The notes under the pieces were generated by a model, which did not search any database, was not told where the DNA came from, and was given only the letters and a program-made list of their open reading frames with translations. Made by a program: the position numbers and the translations under genes. Below, in pieces: positions 1 to 64,000 of a stretch of DNA of 64,000 nucleotides; within the stretch, counting starts at the first letter, position 1; every line of letters begins with the position of its first letter. The DNA is from Owenia fusiformis (Eukaryota; Annelida; Polychaeta; Sabellida; Oweniidae), in assembly GCA_903813345.2 (NCBI GenBank), contig CAIIXF020000005.1:14819375-14883374 (forward strand), written 5' to 3'.

Positions 1-2900
1 TAAAAATGGGGAAGATCTACCAAATTCTTCTCAAATGAAAACTGAAATAGTTGGTTAATGTTGGGATCCCTCTACTAATAAACGGCAATAAAATATGACA
101 TGTGCGATTGGTTAGATGGCAGAAGCTTTTCTTTTAGACTGATCATCGCGGGAAGGGGGGGGGGGTGATGAGTGTAGACACCATGATCCCTGGGGTACCA
201 ATGGTCAGTCTAAGGCATTGTGCTTTTACAACAGTGTCGAACTCCCAAACCACAATTATTTTCATGTCATTCCTTTAAGAACAATTAATGCCATTCCTTT
301 AACAATAACAAATAACTATAATAATTATAAATAGATCTCAATGTATAAAGGATTATTACAAATGTACACAATAAGTCATTAATAAAAATTACACTTAATA
401 TGAATAGGTATTTTTTCTTTGAATCGTATAAGAGTTGTATCAAAATGTCATTATTTCTTGATTGGATAGATCTGGATGTAATTTCAGTTATAATTCAAGG
501 TTTTATTTGACATGTGTACAAAGCTGTTTTATTGTTGCGTTTTTTCATTCGTAAATGTTTCCCATTCATCACCTCCACTGCGGGAGAATGTCACGGAACA
601 ATACACCAAGGATTATGAACTTAATTGGAGAATTTGAATATCATTCCTACTGAGTAATTGATACATCATTGTTATCCATGTCATATATAGTATGGGGTGA
701 CAAAAAATTGAAAAATGCAACCCTCTGATTTTGAAATAAATATCTCAATTATGGTGAAATCCTCTTGAATTTTCAAATGTGGATAGAGTGTTTTAATCAG
801 CAAACAGTTGGTTGTGTACTTCGAGTTCATGACATACAACTTTAGAGACACACATTTTCTGTCTAGGTCATAATTTATTGTGTCAAGCTGTATTGCAACA
901 TCTGTTCAACTTTAATGAGAGCATTATCTTTTCGATTGCTCTTGTAAACTTTCTTTTCATATTTGACACTTTCAATTTTATAGTGAAATTGTTTACTCCA
1001 GTTAATTTAATTCATTGATTGATTAATCTTTGCAAAGTGCAGGCTCCCATAAAGCTTTATTCAAATTCTCAACTCCTTTCCTCCAAAGAGTTTTTCTTCA
1101 ACACTGCCCCACACCTAACCAAATTTTTCCACCTCACCCAAACAGCCAACAGTACCGTACGATACCATTTTAACTACGGTACTGTCTGGTGCCATTGACT
1201 AATATAGTACTGTACAGTACACTGAACACGATGTCACCATACTCAAATGGTATCATAATCTTAATGTACCTTATGGTACCATGATTTCAGAGTGTGGATT
1301 GGGGGTGTAAGTATCTCCCCATCTCTATCTACCACATTATTTCCCCTCCTCTCTACCTTCCAAATCAGATTTTATCCTAATTCTGAGCCACTCACCCGCC
1401 CCACCAAATAAATCCACTCACCCGCCCAACCAAATAAATCCTTTCCTCATGTCATGAAAACTTAACCCCTTCCCTTTCTCCTATAAGGGTGTCTAGTGTC
1501 TACTAAGAAGGGTATTTTCGGAGGATGCTGTTGCTTTAAAAGATGTCATTTTGTCAAACATTTTCTCTCTAATTACTGTGTCAAACAGATATCATTATTG
1601 CCTACAAAGACTTATAAACCAATGTCAACTTCCATATGGATTCCACATGGGAATAATCCACGTAGAAGAAAAATTAGAGAGGGTGTCAGTCTTGTAACAA
1701 TTACTCAAAAAATAACTCAATAATCTCAAAAATTATATCTGTATAACTTTTTATTAGTTTAACCAAGCAATTTGTAGTTCATAATCAATGTTAAATATTA
1801 TCAAAAATGCACTTTAACATTTGAACAACTTAATCACTTAGTATGATTATACTGAAACTTCATGACTAAATCAAATACATTATATTGAGTCCATTAACCT
1901 TAGTCAGGAGTCTTATTGTGTTTTTCCAGGTGTTTTAATCTTTATGTTTGATATACATGCTGTTTTAAAAGGGGGATATACAGATATAAATGAATATACT
2001 GTTAATGTCTTTCAGTAGTTATTCTGTATTATGTCGCGACCACAAATGGTGACATATTGTTATAGTCTCCTACTTTTTTGTGGACAATATTCAGCAGTTG
2101 GTGTTTGGTGGTGCTTCATGTTCGGTGGTTCATGTTCTGTAACAAATGGCAGGTGCTGACATTGTGCATGTTAATGCCTTGTTTATTTTATGATTTATAA
2201 ATTTATGTTATTTTCATTTTATCATGTATTACCAAGTATTTCATGTGCTACATGTACATGTATATATTTTAAATGCTTTGCTAGTATTAAACACAGTACT
2301 GGAAATCAATGAAAAATGGAAATTGTCATACCCATATGCATACGTATGTCTCTATACATTATTCATGTACTGTTTTATTATCAGTACTTATATGTATAAG
2401 CAATTAAACCATGAATTCTGTCATTTAAATTCTACATACAAAATCCACACTTTGTCTTGGATTCTGCATCCAAAATCCAAAGAGCCAAAATTCTGCAATA
2501 TTTTATTCACAAAATTGCAAATTCTGAGAAAAAATCTTCAAACCAAGTGACAAAATTCAGGTGGCTTTCAATACCATTGTCATTGCATAAAATTTGGTAA
2601 TCATTATAAACATGCTTTTTATCCTTAAGTTTTGACTAAAACAATATTAAAGGTCCCCAAATATAATTGATATTTACAATTTTTGAGAAATTGTGATGAA
2701 AACGTATAAAAAAAGGTTAATCCAGAGTCGCAACTACATTGATGAGTTTATGTGAATTGATAACAAGTATTGCATTGGCTATAATATTTCTAATATTGTT
2801 GATATTATTACCACCATATTTTAGGTACCAGGTTGATTCTTAATAAATGCACAAAATATACTGGTATCAATTTGAATTTGTTTGAACATCATTCGATATA
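1..2900. other. AT-rich non-coding sequence
   Basis: No supportable gene. Small items: a GTAC-rich stretch at 1150-1290 (repeated GGTACC/GTACTG motifs); two copies of a 28-bp CCACTCACCCGCCC..CCAAATAAAT unit at 1389-1440; ATGTCGC(G)ACCACAAA..GTAACAAATGGCAGGTG at about 2030-2160, a repeat that recurs at 48905-48970. Confidence 0.6.
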
Positions 2901-2930
2901 TGCAGCCATATAATATTGTTTGTGGAATAT

Positions 2931-3198
2931 GAGAATTATATTGCACCCTCACCAGAATTATATTGCATTCTGTCCAGATTTATATTGCATCATCACATGA
3001 ATTGTATTGCATTTTTTCCAGAATTACATTGCATTCTCACCAAAATTATGTTGCATCATCTCATGAATTGTATTGCATTTTTTCCAGAACTACGTTGCAT
3101 TCTCACCAAAATTATATTGCATCATCACCAGAATTGTATTGCATCGTCACCAGAATTATATTGCATCCACACCAGAATTATATTGCATCCTCACCAAA
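2931..3198. repeat. 22-bp tandem array, about 12 units
   Basis: Unit resembling ACCAGAATTATATTGCATCC, diverged between units. Open in two forward frames (2916-3230, 2963-3247) only because the unit lacks stops; not a gene. Confidence 0.9.
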
Positions 3199-3726
3199 TG
3201 TGTTTGTGTATTTGCAGGTGGTTGAGCTGATATGTGAACGAGGCTAAACAGCTGTTTGAAGCAAACCATTCCAGGAAATGTAGACAAGAAATAGAGAAGT
3301 CTACAGAATAAACACAATGCTATAACTTATCATAAAGACAGTATACTTAACTTACTTAAAGTTAACTGTATATTGAGAATTTTATAAATGGAGAAAAGAC
3401 ATCCAGAGAAATATGCAAATAGACAGTTTGAGACTCTAACAAGAAAAGACAAAACATTTTCAAATTAAGACCATATAATGGAAACTTTTACATGTTGTAC
3501 TTTCCTCCTTTTAAGACTATTTGGTGGAAATGATAATACTATAAATAGAACGTTATTATGCAGTTTATCACACACTTTTTCAATGAAGTAAAAAGTAAAT
3601 GATATATTACTCAAGTTCTATACTCATTGTTTTTTCTTGAATGTTAAGACAAAAGATGGCATATTGCACAAGCCTAATAAATTGTATTTTGCTTTTAGAA
3701 AAAGTACATGTATATAGTATTCAACT

Positions 3727-3880
3727 GTGGTATGGTGTGGTAGGGTGTGGTATGGTGTGGTGTAGTGAGGTGTGGTGTGGTGTGGTGTGATATGGTATGG
3801 TATGGTATGGTATGGTATGGTGTGGTGTGGTGTGGTTTAGTATGGTCTGGAATAGTATAGTATTGAATGGTATGGCGAAA
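3727..3880. repeat. GGTAT/GGTGT pentamer microsatellite
   Basis: Alternating runs of GGTAT and GGTGT, purine-rich on the plus strand, decaying toward 3880. Confidence 0.9.
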
Positions 3881-4861
3881 ATAATTGCAAGTTTGGTCAT
3901 TTGATAGATCTCAATCCCACATTCTCTGAACAATGTTTTCATTTTTTGTTTGAATCAGAATAAGTAATATTGAATGGCCTATCATTATTTATTCCTTAAA
4001 TAACCAATGCATTGACAATGCCTTGTAACTAAATAGAAAACACGTATATAGATATGCATTTTACTTGCCAGTAGGACCATGATGACTCCAAATGTAGCTT
4101 TCATTGCATTGCCTTTAATGACTGTTTCAATATGAAACTCATGGAAGCATGAGATCCAATTTTATTAAAGGGTTCCGATTAGCATCCCGTATAAAAACAA
4201 TATGGCGGCTCCAGGCGAATCAACTGGATCAGTTCATTTTTAAGAAATAAGGGGAGTTCTGTAAAATCCAGTTTATTGAAGTTGTCTTTGAGATAAAGTA
4301 ATCCGTTTATAATGATTTTGAAAACGTTATCCAAATAGTGATTGCGTTCAAAGAATACATGTACAACAGCCAATATAAATCATTATTTTAGAAACCGGTT
4401 TGTCTTGCTTTGTTTCATTTGTAGGATATTTCATATGCCAAGCTGTGTGCTATTACGTTATGGGGAAATTTAGATGCCAATTTTTCCTTATTATACACAA
4501 ATAAAAGATCCTGTACTTCACCCATAAATTTGGAATTGATTTGTCAAAATAAAAATCACCCTTTTATAAATGTGTGACGATCTATAATATACTTATGCTA
4601 TATAACAGGTAGAGGTGTTGACAGAACGACCTCGAACCTGTGAACCCTTGAGTATTTTTCCGGGATCGGGCCTTTTATACTAAACGGTGAGCAACACCAG
4701 AAACGAGCGTTCGATTTGCTAAACGATATACGTCACCCTTTAAATGCTGTTTTAATTGGGTAGCTTGTTTAGAATGTTTTGATCAAAGGATTATCTTTTA
4801 CTCAAAGAATGTCAATGAAGCTATCTTTTAAGGAGTAAAATCAATATATGGTAAAATCAGA

Positions 4862-5640
4862 ACACCACTGGGACAGGCCAAAAGTCTTCATATTACAAGG
4901 TGTTCACATTTTGAGTTTTTTACATGGAAGTCTACGACAGACTTGAAAATTTGATTTCAAGTGTTCACATTTTGAGTTTTTTTTACATGGAAGTCTATGA
5001 CAGACTTGAAAATTTGATTTCAAGTGTTCACATTTTGAGTTTTTTACATGGAAGTCTATGACAGACTTGAAAATGCGATTTCAAGTGTTTGCATTTTGAG
5101 TTTTTTACATGGAAGTCTATGACAGACTTGAAAATTTGATTTCAAGTGTTCACATTTTGAGTTTTTTACATGGAAGTCTATGACAGACTTGAAAATTTGA
5201 TTTCAAGTGTTCACATTTTGAGTTTTTTACATGGAAGTCTATGACAGACTTGAAAATCTGATTTCAAGTGTTTACATTTTGATTTTTTTACATGGAAGTC
5301 TATGACAGACTTGAAATTTGATTTCAAGTGTTTGCATTTTGAGGTTTTTTACATGGAAGTCTATGACAGACTTGAAAATTTGATTTCAAGTGTTCACATT
5401 TTGAGTTTTTTTACATGGAAGTCTATGACAGACTTGAAAATCCGATTTCAAGTGTTCACATTTTGAGTTCTTTTTACATGGGAGTCTAAGACTTGAAAAT
5501 TTGATTTCAAGTGTTCACATTTTGAGTTTTTTTACATGGAAGTCTATGACAGACTTGAAAATCAAACTAGAAAAAGTGTTCACATTGAGAGGTTTCTAGA
5601 TAAAATAAGAGAGGTGTTCAGATATACAGGTTTCACTGAG
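4862..5640. repeat. 61-bp minisatellite (11 units) inside a pogo-like short element
   Basis: ACATGGAAGTCT or a close variant starts 11 times from about 4922 to 5536 at a 58-64 bp step. Each unit holds two hairpins: AGTCT-ATGAC-AGACT and CTTGAAA...TTTCAAG. The array is bordered by sequence like the 25087-25232 element: AAAAGT..TTC..GTGTTCACATTT on the left, and GAGAGGTGTTCAGATATACA, then GGTTTCACTGA, on the right. The internal segment of one element has therefore been tandemly amplified. Confidence 0.85.
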
Positions 5641-5721
5641 TTGAAAGAGTTATCCGAAGAAATGCAATATTCCCTCATAAATAAGTATCATAAATACACT
5701 TCTTGTAAACTAATAAGTTGA

Positions 5722-8700
5722 GAAAAAGTTAAAACAATACTTAAAATGTATCAGCTGTGAAACATAACATGCTCTTGCAAAATTTTTTAACATAAAAAAT
5801 ATAACACCACATGGATAAATCACAAAAACAGCTCTATGCTGACCATCGTGATTTTTTTCAACTTTTCCACAAAGTCATTGTGTGATATTTTACATATTTA
5901 TAAGAAGTACTAAGTAATAATTGATGGTAAGCAAAAATGAATGTGTATTGTATTTTTGATTGAATTTTTAGAGAGATACTTAAGTGTATCTGAGCCATGA
6001 GATATGTCACAATGACATAGAAATGATGCTGACATATCTTCTGTATTTGTGTATAAAATCATCTCTTGCTTATTAGAATACTATTGGAATATGTATTTCA
6101 GTAACATTTCTCACATCATTGATGACATTCTTCAATATTAGAACTGTCAGCTGCGCAAACTTATGAAATTTTATTCATTTTGACCAAACTTTCCATCCTG
6201 GCATGAGCATGAATTTCAGAATGCACACATTTAGTTTTATAAGATGAGGAAACACCCAGAATTCATAGATGAACTACTATCTTCATTTGAAATAACCTAT
6301 CTTCGTGGGAAAATGAACCTAGAGGTCCGCTATACATGCAAATAGGGTCCTGTTTGTATTTTGGGATATTTACTGGGTTTATAAATTATTAACCAGTAAA
6401 CACTTATAAACACCCTAAAAAGAAAAGAAAAAATTGAACATATATGAACACCCTGTATAAGTTGGGTAACATTGAACGTGTATTGAGTTGGTTAGATTAT
6501 GTAGCTTATATTAATTCATCTGAAAGAGTACAACAGCTACATCACCATATTTTTAATCTAAATATTCTTTTAGAATAATTAGAAATATGTGTGTGCTTTT
6601 TTCTGTAAGAATTTAAGCAAGATGTATCAATTATTAAAAAACGTTACAAGAATTTGGAGCAAAATTAGCTTTACTTATTGAGCACCCCTGGGTGAACGCC
6701 CTGTATAAATAATTGTTTGCAAGGGAAGTAGACGTCTCTCAATAATTGAAGATCAACATGCAGTTAATCATGGAGCCTTTATTCTAAAATTTTGATGAAA
6801 GATTTTATATCGCAATTATTGCTTCAATATTTCAGCATGCATCAATGTCGATTCTTTGTAGAACAACTGATCAAATATAATGCAATATAATATTAAAGTT
6901 AATGTGATGCATTTAGGCATGGCTTTCATTAAAACAAATAAAGATTTCTAATATAATTCATTAATTTGCATGTACAGTTGAGGGCTTAATGGGATTTTTT
7001 TATTATTTCTTTGAACTTTAACGGCTTTAACACAGCTGTTATTGGATCCTAGGCTTTAGTATTTTTATCTAATTACTGATGTTTACAAGTATTGTACTCT
7101 CTTGCACAAAATATCGAAGTCTGCAAATTTTGGTTCGTTAAAATCCCTTGGATTTTCATCATTGTACGGAATGACATCAAGGCCGTGACCTAGATATGTT
7201 ACTGAACTGGGGGCGTATTTGCTTTCTATTGTTTTACATCATTTTAAATCGCATTGTAAGATGTTGACAAATCACTTATTGGAAACATTTGAAAAAATTG
7301 TTTGAATACATTAGAAATCTTTTGTCTTCAGTGAAATGGTATTTTTAATTCAATGGATTTATTGAAGATTTCCCTGTTTAACATGTCAATCTAATTACAA
7401 ATATTTTCCAGATTTTCTGACATCTCAACACAATATGGAATGTTTATTAAACATCTGTTAACGTCAAATCTTTATTCCTCTCCGAATCCATTTTTCTTCT
7501 TCATTTTGCAATTTAAAGCTTACTTAATATGAAAATTCATTTTTACTTTTTCAATTTTCTATTTATTGGGGATTCTGTTTCAATAATGATATTCAACATT
7601 ATCTTCAATATGTTACAACATACCCACATGCATCATTATTGATATGCTGATTGTAATAGATCTATGTGAATTCTAAATGTTCTATTATATTTTTATTGTT
7701 TTTTATTTTCTACACATATCTGTATTTCCAGTCCTAAATAAGCTGACATTGGTGAAATTTGGGTTTATAAAAGTGATATACTAGTAAAGAAAAAATGTAT
7801 TGTTTTGGATTGGTTTACTCTCATAATTCAAGGGTTTATTTTCAAAAGATGCCTATCCCACTCATATGGGAATGTGATCATTTCAGCTTTTGATATAACA
7901 TACATGTACTTGTGTATAAGCATGGAGGACCTTTGGTACTTTCCTGTTATTCTTCCAATATTGAGATATATTTTGCAATCATGGGATAAGATATGTTTTC
8001 GATTCTCATTGGTCAAAGAAGGATTCATTATTTTGACAATGCAATACATTGTTTAAGATGGAATTCTAAACTGATGTCAAGTCATAAACTGTAGGAAAAA
8101 TTGTGAAATAATTTGGTATGTCTTGTAAGTTTGTCTTTTTCCTTTAGCTATTTTCTTAAAACTAACAAAACAAATGTAAACATGCCTATCAAAATTATAT
8201 ACGTCCAATGTGTACATAACAGGTTAATAGTCAACCTGTAGAGAGGTCAACAGTAGTATATTGTAACCCCAGTAAGATATTTATTGTGTCTTTCTAACCA
8301 GTATACATCTATCCAGTCTACATTTTTTTTATTTGTGTACTTCTGTAGCATAATTTTTCTTCGTATAAAAAACTCAATTTATCTTGTAGTAAAGTATTTT
8401 TTATACTAGTACCATCAATCAATTTTAGCAAAAAGGCAAATGTGTGGTCTCATCATTGTCAATGTAGATTTCTTCATGGATGCAAAGTAATCATCCCTTT
8501 CAATAATAATTCAATTCAATTGCATTATTGCATAAAATCGATTTATCTTATGAATACACGAGAATGTAATATCATTCTTATGTATTTCAACAGGCATTTG
8601 TAAGAGGATTTTATTCGATTTTGAATCATGTAAAACTAGACCCATTTTACCTATATTCAAAGTACATTTGTAATAAAGTTTCACATACCATAGCATGCAT

Positions 8701-8740
8701 TTTATTTGAGGTGAATTGACTTCTTTTCCTCCAAATGTGA
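5722..8740. other. AT-rich non-coding sequence
   Basis: No gene or array recognised apart from a partial relative of the 12974 palindromic element near 6240-6275. Confidence 0.6.
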
Positions 8741-8743
8741 ACC

Positions 8744-9668
8744 AAATAACAAATTCTGCAAGTGGGCAATGTATGATCCAGTATTGTGAATATATTGAAA
8801 ACCAAAGTTACTTAGATGCAGTAATGTGACGGTGGGCAATGTTTTAAAAACCATAGCAACTAAGATGCAGTATTGTGGTGGAGGGCAATGTATTAAAAAC
8901 CATAGCAACTAAGATCCAGTATTGTGATGGTGGGCAATATATTAAAACCATAGCAACTAAGATGCAGTATTGTGATGGTGGCCAATGTATTAAAAACCAT
9001 AGGAACTAAGATGCAGTATTGTGATGGTGGGCAATGTATTAAAAACCATAGGAACTAAGATGCAGTATTGTGATGGTGGGCAATGTATTAAAAACCATAG
9101 CAACTAAGATGCAGTATTGTGGTGGTGGGGAATGTATTAAAAACCATAGCAACTAAGATGTAGTATTGTGATGGTAGGCAATATATTAAAAACCATAGTA
9201 ACTAAGATGCACTATTGTGATGGTGGGCAATGTATTAAAAACCATAGCAACTAAGATGCAGTAATGTGATGGTGGGCAATGTATCAAAACCATAGCAACT
9301 TAGATCCAGTATTGTGATGGTTGGCAATATATTAAAAACCATAGTAACTAAGATGCAGTATTGTGATGGTGGGCAATGTATCAAAACCCATAGTAACTAA
9401 GATGCAGTATTGTGATGGTGGGCAATGTATCAAAAACCATTAGCAACCAAAAGCAGTAATGTGACGGTGGGCAATGTATTAAAAACCATAGCAACTAAGA
9501 TGCAGTAATATGACAGTGGGCAATGTATTACAAAGCTTAGCAACTAAGATGCAGTATTGTGATGGTGGGCAATGTATTACATACCAAAGCAACTAATATG
9601 CAGTATCGTGATGGTGGGCAATGTATTACATACCAAAGCAACTAAAATGCAGTATCGTGATGGTGGGC
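8744..9668. repeat. 49-bp minisatellite, about 18-19 units
   Basis: Unit contains AACTAAGATGCAGTATTGTG, then ATGGTGGGCAATGTATTAAA. Most units are well conserved. It ends abruptly at GGTGGGCTGCCAGCG, followed by the flank discussed at 9670-9735. Confidence 0.93.
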
Positions 9669-9669
9669 T

Positions 9670-9735
9670 GCCAGCGCTTTGGTAAGCACAAGTAACACAG
9701 GAAGTTTAGAGTCTCCTGCGGCACTAGTACTTAGA
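9670..9735. repeat. Conserved flank A of minisatellite (GGTAAGCA...CCTGCGGCACTA)
   Basis: GGTAAGCA, then about 27 bases further CCTGCGGCACTAGTACTTAG. A similar pair, GGTAAGCA and CCTGCGGCACTACTACTTAG, follows the unrelated array at 10780-11045 (see 11069-11120). Confidence 0.6.
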
Positions 9736-9937
9736 ATCGAGCTGGAGCTATATGTAAAGATACATCCAAGATGCACTTAAACAGCAGTTTGCATGTAACT
9801 GAACTAAATTAAAACACAATCTATTTTAAAAATTTAAGCTGTATGTTCTTTCTGCTAATCTTTATTGACAGTTATCTATGCTACTCATTGATTATTTGGC
9901 AATTCGTGTCATAGCAATTATTATTTTTTCACAAGTA

Positions 9938-10260
9938 AATCCATGCCAATTGATACTTGACAAGACAGTTCATGCCAATCGATACTTGCTTTGCCAATTC
10001 ATGCCAATCATGCTTAGTTTATGCCAACTCATGCCAATCAATGCTTAGTTTATGCCAATTCATGCCAACCATTGCTTAGTTTATGCCAACTCATGCCAAT
10101 CAATGCTTAGTTTATGCCAATTCATGCCAATCAATGCTTAGTTTATGCCAATTTATGCCAATCAATGCTTAGTTTATGCCAATTTATGCCAATCCATTCT
10201 TTGTGTGTGCCATCCAATATTCTGTATGCCAATTCAATCCAACCAATACTTGACAATTCA
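9938..10260. repeat. 31-bp tandem array (ATGCCAAT type)
   Basis: Unit with CATGCCAATCAATGCTTAGT, then TTATGCCAATT. About 8-10 units, degenerating at both ends. Confidence 0.88.
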
Positions 10261-10779
10261 ATTCATGCCACTTTGTGGATTAGGCAACAGAAGATGATAG
10301 TATTTGGCAACACAATCTGAGACAATCAGGAAAATCTATAACTGAGACGATCCCTCAATCAAAACAAATGTATACTATGAGAAAAACAGATTGGAGATCG
10401 GAAAATGAAAAAAATCTTTAATAAATTATGATTTATAGTTGATTTAGAAATGTTGTGTGATCAGACTTCACCTGTGTATATAGAAACAAACTATTAAATC
10501 AAGTAATACCTACACACAATATATGATTGGAATAGTACAGTGAATGAAACATAACATCTCTGTAGTATACATTGTTAAACATATTATTTTCACCTACACA
10601 TATATGGCATTGGAACACTTTGGCAAATCGGTATATTCCAGGGTCATTTTCGGTGATCTTGGATGATCGTCTCCATTTGTTTGCATTTGATGGTTAAGTT
10701 AAATGTGTTGGAGTTAGATTACACACTATGCTCCTGCCACTAGTTGATATGTGATATGAGAGGGTAAGGAATATTACAC

Positions 10780-11045
10780 TCACTAGTTTGGCACTCACTT
10801 TGGTATGACTCTCTTGAATGTGACACTCATTTGTTTGTGACACTCGCTTGTATGCGACTCTCTTGTGTATGACAGTCACTTGTATGTCACTCTCTTGTAT
10901 GTGACACTCGCTTGTATGCGACTCTCTTGTATGTGACACTCGCTTGTATGCGACTCTCTTGTATGTGACACCCGCTTGTATGTGACTCTCTTGTATGTGA
11001 CACTCACTTGTATGTGACTCTCTTGTTTGTGACACTCACTTGTTG
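10780..11045. repeat. 32-bp tandem array (GTGACACTCGCTTGTATG type), about 8 units
   Basis: Unit GTATGTGACACTCGCTTG, then TATGCGACTCTCTT. The long minus-strand reading frames (SHTRESHTSECHIQE repeats) are products of the repeat, not a gene. Confidence 0.9.
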
Positions 11046-11068
11046 CATGTATGCCTCTGTGGTAAGCA

Positions 11069-11120
11069 GTAGAGTGCAGGTACAATGTTACAGAAGTACC
11101 TGCGGCACTACTACTTAGGA
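11069..11120. repeat. Conserved flank B of minisatellite
   Basis: GGTAAGCAGTAGAGTGCAGG, then AAGTACCTGCGGCACTACTA, then CTTAGG, immediately 3' of the 32-bp array. Shares CCTGCGGCACTA(G/C)TACTTAG with flank A. AAGTA/TACTT can pair around the CTGCGGC loop. Confidence 0.6.
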
Positions 11121-11149
11121 CAGTCACATATACAACGCTTCAGCACAAT

Positions 11150-11525
11150 TTGATAGCACAATTCTCTTGCTTACATTTCTTAGCACAATTATTCAGTACA
11201 ATTCTCTTGTTTACATTTCTTAGCACAATTATTCAGCACAATTATTTTGCAGGTCTCTGTGATGTTCCTAATTCTGATTTTGGAACTCAAATGGGATACT
11301 CAATTTTAATTCATGTAATTCTAATTTATGGTCCTCAAGTCTTATAAATGGTACTAATTCTAATTTATGGTGCTCAAATCGTGTAAATGGTACTCAATTC
11401 CAATATATGGTCCTCAAGTCTTATAAATGGTACTAGTTCTAATTTATGGTGCTCAAATCTTGCAAATGGTACTCAATTCCAATATATGGCTCTCAAGTCT
11501 TATAAATGGTACTCAATTCAAAAGC
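11150..11525. repeat. Two adjoining short tandem arrays
   Basis: 11150-11245: two units of about 42 bp (TTAGCACAATTATTCAG(T/C)A). 11330-11520: about five units of about 38 bp (CTCAAGTCTTATAAATGGTA type, alternating two variants). Confidence 0.8.
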
Positions 11526-11802
11526 ATGTTACTCAAATCTAATTAACATTACTCAATCATAGTTATATTTCATGAAATCCTGGGACTTAGCAACATTCCA
11601 TATATGGATCAATGGGATTAATGACTTGTACTTATCAGCATTCTTAAACCACTTACATATACCAAGATACTGTCCATGCTTGATTAAACTGTGAATAAAT
11701 ACATGTTAATACATGTACTAATGCATTAATATCTAATGTTATAAACATTTAAAAGCTTTATGGTTTTATAGATATCATGGAAATACATAGTGTACTTTTT
11801 AT

Positions 11803-11895
11803 TTGGTATTGGAGAATACCATATTTTTTTCTATTTTGGTATTGGAGAATACCATACTCTACTCAATTTTGTTATTGGAGCATACATATAAATAT
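11803..11895. repeat. GGTATTGGAGAATACC palindrome repeats
   Basis: The 16-bp palindrome GGTATTGGAGAATACC occurs twice (about 11804 and 11838), with a third degenerate copy (GTTATTGGAGCATAC). Confidence 0.75.
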
Positions 11896-12973
11896 TCATA
11901 AGGAATACTATTAATTTCTCTAAACATGTTCTAGAATTTATTTTCTAATCCATAATTGTATGCATATCGTGTAACGTCGTACATTTTATGTAAAAGATTA
12001 AGTTCGTTATTAATGGGAAAATCCATATTCGTTATCATACACAGGAATCCAGCGTTGATTGTATGTTTTTCAAATTATAAAGAATGAATTACTATTGCTA
12101 ATTAAAAGTTGCATAGCTGAGGATGGGAAGTTGCCCATGAGAAAAATCTCTCGATGGTCATGTTTTGAAATGTAGAATAGAGTGGAAAAGAGTGGAATTA
12201 GCAAGGAATAAAGTATACAGACATGTAGATAATAGTCTAAATTGTATAGAAATGCAAGAAAATCAGACATTTCATTCATTTTTTTGAGAGAATGGAGTGA
12301 AATAAAAATGATAAAATAAAATAAAATGTGTTGGTATGAATGACTACACACCACACTCCCTTCGTGTAGCTAGGATAGGGATCATATATCAATTTATCAT
12401 ATTATCATCGAATACAAGTGAAACATAAATTATTATGTTTTCATTATTTACATAAACAATTTTGCAGAGATATCGAGCCAGTCCAACCAACCCTAGAGTA
12501 TCCAAACTGCAGCATTTGATGGAATTTGAAATCTAAAAAATCTTCAAAATTCATGATTTAATCAAGAAAATAAATCAGATGGCAATTTAATTGTCTAATG
12601 AAGAAAATAATATTGATCTGTACAAAAAAAGGATCAACAAAAACACTGAAACACAGATTTTTTTAATTTTGAGCCCAAATTACTGATATTTAGATTGGTA
12701 ATTCCTGAGATTACTTATTCATCCCAGGCAATTCTGTTTACCAAAGGATAATATTGCTATCATGACAATTAAATGGTCAGTACTTTATTTGTGTAGACCA
12801 ACAGATGTTTCAAGCTAAATTGCTCATAAAAGGATTTCTATCTATAAAATTGTAATCCGTATTAGGAGACCTATCCTCCCATATAGCCATGCTACAAAAG
12901 CATCAACAAAGCTGATACCTAGTAAAACACAAACATATGGACAAAGGTTATCATAATTCATTGATTTCTATAC

Positions 12974-13070
12974 AAGAGGAGAGATTACCCAGAATTCAAA
13001 GATGAAACTCTAGGTTTAACTTTGCACATGGATAGATCCATCTTTGAATTCTGGGTTATTGCCCCCTCTT
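12974..13070. mobile_element. Palindromic short element, 17-bp perfect arms
   Basis: CCCAGAATTCAAAGATG at 12988-13004 and its exact complement at 13039-13055, with partly paired outer arms (AAGAGG / CCTCTT). A partial relative, ACACCCAGAATTCATAGATG, occurs at about 6250-6270, suggesting a dispersed family. Confidence 0.6.
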
Positions 13071-14309
13071 TCACCAATGTTTGTTTTTTTATTTTATCAG
13101 TCTGTGAAAGTATTTTCCTAAGAAATGACTAGAAACTGATATTTACCGAGACATTCCATCATAAATAACCAATTGTATTAACTAATAATTTGCTATGTTA
13201 AATCTTGCAAAATATTCAAATGCAGACGTTAATTTCTTAAAACAAACAGAAAAAGAGTTAACATTGAACAAATCAAACCATGGCATCGATGTACAACTGT
13301 TCGATGGTAATACACCAGTGTTTGTACGAATAAGAAAAATTATGAAATATAATTTTAGAAGTTGAAGTGATAATGGTAAGGCGCATACCAAGGGAAGCAA
13401 TGGCTAATAAGCGGCTTATCAGTTATTGTATTGTAACATGTGTTCTTTCCCAGACAACATTCCATTGTTGCATGGCATATTACAAACCTTGTTAAATGGT
13501 TCAATAAGTTAGACTTTATATACCGCACATCCGCTATTAGATATGTGTCATCATTGAAATGATAATATTTTCTTAAATGAGCAAACTAAAATTCAAAAGT
13601 GAAAATAGAAATATTTTTATTGTAAAGCAATATCTCTATAAAGGGAACCCTTGCAGTCATTATTGCAATATTTTAAAAGTAGAAAGTGTTTTATCTTCAT
13701 TAAATGTAATAACTTCAATATTTTTTATTTATCCACTTGGGAAAGTCCATATATCCCCTTTCATGACCTCATAACCATCTACATTCATTTTATAGTTATT
13801 TTAAATGATTTCTCATTTTTTTGGAATGTTTGAACCTTATAGTCAATGGCCTTCTCTCCTGCTTTAACCTCCCCCCAACCCACCCTGTCACCTTACCACT
13901 CGGCTCTTGCAATGTAGGGATAAATTACTCTTTGAAGGGAGGATACTTGATTGTGAACCAAATAGTCCTAAAAAACATATTTTTTTCAACACCAAAATAT
14001 ATTTTCCCTCCAACATCAAAGACTCAGACCCAAGGCTGCCTTTGGATCTTTATTAATTTTCGGACACTCCCAAATGGAAATTGCTGACCTCAAACTTTTA
14101 ACATACTACATCATATACCAACATGATACATTAGAAACGGAGGCGTTTTTAATGACGGTTTAAGGATATACCCAATTTTCCAATTGTATGTTTAGAATTA
14201 ATGCATCTAAAGTGTGTGCTGATAATTGGTGATTTCCTAAAACTATGACTGTTAGAAGAGCATTTATTTTCATGGAATGCCCATTATAACGGTCACAATC
14301 TTATGAAAT

Positions 14310-14700
14310 ACATTCTTAGTAGTGCATTGTGCAATCATTCCAAAGATACCAGTAGTGCAGTGTGCAGTCATAGATGTAGAGACAAGTAGTGCAGTTTGTG
14401 TGCATTGGGTATCTTTCTATGTGCATTTCTTATATGCCATGCATTCTGACATCATTTTGTAGGCAGTTGATTTTAGTTGTGCAATGTGCAATAATTGTCC
14501 ATGCTGCTATTGTTAGTTGTGCATTGTACTACATTATTGTCACTAGAAGTTAGTTGTGCATTTCAGTTTCATTGTGCAGACAAGTCAGTTGTACGCAATG
14601 TGTTTCAACTTTGCCACCACTCATCCAGTTTCAATTGTGCAGTTTCATGTTCCAAAGTGCATTGTTGGTGCATTACAATCATCAGTTGTGCATTCCTTTC
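14310..14700. repeat. Degenerate AGTTGTGCATTGTGCA repeats
   Basis: Irregularly spaced AGT(T)GTGCA(T/G)TGTGCA motifs over nearly 400 bp, an eroded minisatellite. A C13 tract follows near 14728. Confidence 0.6.
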
Positions 14701-15204
14701 TGAAAATGTGCAGAACCCCCTCTCCCCTACCCCCCCCCCCCACTAACCAGACCTCAACGTTACCGTAACTTTTGCCAGTTTCGTATCTAAGGCAAGAGGC
14801 TTTGCACATTAGTAAACTTGGTTGTGTAATGAGGTCTCTTTTGTACTGCGATAAACACACACACTACAATTATGAATATCAGTTATTAATAAATACAAGA
14901 TTCCAATCTATACAGGAAAATGGAAAAACCATTTGTCAATGGAAGTGTAAAACATTTTTAATTTTCATTAAATTTCATCAAACTATGAGCCTTCTACCCT
15001 ACCATCAGCCCCATAGACATCTAGACCCTCTAATAACTAACAGTATTGAAGATTCTTCATTTATTTGGACATGGACTGAGTTGAGATATTTTTCCTTTAG
15101 AAGAGAATGGGATGTACATACTTAACATCGACCTCAAATGACCTTACCAAAATCAACTGAAAACCAACTGATAAATTAATAACTAACCAAAGTTTACTTT
15201 TGGA

Positions 15205-15550
15205 AAATAACTTGTTGCATAATTCCAATAACTTGTTGAATACTGTGCATGGAAATGCAATAACACCTTATTGAATGACTAAAATAACTTGAATATACAT
15301 GATATATGCAATGACTTTTGAATAAATGCAATAACTTTTTGAATAAATAAAATAACTTAAATATATGTAAGGAATTTTGATTAAATGCAGTAATACTTTG
15401 TTGAATAAATAGAATAACTTGAATATGTGCAATGAATTTTGAACAAATGCAATAACTTGTTGAATAAATGAAATAACTTGCTTGATAAATGAAATAACTT
15501 GTTGGATTTAACTTATTAAATGAATGCAATAACTTGTTGGAAAATGTACA
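15205..15550. repeat. 25-27 bp degenerate tandem array (AATAACTTGTTGAATAAATG)
   Basis: A dozen units with variable spacing. Accounts for the 120-codon minus-strand open frame at 15194-15556, which is not a gene. Confidence 0.85.
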
Positions 15551-16209
15551 AGTCAATAAAATGAAATCAATTTATGTCTGGTATAGGTACATGCATAGGA
15601 AAAGCCATCATTTTCTGCTGTTAGGGAGTTACCGGGTAGATATTATTATTCTCTTATCAAGCTGTTACAAAGAGTAAGCTATCATGAATGAAAATTGTAT
15701 TTCATATGTAGCTGAAGCTAATACATGTTCATTGATCATGTAGACCGCAACAAATATCAGACAAATTGGATTTTTAATAATTATCGTTTCTTTGTGGTAC
15801 AGAATGTTGACTTTTATCGCCCTGATAATTCTTTGAAATATTTGAATACGTTGATTATAGACATAGGATGTGTCAGTCGTGAAGATATGGGTTTTTGTTT
15901 GTTTTTTTTAGTTTTCATGATTTCCTTATTATAATATTCATAATTATGCAAGTGTCAGGGCTGAGGCTGATTGTAGTATTACTTGAAAATGGCTTTGTTA
16001 ATATGAGTTTAATGATTTTTTAAGTTATGCAAATCAAGAAATTTGTGGCTAAATTGAAAATATGATTTGAATTTTTATTTTGGATTTTCTTTTAATAGTG
16101 AATGTTCGTATAAAAAGCACAAAGGGCAACATTCAAAAGCAACAATTATATAAAATGTGTGTCTCACTTTTTCTGAGACATTAATCATTTATACAAATTA
16201 CATCTACAT

Positions 16210-16313
16210 AAGCCTTGCCTAAGTCAGTATTTTATTTTACTTATAGTGGTCTTCAATTATTATTGAAGCAAAAGTAAAAAGAAATGAAAATGACACCAAC
16301 TTAGGCAAGGCTA
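16210..16313. mobile_element. Short TIR element, family AGCCTTGCC, copy 1 (104 bp)
   Basis: Ends AGCCTTGCCTAAGT and ACTTAGGCAAGGCT. Flanks CATCTACAT (16201-16209) and CATGCACAT (16314-16322) agree at 7 of 9 positions, a decayed 9-bp target duplication. The interior is AT-rich with a central palindrome (TCAATTATTATTGA). Same family as 50796-50900. Confidence 0.8.
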
Positions 16314-17004
16314 CATGCACATGTACATGTTGATGTTCATATCCGTATGTTTAAAATTGAACATAGATGTGAAACATTGACCAGAACAGACCTCCGCATA
16401 TTCAATTACACTATAGATTATGAATAGCGATTCCTGTCAAATCTTCAAATTAATGTATTATCAGAAATTTTTGATCGTATTTCAAAATTAGCTGACCATT
16501 GATCACTTCAGACGGGGAAATTGATCGCAAATTGTTTAATGCTTTCGGATTTGCGCAGCTGATACCGGTATTATTAATTAAACAAAAGCTTAGTTTTTCC
16601 TGCCCTGCTGTTAACACAAGGCTTAACTGGCCAGTGCGTTGTCACATTAACTTTACAAATATATTTTATTATTGCATTTTATTTTATTTCAACTCTTGTG
16701 AATTCTCATGAGTGGAGTTCACTTAGATGTTTCCTTTTCCATATTATTTTTCAATTTACAATGTTATTAATTGACATTGAATTGAATTAATTGTTTTGAA
16801 CAACATTGAAATTTTGACACGGTCCCTACTACTGTATGTAGACAAATTAATTATTGAAACATATTAGTTTACAGTAGTTTATGGTAGATACAAAAGTTCA
16901 AACTTGACTTTGACATTCTTTGACATTATTGTTCCTAATATCAAGTTTTAATACAAAAATGCAATTATATGGCATATATGTTATTACATGACCTATGCTA
17001 TATT

Positions 17005-17080
17005 TGTAAGCATTCAATATTGTAAGCATTCAATATTTGTAAGCATTCAATATGTGTAAGCATTCAATATTTCCATGCAT
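17005..17080. repeat. GTAAGCATTCAATATTT tandem repeat
   Basis: About 4-5 units of 16-18 bp, ending TTCCATGCATTCAAACAGG. Confidence 0.85.
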
Positions 17081-19664
17081 TCAAACAGGATCATTAATGT
17101 ATCTATGCTATAATTCTAAATAAGTAATGATAGCTGTCTGATTTATGTTCCTGATATGACATTTTGCCTCATTAATTTTAGATGTGCATAAAATATATAA
17201 TTCTGCTGGTAGTACAGGAATGTGCCAGGGACAGATACTATACAATGAATTTGCATATTATCATCATTGTAAATTCCCTTTTCATTACAATTTACGATGC
17301 ATAAAGTGCTTTTTTAATTGATATGCAGCATAGATTGCACCAATCGTTTTTGTTAAGCAAGTTATATGTTTGTTTAACTTTAATTTTTATGAAAATCAAC
17401 ATTGAAATTGACCGCCCTTCCTTTAATGAATTAATGTTTGCAAAACTCTTGACTATGGGGTATCATCCTTGAAATTACATTGAAATTCCCCCCCCCCTTC
17501 CTTTATTCAATTATTGTTCTACACAAGTCTTGACTAGATTGAATACCATCCTTTAATGTATTTTACATGCTTGTGAAATTGAATTTCCTAATTATGTTAT
17601 AATTTGTCATTATTAACTTTGTATCAATTAAAATGTCAATATTTTTCAAGGAAAGGGTTATTTATACTAAGTTAGTCCAACACTCCTGCATACAATATGA
17701 CATTCAATTTGACATAGTGTAAATATCCTTATTTTTCCAGTTAAACAGGATACTAGCAATTAAAAAATGATGTAATTTATTAACATGTACAATAGTCTCA
17801 AATATTTCATTAAAACTTGACAAAAAATGCATTTTTGTGCAATATACTAAGTTCATAAAAATGCTTTGTATTACATTAATGTACATACAGATAAGTACAT
17901 CAAGATGTGTATTATTATAATGTATGCTCAATTTTTCAAATTTCTTAAAAAATGTGATTTTTCTTACCTTTCCAATGTGGTCCTAAGTTTAAAACTGAAA
18001 GCTTTGTGGTTCTGGTTCTATCCCTTCAATATGCAAACCAGTAGACACAATGAATTATTGTTGGCAAACTAAGTATTTATAATATTGAAAACACCTGTAT
18101 CACACATTTCAAATTAGTAAACCCCTATTCGTTCATTTGGTCAAAAATCACCTGTTTATCCTGAATTAAATTGTTTCAAATTTGTAAATTAAGATATGTG
18201 GTAAAGTATTAACTCATTGTCTTAATAGCGGAAGAATTAAAAGATAGGAATGGTGAAATTATCTGGGTCCTTATTAATGAATTAATGGAATATAAGATAC
18301 ATCTGCTATTGACAATTAAGTAACGGAAATTGGTTAAGTAAAGCTAGCAAATTTGTCTAGTTTTTCCCTTAAAGGATGTTTGTATTGTGTATTGATGAGA
18401 TGGAAGGTTGAAAGGGAGTAGGGGTCATACTTAGGTAAGGAAATAAGGGAGACTGGAAATGGGTGAAATGGGTGGGTTGCATTGAGGTGAGAGATTTTTC
18501 CTTTGGCAGACACTGGGATAAAGTTAGTGTAGAAACTTAAACTTGGCATCAAATGTGCTTTCCCAGACCTAACCAATATCTAAGATAGGCTGACTGAGAA
18601 TATAATCAGAGATTTTGGGCCCTCTATTTTTGATGCAACCAAGCTGGAAAACTTGGTTAAAGCAACTTTATGAGACACAAAACGCTAAATGTATTTTTTC
18701 AACAAATGCCAATCTTTTGCAATTAATTAAGAGGGGGATAGTCAATTTAAATTTTTGGTAATCATTAAGTGACATGGCTTAGTTGTTTATTATACATGGG
18801 GTGCTCTGCCAACCAAATGAAACACTTAAGACAACTGTGGCTGATGCAGATGAAAATAAAAATGATGCCAATCAGTGGTGCAATCAGGAGATGACTGAAC
18901 AGTAAAATATGAGGTTATTCTCCACTTTAACAAAAAAGTTTTCAACATTGATATAGAATATGAAAAATATTTCCTTCTTAGTTGATAATTATAAGTAATG
19001 CTAATCATGAAAGTAATATGAAATTCACATCACATTGTCCTTAAAACATACATGTACCACATTCAAAGAAGCATGGAAATGGAGTGAATTGTCGACACAG
19101 TACAACTATTTTCTGTTAAGAGCAAGGTCATACATAAACTATAAACTATAAATTCTCAGTATTTTTTATCGAAAATATATCATTAATTTTTGCTTACATA
19201 ATTTACACAAACCTGTATATATTTCAAGGCCTTGACATATTTCATTTTTAGTCATTGTTAAACGTTTGTACTCATGATTTTTGTTTTTATTATCTTCAAT
19301 AAGTTTGACAATTTCTTCTGTTTTGGCTTTAAATTCTTTTCAATATTTTGAACCATTTCTTCTGTTTTATAGTTTATATATTTATTTCAATATTTATGAT
19401 GGTTGCTTCCGTGTTTTTTGGTTAATATCATTTTCAATATTGGACTGTTATCTAGAAATATGTAAGTAAAATGACATTATATTTACACACACTTACAGGT
19501 ATGTTATGCCTTTATTTAATATATTGACAGAGTGTTGCCTTTTCTAATGAAACACTGATGAAAAATGGTGTAAATAGATGAAAAATGGTGTAAATACAGT
19601 ACTAGTAAAATATTGTATTATCATTAATATATCATACAAAAGTATTAGGTCATTAGCCTTATAT

Positions 19665-19843
19665 AGGTTATTTTATGGTTGATTTTCAAAATGAATTTTA
19701 TTCCAGGGTAATATGACATTGGTCAGGGAAATATGATATTTACCAAATGAGCGTAGCGAGTGAGTGTCAATGTCATCCGGAGGTTTATATCATATTTCCC
19801 GTAAAACTTAAAATTCGTAGAGAAAATCAACCATGAAATGACC
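19665..19843. mobile_element. Snap-back short inverted-repeat element
   Basis: Arms at 19665-19687 and 19821-19843 are reverse complements at 21 of 23 positions (TTTATGGTTGATTTTC core). The interior holds AATATGA(C/T)AT repeats in both orientations and GAGCGTAGCGAGTGAG, so much of the unit can fold back. A related GAGCGCAGCGAATGAG motif is at 55266-55281. Confidence 0.65.
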
Positions 19844-20211
19844 TTTTTATTTCATAATTTAATTTTTTAAGAGGGGCAATACGATTTTATTTCCCAGGGA
19901 AAACAGTAGTATTATGGAATAAGAATTATATCGGCATAACCTATGATATAATTTTACATGTAACAACCTCTTCCTTCATCATTTTACATTTACATCAATT
20001 GAATAATGAATGTGACTTTTTTATATCAATATTACAATGTTTCATATAGGGGATGTAGTTGGTATAGAAATGACATCACTTCCATATTTCATATACGGGT
20101 AAGTGTGCTGTATATATCATGCAAAAAGAGCCATAGGATATTGGATTTATCCAAAGGGAAATAAAATTGTAATAAATCTACTCTTGGAGTTTATCAATGA
20201 GAGGATATTTA

Positions 20212-20265
20212 CAGTGAAACCTGTATACAGTGAACACCTAGATTCTAGATAAAGGGTGACCCCAA
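20212..20265. mobile_element. Pogo-like short element, left end only
   Basis: CAGTGAAACCTGTATACAGT, then GAACACCTAGA, preceded by TA. Same family as 25087-25232; no right end found nearby. Confidence 0.5.
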
Positions 20266-20564
20266 AACTGTAATCTTCTTGCTAGCTAATATGTAACGTT
20301 TCAGGAACTTACTGAATGCATTTCAAATATACATACAGAGTGAGGAAATAAACCTGTTATGTAAAACATATTGAAATGGTGGGAGTGGCAACCCATAAAA
20401 ACTACTAAACGATGGATGAGAAGTTAAAGTGAAATATGTCCCCACCTTTTGAGCCTTTTGAGATGAAAAATACTAGTATTCCTAAATGTCTCAAACCATG
20501 TTCCTTACTTTTAGATTGTTGAACATTTACATTCAAAATAGTGAAACAACAGTTATATTTAATA

Positions 20565-21616
20565 CAAGGGCCGAGCAATATATTCGCTACTTTTTGCTCT
20601 CAAATTGTTATTAATGAAGTATCTTACCTGAAATTTTCCAAAATAATAGAAAAAACATTTTCTGTAATATCACCAAATGTGCATTTATTTGGTTACATCC
20701 GTAATATTTTACATGGCATTGAATATTGGTTGATAGTGACCACCGGAGCTGACATTTGTGACAATGTTTCAGAAAACAACTTTTATACAAAATGTCCTTT
20801 TTGTTAATTAAGACAGTTACTCCTCATTCCATGCCTCATTCTCAAAATAGTGTCCATCTGCAGCTATGCATTTTCTACATCGGGAAAGCCAGTCTTGATA
20901 GGCCTGTTGCAGTCCGTTTCCATTTGCATATAGGTCTTTTAGGGCCTTATGGACGGCCTCAACCACTTCTTCACGGTCACCAAACCTCTGCCCGCGTAGC
21001 TCATTCTTCAGTTTGCCGAAAATTTCAAAGTCGCACAATGCAAGGTCTGGACTGTATGGTGCATGATCAAATTTTTCAATGTTTAGAGCTGCTAATATAT
21101 CAGTTACCTCACGGGCCCTGTGTGATGGAGCATTATCTTGATGATATTTTTATACAAAGTCTCTGTTCTTTTAGATTTGCATTTACCATGCTTGCTTCTT
21201 GATGCAACTCAGGAAGCAGAGTCTCCCTTTTGTGATGCATATGCGGATCAATTGTGACCTCTTTATTGTTTGAAAAGAACATCTATGACATCAGAACCAT
21301 TGTTCTGAATATTGGATCAATGTCCAGTAAACAATGTTTATAAAAATTACCCAAACTGAATGTTTTTGTTATGAGAAATGGTCATATAAAGATATTGTTG
21401 CATGTGCAATTGCAGTAAAATTATGGGCAGCTCCGGTGGCTCATTCCTCCCGTTGCTATGACAACCATAAGTTTATGCCATATTTGGCAATGGGCTTGAA
21501 AATGGAATCAAAAGATGCGGAATTCTACACTCTATGTCTGTACCAAATTTCAATGGAAATAAACAAATATAAAAGAAAATAAAGCAAAAAGTAGCAAATA
21601 TATTGCTCGGCCCTTG
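20565..21616 (-). mobile_element. Mariner-like element, both TIRs, TA target duplication
   Basis: Inverted repeats of over 30 bp: the left end starts CAAGGGCCGAGCAATATATT and the right end is its near-perfect reverse complement (one mismatch within the first 25 bases), flanked by TA at 20563-20564 and 21617-21618. Length 1052 bp, shorter than the usual 1.3 kb. A transposase remnant reads on the minus strand (20817-21145). The upstream half is too degenerate to read, so it is non-autonomous. Confidence 0.9.
20817..21145 (-). pseudogene. Mariner transposase remnant (DD34D), N-terminus lost
   Basis: Reads HQDNAPSHRAREVTDILAAL, then FDHAPYSPDLALCDFEIFGK, then LRGQRFGDREEV and CRKCIAADGHYFE to a stop. 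The second catalytic Asp (codon 21137-21135) and third Asp (21032-21030, CDFEIF) have exactly 34 residues between them, the mariner DD34D signature. A stop interrupts the frame just upstream of HQD, and the helix-turn-helix and first Asp regions are unreadable. Confidence 0.9.
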
Positions 21617-22047
21617 TACAGTTATAACAATATCTATAATTGTGTTCAGTTCTGTTCTTATTGTTCAATTGAGCAGAGAAAAACTTATTACTGTTTACTC
21701 TCTGCAAAGCGGAAATTATGAACAGACAATTGTTGAGTATTATGGAAAAGTTGCTGCATATTAGGTTTTGATGACATTTCCATTGATATTATTATTGCAA
21801 ATTTAATTCAAACGAAGACATGCTTATAAGCATCTAACGTGTCAGAATTTTATTTTTGATAGAAAATGTATTTTATTTATGTCACTTTCATTGACATATT
21901 GAATCTTTCTAAAAAGAACTAAACTACTTCTGCATCTAGAGTGGAATTTATAAGATTCCTGAACATTTCTTGTTAAGCCATTGAGATCTCTTTCAACTCT
22001 ATGCACTTTGACTCGTCTGTTCATTTGTATATCATATGAATCCAAGC

Positions 22048-22350
22048 AAGGAGGATTGGCTCCCAGAGTGCACCACCGATATTCTGTCCCATATATGGGT
22101 ATGTCGTAATACAAAATTCGAATTCAAACAGCCGCCATTTTGTTCACTTCAATATTTAAATCGTGAATTTTGGTCTTATTTCCAAACGAAAAATTCCAAA
22201 ACTCACAAGAAATGATCGAGATATTGGTTCGAATCTTTTGAACTGTTTATTTTGAATTTATAGTCGGTTTTAATTTCAGAAAATAACGACATTTCGACGT
22301 TTTCATTGTTGGAAAATATCGAGTTTCGATCCTGGGAGCCAATCCTCCTT
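22048..22350. mobile_element. 303-bp short TIR element with perfect 10-bp target duplication
   Basis: The 19-bp perfect terminal inverted repeats are AAGGAGGATTGGCTCCCAG (22048-22066) and its complement (22332-22350). The flanking sequence GAATCCAAGC occurs at 22038-22047 and again at 22351-22360, a perfect 10-bp direct duplication. No coding capacity. The 9-10 bp duplication size suggests mobilisation by a Mutator-like transposase. Confidence 0.9.
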
Positions 22351-23140
22351 GAATCCAAGCCCGTTTACAATCAGTATGCACAATGGAAGACATTCTTAGA
22401 AAATTAACTCACAAAACTTGAATAAACTATATCTTGACCCCATAACAACTAAAACTAGCACTATAAAGCAGAACAAAGAGACAAATCCACTAAAGATCCA
22501 AAAATATAAATCATTACTATTACTACATGATGATTTTAGACAGCAAAGTAAGCCACATGAGTTCAAGAGAATATCATCTATGTAATTATCGCAGCATAGA
22601 TCCCCTAAGTGGATGATGTGACACATATATGGTACCATATTGGATCTTAGAAAAGATAAATCAACCGATGCAGAAGAAATATGTCAATAATTGTAAAACA
22701 TGTTAAATTCATGCAATCAATTCTTTGATATTGATAATGGAATTAACATGCATTAACATGCTTATAATGACTATACATGTATATGGAAATACTATACTGG
22801 GTAACGTCAATAATCTTGTATCAGTTCTCCTCCACCCTACAATCAAATTCTGTGTAGCAAAATAAGTAAGGAGACAACAAAACTGAATTCTGCAAAGAAT
22901 TAACTTAAAAATTAACTATATCTTTCATTACCCCGTTCATTTCTTTTCAAAAACAAGCAAGCTGCACCGTGACAACCATGAAACTAATCACTTTTTGCCA
23001 TCTGTTGCCAAACAGAGGGATAAGTTATTTTAAAATAATAGTTTACTTATAATTCTGTTTCAGATCACTCATATAAATTGATGTTTAATTATTAAAACAA
23101 ACTATCACACGTTTAATGGTATTAGGTTGTACAGTTGGAT

Positions 23141-23160
23141 GGGGGGGGGGGGGGGGGGGG
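23141..23160. repeat. G20 homopolymer
   Basis: Twenty consecutive G on the plus strand, followed by TGCGGGAG. Other notable homopurine tracts are at 160-167 and 40250-40265. Confidence 0.95.
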
Positions 23161-23702
23161 TGCGGGAGAATTGATGCAAGATTATATAAGATTAAAATGA
23201 TGTAATAGTCTAGCATTTGCCTGGATGTGAACCAAAGAAATATCATTTTATTTAGTTTTATTTGTTACTTTCACTTAAAAATACACTGTTGGATAAAAGC
23301 ACAGTTACAGTTACATCTCTGATATTTTTTAGCGTTAAAAGATGTAAAATAAGTTTTCTGTCAACTTACTAATTTTTAGGCTTCTACTAATTTGTTAACG
23401 GTATCAATTTGATGATTGATCACAGACAGTAATTTTTGAATGGTTTGTAGTAAATTCAAATGAAATGAAAAATGGTCCAATTTGCTCAAATCTAATTGGC
23501 TGTCTGAATTCAAGATACTTGACAACATGTGTAGAATCCTAAGTAGTGATGACGGAAAATTCAATACTAAATAGACATCATTAATTCCAAAATTAAACTA
23601 AAATACTTTCTCAGACATACGCTATAATATTAGAAGTATAATTGATCATTTTTAAGTAATAGATGTATACTTGTATGACTTTTTCATGAATATTTCATGA
23701 GG

Positions 23703-23804
23703 GACACACCTGGCACCATGGCAAAGTCGGTAGCAACCAAAAGACTGAAGGTTTGAATCCCAGCAGTGACCAAAACACAATTCTTGGTATCTTTCGGCAT
23801 TTAC
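23703..23804 (+). mobile_element. tRNA-derived SINE head, truncated by inserted element
   Basis: RNA polymerase III boxes visible: A box TGGCAAAGTCGG at 23719-23730 and B box GGTTTGAATCCC at 23750-23761, 20 bp apart. No acceptor-stem pairing was traced. The 3' part is cut by the 23805-24029 element. Confidence 0.5.
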
Positions 23805-24029
23805 AGGCCCGTAGCCAGGGGGGGGGGGCGTAGGGAGCGGCCTCTCCCCCCCTCTGGCCAGAAATTCTTTCAAAATCACACAGTTTTTCACCATTCTGAG
23901 CACTTTTCGCATGATTTTTTGCCAAAAATGTCCCTTGACAAAAAATAGTTGTACTAGCTTATTTCTATGAACATAACACCCCCCTTTGAAAAATCGCTGC
24001 CCCGCCTAGTAAATCCTGGTTACGGGCCT
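23805..24029. mobile_element. GGCCCGTA-ended short element (225 bp)
   Basis: Ends AGGCCCGTAGCCAGG and CCTGGTTACGGGCCT are inverted repeats with one mismatch. G-rich and C-rich tracts lie just inside (10 G at 23819-23828, then a C tract). It interrupts a tRNA-like SINE head (23703-23804). Target duplication unclear. Confidence 0.7.
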
Positions 24030-24410
24030 AACTTATTACACATTTATTACTTTCACAGGTTATTGTATGTTGCTTTGGGGTAATTGTGTTCAATTCTGAC
24101 AGTTGGTTGTTCTGTTGATTTTCACAATATATCATCAGTGATACTTTGCCCATACTTTGTTTTCAAGATATATCTTAGATATAGAAGATATTACAGTGTA
24201 TATGAGTAATTATTCCATGGCAAGTAGAGTTCTAGGGATATAAGTTGGTAAGATATATCCCGTATCCTGATTTTGAGGTTTCCATATCCAGAACCTCCAT
24301 ATCTCCCGCCATATCTCCTGCTTCGGTGCATATCTTCCCACTTCGGTGCATATCTTCCCGCTTCTGGTAAGTAGTGGAAATGCAATAAAATGACTTTGCA
24401 TATGTTCAGT

Positions 24411-24733
24411 CCACCCGCTATGGCTCAGTGGCAGAGAGAGTCAAGGTTACCAATATTGCTTGGCCCCTGGTTCGATTCCCGGTTCAGACAAGTTTGTTTG
24501 TGCGTTATGTAATTCTGGGTGTTTGACTGAGTGGTTCACGACTCGTATAAAAAGGCTGTGGTGTGTACCTGTATGTCTGTGTACCTGTGCACATAAAAGA
24601 ACACAGGGCTCCTCCAAGGAGGGGTTTCTGGCTCTATCTTCGAGTGTAAAATACGTAAAATACGGAATATACCAATGAGGTATTGCTCGCCAAATATGGC
24701 GGTAACCAAGATATAATAATAATAATAATAATG
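24411..24733 (+). mobile_element. tRNA-derived SINE with (ATA)n tail
   Basis: A box TGGCTCAGTGG at 24421-24431 and B box GGTTCGATTCC at 24469-24479 match the pol III internal promoter. A roughly 240-bp tRNA-unrelated body follows (with GGGCTCCTCCAAGGAGG, an internal hairpin) and ends in about seven ATA repeats at 24711-24731. Typical tRNA-SINE layout; target duplication not resolved. Confidence 0.8.
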
Positions 24734-25086
24734 AATGATTTGTTTATTTTTACACCTTGTACTATTGAAATGGCCATATGCCCCTGAAAACTCAACTTGG
24801 TATAGGATAAAGCAGTTATGTATGGTCGGTTTGGATATTGGGTTCATCCCTCGTGAGATATGCACATCGGTCCAAACGGTCCCTCAGGTAGATATCCATA
24901 TCTCCCTCTGGATAAACCCCCTATCCAAAACCTCCCAGTACATAACCCTTATTTATAATTGGACATTACTAATTGTGTTGAAGAGAAACCTAGGTGACAT
25001 TCTCCCTTTAATGATCATCAACTCCATACAATACTTGATGTCATCGAACATAGTCTCCTCACATTTACAGTAAGGGTATAATAGTA

Positions 25087-25232
25087 CAGTAAAACCTGTC
25101 TAATTTTAGACCAGCTAAAAGTGTTCAAATTAGCAGGTGTTCACATTTCAAGATAACAAAATGAGGGAGAAAAAGTGTTCATATTGAGAGGTGTTCAGAT
25201 TAGAGAGGCGTTTTGATATACAGGTTTCATTG
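25087..25232. mobile_element. Pogo-like short element (CAGTAAAACCTGT ends), 146 bp
   Basis: Left end CAGTAAAACCTGTCTAA, right end complement CAATGAAACCTGTATAT, with TA on both sides (25085-25086, 25233-25234). Interior contains GTGTTCA(C/A) motifs. Related sequences lie at 4862-5640, 20212-20265, 53335-53412 and 63784-63967. TA duplication and CAGT ends suggest pogo/Tigger-type mobilisation. Confidence 0.75.
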
Positions 25233-25288
25233 TAATATTATATTATAACAAACACTTAAATAACATTTATACAAAGTGAATACGTCAC

Positions 25289-25385
25289 CAGCCGCAGCAA
25301 GCAGGTTTGTAAGAGTGGCTTAGCAAAAGAGAACCCATCTTCAGCGCTACCACCTGTTGAATCGATAACATCTTCCAGCTCAACT
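25289..25385 (-). CDS. Candidate isolated exon (32 codons), unknown gene
   Basis: On the minus strand ACTTTAATTCCAG precedes an open 97-nt segment reading VELEDVIDSTGGSAEDGFSF, then AKPLLQTCLLRL, up to a possible donor CTG|GTGACG (non-consensus at +4 to +6). The composition is protein-like and GC-richer than its surroundings. No flanking exon was found and I do not recognise the sequence. It could equally be a fragment of a decayed gene or transposon. Confidence 0.25.
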
Positions 25386-25399
25386 CTGGAATTAAAGTA

Positions 25400-28300
25400 G
25401 CTTTAATGCAAGGGTAAAAAGTCCACATCGTAGAATTCTTGGTCCTCTTTTAAAGCAATGTTATAGAGAGTATAGTCCTTTTAAGCAACACTGTAGGAAT
25501 CATAGTCCTATTTTAAGCAACTTTTTAGAAATCATAGTCCTATTTTGTTCTTGCTAGGCATCCAATATGTCACAGTTTTCCATTTATCATTACGACAATA
25601 CACTCCTATTTCTAGTTAATTGTTTCAATATAGAGTATATCGTTTGCAGAAATAATGACATTTACTCATTCAGTGACCAATAAAATTATCTGACGTCATT
25701 TATGATTTGTTGTATTTTATTTATTGGAATTACGCTTGATCCGTTTGTGCGTTATGTTTGCATGTCTCGGCATTCCCACAATTCATCGTCATCACTTGCT
25801 TCGAATAATTTTCAAATTTAGCGTTATCCATTGTTAGTTGATAAGGAATCATGCATGTCTTTTAAATATTTTTTTCACATTTAATTGCATAAGAGTATGT
25901 TGCGGAAAATCAATTATATTTTGCATTGGGATTAGGAAATGTCCTATTGGAGCTGGGCACATATTGTGGTAGGCTTATCGGCAACAATATGTGTACATTA
26001 GCAGCTGTAGATGTATTGATATAATAAATTATATTGATAATTTGATGCTTTGTCTTATTAAACTATAAATGTAATGGTTTGATGACTCATCTATTCAGTC
26101 ATATATTTATTTAAAACATGAAAAAATGAACTATTTAATTACTCTATTTTGTGGTGACATAGGTCTGGATATTTCAACCCGGATCTAAATGTTGAAAAAT
26201 CAATAGGGAATTTTATTTCATTGAGTTCAATGTAAATTGATTGTTACAATTCAAAACGTGTGATGTCTCGGATATGTGTCACACTCCCAAGTAATATCCC
26301 ATGGCTCCAAATTTGAAAAGGTACCATTCCAATGATATGCATTGCCATTTTTGATTGGACCCATATTTTTTTATTTAGTTATGTATAACAAGAAACAGAC
26401 GTAGACCCATGAGTCTATTTCCCAAACTGTTGTAACTTATGATTTTGTCAGTCCAATTCATCAAAAAGGAGACAATAATTTGCTAGATATCATAGATTAG
26501 ATAACATCAAGAATGGACCCCATATGCACCATACGCATGAGATGTAATTTTTAAAACATAAAATTATCCTGAGCTATAAGGCAGGATATGAAACATTTGA
26601 GTAGTAGACCTCACCCAGAAGGTCTTTGAACATGCCACCTTTTGACACATCAAAGTCAGATTCCATACATTGTATACAAGCACTCTTTTGGATGATGACT
26701 TTTAGGGTCAGACATCAGTACAATAATGAGATTATCCCTAAATGCCAAGTTCAGTCCCAAGTAAGTCATTTAAACCTTGAACCTCATCTACTGATTACAC
26801 GGACTCTTTCTCTGTTACATTTGTCTTGGCTGTATTGGCCAGAACAAAACAAAACACACATGGCTGTAATGGCTGTAAAATGCTAAACCATGGCTTACAG
26901 ACTGTAGCACATGGGCTGACATAAAACAGTTAACTCTCCTCCTTAACAGATAATATTGTTTGAATAAACTGCATTACCCAATGGCAGTCATTGACTTCAC
27001 TTTTGAACGTCACACATAAAGATCAACATCCATCTTGTTTATAATATCTAGCATACCCGCAACCAGATCTTGGGTCAACATGTGCATGCTTTTGCATCTG
27101 TAACAATTTCATTTCTTGGAGAACCCACATGCACATCAGCATAAGACGACAATCTGACAATACAGCAGTTTTTAATTGCGATAAGCAGACCTTGAAATGG
27201 TTTTATATCTTTCCAAGCTGTAACATTTTTATTGCATTTTGTGCTTTTATGTCATTAAGTGCATTGTACATGTCAGCTCAATGCTCTGACATTTCCGTTG
27301 AAATTGTGTAGAATAGATTGCACCCGAGCTTTCATACATAGTATTTGAGTTTTTGTCCTGAGAAAAGAATACTTGGCTAGTGTTCAGGGTATTAAATAAC
27401 ACTATGTCCTATACTTCTTTATATCGTTCAAAGCTTGCATTATGTAATAAATGGTATGACTTGAGATATATTCTCTTGGAAACAACATTTGAAAATGAGA
27501 ATAATTCTTCAACATTTGCATAGTAGGATATCTTTTGGGTCCATTTGTTTTATGTAAAAAGTCCCAGTTAATAATCAAGTCTGAGGGGAGGGGGATCTCA
27601 AACATGCTCTTTTAACAGAAAAAATCCTAAATCTATTGTTACCATAGAAACTAATGAAACTGCAACAAGAACAATAGACCAAGGAATAGAACTTAAACAT
27701 AGAAATGCTTTGTGAAAGCAACCGCATTGGTTACTTCATATTGGTGGAGATATATAAGCCAGAAACAGATGTGCAATACATCAAAATACTGCCGATTTCC
27801 AAGTTATACGAAGACAGATTATAACACAAGATATCCGATTCTATGTAATAGTAATAATATATTAATTGACCTCTATTTTACATTTTACATTGTACAATGA
27901 CATCGTATTTTATGAGTCATAAATTATCTATTTGTACTGTTACAATGACCATAAAATATGTTATGGGTGCGTGCATGTGTGTGTTCAATCGAGTCTACAA
28001 TAGTGTACTATAATTAAATCGTATATGTAAAGTAAAACAATATAGAAAGAACCACATTCTATATACCAGTATCTCGTATCTCATACAAATCTTTGTCGAT
28101 TAACATAGCAATTGCAGTTATAAAATATGATCGATAATTTTGTGATACTGATTAGGAAAAATACATAATAAAATGTTAAATCATGCACACATGTAGTTTT
28201 ATGCCGACATACCAGTAGGTGGATATTTGACTGCATTTGAATTGTACATATTACCAATTCTAGTTAAACCCTAATGTTCTTGGATACATGAAACCCAAAC

Positions 28301-28860
28301 CAAAAATCCAGGTATAAAATATAAGAGTGCAATTTTTGATACAAAGCAATACCAGTGAAGATCCAAAAATAGGAAATTTCCTTTCACAAAATAAAACCTA
28401 TCCTACCATATGTATTTACAGCTAAATATTACTTGAATAAATAATTAAAATCAACCCTAAGAACTGATAAAATTATTAAAATAAATGTTAAAATCTTTTT
28501 AACATGATGATACAATGTGCAGGAATACATCCAAAACACTTAAATCATGATTATACTGAAGTTATATATTAAAAATGACATATATGCCACCAATGTGTTT
28601 CTGTGTATGTATGTCTGTCTGTATTTATTTACAAGTCCTATATGTTCAGATATGTGCATATACATGTGCCACGTCAGTATGTGAGATATTTACAAAGATG
28701 ACATGAGCGGGACATGATGACATCATCCGAGGAAAATGCTTATGTGACAAGTATATACTACCAGATGAGAGATTTTCATGTAAAAAATTATTGCCTTGAA
28801 CAGAAAAATAATACCAATTTCTAGATTCATTCATCTCTAAGTTGTCTCAATAAGTTCAGT
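25400..28860. other. AT-rich non-coding sequence
   Basis: No gene, array or complete element recognised. AGCAACTTT..AATCATAGTCCT(A)TTTT repeats two to three times at 25450-25550. Confidence 0.55.
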
Positions 28861-28867
28861 TCAATTA

Positions 28868-29040
28868 ATTTTAATATTTAATCAACTTCTGACTAGTATG
28901 TAAGTCAAAGATTTTTTCTGAGTACACGCTTTAATCAACTTCTGACTTGTATGTTAGTCAAAGATTTTTTTGAGTACACGCTTTAATCAACTTCTGACTA
29001 GTATGTTAGTCAAAGATTTTGATTTCAGAGTACACGCTTA
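28868..29040. repeat. Three units of about 54 bp
   Basis: AATCAACTTCTGACTAGTAT, then GTTAGTCAAAGATTTTT and GAGTACACGCTTT, repeated three times with few changes, suggesting recent duplication. Confidence 0.9.
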
Positions 29041-29194
29041 CTTTCAGGTTCAGTGAACTGAAGTCATAACTATTTCATGATTTTTGTTATCTCTTACATA
29101 TGTTCTCTTATCTGGTAAAACAACTTGATTTATGTTTCCTCATTATTATTCCAATAGATTTACTGTACAATTTGTTGGCAATATGGGTGAGAGA

Positions 29195-29400
29195 GAGGTA
29201 TACCATCCATATATACAACTATACCATCCATAAATAGGACTATACCCTCCATATATACAATTGTAACATCCATAAGTAGGACTATACCATCCGTATATAG
29301 GACTATACTTTCCATATAAAGGACTATACCTTCCATATACAGAAATACACTTTCCATATATAGAACTATACTTCCTATATATTAGAACTATAACCCTTAC
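29195..29400. repeat. ACTATACCATCCATATATA-type tandem array
   Basis: Units of about 22 bp with alternating ACTATAC and CATCCATAT variants. Produces the minus-strand YSPIYGWYS-type open frames; not a gene. Confidence 0.85.
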
Positions 29401-29664
29401 TATACAGAACAAACTCACATTAAAAATATGTTTAAAAAGCGCTCATTACAAATAAATGCCAGAGAATCTTAATTCTGATGGGCGTTTCTCAGACATATCA
29501 TAAATATCCCAATTCACGTCGAATTTTTACTGCAATTAAATACATTATTGATCCATGATATGTTTGTGAAATGCCCTCTGCGTATTTTTGGAAAAAAGTT
29601 GAACCTAAGTTGAAGTATGTACATTGAGATCTATTGTAACCATTGTCAGTTTAATGTGAGCTTT

Positions 29665-29872
29665 ATCGATCATCAAAAGATCGCTTTTCGAGACTTATCA
29701 TCAAAAGATCGCTTTTCGAGACTGATCATGAGTAGATAACTTTTCAAGATGAATCATCAATAGATCGCTTTTTGAGACTGATCATCAATAGATCGCTTTT
29801 TGAGACTGATCATACATAGATTACTTTTCGAGACTGATCATCAATAGATCACTTTTTGAGACTGACTTTGCG
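29665..29872. repeat. 32-bp tandem array (GATCGCTTTTCGAGACTGATC), about 6-7 units
   Basis: ATCATCAATAGATCGCTTTT, then TGAGACTG, repeated. GATC occurs at both ends of the unit. Confidence 0.88.
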
Positions 29873-29879
29873 ACTTTGT

Positions 29880-30600
29880 CGTGATGAGATCACTAAATTG
29901 AGTATCACTTTGAGCTGTTGTACTAAATATTACATGCATATCTATTCAATTATTGTTAGCAAACGCTGGCATTGTTTAGAACAAATCATCATTTTTCAAC
30001 TAAATTAATAGTAAATTTGATTATAAAATTAATAGAATGTTTCCAAACTTAAGTTAATGTATAATTGAATTGAGACTCATTTGAGTACAGTGTATATAAT
30101 ACACAAGACATTTTACATTACACACCCCTGTTCAATTACTTGCTATAGTGATGTATAAACTACAATGGAAGGGTCAAATCTGGGCTGAGTAAATCAAAAT
30201 GCTACAAGACTACAATTACAATACTCTATGTAAAAGTAATTTCAAATGCAAACTCAATAGATGTTTGATTTACTCAGCCTTGGCTCCAAATAAATGAATC
30301 ATTTTGTACTTTTCAAACATCTTTATCTTGCAGTTGTGTTAGTTATCTTTGGCTCCAAATCGTGATATTACACACTTTCTTGCAAGTTCATATTAAGTCT
30401 TCCGACAGTCTGTCAGTCAGCAATTTTGGCTCCAAATAGTGAAGTTTGTATATTTCCGCACACTGCGACAATTAGTTATCTTTGGCTCCAATAACATGTC
30501 ATGTTCTCAAATTTAAATCACGATATACGATAATGAATATCGTCAATATCATCCAGTTCATGCATAATAAAACGTCAATAAATAATTCAATCTGGGACGC
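29880..30600. other. CDC25 3' flank / 3'UTR region
   Basis: Immediately downstream of the CDC25 stop. Contains four scattered (T)TTGGCTCCAAAT motifs (30280-30490), an eroded repeat. The CDC25 3'UTR should lie here; no clear polyadenylation signal on the minus strand. Confidence 0.5.
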
Positions 30601-30610
30601 ACATCATATT

Positions 30611-30751
30611 TTAAAATTTCAAGCCTGGCCTGAAAGCGCCTCTCTGTTTCTCTGCTCCGGCCCATGACTTTGATTTAGCTCTGAAGTGCTTCAAGTCTTG
30701 TGAATGATTTTCATGTAACATAGGCTTGTAAGTCTGGGGCTCACACTGGTC
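30611..30751 (-). CDS. CDC25: CDC25 exon 13 (C-terminus)
   Basis: 46 codons plus TAA. CEPQTYKPMLHENHSQDLKH, then RAKSKSWAGAEKQ, the substrate-docking tail of CDC25, ending FRPGLKF. Acceptor GTTTGCAG. No clear AATAAA was found within the next few hundred bases on this strand. Confidence 0.95.
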   Translation of the reverse strand, partial: DQCEPQTYKPMLHENHSQDLKHFRAKSKSWAGAEKQRGAFRPGLKF

Positions 30752-33700
30752 CTGCAAACACAAAATGTACCAAAGTTTAATAAATATTCACATATAGAGA
30801 ATTCAACAAATCATGGATGTACCAAAACCGAAGAAGGTTATTTTCTGCATCAGTCATAAACCTTTTACTTTTTGAATTTTTACAATTACAAAGACAAAGA
30901 AATCAATTCATGAAAATATGACACACAATTTTTCAATCTATAAACTGTTATCTTATCTCTCAATACATGATTAAGTTCATAACAATGGTGTCTGTGAAAT
31001 CTACAATTGTTCAGTTGTTCACAGTAGACATTATTAATCAAATTGACAGAGACAAGGATGGTGAATCTTCTATACCAATATCATGTAAGTCCATATAGTA
31101 TTTTGGCATAGGAGTTCAAACATTCCCAATATGTTGCCTATACTTACATCGTGATTTTCAAAGAATTCCTTGTATCCCAAATGAAGGAGGTAGACTTCTG
31201 GGAACTTGAGGGCGGGGTAGATATCTTTATGAGCCTCACGGTCCTTGTTGCGAAGAAACCTCATCCTGAAATACATAAATCAGTTGCTGTTGTAAATACT
31301 CATGTAATTTATCATTTATCTATTATCTTTAACACAGGAAATGTTGTTTGAAAGTTAGGATGTGCATTTGTTCTTACATAACCTTTATTCATCAATGCCA
31401 AACAAAAGCATCAAAAATTCACATGCAAATAAATCTCAAAACAAAATGATGCTGAAGTATATCAATAACACATGATGACTTCACATATAAAGAGAATATC
31501 AAGACATTTTATTTGTAAACTTACAATTTTGGGCCTCTCTCCGATGAGAACTCGCAGTGGAAGATGATGATGTTTCGTTTATCGTCTTCACTGGATGACT
31601 CAACTGGCGTCTGTTGGTTGAGTAGAGTGCCATCTTTTAAAAACTCTTCAATGATCTTGTCCTTTGTGTACAAATTCTTGGCATCCTGAAATTAAACAAT
31701 TTCCGAATAAAATATTGAATAATATTGATATTGTACAAAGTTAAGAGGATCAGAGCTGTATTAAACAAATGATGAATTCAACTGATTAAAAATCTTTGAA
31801 TCGTTTTTTTTTTAGTTTTTTTGAGTCTAATAATATTCATTATCATATTGTAATTTTGCTCACAAAACTATACTGAATTTTGCATTAAAGATGGACACAG
31901 TTCTCTTATTGAATATTAATTTAAGAATTTAAAAAAGTTTTTTGAGATGTAAAATGTACCTTTATATGGCCTCCTTCGTATTCATAAGGGTAGCGGCAGT
32001 CAATGATCATGAACTTCTCGACGACATGAGAGTATTCATTATTAAGCAGCTTTGACATGGTTTCAGCAGTGATGGATTTGAGGTCCTGGTGGCGTCCTTT
32101 GATAGTGGGTAGACAGTATGTTTTACTGCAGTCTCCAATCAGATCTGGCTCCACTGCGCTCTTGGAGAGGGCATCTTTGATGTGGTTTTGTGAAGTGGTT
32201 TCAACCATGGAGAAAGATCTCTGAAGCTTAGCTCTGGCTGGTGACTATAAATATATAAATAAAATAACATGAGATGTTATATTATTTATTGTTTCAGCAC
32301 TGCATAATTTTTGGTCTTGTGTTATTACATTTTCATTTTCTACTGAATATACAATATTACAAATAAAAGGATTACTCTGTTGGTCTACATTTTGAGTCAT
32401 TTTTGGAAAAAACATACCAGAAATAGCATTGGGAGATCATATTCCTAGAAAGTTATGTTTTCATAGGGAAAACTCATAATTTTACAAAGTGTTTTATTTA
32501 ATCAATAGTGAACCTACCTCATCCAATAGCTCAATGCTCTCACAGTCCTTGATGCTCTTGCGTCGTTTGTTCATAATGGGAGAGGCGAAGTCTCTTGTGG
32601 GTTCAGAACGCTTGAAACGAGACCTGATGTCAAATGTCTGTGATTTTTGTTGGAACAGCCTGGGTGCACTCGGTGAGCGGAAGAGCTTCACTTTGGACTA
32701 AAGTATAAAAAATACAAAATCTAAAAATCCTATTTAATTGAATTTTTTTATCCTACAGATTAGAATAGAAAAGCTACAAAAACAATGAATTCATTTTGAA
32801 ATTTATTTTAACAGTTTTTTAACAAGTGACCATTACTTAAAATACAAAAAAGAGCAATATCGGAATATCTTCAACACACAAGTACTTACGGTTTTTGGGG
32901 CGGAGTTATCTGTGTCATGTTCATCGCATGCTGGGCTGAATGAAAGTGTGGGGATACCCGTGTCTGGCTTCCTAGAAATAGGAGCTCCAAGAAGGCTGCT
33001 AAGTCCTGAGGGTACAGCATCCTTAAGATACAACAATACAAATGTTAAACCAATAAACCCAATTATGTTACACAAAATAACAAAGAAATAATAATAAAAA
33101 TCATACAATCATTTGAGAGACACAAACTTAGAATATTCAAACTGCAAAAACAATCCGTTATACAATATTGGCGTTACTTTAAAATAACTGATTTTTCTAA
33201 TTACATTCCATTTTTTATAAGCCTCACAATTTTTAAATAAGCATTCTGATTTTTCAATAAGCATTCTGATGAATATCAACTTACCTCATTGTCATCCCAG
33301 AGTTCAAGAAAGCCATCATCATTATCGTCATCATTAGGGCTGCTTACGAGAGATGATTTCCTCAGAGAGAAGCCCCTCACTTCATTTTCCTTTTCTGGGC
33401 TATCGAATAACTGTAATTGAATGATATCATAAGTCTATGCACTACAGTATGCTAGAATGATTATTATTCATCTGAGTTTTCTTGAATATAAATATTTGTG
33501 AATCACATTGGATAATGCTGTATCAAAGTTTAATTTTTCTATAAATTTACAGTGTACTTTACGTCTAAATATATTTTTTTAACCAATATCTATATCAGCT
33601 AAAATCAAGCTTGAAAAAATAAAAGTTAGATATGTTTAAATATGAAAAGATAACTAAATAGTTTATTAAACAGCAAAACAAACAACATAAAATTGATTAT

Positions 33701-36700
33701 CTATGCATTTTGAAGTGCCAAATATTATAAATTGAGAAAACATAAAACAGCAATAATACAACTGTAGGGACAACATGACACAGAATAGGCCATTATCGGA
33801 TACAGAATAGGCCATTAAACGCAGAGTAGGCCATTATGGAAACCTGGCTCCGACCAAGTGTGGGAGTCGATAACAATAACTTAAGAACTTTTGTGCAACA
33901 GATGGTCATATGGTATTACTGAAATCTATTATAATGGATTAAACAAGCATTTATATAAAATCTGTCAGGTAGTATTTTGGATTTTTTTTGTAAATCAAGA
34001 AACATTTCGATATACTGGTAATGTGATAAGTACACATAAATGCATACTGATAATATAATGATAACATGTTGTAGTAAATCACCAATAGGTGTCACTTACT
34101 GTTGAGCTAGCTGGGGCAGAGATTGGACGGAGTTGAGCATTGCCCTTGGCAGGGGAATATTTGAATGGGGAGCAGCTGTCTTCGCTGATCAACTTGAGGG
34201 ATCTCTTGGGGCGAGCTGTAGGGGCGGCAAACATGAAGTCATCCTGGATAAAAGATGGCGCATATTAGCACATGAAGTTGATATTATGACCAAGCATATC
34301 AGTGAAAATATCAAGATTTTTTTCAAATATAGCCCTGTGAATGGTATGCATTTATAAAATAATAAAAACACAATTAATTTCTACAGAATTTGATTTTTGA
34401 ATCAATTTTATATTTACAGTTTTTAGATAGAAGCTACATCTATTGAATTATAGCAGATATATACTACAAATGTTGAAATATCTCAAAAGCTCACTAGATG
34501 TCAGCACAGTCTTACCTTATCCTTGTCAAATCCCATTCCGCTATCTTGAGAGTTGGAGTTCTCATCATCAATGTAGAACAATGGCTTTCCTAACGGGCTT
34601 CCCATTGACAGCTTAGACCTTGCGGAGCTTGAGAGATCTGTAGTGAGGGCATCGGGGATCCTGTTATCAGCAAGAATACCCATGGTTGGTGATGTCGGAC
34701 TGTGAGCAGTGTCAGGTACGGGCATAGACTTGTAGCGACGGAATGCACTTCGGATCCTAAAAATAGTATTGAGAATTGGTAAATTATTTTGTAATTTCAT
34801 AAAAATGATTATCCATTAAAACAAGTTTCCTTCAAATATCTATCCTCGATATATTGAGTGATTCCATCCTTCATAATGGTTAGTTATTCCTGTTATAAGA
34901 CACCTTGAATTTTGACACCACTGGTGTGAGCTGTCAAGTCCAGAGTAACAGCCATGTATATTTAGCACTTATCATCTTTGGCTGTGATATCAATACTTAC
35001 TGTGATTCTGATTCCAGGCAGATTTCTCTAGTTTTACTGATAAAATATTCCTATGTGGCAGTATTTCCTTTCAATCAAGATAAATCAAATGGTACCAATG
35101 GTACCAATCAGAATCCTTTTAAGTCTTTACTTGAATACTATATCAATGTTTAAAGACCACAGGTTGACTATTTGCAAGCCAAATACTTAAAGGGTTGCTT
35201 TGTGGTATCTAACATGTCCTAATGTAGACCTATGTACACAATGACCCTTAAAAGGTATAATGTCAATTAACAAAGCATTCAAATCTGGAGCCAAAACTGA
35301 AAATGACCCTAGGAGTTCATATGTAATAGTCTCAAGAGGGTTGACCAATCAACATGAACAGCTGTCTACCAATGGTTTCTCCTTCCCTCCATCTATGTTA
35401 ATGAGCTTTTCAGTTTCCCTCCAAGCAGCTGGCACACTCCATTTCCCTCCATTTATGCAAATTAGCTCAAACAACCAATCAGAACACTTTGGTCACACTT
35501 CTACATATTTTCAAACTAACCACACCTAGATAATACCATATTTGGTATAACACTGAACATTATTATAAATTAATCAATTTATTTCAAACCCTCATACTGA
35601 ACATCTAATGACCCCTTAGGGTTAAACATCTGTCCTAAGGATAACAAAGCAGGGTCATCCTAAGGGTAACAGCATAATCGATCCCACTAATCAAATCAAC
35701 CAAAATGAAAAAAATTTAAAGCCACCATGTAAAAAACTAATATGAGATAGCGACATAAGGCACTTTGAGCTGGTTAATTATCCCAATGACCATCTCAGTG
35801 ATGACTTGGATGAAACCTAGTCAGTTGTGACCGAGTGACACTGTAGAGTCAATTACTGATAGAGCTCAGGTTCAGTGACATATCAGAAATAATCTCAACG
35901 ACTCAACCATATAACACAGTTCACCCAATTATTTTGAAAATAACGACAGGTGTGTAGTACTATCATAGTCATACAGGTAAATCTCCAACCAAATCTGTGA
36001 ATATTACATAATGACAACTTGATAATCAATTTTGACCTAAGGACTATCTTAGCAATGAAGCATATTAAAAATCATTGACATAATTATCTGTGAACTTGAA
36101 AAAATTCCTATGACTAAATCAAAACAGAAATATCAGAGGCGATTAAATGCATGTGCCAATGAAAAATATTTATTCTGACACCTTGTCCACTGACAGGAGT
36201 TTGTTTCAAGGAAGGATATGACCTGATAAATTATAATTTCAACAATCACATGTAGAAACAACAATGTTTTTATTTCCTGTAAAATATTATTCTGCAAATA
36301 GCACCAGAAGTGTGCCCCAGATTAAAACTTAATCCCACAGGAAAAACAATTGAACGTTATAAAAACAACAAAAAGATTAAATCACTTGAACAAAGCCAAC
36401 CTGCCATAAACTCTTATAAAAACCTCTTAATTAGTCAGCCCTGGTGAACCAACATGGAACATATGCTCAAAAATATATTTGCTCTTATCAATAAAATAAT
36501 TCAGCCTTTTATGACAATTCAGTTTCGAAAAACTAATTTTCCCATTTATTTTATCTAAAACATAAAATGATTAGAAGTCAAAGTTTTGTACTCACCTTCT
36601 ATTTACTTTGCGATCAACTCTCTTGCTTTCGTTAGCAAACCTGCAAAAAATATTAAATTCCTTTTAAATATTGTCCAAGTTCTGCAAAAAATATTTAATT

Positions 36701-39700
36701 CCTTTTAAATATTGTCCAAGTTCTGCAAAAAATATTAAATTCCTTTTAAATATTGTCCAAGTTCTGCAAAATATTTTAATTCCTTTTCGTGTCCAAGCTC
36801 TTGAAGTAATGCATCCTCAAATTGTGGTCGCCTGCAGTGATGTAATGTTATCAATGTACGATTCAACAGAAATGATATGTAATTATGGTAATCATACACA
36901 TATATTTGTTCAACAATTAATGAGTCCTACTTTAAATATCTATGAAGTGAGAAACTGAACTTTAGATTTAAAGAATTATTGCAATCAACACAGGATTATT
37001 TATGTAGTTGAATTTTAATCATCTGTCAATTAATTTATCAATAATATTTATTTGATGTTTACATTGACGTAAATCCAGGAAATATAAAGGTATCTAAGTC
37101 CATATTTAATTATTGAAAGTTCCTTGAATCTCAAATAAAAATTTTAACACATCTGAGTTCATATTTCTAAAATTGAAAAACAACCTTCAAATTCAAAGTA
37201 AAACTCTGTACAAGAACTTTGGAACTTAACAACAGTTAGGATAAGAACAAGTGCCCAAATTATGAATCTAATGATACTAATTCATATCATGTACATGCAG
37301 TTTTCTCTCTGATTCTGAGACATCTTACTGTTATCCATGCAATTTCTTCACAATTATAATTTACATTAGCACTATCTTCTGTTGCCTGCAGGGCGGTAAC
37401 AATGTCTTAGACTGTCTATAAGACAGTTACAAACTGCTGAGAATTGAATCCAATACTTTTAATGCAGAACTGATTGCAATTTTCATTGTATTTTCTTATC
37501 AGCCAAGTTAATTTCACTTAATTTTAATTTCTTGAAATCAGATACAGAACCTTTGTGAGAACTTAAAAATTTTAAAAACTTTAAAAAAATTTAATTTTGT
37601 TTATTTTTCAGAGTTGATCAAAATTAGTTGAGGAACCAGGAAGAACACTTCAACTCAATGATGTCATTTTACATGAATGAGTGATGCCAAATTAGGACAA
37701 AACTCCAGCTATGCATCCTTTTAGAAATTAGTTTTGCCCTGTAGTTTCATTAGGTCCCATCAAAGAAACCACAGTTTACAAGTGCTTTTGAAGAACTTTA
37801 ATTAATTACAACTAAACAAGAATGAAACAATAAATAATATAATTAAACGTCAAATCTACAAAAATTAACTTCAATTTCCTCATTTCTGAAATTAACTTCA
37901 ATTTCTTCGTATCTGCCTATGATGTAAATTATAAGTCTGCAATTGATTAATCTAATAGAAATGTACATATATTTCTTTTATTGACTCTATCTTTAATTTC
38001 TGAAATTGTCAAATCGTAATTTTTTACCTTTTCCATCAATGTTGAATTGTCCTGAATTCTTATATGTTGACTTCTTCTTGACAGTTGATAACTCAGTAAT
38101 GATTTAACTGAAGATAATGTGATCCTTTCTTATATAATATGAGTCCATGTACAAACTAAAAGATTATCTGTGTTATTCCTAACAATGTGACTTCTATAAT
38201 CCTCAAGTTTCTCCTTTAAATTAGTATCCAAATAATTAGCATTTATGAAACCTTTCTATTAACGACTCAAGTTGTCATCAAGCTCAGGTTTGTCATTGAG
38301 CTATAATCCCAAAGATTTGAAAAACAATGTCGAAACTTTCACCTGAGTACTGTTTGGCAATGAGCAAACCTAAGCCACCAATTTGTTTCTCTCAAATAAC
38401 AAGAATTTGCAACAATCATGTATTTAAACTTAATCCTGTTAATGGGTTTGCTGTTATTCTGTAATTTTGCAGCTTGAAAAACAATAGTCAATTAAAATGT
38501 GTGAGACTATCTTGAAATAACAATATGAAAAAAATGTTAGAACAGTGGCAGACTTTTAATCTATTTAAAAGCTTATGTTAAGGACGAGGACATGGAGGGT
38601 CTTTAAGATTGGAAGTCGCACAGACTCAAAGAAATGGATGTTATTCTTACAACACTTGCGATAATCTTGTTAAATGTCTGATTGCTCAAAGATATAGAAA
38701 ATTTAACCAAAAATAGTGATCAAAATTCTCTGTTTGTATTGAGGATAGAAAATGTTCACCTTAAGTCTTTCTTAATTTAAAACTTATAACAAATAGAAAT
38801 TATTTTCAAATCTAAGCAAAATTCATGATACTACTTGATTGGCAATTTAATTGCACCTAGTAAAGTGTATTGTGTCTACTTTTATCACCAAAATAAATAA
38901 TCTACACTTTCTTTATATTTGAAATGTGACCTGAAAACTGAAATCTTATTGTGGTAAGTTATGGGTTATAACAAACATTAAGAGCCACTTAAAATCCCTA
39001 GATGCACCTGTCGTGTGCGTCAACATTACAAAAGTTTCATTCAAAATCTCCCGCCAGTCTAGGCTATATGCATACATATGACCTGGTAAGAGGCCCAATC
39101 CAATATTTCTTTAAACCATTTGCATTGATATTGAACCAAGGGTCTTAATACAATATGATTTCTAAAGAGTCTACAAGGATGCATTGTTAAAGGTTTACTG
39201 TTATATTATTAACCTGTCAAAAGCTTCAGAGAAGTCTATGTGCTAGAAAAATACCAAACAATGCTTAGCAGCTGAGAGCACAAAGGAATCTGGGTTTTAT
39301 TTCATAACAGAGTAACGGATAAAACTTCAAAATATTAACTCGTTAATTTGCTGAGTTTTGTTTTTCACTTTCAACAAATAATGCAATATTGTGTCACAAA
39401 TACTAATGTATATTGAAACTCTTGCACAAACAATAACTGCATATTTATTTAGAGGTAATTAACAGTTCGTGTAATTCAAATGTTGATTGTTTGGACTTGG
39501 AAATGCAGGATGTGTTTCAAAAACTTAACGAGACCCTGCAGGATTTTTGTGAAAAATGAGATAAGTTACGAAATTGAGTAAAAAAAACGCTTGATTGATG
39601 TTTGTACAAACAAAGTATTGTTAACAAATATTTTAGTAAAACTGGCAAAAATAACTGAAATTAGCCTTCAATCCAGGCCTGTGAATTAACAACTGAGATG

Positions 39701-42700
39701 TTAAATAAAGCCGTGTTCTTATTTTAAATTTTAAAAATAAGCTTTCAAATATTGGCTATTTCCCATTTGATTTTAACTGGATATAGATATACCACTGACT
39801 ATCTTTCAAGTTATTGGCCAAGAAACAGTAAATGGCTTTGAAATATGAATTGAGGCATTGTGTGCAACTTTCTGTAATCAAGCATTTCTTACATTTTTCA
39901 CAAAAATTAGGCTGATAAGCATTTTATTAAGTCTTATGTGGTTTAAAATTTTCGCAATTAATTTTGAGTTTAATTAACAAGCATATAGTGAAATCAAATT
40001 GGATTGTGATATTATATGAGAAATATTTAGATTCAGGATATAACGAAACGACTATTACACATAAGATCCTTGAAAGTCAATAAAAAAAGGATAAAGCTTA
40101 GTAGATATTAATATTACCAAAACAATCATTTGGATTATGATATTAGGTCATAATTCCGAAAATTATATTGTTTGTTTGAATTAGTATTTATCCCAAGTCC
40201 AGATGGCAATCAAATATTTCCAATACCTTACTAACAAAATAATTTTTTTTGGGGGGGAGGGGGTGGTCAGAGACTCGAGTTGGTGAGACATGTGCCATCA
40301 ATGATGCTATGATATGGTTTTCAGTCTCCTATTACCCAACTCTCATTTATTTAATAATAATGATGAAAACCTTACCTTTTCTCAAGATCAACAGCTTCTG
40401 TAGGGCTGGGGGAGTCCAGGAAACAACCTAAAACATACAATAATATGAATTAGAAAAACCACTAGTTCATTCAGTTTGTTTTTATAACAAAGCTGTGAAG
40501 AAAGAAGGACACTGTGGGATGTCTAGTACGGAATATAAACAAAGAAATGCAAGTCAAGTAACAAATCATGCTTGACTTACTTCAACCCAACCGTTTCCAA
40601 AAAAAACACAAAAGAAAATAGGACTTGAGCATGAAAGTAATATCGCGTGACTGAGACCATATGCTGATTCACGATTCATTAACATGTTGTAATGTTTTTG
40701 TATTTCCAAACTGTATGCAATAGTAAGAAAACTACGAAAATATAATGACCCATCGTATGACAATAAACAAAATTATTGGCTATTACTGACAGCATTATGT
40801 TTTTGTATGCTATATGGAGACAAAGATTTATGTTTGCACAGACTAAGGACCCAACTTCTGAATAATTAATTCACCAGGAATATTTCTCACAGAACCCTAG
40901 TAGCAGTTCTTACTCTGCATGTAGACCAGAGATTATCTTCTACTAATCTATGATAATTCAATCTGGTCCAGTCTCCAGTTTCTCCCCAGAACTTGCATAT
41001 TCAATGTCCATAGATCCATTCACTTCTATATGCGTATGTGTTATCAAAATCAAGAGTATAGTTTCTTTTAAGTCCTCGAGTTGGTATGGTAAAATAAAGA
41101 TCCTGTTTTTGGGCTTTTGTTACATTCATGTAAGAATCAGTTATTCTTGCATGATACAATGATCATCTTTTATGTTATTTAGTACCTGATGTTACATTCT
41201 TGAAATGTAACAATCTGTTATCTTTGCATGATACCAACAATTGATCATTTCAGAAATTGAGTAATTTGGTACTTTTACATTCTCGTAACAATCGGTTATT
41301 CTTGCATGTTATACAGTAATTAAAGATGACAGAACCCAATTGAATAATTAATACATTTGAAGCAACCTCAATTACATCAAGGAACATCAAAAGAGATACG
41401 ATTTAAAGCCAAAAATTGGATTTAATATCTGAGCTGAAAAATACCCATCTTAGCTACCAAAAACTGATATAGCCATACTTCTTGAAGAAAATGAGACCAA
41501 TTGGCTGTTATGAGATAAGATTAAAGTGAATCTTGTTAAAATTAATTGGATTGCTATGTGTAGCCACAGGGGCAGGGATGTTTTCTACAACAGACCCAGC
41601 ACCATTGATATACCAAGGAACTAGTTATCTGTTAGACCAGCATGAAGATTCCTGGTCTACAAGAATAACTATCTTACATAATAGCTAATTATTAGCTAAT
41701 TTGCTCATCTGTTGGCAAAACATGGCCAGTTAAGACATTGTTTTTTGTCTCCAGTGACTCGAAGTGTGTCTTTCTTTGGACAAGTGCAATTAAATAGTGC
41801 AATTAAAATTCTGAGTAGGAAATAAACAAAACAACAAATCATTTACCAAACAAACCAACAAACCAAAAAACACAATGACATCATCTGCAGTCGATATGAT
41901 GGTCGATTGCATCATCATTGCGGACAAACGTGGACATACAAGATGCTGGTTCACTTGGTTGGATCTCAAGTGATTACAATGGTGATGAACTAAAATAAGC
42001 TAATATTAAAAATATTGCATTTCCCCATAGAGATACTCTCCGAGAAAACGCAGTGTTGAACGAAGGGATCCACAAACAGCTCTCTATGAATCCACATGAT
42101 TTGTTTCATTTTCTCCAAAACTGTGACTTCCACGACTAATACAAGCCAATGTTACATATTGGCTCTTACTTCCTTGTTTAACATGCAATAGTCTAATACA
42201 GAAAGACAAACACATAAACTTCCCGGGAACCTTGTTAAATCAGGCGTTAATGCTCTATTTGTAATTACAAAATCAAGACAAGAAAAAGATTTAGCAATAT
42301 CTATCCTAGAGGCATAATTGACTCTTATTGCCTTGGATTGGAAATTTAGAAAACTAAAGATGATCTGTATGCCCTGAGCAATGGCTGGTGATAATGGTGA
42401 ATACATGTCATTGCCCTAATGTCATAATAATAGTTAATATTGAGAAAATTTTATCTCAATAATAAAATGAAGTTGGGAATATATTCAGATCATGAATGGT
42501 AGGTGTGTGTGTGTGTGGGGGGGGGGTTGTAGATACTTGAGGTTAGTAAATTTCATCTCTTGACACAGTGCCCAACTCGATGATGATATTAAGACTAGGT
42601 GTTCCAACTATCTGAGGTGTGAAGAAGCTGTTAAGCCATCTTAACCCCTACTTGCCATCTTAACCCCTACTTGCCTACTGTCAGTTTTTATCAGGGTAGG

Positions 42701-45700
42701 ATTATCAGACCAATATGAACCAACATGGCAAAGCTAATATTCGTTATTTAGATTTTGTTAACATCTGCCTTAATACATCTATACATTGTCACCATCACCA
42801 GAATTTTCAAATAATAACCAAAATGACATTGGAAACAAACTTTAAAAAATTCTTATTATTAGTGGGAACTAGTATATCGACCCCCCCCCAACTGTTAAAT
42901 GATTAAAATTTTGAGTTGAATGATGAAATAATTCTTCTTGCTTTTAGCTTACCTTTATCCTCAGAGAGTTTTCTGATCAGGCTACATGGTCTTACAGCTC
43001 CAGATTTAGCACGTATGGGGGTAGGGCTCCCAGAGTCTGACAGAGACAGTCGCTTCTTGGGTGTCGTACTGAAGCTGGAAATAAAAAATCTTGGTTTTGT
43101 ACATTTATGCTGACTGAGCTGATCAAACAAAACAAAAAACAAAAAGTAAACAATCAAAGGATTATCAATGTGTATTCTTTTCTTTTATCAAAGATGGGTG
43201 GGGTAATTAGCAGAAACAAACGAATAAAATATATATGATGGGGATTTAGAACCATCATAGATATTTGTTTTTGCTGATTGATATACATTTTAGATTGGCT
43301 TCTGTGCAAAAAAACATAAGCCTGTCCTTTTGTTCATGCCAGTTATTTTTTAGTCTATAGACACCATAAAATACAGATAAAAGAACATAAAGAAACCACA
43401 TTGCAGTAGTCATTAGCATACATTGTTTTACACAGGATAATTTTTATAATGTAACACCTGGCTATTGTGCCAACCAAAAAATTAACTCAAATTTCACCTT
43501 GTATTTTTTATAATTTAAAAACCACATTGTGTAAAGACATGATTAAAGAGCCAGCAGACAGCTGATTTTGCATAGAAGGTGCTGCACATTGCACAAATTA
43601 ATTCTTTTGTTGCTACAAGCAATATTGCAGCAGACTTTCATCGTTGGTTAATTGCAGAAATCAACGTTCATAATTAAACAGAATATTTGGAATTTTCGGA
43701 AATTGGGTAGCAGTTGGCTAAAAATGGTCAATCAGGGAAATTCAGACTAGATAACTGCGTTTATTTAATATTAATTATTTGCTGGCCATCAAGTTCATTG
43801 TTTGAAGTAATTTAGAACCCTGCTCATTATTGATAAGATTCTTCAACTGGCACATGCCGTTAACGAGACTGATATTAATTTTCCGTTTTAGGCAGGTGAC
43901 CAACTGATAGTATTGTATGTGTACATACAGTGTCCTCAAGATGACCTGAGATTATGAGAGATGTAAACTGAAACAAAAGAAATACATCCAGTCGTTAAAT
44001 CATAACCAATCAATCATCAAAGTGAGACGAAAATTAAATTTTAATCCCCAATGTAAAATTTTTGAATTTATAATCCTGGTTGGAGACGTTAGGGATTTAT
44101 TTATTTGTCACTTATAGTGATTTTGTCTAATGACGTCTCGGACCCATCCTTCTTGTTTCTTGGAAGCAGGATGCTCTCAAAACTGACTCAGCCAAAATTA
44201 AAACAATCCAACCTCGAAATTCTTCTGATAAAATCTTGATTAACATGGGATTAACTCCAAGGTCAATGTTATGATTGGGATGTAAATAATGTCAGTTTCT
44301 AGGTATGAAATCTGAAAATTTGCTAATTGCAATAACCTTATATACAAACATCCAACATTTGGTTTAATATTTGGATTTTCTTCAAACCTTAAATCCTATT
44401 GATTCAATCAGAAAATATTTTCATTGTAATATGCATATCAATATTTCATTTATTCTGATTGCTAAATTATACCATTTACACTCTGGACAAAGTCTACCAA
44501 CAATCAACAAACTCTAATTCCCCAAACTTTAAAAATAGCGGTACTCCAAAATCAATGAAACTTAGAAAATACTGTATCAGTACAAATTATTGAAAAATTG
44601 ATACCAAGAGCATCTAAATAGCTGCAATATCCCAATATGATTGGCACAACCACAAACAAAATCTAGCTTCAATAGCCTATTTTTGAAAACCAACGCGTGA
44701 AATATTTGGCCAGGTATCAATATTCAAAATTGGCGTTTAGGCCAGAAATGTGATTGGCAAACAATGTCAACTAAAGCAGAGTACTAACTTATCTAACAAC
44801 AAATTTAAAGTTAATCTTGAGTCCTTCAACCTACAAAACCCACGCTATTTTGTTGACATTCATAAGATAAGGAGTTAACCACATATATTTCAGCCAATCC
44901 CCAGGTCATGAAGGACTTAGTTGCCATAAGTGATGGTTTTGATAAACAATTTAGTACAGCGCATCTGATCACATGTACTGAACATACATAGTCAGTCTAC
45001 TTGATTTTTACGATGTGAGAATCTGACTTTTTCACATCCTGAATAAGATGATAAAATCAAAAGATACTGTAGATAGTTGCAGCAACTTATACTTCACCGT
45101 AATTATAATTTTGCTAACCTGATTAAAAAAAAGTTCCCGATGAACACATATTACACAAAATAGGAAACTATATCTAATCATTAATCTTATTAACTGATTT
45201 AAACATTTTTGTTATTTATGTGTCTTAATGTTATATTTGTGATCCCACGTTATTTTACATGAGCAAAAACCAATGACATTTCAAAAAACAGAAACCTTGA
45301 TCTTAAGGATGATATTTTTAAAAGGGATGTCCTCTAGCCACAAGCATGTTTCTATTAACACATCCCTATATTATTTTAATTGTGACAACACTAATTACAG
45401 ATGTCAAATATTCAGGATTGAAACATGCTGAATGCGTAGATCACAAAACCATCCAATAACCATTGCGAATGATGAAAAGTTACCCGGTGCTCCAAACTCT
45501 AGATGCAAGCTCGTTTTAAATATGTTGTATTTTCAGTAATATTCCTGTGTTGGGTTGATTTGTGAAAGAACAACAGTTTCTCCTTTCAATTATGTTTACG
45601 GGATTTGTCTTTGAGCATTTACAGCATTATTTACTAAGTTTACATACTTACTGCATTTACTTAATATTTTTGACAGTTGATCTCAACACCAAAACAATAT

Positions 45701-46139
45701 CAAAGTATCGTTGGTATTTGTCTTGTCACCAAGTATATCTCTTAAACATCTATTTATTTCTACATCCTGCAGGCCCTCACCCATATAATATATTGTCAAA
45801 TTCCTCGTGTTCCTAAGATAGGTGCATCAAGAAAGGTTAATTGGTACACAACACATCCCTGTCGCAATGTAATATGAACCGAAACATGGTGCAAAGTTTC
45901 ACTGCAAAAACGATGGAATGTCGAACTACGCTCTGGATGCAAAACAAGAAGACGCACTTATGCTATTTAGTATTTACAAATCATATTTACCTTCCGCCAC
46001 TTCCTGTTGTGAGATCTTCAAGATTGAACGCAAGTTCTGACATTGGCGAAAACAGCATTGAATGAGCATCATTGGATGTAAATGTATTCGCAAAAGATAA
46101 TGTCTTCAGTGGCATCTCAGTTTGAGATTTTTGATCCAT
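30611..46139 (-). CDS. CDC25: CDC25 M-phase inducer phosphatase, 13 coding exons, 631 aa
   Basis: Dual-specificity phosphatase that removes inhibitory phosphates from the Thr-Tyr pair of cyclin-dependent kinases and so triggers CDK activation. Coding exons, in minus-strand order: 46139-45991, 43074-42953, 40427-40376, 36640-36596, 34756-34516, 34243-34100, 33410-33285, 33021-32890, 32697-32518, 32244-31960, 31685-31525, 31265-31148, 30751-30611. All junctions are GT-AG, phases agree throughout, and the total is 1896 nt ending in TAA. The N-terminal 400 residues are the variable regulatory part (SP/TP sites, DSGMGF motif, RSPSAP at 344-349, KRRKS at 381-385). The catalytic rhodanese-type domain follows, with IDCRYPYEYEGGHI at 478-491 and the active-site loop HCEFSSER at 535-542 (Cys536, Arg542). 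The tail reads CEPQTYKPM then KSKSWAGAEKQ, as in animal CDC25. Length fits the family. Vertebrate A/B/C paralogy cannot be assigned. Confidence 0.96.
31148..31265 (-). CDS. CDC25: CDC25 exon 12
   Basis: Residues 546-585: MRFLRNKDRE, then YPALKFPEVYLLHLGYKEFF, matching the Y-P-x-L-x-x-PE-x-Y-x-L-x-GGYKEFF block of CDC25. His574 replaces the usual first glycine of the GGYK segment (LHLGYK). Acceptor TATTTCAG, donor GAT|GTAAGT. Confidence 0.96.
31525..31685 (-). CDS. CDC25: CDC25 exon 11 (active-site loop)
   Basis: Residues 493-545. NLYTKDKIIEEFL, then IIIFHCEFSSERGPK, the CX5R phosphatase loop with Cys536 and Arg542 intact. Acceptor AATTTCAG, donor ATT|GTAAGT. Ends in phase 2. Confidence 0.97.
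31960..32244 (-). CDS. CDC25: CDC25 exon 10 (start of catalytic domain)
   Basis: 95 codons, residues 398-492. Reads RSFSMVE, then DLIGDCSKTYCLPTIKGRHQ, the canonical lead into the CDC25 rhodanese fold, then KFMIIDCRYPYEYEGGHIK. Acceptor TTTATAG, donor AAG|GTACAT (weaker than its neighbours). Confidence 0.96.
32518..32697 (-). CDS. CDC25: CDC25 exon 9 (14-3-3 / checkpoint site)
   Basis: 60 codons, residues 338-397. KLFRSPSAPRLF matches the mode-1 14-3-3 motif RSxSxP and aligns with the Ser216 region of human CDC25C, a CHK1/CHK2 target; the predicted phosphoserine is Ser347. KRRKSI at 381-386 is a second basic motif, a possible nuclear localisation signal. Acceptor ACTTTAG, donor GAG|GTAGGT. 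Confidence 0.93.
32890..33021 (-). CDS. CDC25: CDC25 exon 8
   Basis: 44 codons in phase 0: SSLLGAPI, then PTLSFSPACDEHDTDNSAPKT. The LLGAPL-like motif is a conserved block before the 14-3-3 site in vertebrate CDC25. Acceptor TATCTTAAG, donor ACC|GTAAGT. Confidence 0.88.
33285..33410 (-). CDS. CDC25: CDC25 exon 7
   Basis: 42 codons in phase 0. Starts LFDSPEKENEVRGFSLRKSS and ends in an acidic run with DDGFLELWDDNE, matching the conserved DDGF(M/V)(D/E)L block of CDC25. Acceptor ATTACAG, donor GAG|GTAAGT. Confidence 0.92.
33776..33840. repeat. ACAGAATAGGCCATTA triplet repeat in CDC25 intron 6
   Basis: Three copies of (C)AGA(A/G)TAGGCCATTA at 15-24 bp spacing. Confidence 0.7.
34100..34243 (-). 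CDS. CDC25: CDC25 exon 6
   Basis: 48 codons in phase 0: DDFMFAAPTARPKRSLKLIS, then a serine- and proline-rich stretch ending ASST. Acceptor TTATCCAG, donor ACA|GTAAGT. Confidence 0.88.
34516..34756 (-). CDS. CDC25: CDC25 exon 5
   Basis: Encodes IRSAFRRYKSMPVPDTAHSP through DSGMGFDKDK, including the SQDSG(M)G(F) motif typical of the CDC25 regulatory region and several SP sites. Acceptor TTTTTAG, donor AAG|GTAAGA. Ends in phase 0. Confidence 0.9.
34757..36595 (-). other. CDC25 intron 4
   Basis: 1839 bp. Contains TTCCCTCCAT(C/T)TATG direct repeats near 35385-35460 and CCTAAGG(G/A)TAAC repeats near 35630-35670; no exon seen. Confidence 0.7.
36596..36640 (-). CDS. CDC25: CDC25 exon 4 (45 nt)
   Basis: A short exon encoding FANESKRVDRKVNR plus split arginines at both ends. 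Acceptor TTTTTTGCAG, donor AG|GTGAGT. The acceptor is the first unit of a 41-bp tandem array (see 36641-36797), so copies of the polypyrimidine tract and AG recur upstream of the true site. Confidence 0.85.
36641..36797. repeat. 41-bp tandem array duplicating the CDC25 exon 4 acceptor
   Basis: Units start CTGCAAAAAATATT at 36641, 36682, 36723 and 36764 (41-bp step; the last unit is partial and diverged). On the minus strand each unit ends in ATATTTTTTGCAG (or close), identical to the real exon 4 splice acceptor, so three decoy acceptors lie 41, 82 and 123 nt upstream of the true one. Confidence 0.92.
36641..40375 (-). other. CDC25 intron 3
   Basis: 3735 bp, the longest CDC25 intron. Its 3' end (36641-36797) is the 41-bp acceptor-bearing array; the rest is AT-rich sequence without recognised features. 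Confidence 0.75.
40376..40427 (-). CDS. CDC25: CDC25 exon 3
   Basis: A 52-nt exon encoding GCFLDSPSPTEAVDLEKR. The FLDSPSP block matches the conserved GFCLDSPGP-type block of vertebrate CDC25. Acceptor TTTTAG, donor AAAAG|GTAAGG. Confidence 0.9.
40428..42952 (-). other. CDC25 intron 2
   Basis: 2525 bp. Contains the degenerate repeat at 41110-41315, a (GT)n-G10 tract near 42508-42526 and a 20-bp direct duplication (CATCTTAACCCCTACTTGC) at about 42638-42675. Confidence 0.75.
41110..41315. repeat. Degenerate tandem repeat of about 75-80 bp in CDC25 intron 2
   Basis: TACATTC(A/T)TG..AACA(A)TC(A/G)GTTAT(T/C)(C/T)TTGCATG recurs three times with AT-rich linkers. Confidence 0.6.
42953..43074 (-). 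CDS. CDC25: CDC25 exon 2
   Basis: Residues 50-90. Acceptor TTTCCAG, donor AAAG|GTAAGC. Contains STTPKKRLSLSDSGSPTP, a cluster of possible proline-directed and basophilic kinase sites. Phase 2 in, phase 1 out. Confidence 0.88.
43075..45990 (-). other. CDC25 intron 1
   Basis: 2916-bp intron between exons 1 and 2, GT-AG. No coding exon or recognisable element inside. Confidence 0.75.
45991..46139 (-). CDS. CDC25: CDC25 exon 1 (start codon)
   Basis: Encodes residues 1-49 plus two bases of codon 50. It starts at ATG 46139-46137 (MDQKSQTEMP) and includes SPMSELAFNLEDLT, which resembles the conserved N-terminal block of animal CDC25. The donor reads AG|GTAAAT. The stretch just 5' (CTACAGTTGAA) lies in the shared promoter/5'UTR; no in-frame upstream start was preferred. 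Confidence 0.85.
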
Positions 46140-46758
46140 TTCAACTGTAGGTAGGAGGGCACAATATAAAGTCCAGATCCAATGCCACCAAATATGTGAT
46201 CAGATGATGAATCTACAAGTTAATATGTGCAATGTGAAACATTCGTCAAAGACTCCACACTGTTCTAAATGTGTGACAAACGCCACAGCTTGAGATCCAA
46301 AAGATGGTGATGTCACAAAAATTCGCAATTTTTTTGTCACGTATTCGCTTCTAAACTTGATTCTTCACACCGCTTACACCTTCAACAACCACTCCTAATT
46401 GTCTCTAGTGCTTAATGCTACATCGACGGATAATGCTTTTGTTATATTGCGACGCTAATTAGTTAAATTAGGAGAAAATCCGTCCTAATTCTCGACCAAA
46501 CCTACGCCGCCATGTATTTGAAAATCAACAATGACCTCCCCAATCAACGCCACGATCTCTGCACATGCGCATTAAAAAGCATCAGTTTTTGAAGCGCGAT
46601 TTCTCCTATAATCTAGTAACAATTCAAGTTTTATGCAATGTAGAGTGAAAAATCATATATTTATCTTTCAAATTATCTAAAAATTTCAGATTTTAGTCAT
46701 GTATGTAGCTAATAGATAACATGATGAATATTCATAAAGTCGTACATTTTTATGTACC

Positions 46759-46771
46759 TACGCATGCGCAC
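46759..46771 (+). promoter_or_regulatory. NRF-1-like site TACGCATGCGCAC
   Basis: Matches the GCGCAYGCGC-type NRF-1 consensus closely and lies 4 bp from the E2F-type palindrome. A second, weaker copy (GCACATGCGCA) is at 46561-46571. NRF-1 sites are common in bidirectional promoters of animals. Confidence 0.5.
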
Positions 46772-46775
46772 TAAG

Positions 46776-46786
46776 TTGGCGCCAAA
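46776..46786 (+). promoter_or_regulatory. E2F-type site TTGGCGCCAAA
   Basis: Perfect palindromic core TTGGCGCCAA, a classical E2F/DP binding sequence, 107 bp upstream of the chosen SLBP start codon. E2F control fits the S-phase role of SLBP. Binding is inferred from the motif only. Confidence 0.65.
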
Positions 46787-46892
46787 TCAAAAATTTCCAA
46801 GTTTGTTTTATATCATTTCTTTTTACGCTTTTAACAATTTAGGTAATATTTATCAATTATTTCAAACCAAAACTATAGTATCTATTACAACT

Positions 46893-46993
46893 ATGTCTAG
46901 TCATCAAACATTGCGATCTAGAAGGTCAGAGATGGAGAGAGAAAGAAGGAATAGACGGCGAAGTCCATTTTCGCGGCAAAACAATTCTGAAAA
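46893..46993 (+). CDS. SLBP: SLBP exon 1 (start codon)
   Basis: [20 protein letters not shown], then [12 protein letters not shown]. Donor AAAA|GTGAGA, phase 2. An in-frame upstream ATG at 46752 exists without an intervening stop, but it lies 5' of the E2F/NRF-1 sites and codes for an unremarkable hydrophobic stretch, so 46893 is preferred. Confidence 0.78.
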
Positions 46994-49900
46994 GTGAGAA
47001 ATTTTGTTTTGTTTATTTTTAATATTATGATATAGGCTAAATGGATCATATTGTCATACAAACTCATTGAATTTATATTTTATAGATCTTTAAAACAAAT
47101 TGTGTTGCTTGCCCAGGAGTTTTTGGTGTACCTAGTTTTTGATGTTTTTTTGGGTTTTTCAAGAGAATCCTCCATCCACTAGAATCTACTACTTTTTTCA
47201 AGGCCTGACTGCGTCGCTAACATGCTAAATATAAGAGTTAGCTGACGTTTGGGAGTCTGACTTACCTTCTAAAGGTTAGAACCCGAATCTTAATGAAACC
47301 ATATCACCTTTGTTCCGTCAACCATGGAGCATTTTTCACAACATCCAAGAGGTAAATCATGGATCGAGAAAATGAATGATTTCCTTGTAAGTTCCGGAAG
47401 TTTCAATACGAAAAATTACCGAACATATGTGAAAACCGAATATTTGTTCGTTGTTTTCACGATTTAAAGGTTCGTTTGTTCTTCAATGTTTTGGTCTAAA
47501 TTATAAAGCATCACCAACAGGTCTTACTCCATTAATCGACTAATACAGCAGACGGCTCATATTTCTACGTAGCATTTCATTCAGACCAATAGTGGGAGTG
47601 TAGATCACGCAGTTTCGTTCGTTGCGTACTTCACTTGAAATTGGTAATTTTAAATATTGACTACTTCACTTAGCTTGGCGGATGTAGAACATTGCTGAAT
47701 ATTCTTTTAATTTTCACACCAGACATGCTTGGTTGACACGTCAACAAAGTAAAGTTCAAGGGTCAATGCGTTATTTCGTGATAAGTACAACGCCTTCCCG
47801 GAAGTCAACATTGATGAAAAATGAAAAAGTCGGAAAAGCATTTACGCTAATTTCTATCAAATGCTATGTTTATGCATCATCATCGACGCAACAAAGGTGA
47901 TATGGTTTCATTAAGATTCGGGTTCTAACCTTTAGAAGGTAAGTCAGACTCCCAAACGTCAGCTAACTCTTATATTTAGCATGTTAGCGACGCAGTCAGG
48001 CCTTGAAAAAAGTAGTAGTCTAGACTCGGGCTTGGCTAATTTGGAGACTATCAGAGTAGATTAGGCCTATTTGCTTATAAGATAATCCAGCACTTGCAAT
48101 GACAATGTCAATGTGCTTCTGCACCAAATTCGTAGGAAATCTATTATGATATATCTTAGCATAATTAGAAGTTACTCGGAATGAACACTTAAATGGGAAA
48201 ATATTTGTTTCTGTTGGCAGTCCATAACATGAAAAATCATTCATTCTTAACATTTTTCAGTCGAAATGAGAGATATTCAAGAGATGGAGATCTTAGTCCT
48301 CTTAGGAGTCCAATAGGAAACAAAAGAGAACACAAAGTAAGGAGGAGAGATCAAGAAAACAGTTCAGATAGCCAAGGAAGTCACAATGAAAGGCGAGGAA
48401 AGAGTAGCGGTGACAGACGAGGAGAGAACAGGGATAGGCAAGGAGGTCACAATGACTGGGTAATAGACAGGCATGGAGATCAAAGAGGTTACAATGAACC
48501 AGATAGGTATAGTATAAATAGTCTTATGTAAATATGTACTAAATATATTATGGTTCCCACTGATATTTTGGCTATGGTTGAACCCAAAGCTAAAGTATAC
48601 TTGATGTCAAAACTAAAATATTATTTTCCTACACTAAATCAAATGCCATGTTTAAGTGAGAGGAAATGGAATATAGGGAAACATGAAATTAAGTCGATAC
48701 CCACATTATTCAACCCTCAAACCAACACAACCGCTAGACAGTTTCATCCATCTAAATTCATTAAACCTGCTACTTAAGTTCAGCTACTTCTCGAGGTCAT
48801 GCGTGAGATGGAACACTTTAAACATAGTGTTTTTTATTTACACAATGACAGTTTAACCAGTTTAAATCTTTAGTTCGCCAACAGCTTATCAATTAAGCCC
48901 ATTTTTATGTCGCCACCAAAAGTGTTATTATATATTATATTCGGTATCTGTAACAAATGGCAGGTGGCGAATTTTTATTTTAGCAATAGGCCTTTGGTCT
49001 CTACTTTAAATATCATAAATCTTTATGGAGAGTTATTTTTTTACCAATGGTCTCATAAGGACAGTTTCTCCTCTATTGTAGTTCAAGCAGTCATCGCTCT
49101 CACAGATATTCTGAGAATCGGGCAGGTCCTGCATGGCGGACATCTTCACACAGGGAGTCACAAAGGGTACAACCCAGCGAAGACTGGGACAAAGAGCTCG
49201 AAGAAAACTTCCCTACACTACCAGACTCAAAGTGAGTACAATTTAGTCAGAAATATTTACTCCTCAAACTGTATTAAAGATTAACATGTTCCTGATTCTA
49301 AAAATGATTCCCAGTTTGAATAATAAAATAAAGTAGCATTCTATTATAATTATTAAGTAATTTAATGAATCATTTCACTCTACAGATCAAGAAAGACACA
49401 GTTACTTTTTTACAAAAATGCCTCAGTAATGTAAAGTATTTTTTTCACACGTTTTCAAAGTGCCAATATCTGACTAGGTTTAAGGTAGGGCATGCTGGGT
49501 AGATTACTTGGTGGCCAATCCACTTTGAATTTTTTGATAAAAGAATGCTATATTTATTACTCATGTGTGTCTTGTTATGATCAAAGACAAAATTTATATG
49601 GCACAAAAGAGGTGTGCTGAAGGTTTTACGTGTTGCCATTAAAGGTGCATTTTCATTTACTGTAAATCAAGGCTTATATTTCCCATCTTTCTAGGTATTC
49701 AGATATTGAATTTTTGTTTCTGAGAACTTTGTTGAATATGTTTAATGGTTGAGAAATAAGGATCGAAACCAGCCATAGTTTTCTCCTGATGACCATCGTG
49801 AATTATTGTGTTTTATGGATTATGGCGACGGCTTTTGTGAATGGATGTTGACCCTTGGCTTTGAAACGCCTTTGGACTTGGAGACTGGATTTTATCTATC

Positions 49901-52900
49901 CCACATCATTTGAGACTGAATGCTCTATCTTGTATGAGTACTTGTATCTACAACTATTTTTGAGGTTATGAGTATTGGCTATCAATTTCTAATTTTTTCT
50001 TCAATATGTATTGTAATGACTTCAGTATGAATGAAATGTCCCTTGGTCTTCTGGTCTTGTATTGTGATATTGGTTCTTGAATGGTGGGGGGAAAGGGGGT
50101 ATAAGACATTGTTTCTTTTCACGTTAGATCATGGTTTTGGGCCATATGGGGTCTGTTTTTCTTAACTGGTATGCACTTAGAGTTTACTTTTTCTTGCTAA
50201 GTTCCATTACAGCTTTTGGTCCTTTCCCTTTGGCACTTGTGCTTATATATTTGTGTAATTGTCCAATGAATGAATATTTTGGTCTGATTTGAATTTGAAG
50301 ATTTAGTAACTCTGTCTCTGGATTCTAAGTTTAGAATCATTTATCCAACTTAAGATCAGAAACACTGAACTGAATATTTACTTGTATTGAATCTCTACTT
50401 CATGCTACTAAGCAGCATGCATTACACACTATACTCCCAGTAATATTGACTAGCTACTATATTTCGAGTTTTTTAAAAGATTTGGAAATTCACAAAAATT
50501 AATAGCTGCAATATTTCAAAAAACTGAAAATTAGCAAAACATAATAGCCGCGAAGTTTCAAAATGCCAAAAATATGAAATATAATAGCGTCAAATATTAG
50601 CTGGAGTAAAGTATCTTATTTACAATACTAAGCATTGAAATGATATACTCTGACTGTGCATTGAATAGTTTGCATTTTATGATACAAAGCATTGGATACT
50701 TAATTCAGAATATTAAGCATTGAATATTAACTTCTAAATACGTATTGAATATCTTCTTTAATTAGTACAAAGTATTCAATGTTTACTTCAAAATATAGCC
50801 TTGCCCAAGTTGGCCTCTTTTACTTATCTTGATTTCTATTATGACTGCCGGTAATAATTCAAGATCAGATAAGTAAAAAATCCTGACTTGGGCAAGGCTA
50901 TTCAAAATACTATGCATGGATATCTTTGAATATTCTCTTCAAGATTCTAAGCATTGGATATTTAATTTACAGTATTATGTTCTGAATATTTACTTCGAAG
51001 CATTTGATATCTTCTTAGCATACAAAGCATTGAATATCTTCATGATTCTAAGCATCAAATATTTACTTCATAGTTCTAAGTTCTGGATATTTACTTCAAA
51101 GCACTGAGCACTGGAAAGGGTAAAATGTCCTCTTCGCTAAACAAAGTACATATACTGTCTAATGAGAGAGGGAGGTCAAGTACATGTTCAAGGCAAGGTC
51201 ATCTCCTGCCTCTTTAGTTTTGAACCATCCATTGCAACATGGACAAACGACCCTTAGGAGTTTCCCTTTATAGTCAACAACCTTTGACTCTTTAGAGCAA
51301 AGAGGGCATTTGTACATCGCTGTTTGTAGACCTTTCAGGGATGACATCAGTTTTGATGCCAAGCTAGGTCCTTGCTGCTTGTATGCATCAATCTCACTTT
51401 GCTTTAAGTCATCCTGGGTCCACTTCACATCTATAAACTCAAGGCCAAGGATATCAGCATCCCGTACTCTGAAGAAACCCCCATCAGCCCAGTCGCTGCC
51501 CCAGGAGTTCATCATGCGCAAACATTCACCGTTGTAGCTGGTGAGAACAACTGCATGGCCAATAACTTCAGCAACATAGGAACGTTGTGTGATATTGAGA
51601 TCAGATTTTGTTAAGATACCATCAGGGTGTTTTTTGTAAAAGTCTGAGAATAAGTCCCATTCATGATCCGTCAGTCGGAACTGGACAAGCACTGGGCGTT
51701 TTGCAGTGATAGCTTTCAAAGCTTTCAAAAGGTCCATCTTTTCGCAGTGTAGTCGATATCCTAGACACATCTCTTCTAGCACACGCAATACATTGACTCC
51801 TTTCTCAATATTCTTGTCGATCATCTGTTTACGCAGATCAAAGAAGTCTGGATAGCCACCTTCACGGCCAACAATTCGCTTCATTGCAAGGTGTAACACT
51901 GCTGCAGAGGCATTGGCGTAACATGCCCTTTCTTTATTTCCCTTGGCACTGAAGTCTTGGTTGACTTGGTTGATGTAGAGATCAAGGGAGACTGAGGCGA
52001 GCATATCAGAAAGTGAATCCTGGCAACACACAACATTTCTTGCCAGGTCACAAACATCTTCGATCATATCAGGATGATTCACTTGAAAGAACAGATGTGT
52101 TTCATTGTTCTCTATATCAATGTTCCATCCTCGTTTCACAAATATTGTGCGTGGTATCATTTGTGTTGTGATCGTGGAGCTCATTTTGAACATGAATTTT
52201 GCAGGTTTTTCCCAACATTCAGATGCAACACTGTAAAGGCGGCGTGGATCTGCAATTGCTTTGTTGGTGATGTAACAACATATTATTGTCACATCATAGT
52301 TGGATAATTCCCTCAGAGGGGGGTTATATCCATCACCAGGCTCCCCATCAGAGAGAATAAAGAGCAGCTTATGGTGTTGCTTGAATTCAGGCTTGCTGAA
52401 CAGGGATACAGATTCCTTCATTGTTCTCATCAAGGGAGTACCACCATATATAAATGGCTTCACCGTTTCCATCAGTTCATCAACACGATGCTTAGTAAGT
52501 TCCTCCTCTTCACCTATGGACCCATGTAGTATTTCTGATGCCTTTTGTACATTCATCACTGCGGCTGGACTGATACCAACCAGAGACAATTCATGGGCAA
52601 GTTTTTTTCCTTTATCGACTGCTTTCTGGACAGCATCCTTTGTGGCATATTCCTGGGCACCATCAAAATATCCACCCATGAAGAAAAGACCTTCCTTACC
52701 ATAAGACCTTAATGAACGCTCGAGTTCTTTGCATTCCTTTGGTAAACATTCATCCACAAATCTTCTTCTGAAGTCTGAGCCATTTAAGAGTTTCCCAAGG
52801 AACATACTAGCTTCTGTGTCTGTCACAACACTCATCAAGACATTCATTTTGGCCCATGTCCTTACTCTTGGTGCGCCGTTTCTTTCAAGGATGGATAATA

Positions 52901-55900
52901 TTTCATTAAGTATTCCCCATTTACTCAAACTTCTTCTCTGGCGGTTAGCAGAAGATTCCGATTGGGCTTTCTTTATGGTATTTAACATGTCAAATACTTG
53001 CGGTTCATAGCGTGCTCCGACTCCCAGGCCAAATACGTGATTCTTTTTAGTAACATCATGTTTTATTAGACCATCTAGGACTTTGAAGATGGACCGTGCC
53101 CAGCTTCCACCCTCCTCATCAACTGGGCCACCAATATTTCGCTCCATGGATTCTGACACGTCTACTAGAATGCCCGTTAGGGTTGCCATTTCTTGATAAA
53201 TCTGAAAGAAGAAATCAAATTTGAATCTTTGTCCTAGAAATTTTTTTCCAATCCAATGGGACCTGTGGAATGTGTTCAGATAAAGCAGTGGTTCATTTTA
53301 AGGTTTCTCAAAATGTCAGTCAATGGGAGATAGCAAAATTGAGATTAAGAAAATAGTGTTCACATTGAGAGGTCTCAGATTAAAGAGGTTTTTTGATGCA
53401 TAGGTTTTACTGTATTTGTTTTGTAGCTTTCTGGAAAAAGATTCTCTCAAGTTTGAAATACTGAAGGACATTCTTGACCATGTAGAATATGATATAATAA
53501 TCATTGAACATTCTTACCGAAGTTCGGTCCAATATCGGGAAACCGTGACACCTCTATTTATATGACACAGCTCAAAAAAGACATCAATTAAACAACACAA
53601 AGCAATCAAAACATCCATAAACACAAGTTTCTCATTGAAGTTAGAAACTACCTGATCAGTTGACATAAATCGCTAAACATCGGTATTGTCAATTTTTGCT
53701 AATCTGAACACTTGGCCAGTTTAAGTTGTGTTCGGATAAGACAGGTTTAGCAGAAATTAAAAAGATGATCAGCTGAACAATCTCAAAAATAAGTGATTTG
53801 GTAAAAATGTGAAATTTATGTTTCTCAGAACAGAACCTATTTATTGAACTTACCACAATTTTACTTCACTTTCATATCATCAGTTCAGAGTAGTTTCTCA
53901 GTTTGTCTCAGTGAAGAAAATGCTGTATACTTTTATGGCCTAAAAAGGTAGAATTTTAACTTCGGGGAAATATTTAACATAATGCGTAGACTGTTTACAA
54001 GTTAAAATGTCTGACAAAATGTTTATTTTTGAGATCAGGTGGCAGTCAGGTTTTCAATATATTGTCTTTTTGCCAATAAATCTCTATTCTTCGGGGAAAT
54101 AATGTATTGAATGCATTGTTGAATATCACTGGCGGATCCAGGAGCTCACAAGGGTGGCACACATTTGAAATTGGAAAACAATTTTGGGCCCCTAAAACCA
54201 CCAAATATTGGACCCAACTTAAAAAATTAAGGCCCTTTTTAGCTCACATGGTGAGCTATTGCAATCACTCACTTATCCGTCTGTGATAAAGACAAAGGGG
54301 AGTGTTACCGGTAGAAAAAGCTTTAACCCACCGACGTGTAGTCACAAGTCTGTAGACCCGACACCAAACAAGACCAAAGAGGAAAAGTAATAGGGAGAAA
54401 GAAGACTGAGAAAGAAGAAACTAAAGAGGACAAGAAAATAACAACAACAGAAACAAAGAAGAAGAAACTAAGACAGAGTGAAAGAAAAAGACAGAAGAAT
54501 CAGAAGAAGTAAGAAGAAAACAACAGCAACTACAAATAGATTTTTAAGCTGGACTGCATGAAGATGACATAAACAGCATATAAACAAGATGTCTATCCGT
54601 CTGTCAACAATTGGCCAATTTTAACACCTCTGTCAATAGGATTCTCGTTTTAAGTTATTTTTGTTCAACATCAATATAGAAAACCCCCCTTTGACTCCTT
54701 GTTCAAAAGCTCGCCATTTTTGTCTCGCAAAATTCACGTTTGTCCTATTTCCTAGCTTTACTGTTTTACTTTCTTGTTTTAAATTATTTTGGTTCCTCTT
54801 TAATACAGAAGCTCCTCTTGTGAGTCCAGGTTCAAAAGCTTGCCTATTTGCCTATCAAAGTAAGAGGAAGAACTGGAGATCAATGATTTCCCACAAACTG
54901 CAAGGTGGAAGGTCACATCAAAGGAAGCCCTTGTCCAGATCTGTGAATACGTGGGACCTACTAACCACCAGGGAAGGGTCCAATTGGAGAGGAGGATGAC
55001 TGTAAGCTGTACCATACCCTTCCATTGAGGCACCCAGGGAGGTGACCATCAGATGGCCAGGAAAGAAGATACAGACAATATAATCGAATTTACAGTCTTC
55101 GTATGCATGACATTTTAAGAACCATGCAATCAATTTGTGTGCTCAAATTCATATGCTCAGTTTCATATAAAATCATGAATCAATAAATGAAGAAAAAGAG
55201 GATATCCTACGATTTTTGAGGGATATCATTTTTATCTATGAGTCGATATCGCTTATCTCCACAAATGAGCGCAGCGAATGAGTTGAGATGGGTGATATCT
55301 ATGAGTGGATTTACAAATGATAGCCGAAGAAAATTATAGGATATCCTATTTATCCTATGGCTGCTGCTTTTGCTTTGAATAATTTTACCAAAGTGAGTTA
55401 TCATGTTTCAAGAAAAGCCTACATAATAATTCACAATAAAATCAGTGTAACCACATAAAATTCAAAATCTCAAGCATTTAAACTGAAAAGGCGTTATACA
55501 AAGTGCATGAAAACATTTGAATCATTTTGATAAGCACATAATTCTTGGAACTATATTCTGACAATCCAATCAGGCAAGGCAGTTATTTGTCAAACCATTT
55601 TTGGCGCTAAGCTAATGAAAAAACTAGTATCCGTCGGATATGATTGGATATCACATCATATGGATGGGATACAATTTTAGTGGCGCATACCAAAAATATC
55701 TTGTGTTGTTATCAACATATATATTTAGTATCCATGGGATAAAGGAAATATTTATTAGAAAAATGATTATACTGATATCTAAAATGGTCTGTGATTATTG
55801 CGTTTTTCAAATGGTAACAATAATTCTGAAAAGTCCTGAATATGGTAGGTCTTGTTTCTTGAACTTCACTTTTTTATATCATCATTGCAGACTAGTTTCT

Positions 55901-58900
55901 TGATCCGTCTCTTTGAAGGAAATGCTGCTAATACTTTTAAAGACATTCGGAGAAGTGTTTAACATAATGCGTAGACTGTTTACAAGTTTAAAATGTAAAA
56001 CACAGTGTTTGTTTTGGAGATAAGGTGAAAGTCAGGTTTATAATTTTGTTGTTTTTTGTCAATAAATCACTTTGCTTTATTGTGTTGAATGCATTGAATA
56101 ATCTGGGAATTTTATGAGCAGTTACATGAAAATTGCAGTGACATCTATTTAAGGTGTAAATAAAATTTATTTTATTGACTTCCAAACAAGGAAAATGCAA
56201 AAATGATATTTTGAATATTTAGGATCAAATGTATGCATGTTTTAGGGTAAACAGTCATTTGAGTCCAAAGAACATTTGAGGCTTCTGACTCATTGAAAAA
56301 ATAATGTTTGATGCAGTGTGGGTCTTAGGATTTTTCTGTCAGTTAACAAGTGGCAATCGACTTGTGTTTTCACACTCGCCAATGAAAAATTTCACTCGCC
56401 ACAGTGTTGCCATTAAAAGAAAGTAATATGTCAGCTTTATGAAAGCTTTCATGTTTTTCATGTTAGACAGTGTGGTTGGGCACTTCAATTTTACACTCGA
56501 CTCTAAATATTTACATCTGCCTGGGGCTACTGTAGAGTGGATATGACCCACACTGTTGATGTTGGTAACAAGTTGATGTTAAGATAAAGATTTATATATT
56601 AGAAAATAGTCATCTTCCCAGCTTGGAATCGAAAAAACAAAAATTACATAATACGGTCCACCAAGTTGAAAATCTGTTAACACCCTTCCAATGCTTCAAA
56701 TATTGCGATATTTAATACCCGAACAAGTGAAATTAGAATATTGCCCCCTGTTGATGTCACTGAATATAGTATAATAGTTAATAAATATTCTTTTATCCAT
56801 CTAGGTCATTGACACCGAATCTGCAAACAATCTGCGTAAGTTGGTTTCCTGCACGACAGACTGGGCAGCACAGGTGGAGGAATACGAAGAAAGTACAGAA
56901 CAAGTCAAGCAAGAGTTCAACAGATACAGGCGTAGGCTCCAACTCTCTGAATGTGAGGAACTAGAAAAGCAAGAAGTAAAAAGGTAAGATTTAACTTACA
57001 TATATATGGGGATTATAAAGAAGAATCACTGAATAAAAGAGATTTTGCAATTCACTGTTGATTACATCATCATGATTTATTGACCAGGTTTTGATGTCCA
57101 TAAGTGCGATATTGTTATTATCTTTGTATATTTATATGGTGTCTCGTAAGCCGATGTCGGCTGTTGGTTTTTTGTAACACATGTATTTTAGTTAAGCTGT
57201 GACATAGAAATAAACTATTATTAAACTCAAACTAATTATAAAGCGTCTTTTTGTAAGAATATCACACTTAAGGACGTATAGAGCTGCACGGTGAATGATG
57301 ACGTAATATATCGCTTCATAACTTAGTTATATGTATATGGGAATAATAAACATGCTATAAGTGAGTTGCGAAATCTCTCCATTGGCAAAGGAATAATCCT
57401 TATCGATTTAAAATTCAAAAGTCAAGCATAAATCGTACAAACATTTTACGAAATATCACATCAAGTTTTACAAATCCCTTCCTCCTTTTCTCTCACGTGT
57501 AATTAATGGAAATGAATTGACTTGAACGGGTAAGCACAATCTAAAGTAACAAATAAAGGCAAATACATAATCAACATAAAGTAACATATAACATGTTTCT
57601 CTTTAGGGAGAAAGAGACAGATAAGGTCCTGATAGCAAAACGAGAGAAGCACATTAGCTATGGCAAGAACACGGTTGGATACGAGAACTACGTTAAACTA
57701 GTACCATTGTAAGAAACGTGAATTTTATTTACATTCTAGAATTATTTTTAGATAAAGTATGATTAATACGCTCAATTTACAAAATGACTTCAACTTATTT
57801 GTTCAATACTAGCTGTATCACAATAGCTGTCTATGTATCACCTAGTGCTGCCATCTTTTCAGATTGCAGGTTGTTATTAACATACAACTTATTTTGATTT
57901 GAAAGTGTTGTGGTTACTTTGTTCAAGAGCTTCGGACGCCTATTCTCTAGAATTTTATTTTAAATCAATACGTTTATTTCATAAATACAAATCTACATTG
58001 AATATACAGCATTGGGACAAATCACCTCCCAGCGTATAGTGCCCACCATATGAGAATTATGGAAAACAATTTTATGGATCATTTATAAACATCAATTTAT
58101 TTTACTATCTTGTACTTGTCAATAAAATTAAAAATAATATATGTTGTTATTGTAGTGGGATGAGAACAAGGGATCACCCAAAGACCCCTAATAAATACAG
58201 GAAATGTAGCAGGCGATCATGGGACACACAAATCAAGATATGGCGACGTGCCCTCCATTTCTATGACGGTCTAACTGGCAAACGGTAAGCTCTTGCTAGA
58301 CTTCTATTTTAGAGATTTGATTAAATGGTATTAGATCTAAAAGTGGTTACTCCGGGGTTTCATCCGATGATCATTTTTGTGGAAATTTTAGGGTGTCAAT
58401 TTGTTTTGGTTACATTTTAAGAGGCACATCTCAGTACATTAAAATCTCATGAGGTACAGCACCTTCAATTAATTATTATACCAAAATGCTCATTCAATAA
58501 TTCAATATGGCTCCAAAATATTAGAAAAAATGCAAAACCTAAAATATTTTACACTAAAATTTACAAAATCCAAAAATATTACACTAAAAATTAACTAAGT
58601 TAAATGAAGCCACAGACCCCTCAACATGTTCATTACATTGAATTGCTAGAGTTATTTTATTGGCAAGTTTTAACTTTTCTTCCTCTCACACACAAAGTGC
58701 TGTATTATTGTCATCTTGTCTTGTTAACTTGATGGGTGTGTGAGTGGACATCTCAAGAAAGCAATAAAACCATTTATCAGCTGAACTTGATACAATACGA
58801 TTAGATTTAATTTTTAGGCAAACAGCATAATTTATAAAACGAGACATGCATTCTTCTTGTCATGTTTTTATCTTGTTAACCCTCACATTATGTGATTCAG

Positions 58901-59243
58901 CCTTTATTTTGTTTGTGCAAAAATTTTTTGTTTTGTTTCCAGGTCTCAATGTTCATCAAGAGCTTCCTCAGTATTTGGTGACTGTTCATCAGAAGGCTCC
59001 TTAGAAACAACACAAAAGTCTTTCATCGGGACCAGTATGGAATCAGGCGTTGACATGACAACCCCTAGGAATACACCATGTGACTTCAACGTTGAGGAAA
59101 CTGCTGACCAAATGTCGAAAACATTTAAAAGTCTCCTTAAGGAGGTCAGAGATCGTACAAACACGAAGGAGAACCCATTTTCCGGTCTAGTTCAGATAAC
59201 GAAGAGAACACAGATGATTGATGGACTTTGCTGTATCTGGTAG
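46893..59243 (+). CDS. SLBP: Histone RNA stem-loop binding protein (SLBP), 7 exons seen, 1 missing
   Basis: Binds the 3' stem-loop of replication-dependent histone mRNAs and directs their processing, export and translation. Exons seen: 46893-46993, 48261-48506, 49082-49231, 56805-56983, 57607-57708, 58156-58284, 58943-59243. The RNA-binding domain is unmistakable: [18 protein letters not shown] across exons 5-6, then [20 protein letters not shown] and WRRALHFYD. The TPNK threonine and the SRRSWD block are intact. The N-terminal part (about 165 aa before the gap) is rich in Arg, Ser and Asp. The C-terminal tail is about 100 aa. Phases agree at every junction except exon 3 (ends phase 2) to exon 4 (starts phase 0), so one exon of 3n+1 nt lies unseen in that intron. 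Total exceeds 400 aa, longer than human SLBP. Confidence 0.93.
47184..48019. mobile_element. Long-inverted-repeat element in SLBP intron 1
   Basis: Arms of about 132 bp at 47187-47318 and 47885-48018 are near-perfect reverse complements (one mismatch noticed near the inner end). CTAGA flanks both sides (47179-47183 and 48020-48024), a possible 5-bp target duplication. About 570 bp of interior without readable coding sequence. It makes up two thirds of the 1267-bp intron. The right arm carries TTTAG, AAG, GTAAGT, a consensus donor in the SLBP sense. Confidence 0.85.
48261..48506 (+). CDS. SLBP: SLBP exon 2
   Basis: Highly charged, Arg/Asp/Ser-rich segment: [17 protein letters not shown], several short repeats of the GD(R/Q)RG type, ending NEPD. 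Acceptor CATTTTTCAG, donor ATAG|GTATAG (weak). Codon split matches exons 1 and 3. Confidence 0.8.
49082..49231 (+). CDS. SLBP: SLBP exon 3
   Basis: Reads [20 protein letters not shown], then [18 protein letters not shown]. Acceptor TATTGTAG, or CAAG 6 nt further in the same frame. Strong donor AAA|GTGAGT, leaving phase 2. The acidic DW motif resembles the one in exon 4. Confidence 0.75.
50600..51110. repeat. Degenerate AAGCATTGAATATTTACTTC array
   Basis: Roughly 25-45-bp units with (T/A)CTAAGCATTGAATAT(T/C)T and ACTTC, interrupted at 50796-50900 by the AGCCTTGCC element. Lies just downstream of the VWA-protease stop codon. Confidence 0.75.
50796..50900. mobile_element. Short TIR element, family AGCCTTGCC, copy 2 (105 bp)
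   Basis: Ends TAGCCTTGCCCAAGT and ACTTGGGCAAGGCTA. The flanking TTCAAAATA is duplicated exactly at 50787-50795 and 50901-50909 (9 bp). It sits inside a degenerate AAGCATTGAATAT tandem array, in the SLBP intron and downstream of the VWA-protease gene. The intact duplication suggests a younger insertion than copy 1. Confidence 0.88.
51159..53189 (-). CDS. VWA / papain-like protease / zinc-ribbon protein, single coding exon, 676 aa
   Basis: Not recognised as a named family. Residues 4-350: von Willebrand A fold with the full MIDAS set, DVSES at 10-14, GGTP (Thr251) and SDGE (Asp281), interrupted by a long, mainly helical insert at about 80-240. Residues 415-590: papain-like (C1) fold with Cys423 in [14 protein letters not shown], His545 in GHAVVLTSY and Asn561 in [15 protein letters not shown], so a complete catalytic triad is visible. 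Residues 628-652: zinc ribbon, CPLC then CPCC. No signal peptide or membrane segment, so probably cytosolic. The start is fixed by the first VWA strand following the ATG directly; a 3' splice site 12 nt upstream suggests a 5'UTR intron. It lies antisense inside the large SLBP intron. A metal-regulated protease or conflict-system effector is possible; this is inference. Confidence 0.93.
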   Translation of the reverse strand: MATLTGILVDVSESMERNIGGPVDEEGGSWARSIFKVLDGLIKHDVTKKNHVFGLGVGARYEPQVFDMLNTIKKAQSESSANRQRRSLSKWGILNEILSILERNGAPRVRTWAKMNVLMSVVTDTEASMFLGKLLNGSDFRRRFVDECLPKECKELERSLRSYGKEGLFFMGGYFDGAQEYATKDAVQKAVDKGKKLAHELSLVGISPAAVMNVQKASEILHGSIGEEEELTKHRVDELMETVKPFIYGGTPLMRTMKESVSLFSKPEFKQHHKLLFILSDGEPGDGYNPPLRELSNYDVTIICCYITNKAIADPRRLYSVASECWEKPAKFMFKMSSTITTQMIPRTIFVKRGWNIDIENNETHLFFQVNHPDMIEDVCDLARNVVCCQDSLSDMLASVSLDLYINQVNQDFSAKGNKERACYANASAAVLHLAMKRIVGREGGYPDFFDLRKQMIDKNIEKGVNVLRVLEEMCLGYRLHCEKMDLLKALKAITAKRPVLVQFRLTDHEWDLFSDFYKKHPDGILTKSDLNITQRSYVAEVIGHAVVLTSYNGECLRMMNSWGSDWADGGFFRVRDADILGLEFIDVKWTQDDLKQSEIDAYKQQGPSLASKLMSSLKGLQTAMYKCPLCSKESKVVDYKGKLLRVVCPCCNGWFKTKEAGDDLALNMYLTSLSH
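53202..53225 (-). promoter_or_regulatory. Probable 3' splice site in 5'UTR of the VWA-protease gene
   Basis: On the minus strand TTTGATTTCTTCTTTCAG, a pyrimidine-rich tract and CAG, ends at 53202, leaving 12 nt (ATTTATCAAGAA) before the ATG. This suggests a spliced leader exon further up (above 53225), whose position I could not find. Confidence 0.5.
53335..53412. mobile_element. Pogo-like short element, right end
   Basis: AGTGTTCACATTGAGAGGTC, then TAGGTTTTACTG followed by TA, matching the right half of 25087-25232. It lies 5' of the VWA-protease gene, where its promoter or leader exon should be. Confidence 0.55.
54241..54860. repeat. AGCTCAC/GTGAGCT repeat remnant and roughly 130-bp duplication
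   Basis: AGCTCACATGGTGAGCT at 54241-54257 is a 7-bp-arm palindrome resembling the end of a dispersed repeat common in bivalve genomes (recalled, not checked). TATCCGTCTGT follows, separated by an A/GA-rich insert, and recurs near 54595. From about 54640 two roughly 130-bp units, each ending GTTCAAAAGCT(C/T)GCC, are tandemly duplicated. Confidence 0.45.
54864..55083 (+). pseudogene. Decayed DDX46/PRP5-like C-terminal fragment
   Basis: Plus-strand translation gives [20 protein letters not shown], then ALVQICEY, which matches the conserved C-terminal region of the spliceosomal helicase DDX46 (PRP5). The reading then shifts by -1 to RGTY, a TAA stop at 54962-54964, [10 protein letters not shown] and KLY. 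It shifts again to [10 protein letters not shown] before another stop at 55081. The order follows the functional protein, but seven or so residues are missing between EY and RG, and there are at least two frame changes and one internal stop. It is dead. It lies in the SLBP intron on the SLBP strand; no poly(A) tail or target duplication was seen, so retrocopy versus transposon capture is open. Confidence 0.72.
55195..55360. mobile_element. Fold-back element with GAGCGCAGCGAATGAG core
   Basis: AGGATATCCTA occurs near both ends (about 55199 and 55338), with GATATC motifs in opposite orientations and a GAGCGCAGCGAATGAG core resembling that at 19749. In the SLBP intron. Confidence 0.45.
56805..56983 (+). 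CDS. SLBP: SLBP exon 4
   Basis: Begins in phase 0 after ATCCATCTAG (an in-frame TAG immediately precedes it, so it cannot extend 5'). Encodes [20 protein letters not shown], then AAQVEEYEE and EFNRYRRRL, similar to the SDWxxxVEExE...ExxRYKRKL block upstream of the RNA-binding domain in vertebrate SLBP. Donor AAAAG|GTAAGA. Confidence 0.93.
57607..57708 (+). CDS. SLBP: SLBP exon 5 (RNA-binding domain, first part)
   Basis: [20 protein letters not shown], then [13 protein letters not shown]. Matches the ETDExVLxRRQKQIxYGKNTxxYxxYxxxVP consensus. Acceptor TCTCTTTAG, donor ATT|GTAAGA. Confidence 0.96.
58156..58284 (+). CDS. SLBP: SLBP exon 6 (RNA-binding domain, second part)
   Basis: [20 protein letters not shown], then [19 protein letters not shown]. 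Contains the TPNK phospho-threonine motif and SRRSWD. The domain ends [10 protein letters not shown] where many animals have HFWDPP. Acceptor TATTGTAG, donor ACG|GTAAGC. Confidence 0.97.
58943..59243 (+). CDS. SLBP: SLBP exon 7 (C-terminal tail and stop)
   Basis: Acceptor GTTTCCAG. Encodes a Ser-rich start ([19 protein letters not shown]), a TTPRNTP segment with two Thr-Pro sites, then an amphipathic stretch ([18 protein letters not shown]), ending DGLCCIW and TAG. Confidence 0.93.
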
Positions 59244-60352
59244 TAGAAAGGATCATTTTGATGATGATGGGTTTCATATTGATGACTGTCTTGCACCTGT
59301 TGTGCAGGGTAAGAACTGGACTTGTGAGGGAATAGCTCCTGAATAGTTCATGAATGTTATCAAGTGTTAACTCTTGATTTTGTTATTTAAGATATATAAA
59401 GTTTTATAGACATGAGAGCCTGAGGCTGATAATAGGTGGTGCTGCAAACACAGGTTTAAACGCGTGTGTTTTCTGAGTTCTATATGATCTAGAAATTCAG
59501 ATATCTTGTATAGTATACTTGAAAATTTGGAATATTCTCCCTGTAAGCATCACCCAAGAAGAGTATTCAGAATTCATTGTTTTATCGACATCATCTTTCA
59601 ATGTCCTCTCTTATATCTGGAAGGTATATCCTGTCCAAAGATGGACAAAACAAGGGATTCCGGGACCATCTATAAGAATACACTGTTTTATGTTGTTATT
59701 TTTTTATATGATACTTTAGTACAACAGAACAAGTGCTATACAATACCCGAGTGAAAGTGTGTTAAGGGATGACAAAAATGTGCAAATGTTACAGACAAGA
59801 TTGTAACAATCATTATTATGATGTTATTTTATACATCTTTCAAATTGAACAATACTTTACTACTAACTCAACAACATATTGCTTGAATATATATCTTCGC
59901 TACACAGGCCTCCAGAACTCGTAACTCCTTCCTTTTGGATGAAGGAAAAACTTGGTGTATGACGTCTGGAACCCTGCGCTTGGAGATGAAATGTGAATAT
60001 TGTTTCCTATGTCCAGTCATTATATTGCCATAGTAACATAAGAGAAAAATGATCAATTTCACCATCCAAGATATGTCTTTCATTTTATGTCATTTGGGTG
60101 CAATGGATTTTCAGGTGGGTGCAAGCCTGTTTTCCAATCCTCAAGTGGGTGCAGTGACCACTTGCACATGATAATTTTACTTATAATTAAAGCTATTATC
60201 TTGTATATTTTCTGTAACGTTTCTTAGTCAGGATAATTAGATATATATGGCTGTGTAGGTGTGTTTTGATATATAACAACAATGTATTCTTTTAGTTTAC
60301 TTTCTGATTTTCATCCTGTTGCCCTGTAACATTGCTATTGCCATGGCGATGA

Positions 60353-60358
60353 AATAAA
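60353..60358 (+). terminator. Candidate SLBP polyadenylation signal AATAAA
   Basis: First clear AATAAA on the plus strand after the SLBP stop that I noticed, giving a 3'UTR of roughly 1.1 kb. Only the hexamer supports this. Confidence 0.3.
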
Positions 60359-60837
60359 CCATTAGTTTGAGGTTAATGTCTCCGGCATTTTAAAAGAATT
60401 AGGTGGCAACCCAAATTACTAGCTTCCAATACATTGACGTCATATAATGTTCATATATTGTATATTTGTATATTTTAGTAAACAAGTAGATGAAATTAGA
60501 AAAAACAATCCAAAACAGTGAAAACAACAGACAAACAGTTCCAATATAGTCTCAAACAACAATTGATTGTGGTAAAGCAACCAATGAAAGGATGTTGCTT
60601 ACTGCTAATGTAACCATGGTAATCTTTGAAAGTAGTAAAGAATGAATATACATGTACTGTTGTATTTTATATCAGTATTTAACGAAAGAGAGCTATTGGC
60701 GATATCTTAATTCACCATTTTGAAGTCCATAAGTGTAAATTTAGGCCAAGTTATTCTTCCGGACATGACCGGCAATTGAGGCTTTAGGGCGTGGCCTGAA
60801 CTTACACCGTTCTCTCAGAATGCCAAGATACATGTCA

Positions 60838-61253
60838 TTTTCAAATTCACAACTGTGATATAGAGACAGGTTGCTTTTGTGAATAGATATTGTTTAAACA
60901 TGGATTAAGTATGTACCATATCACTGGTCCACACCTGGTTATAAAATGTTACGTCTTTATAACAAAATGGATGAATTTACATCGGAGGAAATTGTTTTTT
61001 CATCATTTTCACAGAGTACAATAGTACTACAAGGTCAATTTGTAAAATATTTTTAGCCGTGTGTCAATAGTAATCCGGCTACTGAAAGCTAGCCAGTCAT
61101 TGACTATTATTATATGAAATAATGACTATTTTATATAATAGAAGAAATTAACCAAAGTGTAATCAAATTCAAATTCTCAAATTCACAACTTTGAAGAGAC
61201 AGGTTGCTTATGTGATAGATATTGTTCAACATGTATATGTACCATATCGACGT
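60838..61253. repeat. Direct duplication of a roughly 75-bp segment, about 340 bp apart
   Basis: TCAAATTCACAACT, then GAGACAGGTTGCTT, ATAGATATTGTT(T)(A)(A)ACAT and TATGTACCATATC occur at 60838-60930 and again at 61177-61253, with small indels. Confidence 0.75.
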
Positions 61254-61500
61254 TCAAAGTGTAATGATATTAATAAACATTGATGATGTTGTTATTCTAT
61301 CCTTTATTGACCCAGAACAGGTTAATTGTCGTATGTCAAAACAACTATATTACTCTTGTGTAATATTCTAGTGACGTAAGTTGATGACGTTATGATTGTA
61401 TATGTCCATTCACCAAAGCAAGATATCCGTCTTATTCTAGCTAGAAAAATTAAAAATTCTAACGAGCTATCAATGTGATTCTAGCACTAAGTTTCGATGA

Positions 61501-62000
61501 NNNNNNNNNNNNNNNNNNNNNNNNNNNNNNNNNNNNNNNNNNNNNNNNNNNNNNNNNNNNNNNNNNNNNNNNNNNNNNNNNNNNNNNNNNNNNNNNNNNN
61601 NNNNNNNNNNNNNNNNNNNNNNNNNNNNNNNNNNNNNNNNNNNNNNNNNNNNNNNNNNNNNNNNNNNNNNNNNNNNNNNNNNNNNNNNNNNNNNNNNNNN
61701 NNNNNNNNNNNNNNNNNNNNNNNNNNNNNNNNNNNNNNNNNNNNNNNNNNNNNNNNNNNNNNNNNNNNNNNNNNNNNNNNNNNNNNNNNNNNNNNNNNNN
61801 NNNNNNNNNNNNNNNNNNNNNNNNNNNNNNNNNNNNNNNNNNNNNNNNNNNNNNNNNNNNNNNNNNNNNNNNNNNNNNNNNNNNNNNNNNNNNNNNNNNN
61901 NNNNNNNNNNNNNNNNNNNNNNNNNNNNNNNNNNNNNNNNNNNNNNNNNNNNNNNNNNNNNNNNNNNNNNNNNNNNNNNNNNNNNNNNNNNNNNNNNNNN
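61501..62000. other. Assembly gap (500 N)
   Basis: Exactly 500 N, probably a placeholder of arbitrary length; the order of the flanks depends on scaffolding. Confidence 0.98.
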
Positions 62001-63780
62001 AAAATATTCTCAAACATTATTATTAGAATATCCATTATTGGTTGTGTATTGAGCATACTAAACAAAGAAAAAATATGATATTACGAAAGGTGTATATGTT
62101 GTAGTTACCATTGATAAATAAAACTCCATGCGATATACATGTTTGGGACACCATCACCATAACAACACTTAGCAACTTAGTATAAATTACTATGGCAATG
62201 GTTTGTCCTGAAGTAACTGAATATTATATATATATAATTGCTACTGACATCATACTAAACTGACGCATTATAAACTGACGCATATATAATTTCAGTATTT
62301 TTTCAACAATGAAATATGTCAGTTAAACCCTAAGATGGTATTTTAGCTGCATATTCAAATTGAAATATAGCTACACACTCGAATGGGAATATACTGAAAT
62401 ATAGCATGCTTAAATTGAAAATCCTGATCCCGATTCCTCAATTTGTCTTATTTGAAATATCATGGACAAGTTAAGATGATATGATCTGTGATTGTTCTGA
62501 AATTATGAGTTTTGAAATTGTACATTTATCAATCGGAGGAATAATTTATAAAATATGGAATAATGAGAGACATTTAGCTGTAGTTGAACAATACAGGATG
62601 ACTGTTTGCAAAACCATTTTAACCACTAAAGTGACACAAATACCCCTACCCCACCTACCATGTACATGTCACATGGGACAGACCCCTTACAAAATTTAAA
62701 CTCAATTATATTTTTGTACACTCACAAATTCCAATGCTCATAAATTGATAATAAATATTTTGATAACATTACACAAGAATACAGTCATATCACTCTGGAG
62801 CATTCAAAAATCTCAAATGAATACTTAAAATCATAACTGACAATAACCAAAAGAAGTTTGGTTATGCAAGGGCCGATTTTATTAAAAATAATATATACCG
62901 CCATTGAACCAAATAAACCCCTGTCACTCCTAGGCAACCAAAGTGTCCACAAAACCACAGATAATTTCAGAAAACCACCAATAATTTCAAATCCATTATC
63001 ATCCAAAAAGGAACCGGGTAAGAAAAACCCATAGGTATTTATGAGTAAAATTCACAGTTGGTGACACATGAAGGTTAAATGTGTCACCACATCATGACAA
63101 CACTAAGGGAGATACCATACTGGAGCCTATATAGAATCCCAATGTGAATGCTCAAACACATTTTATTTCCCGTTTCTTGACACTGGGCCATTGAGGATTT
63201 TTTATGTTAATACCTTGCCAAGGATTCTCATTTGTCAGTATTACTTCCATGCAGTTATTTGCATACAGAGATTATAAAAAATTGGTAATTTGAGAGCAAA
63301 AGTGAACTGAAAATGGATATAGTGAAAACAGTGTAATCTGACTGACAAAATAGTGGAGAAAGCTGAAAAATAAATAAACCTAATTGTCTAGTTCAAGGTC
63401 AGCTTCGGGATAAAGGATTCTTAAGGTTAATCTCATTCATATATATAACAATAGATTCCAGACCTCTCCTCATACTGAAATCCATAATTCCAGAATCTTA
63501 TTTTTTTCTGTTTTGCAATAATTACCTGTTCAGATAATTATCTAATCAGGGTGTAAAGCATAAGATATGTTGTCATTGTATTGAATAACCACACAATAAA
63601 AAGTTTTTTTGTATAAAATACATAAAATATCCTCAATGGCAATAATAACATAACACATGGGAAAAATTGGAGCCATAAATCTACATCCTAACATGCTGTG
63701 TACAAGCAAAGCTGCACATGGTAATAATAGTATATTGGCACATTTATATTGTTTCTTTATACCTGAAGTATAAAAATACA
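62001..63780. other. AT-rich non-coding sequence
   Basis: No gene recognised. AACTGACGCAT occurs twice at 62261-62285; otherwise unremarkable. Confidence 0.5.
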
Positions 63781-63783
63781 ATA

Positions 63784-63967
63784 CAGTAAAACCAGTCTTA
63801 GTGAACACCTCTCTCTAGTGAACACCTGTCCCTAGTGGACACCCTTCCTACACACATAGTCCACTGACTTCTGCATAAATTACCCTCTCTCTAGTGAACA
63901 CCTACTGTACCTACAGTGGAAGTTTTTTTCTTGGCAAAAAAATGTTCATTATACACAAGTTTTTCTG
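63784..63967. mobile_element. Pogo-like short element at window end
   Basis: Starts CAGTAAAACCAGTCTTAGTG after TA, with repeated GTGAACACCT motifs. Right end ACAAGTTTTTCTG followed by TA is weakly complementary. Diverged member of the family at 25087-25232. Confidence 0.5.
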
Positions 63968-64000
63968 TATATACTGCAGCATAGTAACTGTACAGTATGT

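Follow-up and report, generated by a model that had tools for sequence, protein, structure and literature searches.

The window, meaning the whole 64,000-nucleotide stretch of Owenia fusiformis DNA analysed here, holds a gene whose coding sequence lies entirely in one exon on the minus strand and whose product combines VWA motifs, a papain-like C1 domain and a zinc ribbon (Table 1). The first-pass annotation had reported an uninterrupted 676-codon frame with these three parts in this order, giving no strand; the ATG-to-stop frame, the order of the parts and all 12 residues named in them were recovered. The plus strand of the same interval contains many stops in the same frame register, and at the base composition of the window an open run of 676 codons would arise by chance with a probability of about 2e-23. 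The frame is also kept in paralogues, with a dN/dS of 0.22 between the window gene and one of these (L002) and of about 0.1 against L005, where synonymous sites are near saturation. In both the window gene and L002 a pyrimidine-rich AG stands 14 nt upstream of the ATG and suggests that a non-coding first exon precedes the coding one; similar AG sites at -22 in L005 and -23 in L011 bring the total to four of the six copies examined in this genome, no such site being found in the other two (L009 and L010). The candidate splice-type AG before the ATG of the relative L007, described below, is weaker than those of the O. fusiformis copies.

Table 1. Features of the gene and its product in the window (positions are those of the window)
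Feature	Residues	Coordinates	Strand	Basis or remark
Single coding exon, VWA (putatively split) + C1 papain-like + zinc ribbon	676 aa	51159..53189	-	
Possible 3' splice site (TTCTTCTTTCAG)		53202..53216	-	14 nt before ATG; same distance in L002
VWA first part, DxSxS of putative MIDAS (D10, S12, S14)	1-76	52962..53189	-	motif
Helical block, one copy here, repeated in C8 paralogues	87-157	52719..52931	-	profile; no Pfam family
VWA second part, T251 and D281	230-400	51990..52502	-	Pfam + motif
Predicted C1 papain-like domain, C423, H545, N561; Asn418 at likely oxyanion position	403-595	51405..51983	-	Pfam + profiles
Putative zinc ribbon, C628, C631, C649, C652	625-660	51210..51317	-	motif

Several other features lie in the window. 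Just downstream of the stop of this gene, at 50674-51103, a 67-nt AT-rich repeat occurs three times with short 28-nt tandem runs inside, and upstream of the gene two diverged duplicate segments (53870-54091 and 55872-56077) stand about 2 kb apart. Further away on the minus strand are Cdc25-like phosphatase exons (31524-32697; M-inducer_phosp 21.6 bits against a cut-off of 25, Rhodanese 19.4 against 22.2), which carry the motif HCEFSSERGP, presumably the Cdc25 active site, and a transposase remnant (20820-21149; DDE_3 20.5 bits, below the cut-off of 28.6). The Cdc25-like exons, like the genome size of 498 Mb, suit an animal. Exactly 500 N at 61501-62000 may mark an assembly gap or sequence that was withheld.

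A family search of the 498 Mb genome (G000) gave 16 matches, comprising five long copies and fragments. The long copies are the window gene on C5, L002 on C9, which is 80% identical to the window protein, L005 on C6, and the pair L003 and L004, about 28 kb apart on C8; fragments also lie on C8 near 21.04-21.06 Mb, and two of these pieces hold stops. Paralogues keep the domain order of the window protein. The Cys-His-Asn triad is kept in three of the five long copies (window, L002 and L005); in L003 and L004 the catalytic Cys is missing and Gly stands in place of Asn. Triad-less L004 is an open frame of 1464 codons; its neighbour L003 has one in-frame stop near the N-terminal third, as placed from ORF coordinates, and Tyr at the third ribbon Cys. 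L005 (853-3039) carries a glycine-rich hydrophobic insert between its helical block and second VWA part, which reaches 19.2 bits with the Pfam Gly-zipper model (cut-off 25) and is possibly membrane-seeking. Ordinary C1 genes of the same genome gave 96 Pfam C1 matches at E <= 0.001, in separate pieces, and none of the places of the present family was among the matches listed in that search, so genes of this kind can escape annotation.

The architecture had been taken in the first reading as an unnamed one; it fits, by the two stated features, C1A peptidase and vWFA domain, the ‘vWFA-C1 peptidase’ lineage named by Kordis and Turk in 2023 for animal C1A peptidases that are longer and carry such a domain (PMC10380794). 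In the available text of that paper the lineage is described as widespread in protostomes and basal metazoans and as occurring in fungi and choanoflagellates too, and its scattered occurrences in other groups are considered by the authors to be horizontally acquired; that text yielded no functional data on the lineage. The words zinc, cytosol and intron are absent from the main text of PMC10380794, and the helical block, triad loss and repeat variation described here go unmentioned in the text available of it.

All five residues of the MIDAS previously reported as complete (D10, S12, S14, T251 and D281) are in place; a distance of more than 230 residues separates the DxSxS motif at residues 10-14 from Thr251 and Asp281. 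The Pfam VWA model scores 19.2 bits on the whole window protein (P0001), just under the curated cut-off of 23.8, and has no match to its first VWA part alone. With the middle cut out, VWA scores are 23.1, 25.6, 23.0 and 23.3 bits for P0001 and the family proteins P0002, P0003 and P0007, compared with 21.0, 23.1, 19.9 and 23.2 bits for the second part alone, a gain of only 2.1, 2.5, 3.1 and 0.1 bits, respectively; whole P0003 has no Pfam VWA match at E <= 1 and reaches its score once the block is removed. The VWA_CoxE model rises on removal of the middle from 11.1 to 16.8 bits in P0002 and from 15.2 to 20.8 in P0007, and gives 13.6 and 12.9 bits for P0001 and P0003 so shortened, with no match to the second parts of these two alone. 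Since the gain is modest, the DxSxS motif lies outside the best-scoring VWA stretch in all four proteins and the first part of P0001 goes unmatched, a VWA domain split by an inserted block is best regarded as a reading of the motifs, to which the profiles lend modest support.

The block itself, of about 70 residues between the two groups of VWA motifs, was absent from the earlier reading. A profile built from four single-block copies finds one block each in P0001, P0002 and P0003 and seven blocks in the L004 copy (i-E <= 0.007), and no Pfam family matches the block over its cut-off. When the genome was searched with one block and the best candidates scored, 15 of the 16 matches at E <= 1 fell at family places, the remaining one lying on C4 with an E of 0.56. 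In L007 a block is not firmly assigned: part of a nine-copy profile matches there with E 0.0025, and the four-copy profile gives 0.63. A match to Crov588 in a profile search of the PDB (E 5.5e-4) was rejected as a repeat artefact because no single stretch of it passed.

Helical blocks vary in number and change faster than the rest of the protein. By part, the dN/dS between the window gene and L002 is 0.16 for residues 1-85, 0.35 for 86-170, 0.26 for 171-400, 0.17 for the C1 part and 0.23 for the ribbon end. Nonsynonymous to synonymous changes number 38:20 in the block and 133:147 elsewhere for the same pair (P = 0.014), and about 54:14 in the blocks and 18:22 elsewhere for L003 and L004 (P = 0.0003), these being rounded counts with boundaries set after the per-part dN/dS had been seen, and the L003 copy being interrupted by its in-frame stop.

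Cys423, His545 and Asn561 are all present in the protease domain as first proposed, and Trp563 is kept as well. Pfam C1 scores 20.4 bits on P0001, just under the curated cut-off of 20.7, and exceeds it in P0006 (22.4 bits) and P0007 (21.4 bits). His545 and Asn561 align gap-free to positions 159 and 175 of mexicain and papain (profile search, E 7e-4 and 1.8e-3), an alignment that covers these two residues and not Cys423. Likewise, in an hhalign comparison with eight bacterial C1 proteins the local match takes in the His/Asn part only (96.5%), and in the global alignment Cys423 falls at another position. All three residues map against two rhizobial C1 proteins, L038 and L040, which were chosen after inspection (66% probability). 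With the His/Asn part removed from that comparison, the part before the His scores 25.1, a value reached in none of 200 column shuffles (highest 23.7), though its hhalign probability is 10%. AlphaFold models of the full protein with L007 (mean pLDDT 31.8) and of the C1 part with L007 (46.3) are both unusable, so that the assignment of the triad depends on profiles of the sequence; a Foldseek search with the latter gave 97 matches at E <= 10, none of them at E <= 0.001, with no papain-like chain among the best 50 of the 97. The C1 fold around Cys423 is a predicted one, in which the Cys is assigned less firmly than the His and Asn.

Compared with papain and the cathepsins (C1A), the window protein shares the spacing of His and Asn and the NSWG context. 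It differs in the added VWA and zinc ribbon, in having no visible signal or propeptide, in the distance from Cys to His, which is 122 residues here and 134 in papain, and in having Asn at the likely oxyanion position. This residue, Asn418, stands five residues before Cys423, where P0002, P0003 and P0007 have Gln, and the oxyanion-hole Gln is accordingly absent from the window copy. Because the NKERAC sequence before its catalytic Cys has lost the Gln and Gly of its paralogues, the window copy might be weakly active or a binder that does not cut, a reading that we consider improbable. The full loss of Cys and Asn in two paralogues, one of them still an open frame, lends it some weight, whereas the retention of Cys423, His545, Asn561 and Trp563 and the constraint on the C1 part speak against it. 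In papain the oxyanion Gln lies six residues before the catalytic Cys, and the register of five in this family makes the role of the Gln itself presumptive.

The terminal ribbon cysteines C628, C631, C649 and C652 are present as first described; the ribbon is a motif call, and Pfam ribbon matches in the relatives are all sub-threshold. The earlier remark that no secretion signal is visible agrees with hydropathy, the one measure used, which is modest at the N-terminus with no obvious hydrophobic stretch. Neither a signal peptide nor a propeptide was seen there, the VWA motif beginning already at residue 10.

A bacterial origin by transfer, which the first-pass annotation had raised, is not supported by the database searches. 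P0001 has no match among 50,697 phage records, and no relative appeared in viral contigs scanned with peptide patterns from P0001 (16 stretches), A2 (30) and A3 (600); four phage-like loci picked up there with a DNA pattern of the GREGGYP(D/E)F type are unrelated. Among prokaryotes of 84,980 species, 43 pattern matches included one relative, L007, these peptide-pattern scans of viruses and prokaryotes being of a kind that reaches close relatives only. The product of L007 has 743 residues in one frame with the same domain order; its overall identity to the window protein is 37%, and in the C1 part 49%. Its contig (L007 1-5835, the 5.8 kb JAHFTJ010000057.1) belongs to a Chlamydiae MAG. Open frames of at least 100 aa cover 38% of it, compared with 93%, 96% and 97% of three other stretches of that MAG, and such a gene occurs in one of 116 Chlamydiota genomes, the MAG itself; on these two grounds the contig is probably eukaryotic DNA and a binning error in a public genome. 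PADLOC and NCBIfam profiles gave nothing at E <= 1; among the PHROGs, a single peptidase family matched at 0.0075 and two further families more weakly. A VWA protein on a Calothrix plasmid (E 2e-3, 31% over 16% of P0007) was taken as a generic VWA protein. Recent acquisition of the gene from a bacterium or virus thus appears highly improbable: the single coding exon, where ordinary C1 genes of this genome match in pieces, the weak Calothrix match and the other C1A transfers reported in the text available of PMC10380794 would suit it, yet no close prokaryotic relative emerged from the phage, prokaryote and Chlamydiota searches, and the lineage is reported there from metazoans, fungi and choanoflagellates.

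We tentatively propose, with a probability of about 0.4, that this member of the vWFA-C1 lineage works in the cytosol as a cysteine protease and that binding controls its activity. Through the MIDAS of its VWA domain it would contact a partner or ligand in a metal-dependent way, and the helical block between the two MIDAS motif groups would serve as a variable contact surface. Binding at the block would then bring a target, the putative substrate, to the C1 active site of Cys423, His545 and Asn561, or open that site, while the zinc ribbon and the conserved C-terminal tail would keep the protein attached to a partner. Paralogues without the Cys and Asn may bind without cutting or serve as decoys.

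A different reading takes as its model bleomycin hydrolase, a C1B enzyme of the cytosol: the protein would be a constitutive cytosolic peptidase of routine protein turnover, in which the VWA serves only to keep a proteolytic complex assembled and nothing is sensed. That the C1 domain and second VWA part are the most constrained, and that the lineage is old and broad as far as the available text of PMC10380794 describes it, would fit such an enzyme; copy number, block number and triad loss differ strongly within the genome, however, which is unusual for a housekeeping function, and we think this reading credible though doubtful.

Binding-steered proteolysis could also serve defence, with the blocks recognising invaders, the protease as effector and triad-less copies as decoys, although such a cytosolic immune or conflict sensor seems unlikely and an immune role for the window protein is a guess. 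The variable number and faster change of the blocks are an indirect sign in its favour, and the two triad-less and the broken copies on C8, which resemble gene birth and death, also suit it; the faster change may, however, reflect blocks that are simply less constrained, and their dN/dS between the window gene and L002 is not above 1. Fusions of vWA with protease effectors occur in conflict systems of bacteria; the MoxR-vWA ternary systems, as described in the portions available of PMC7159879 and PMC8195603, likewise carry in a single polypeptide a vWA and an effector that is sometimes a protease. These have a MoxR ATPase partner and a vWA with helical flanks, whereas the helical block of the window protein lies inside the VWA region; against a role as immune or conflict sensor, PADLOC gave no match and Pfam found no adaptor or NTPase domain in the protein.

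The window gene is genuine and conserved, and it belongs to a known protease lineage that is named in print, has its function left blank in the available text of PMC10380794 and has genes that annotation can pass over. The part worth pursuing is the helical block and its variation, and the genome offers material for tests of function in two closely similar active-looking copies, a copy whose insert is rich in glycine, and protease-dead copies that have many blocks. As a speculative and unlikely extension, the blocks may form a modular, expanding recognition surface, cytosolic sensor-proteases gaining blocks between the MIDAS groups and protease-dead copies serving as decoys. If true, this would be an unrecognised family of animal intracellular defence proteins in which the sensor is inserted rather than appended.
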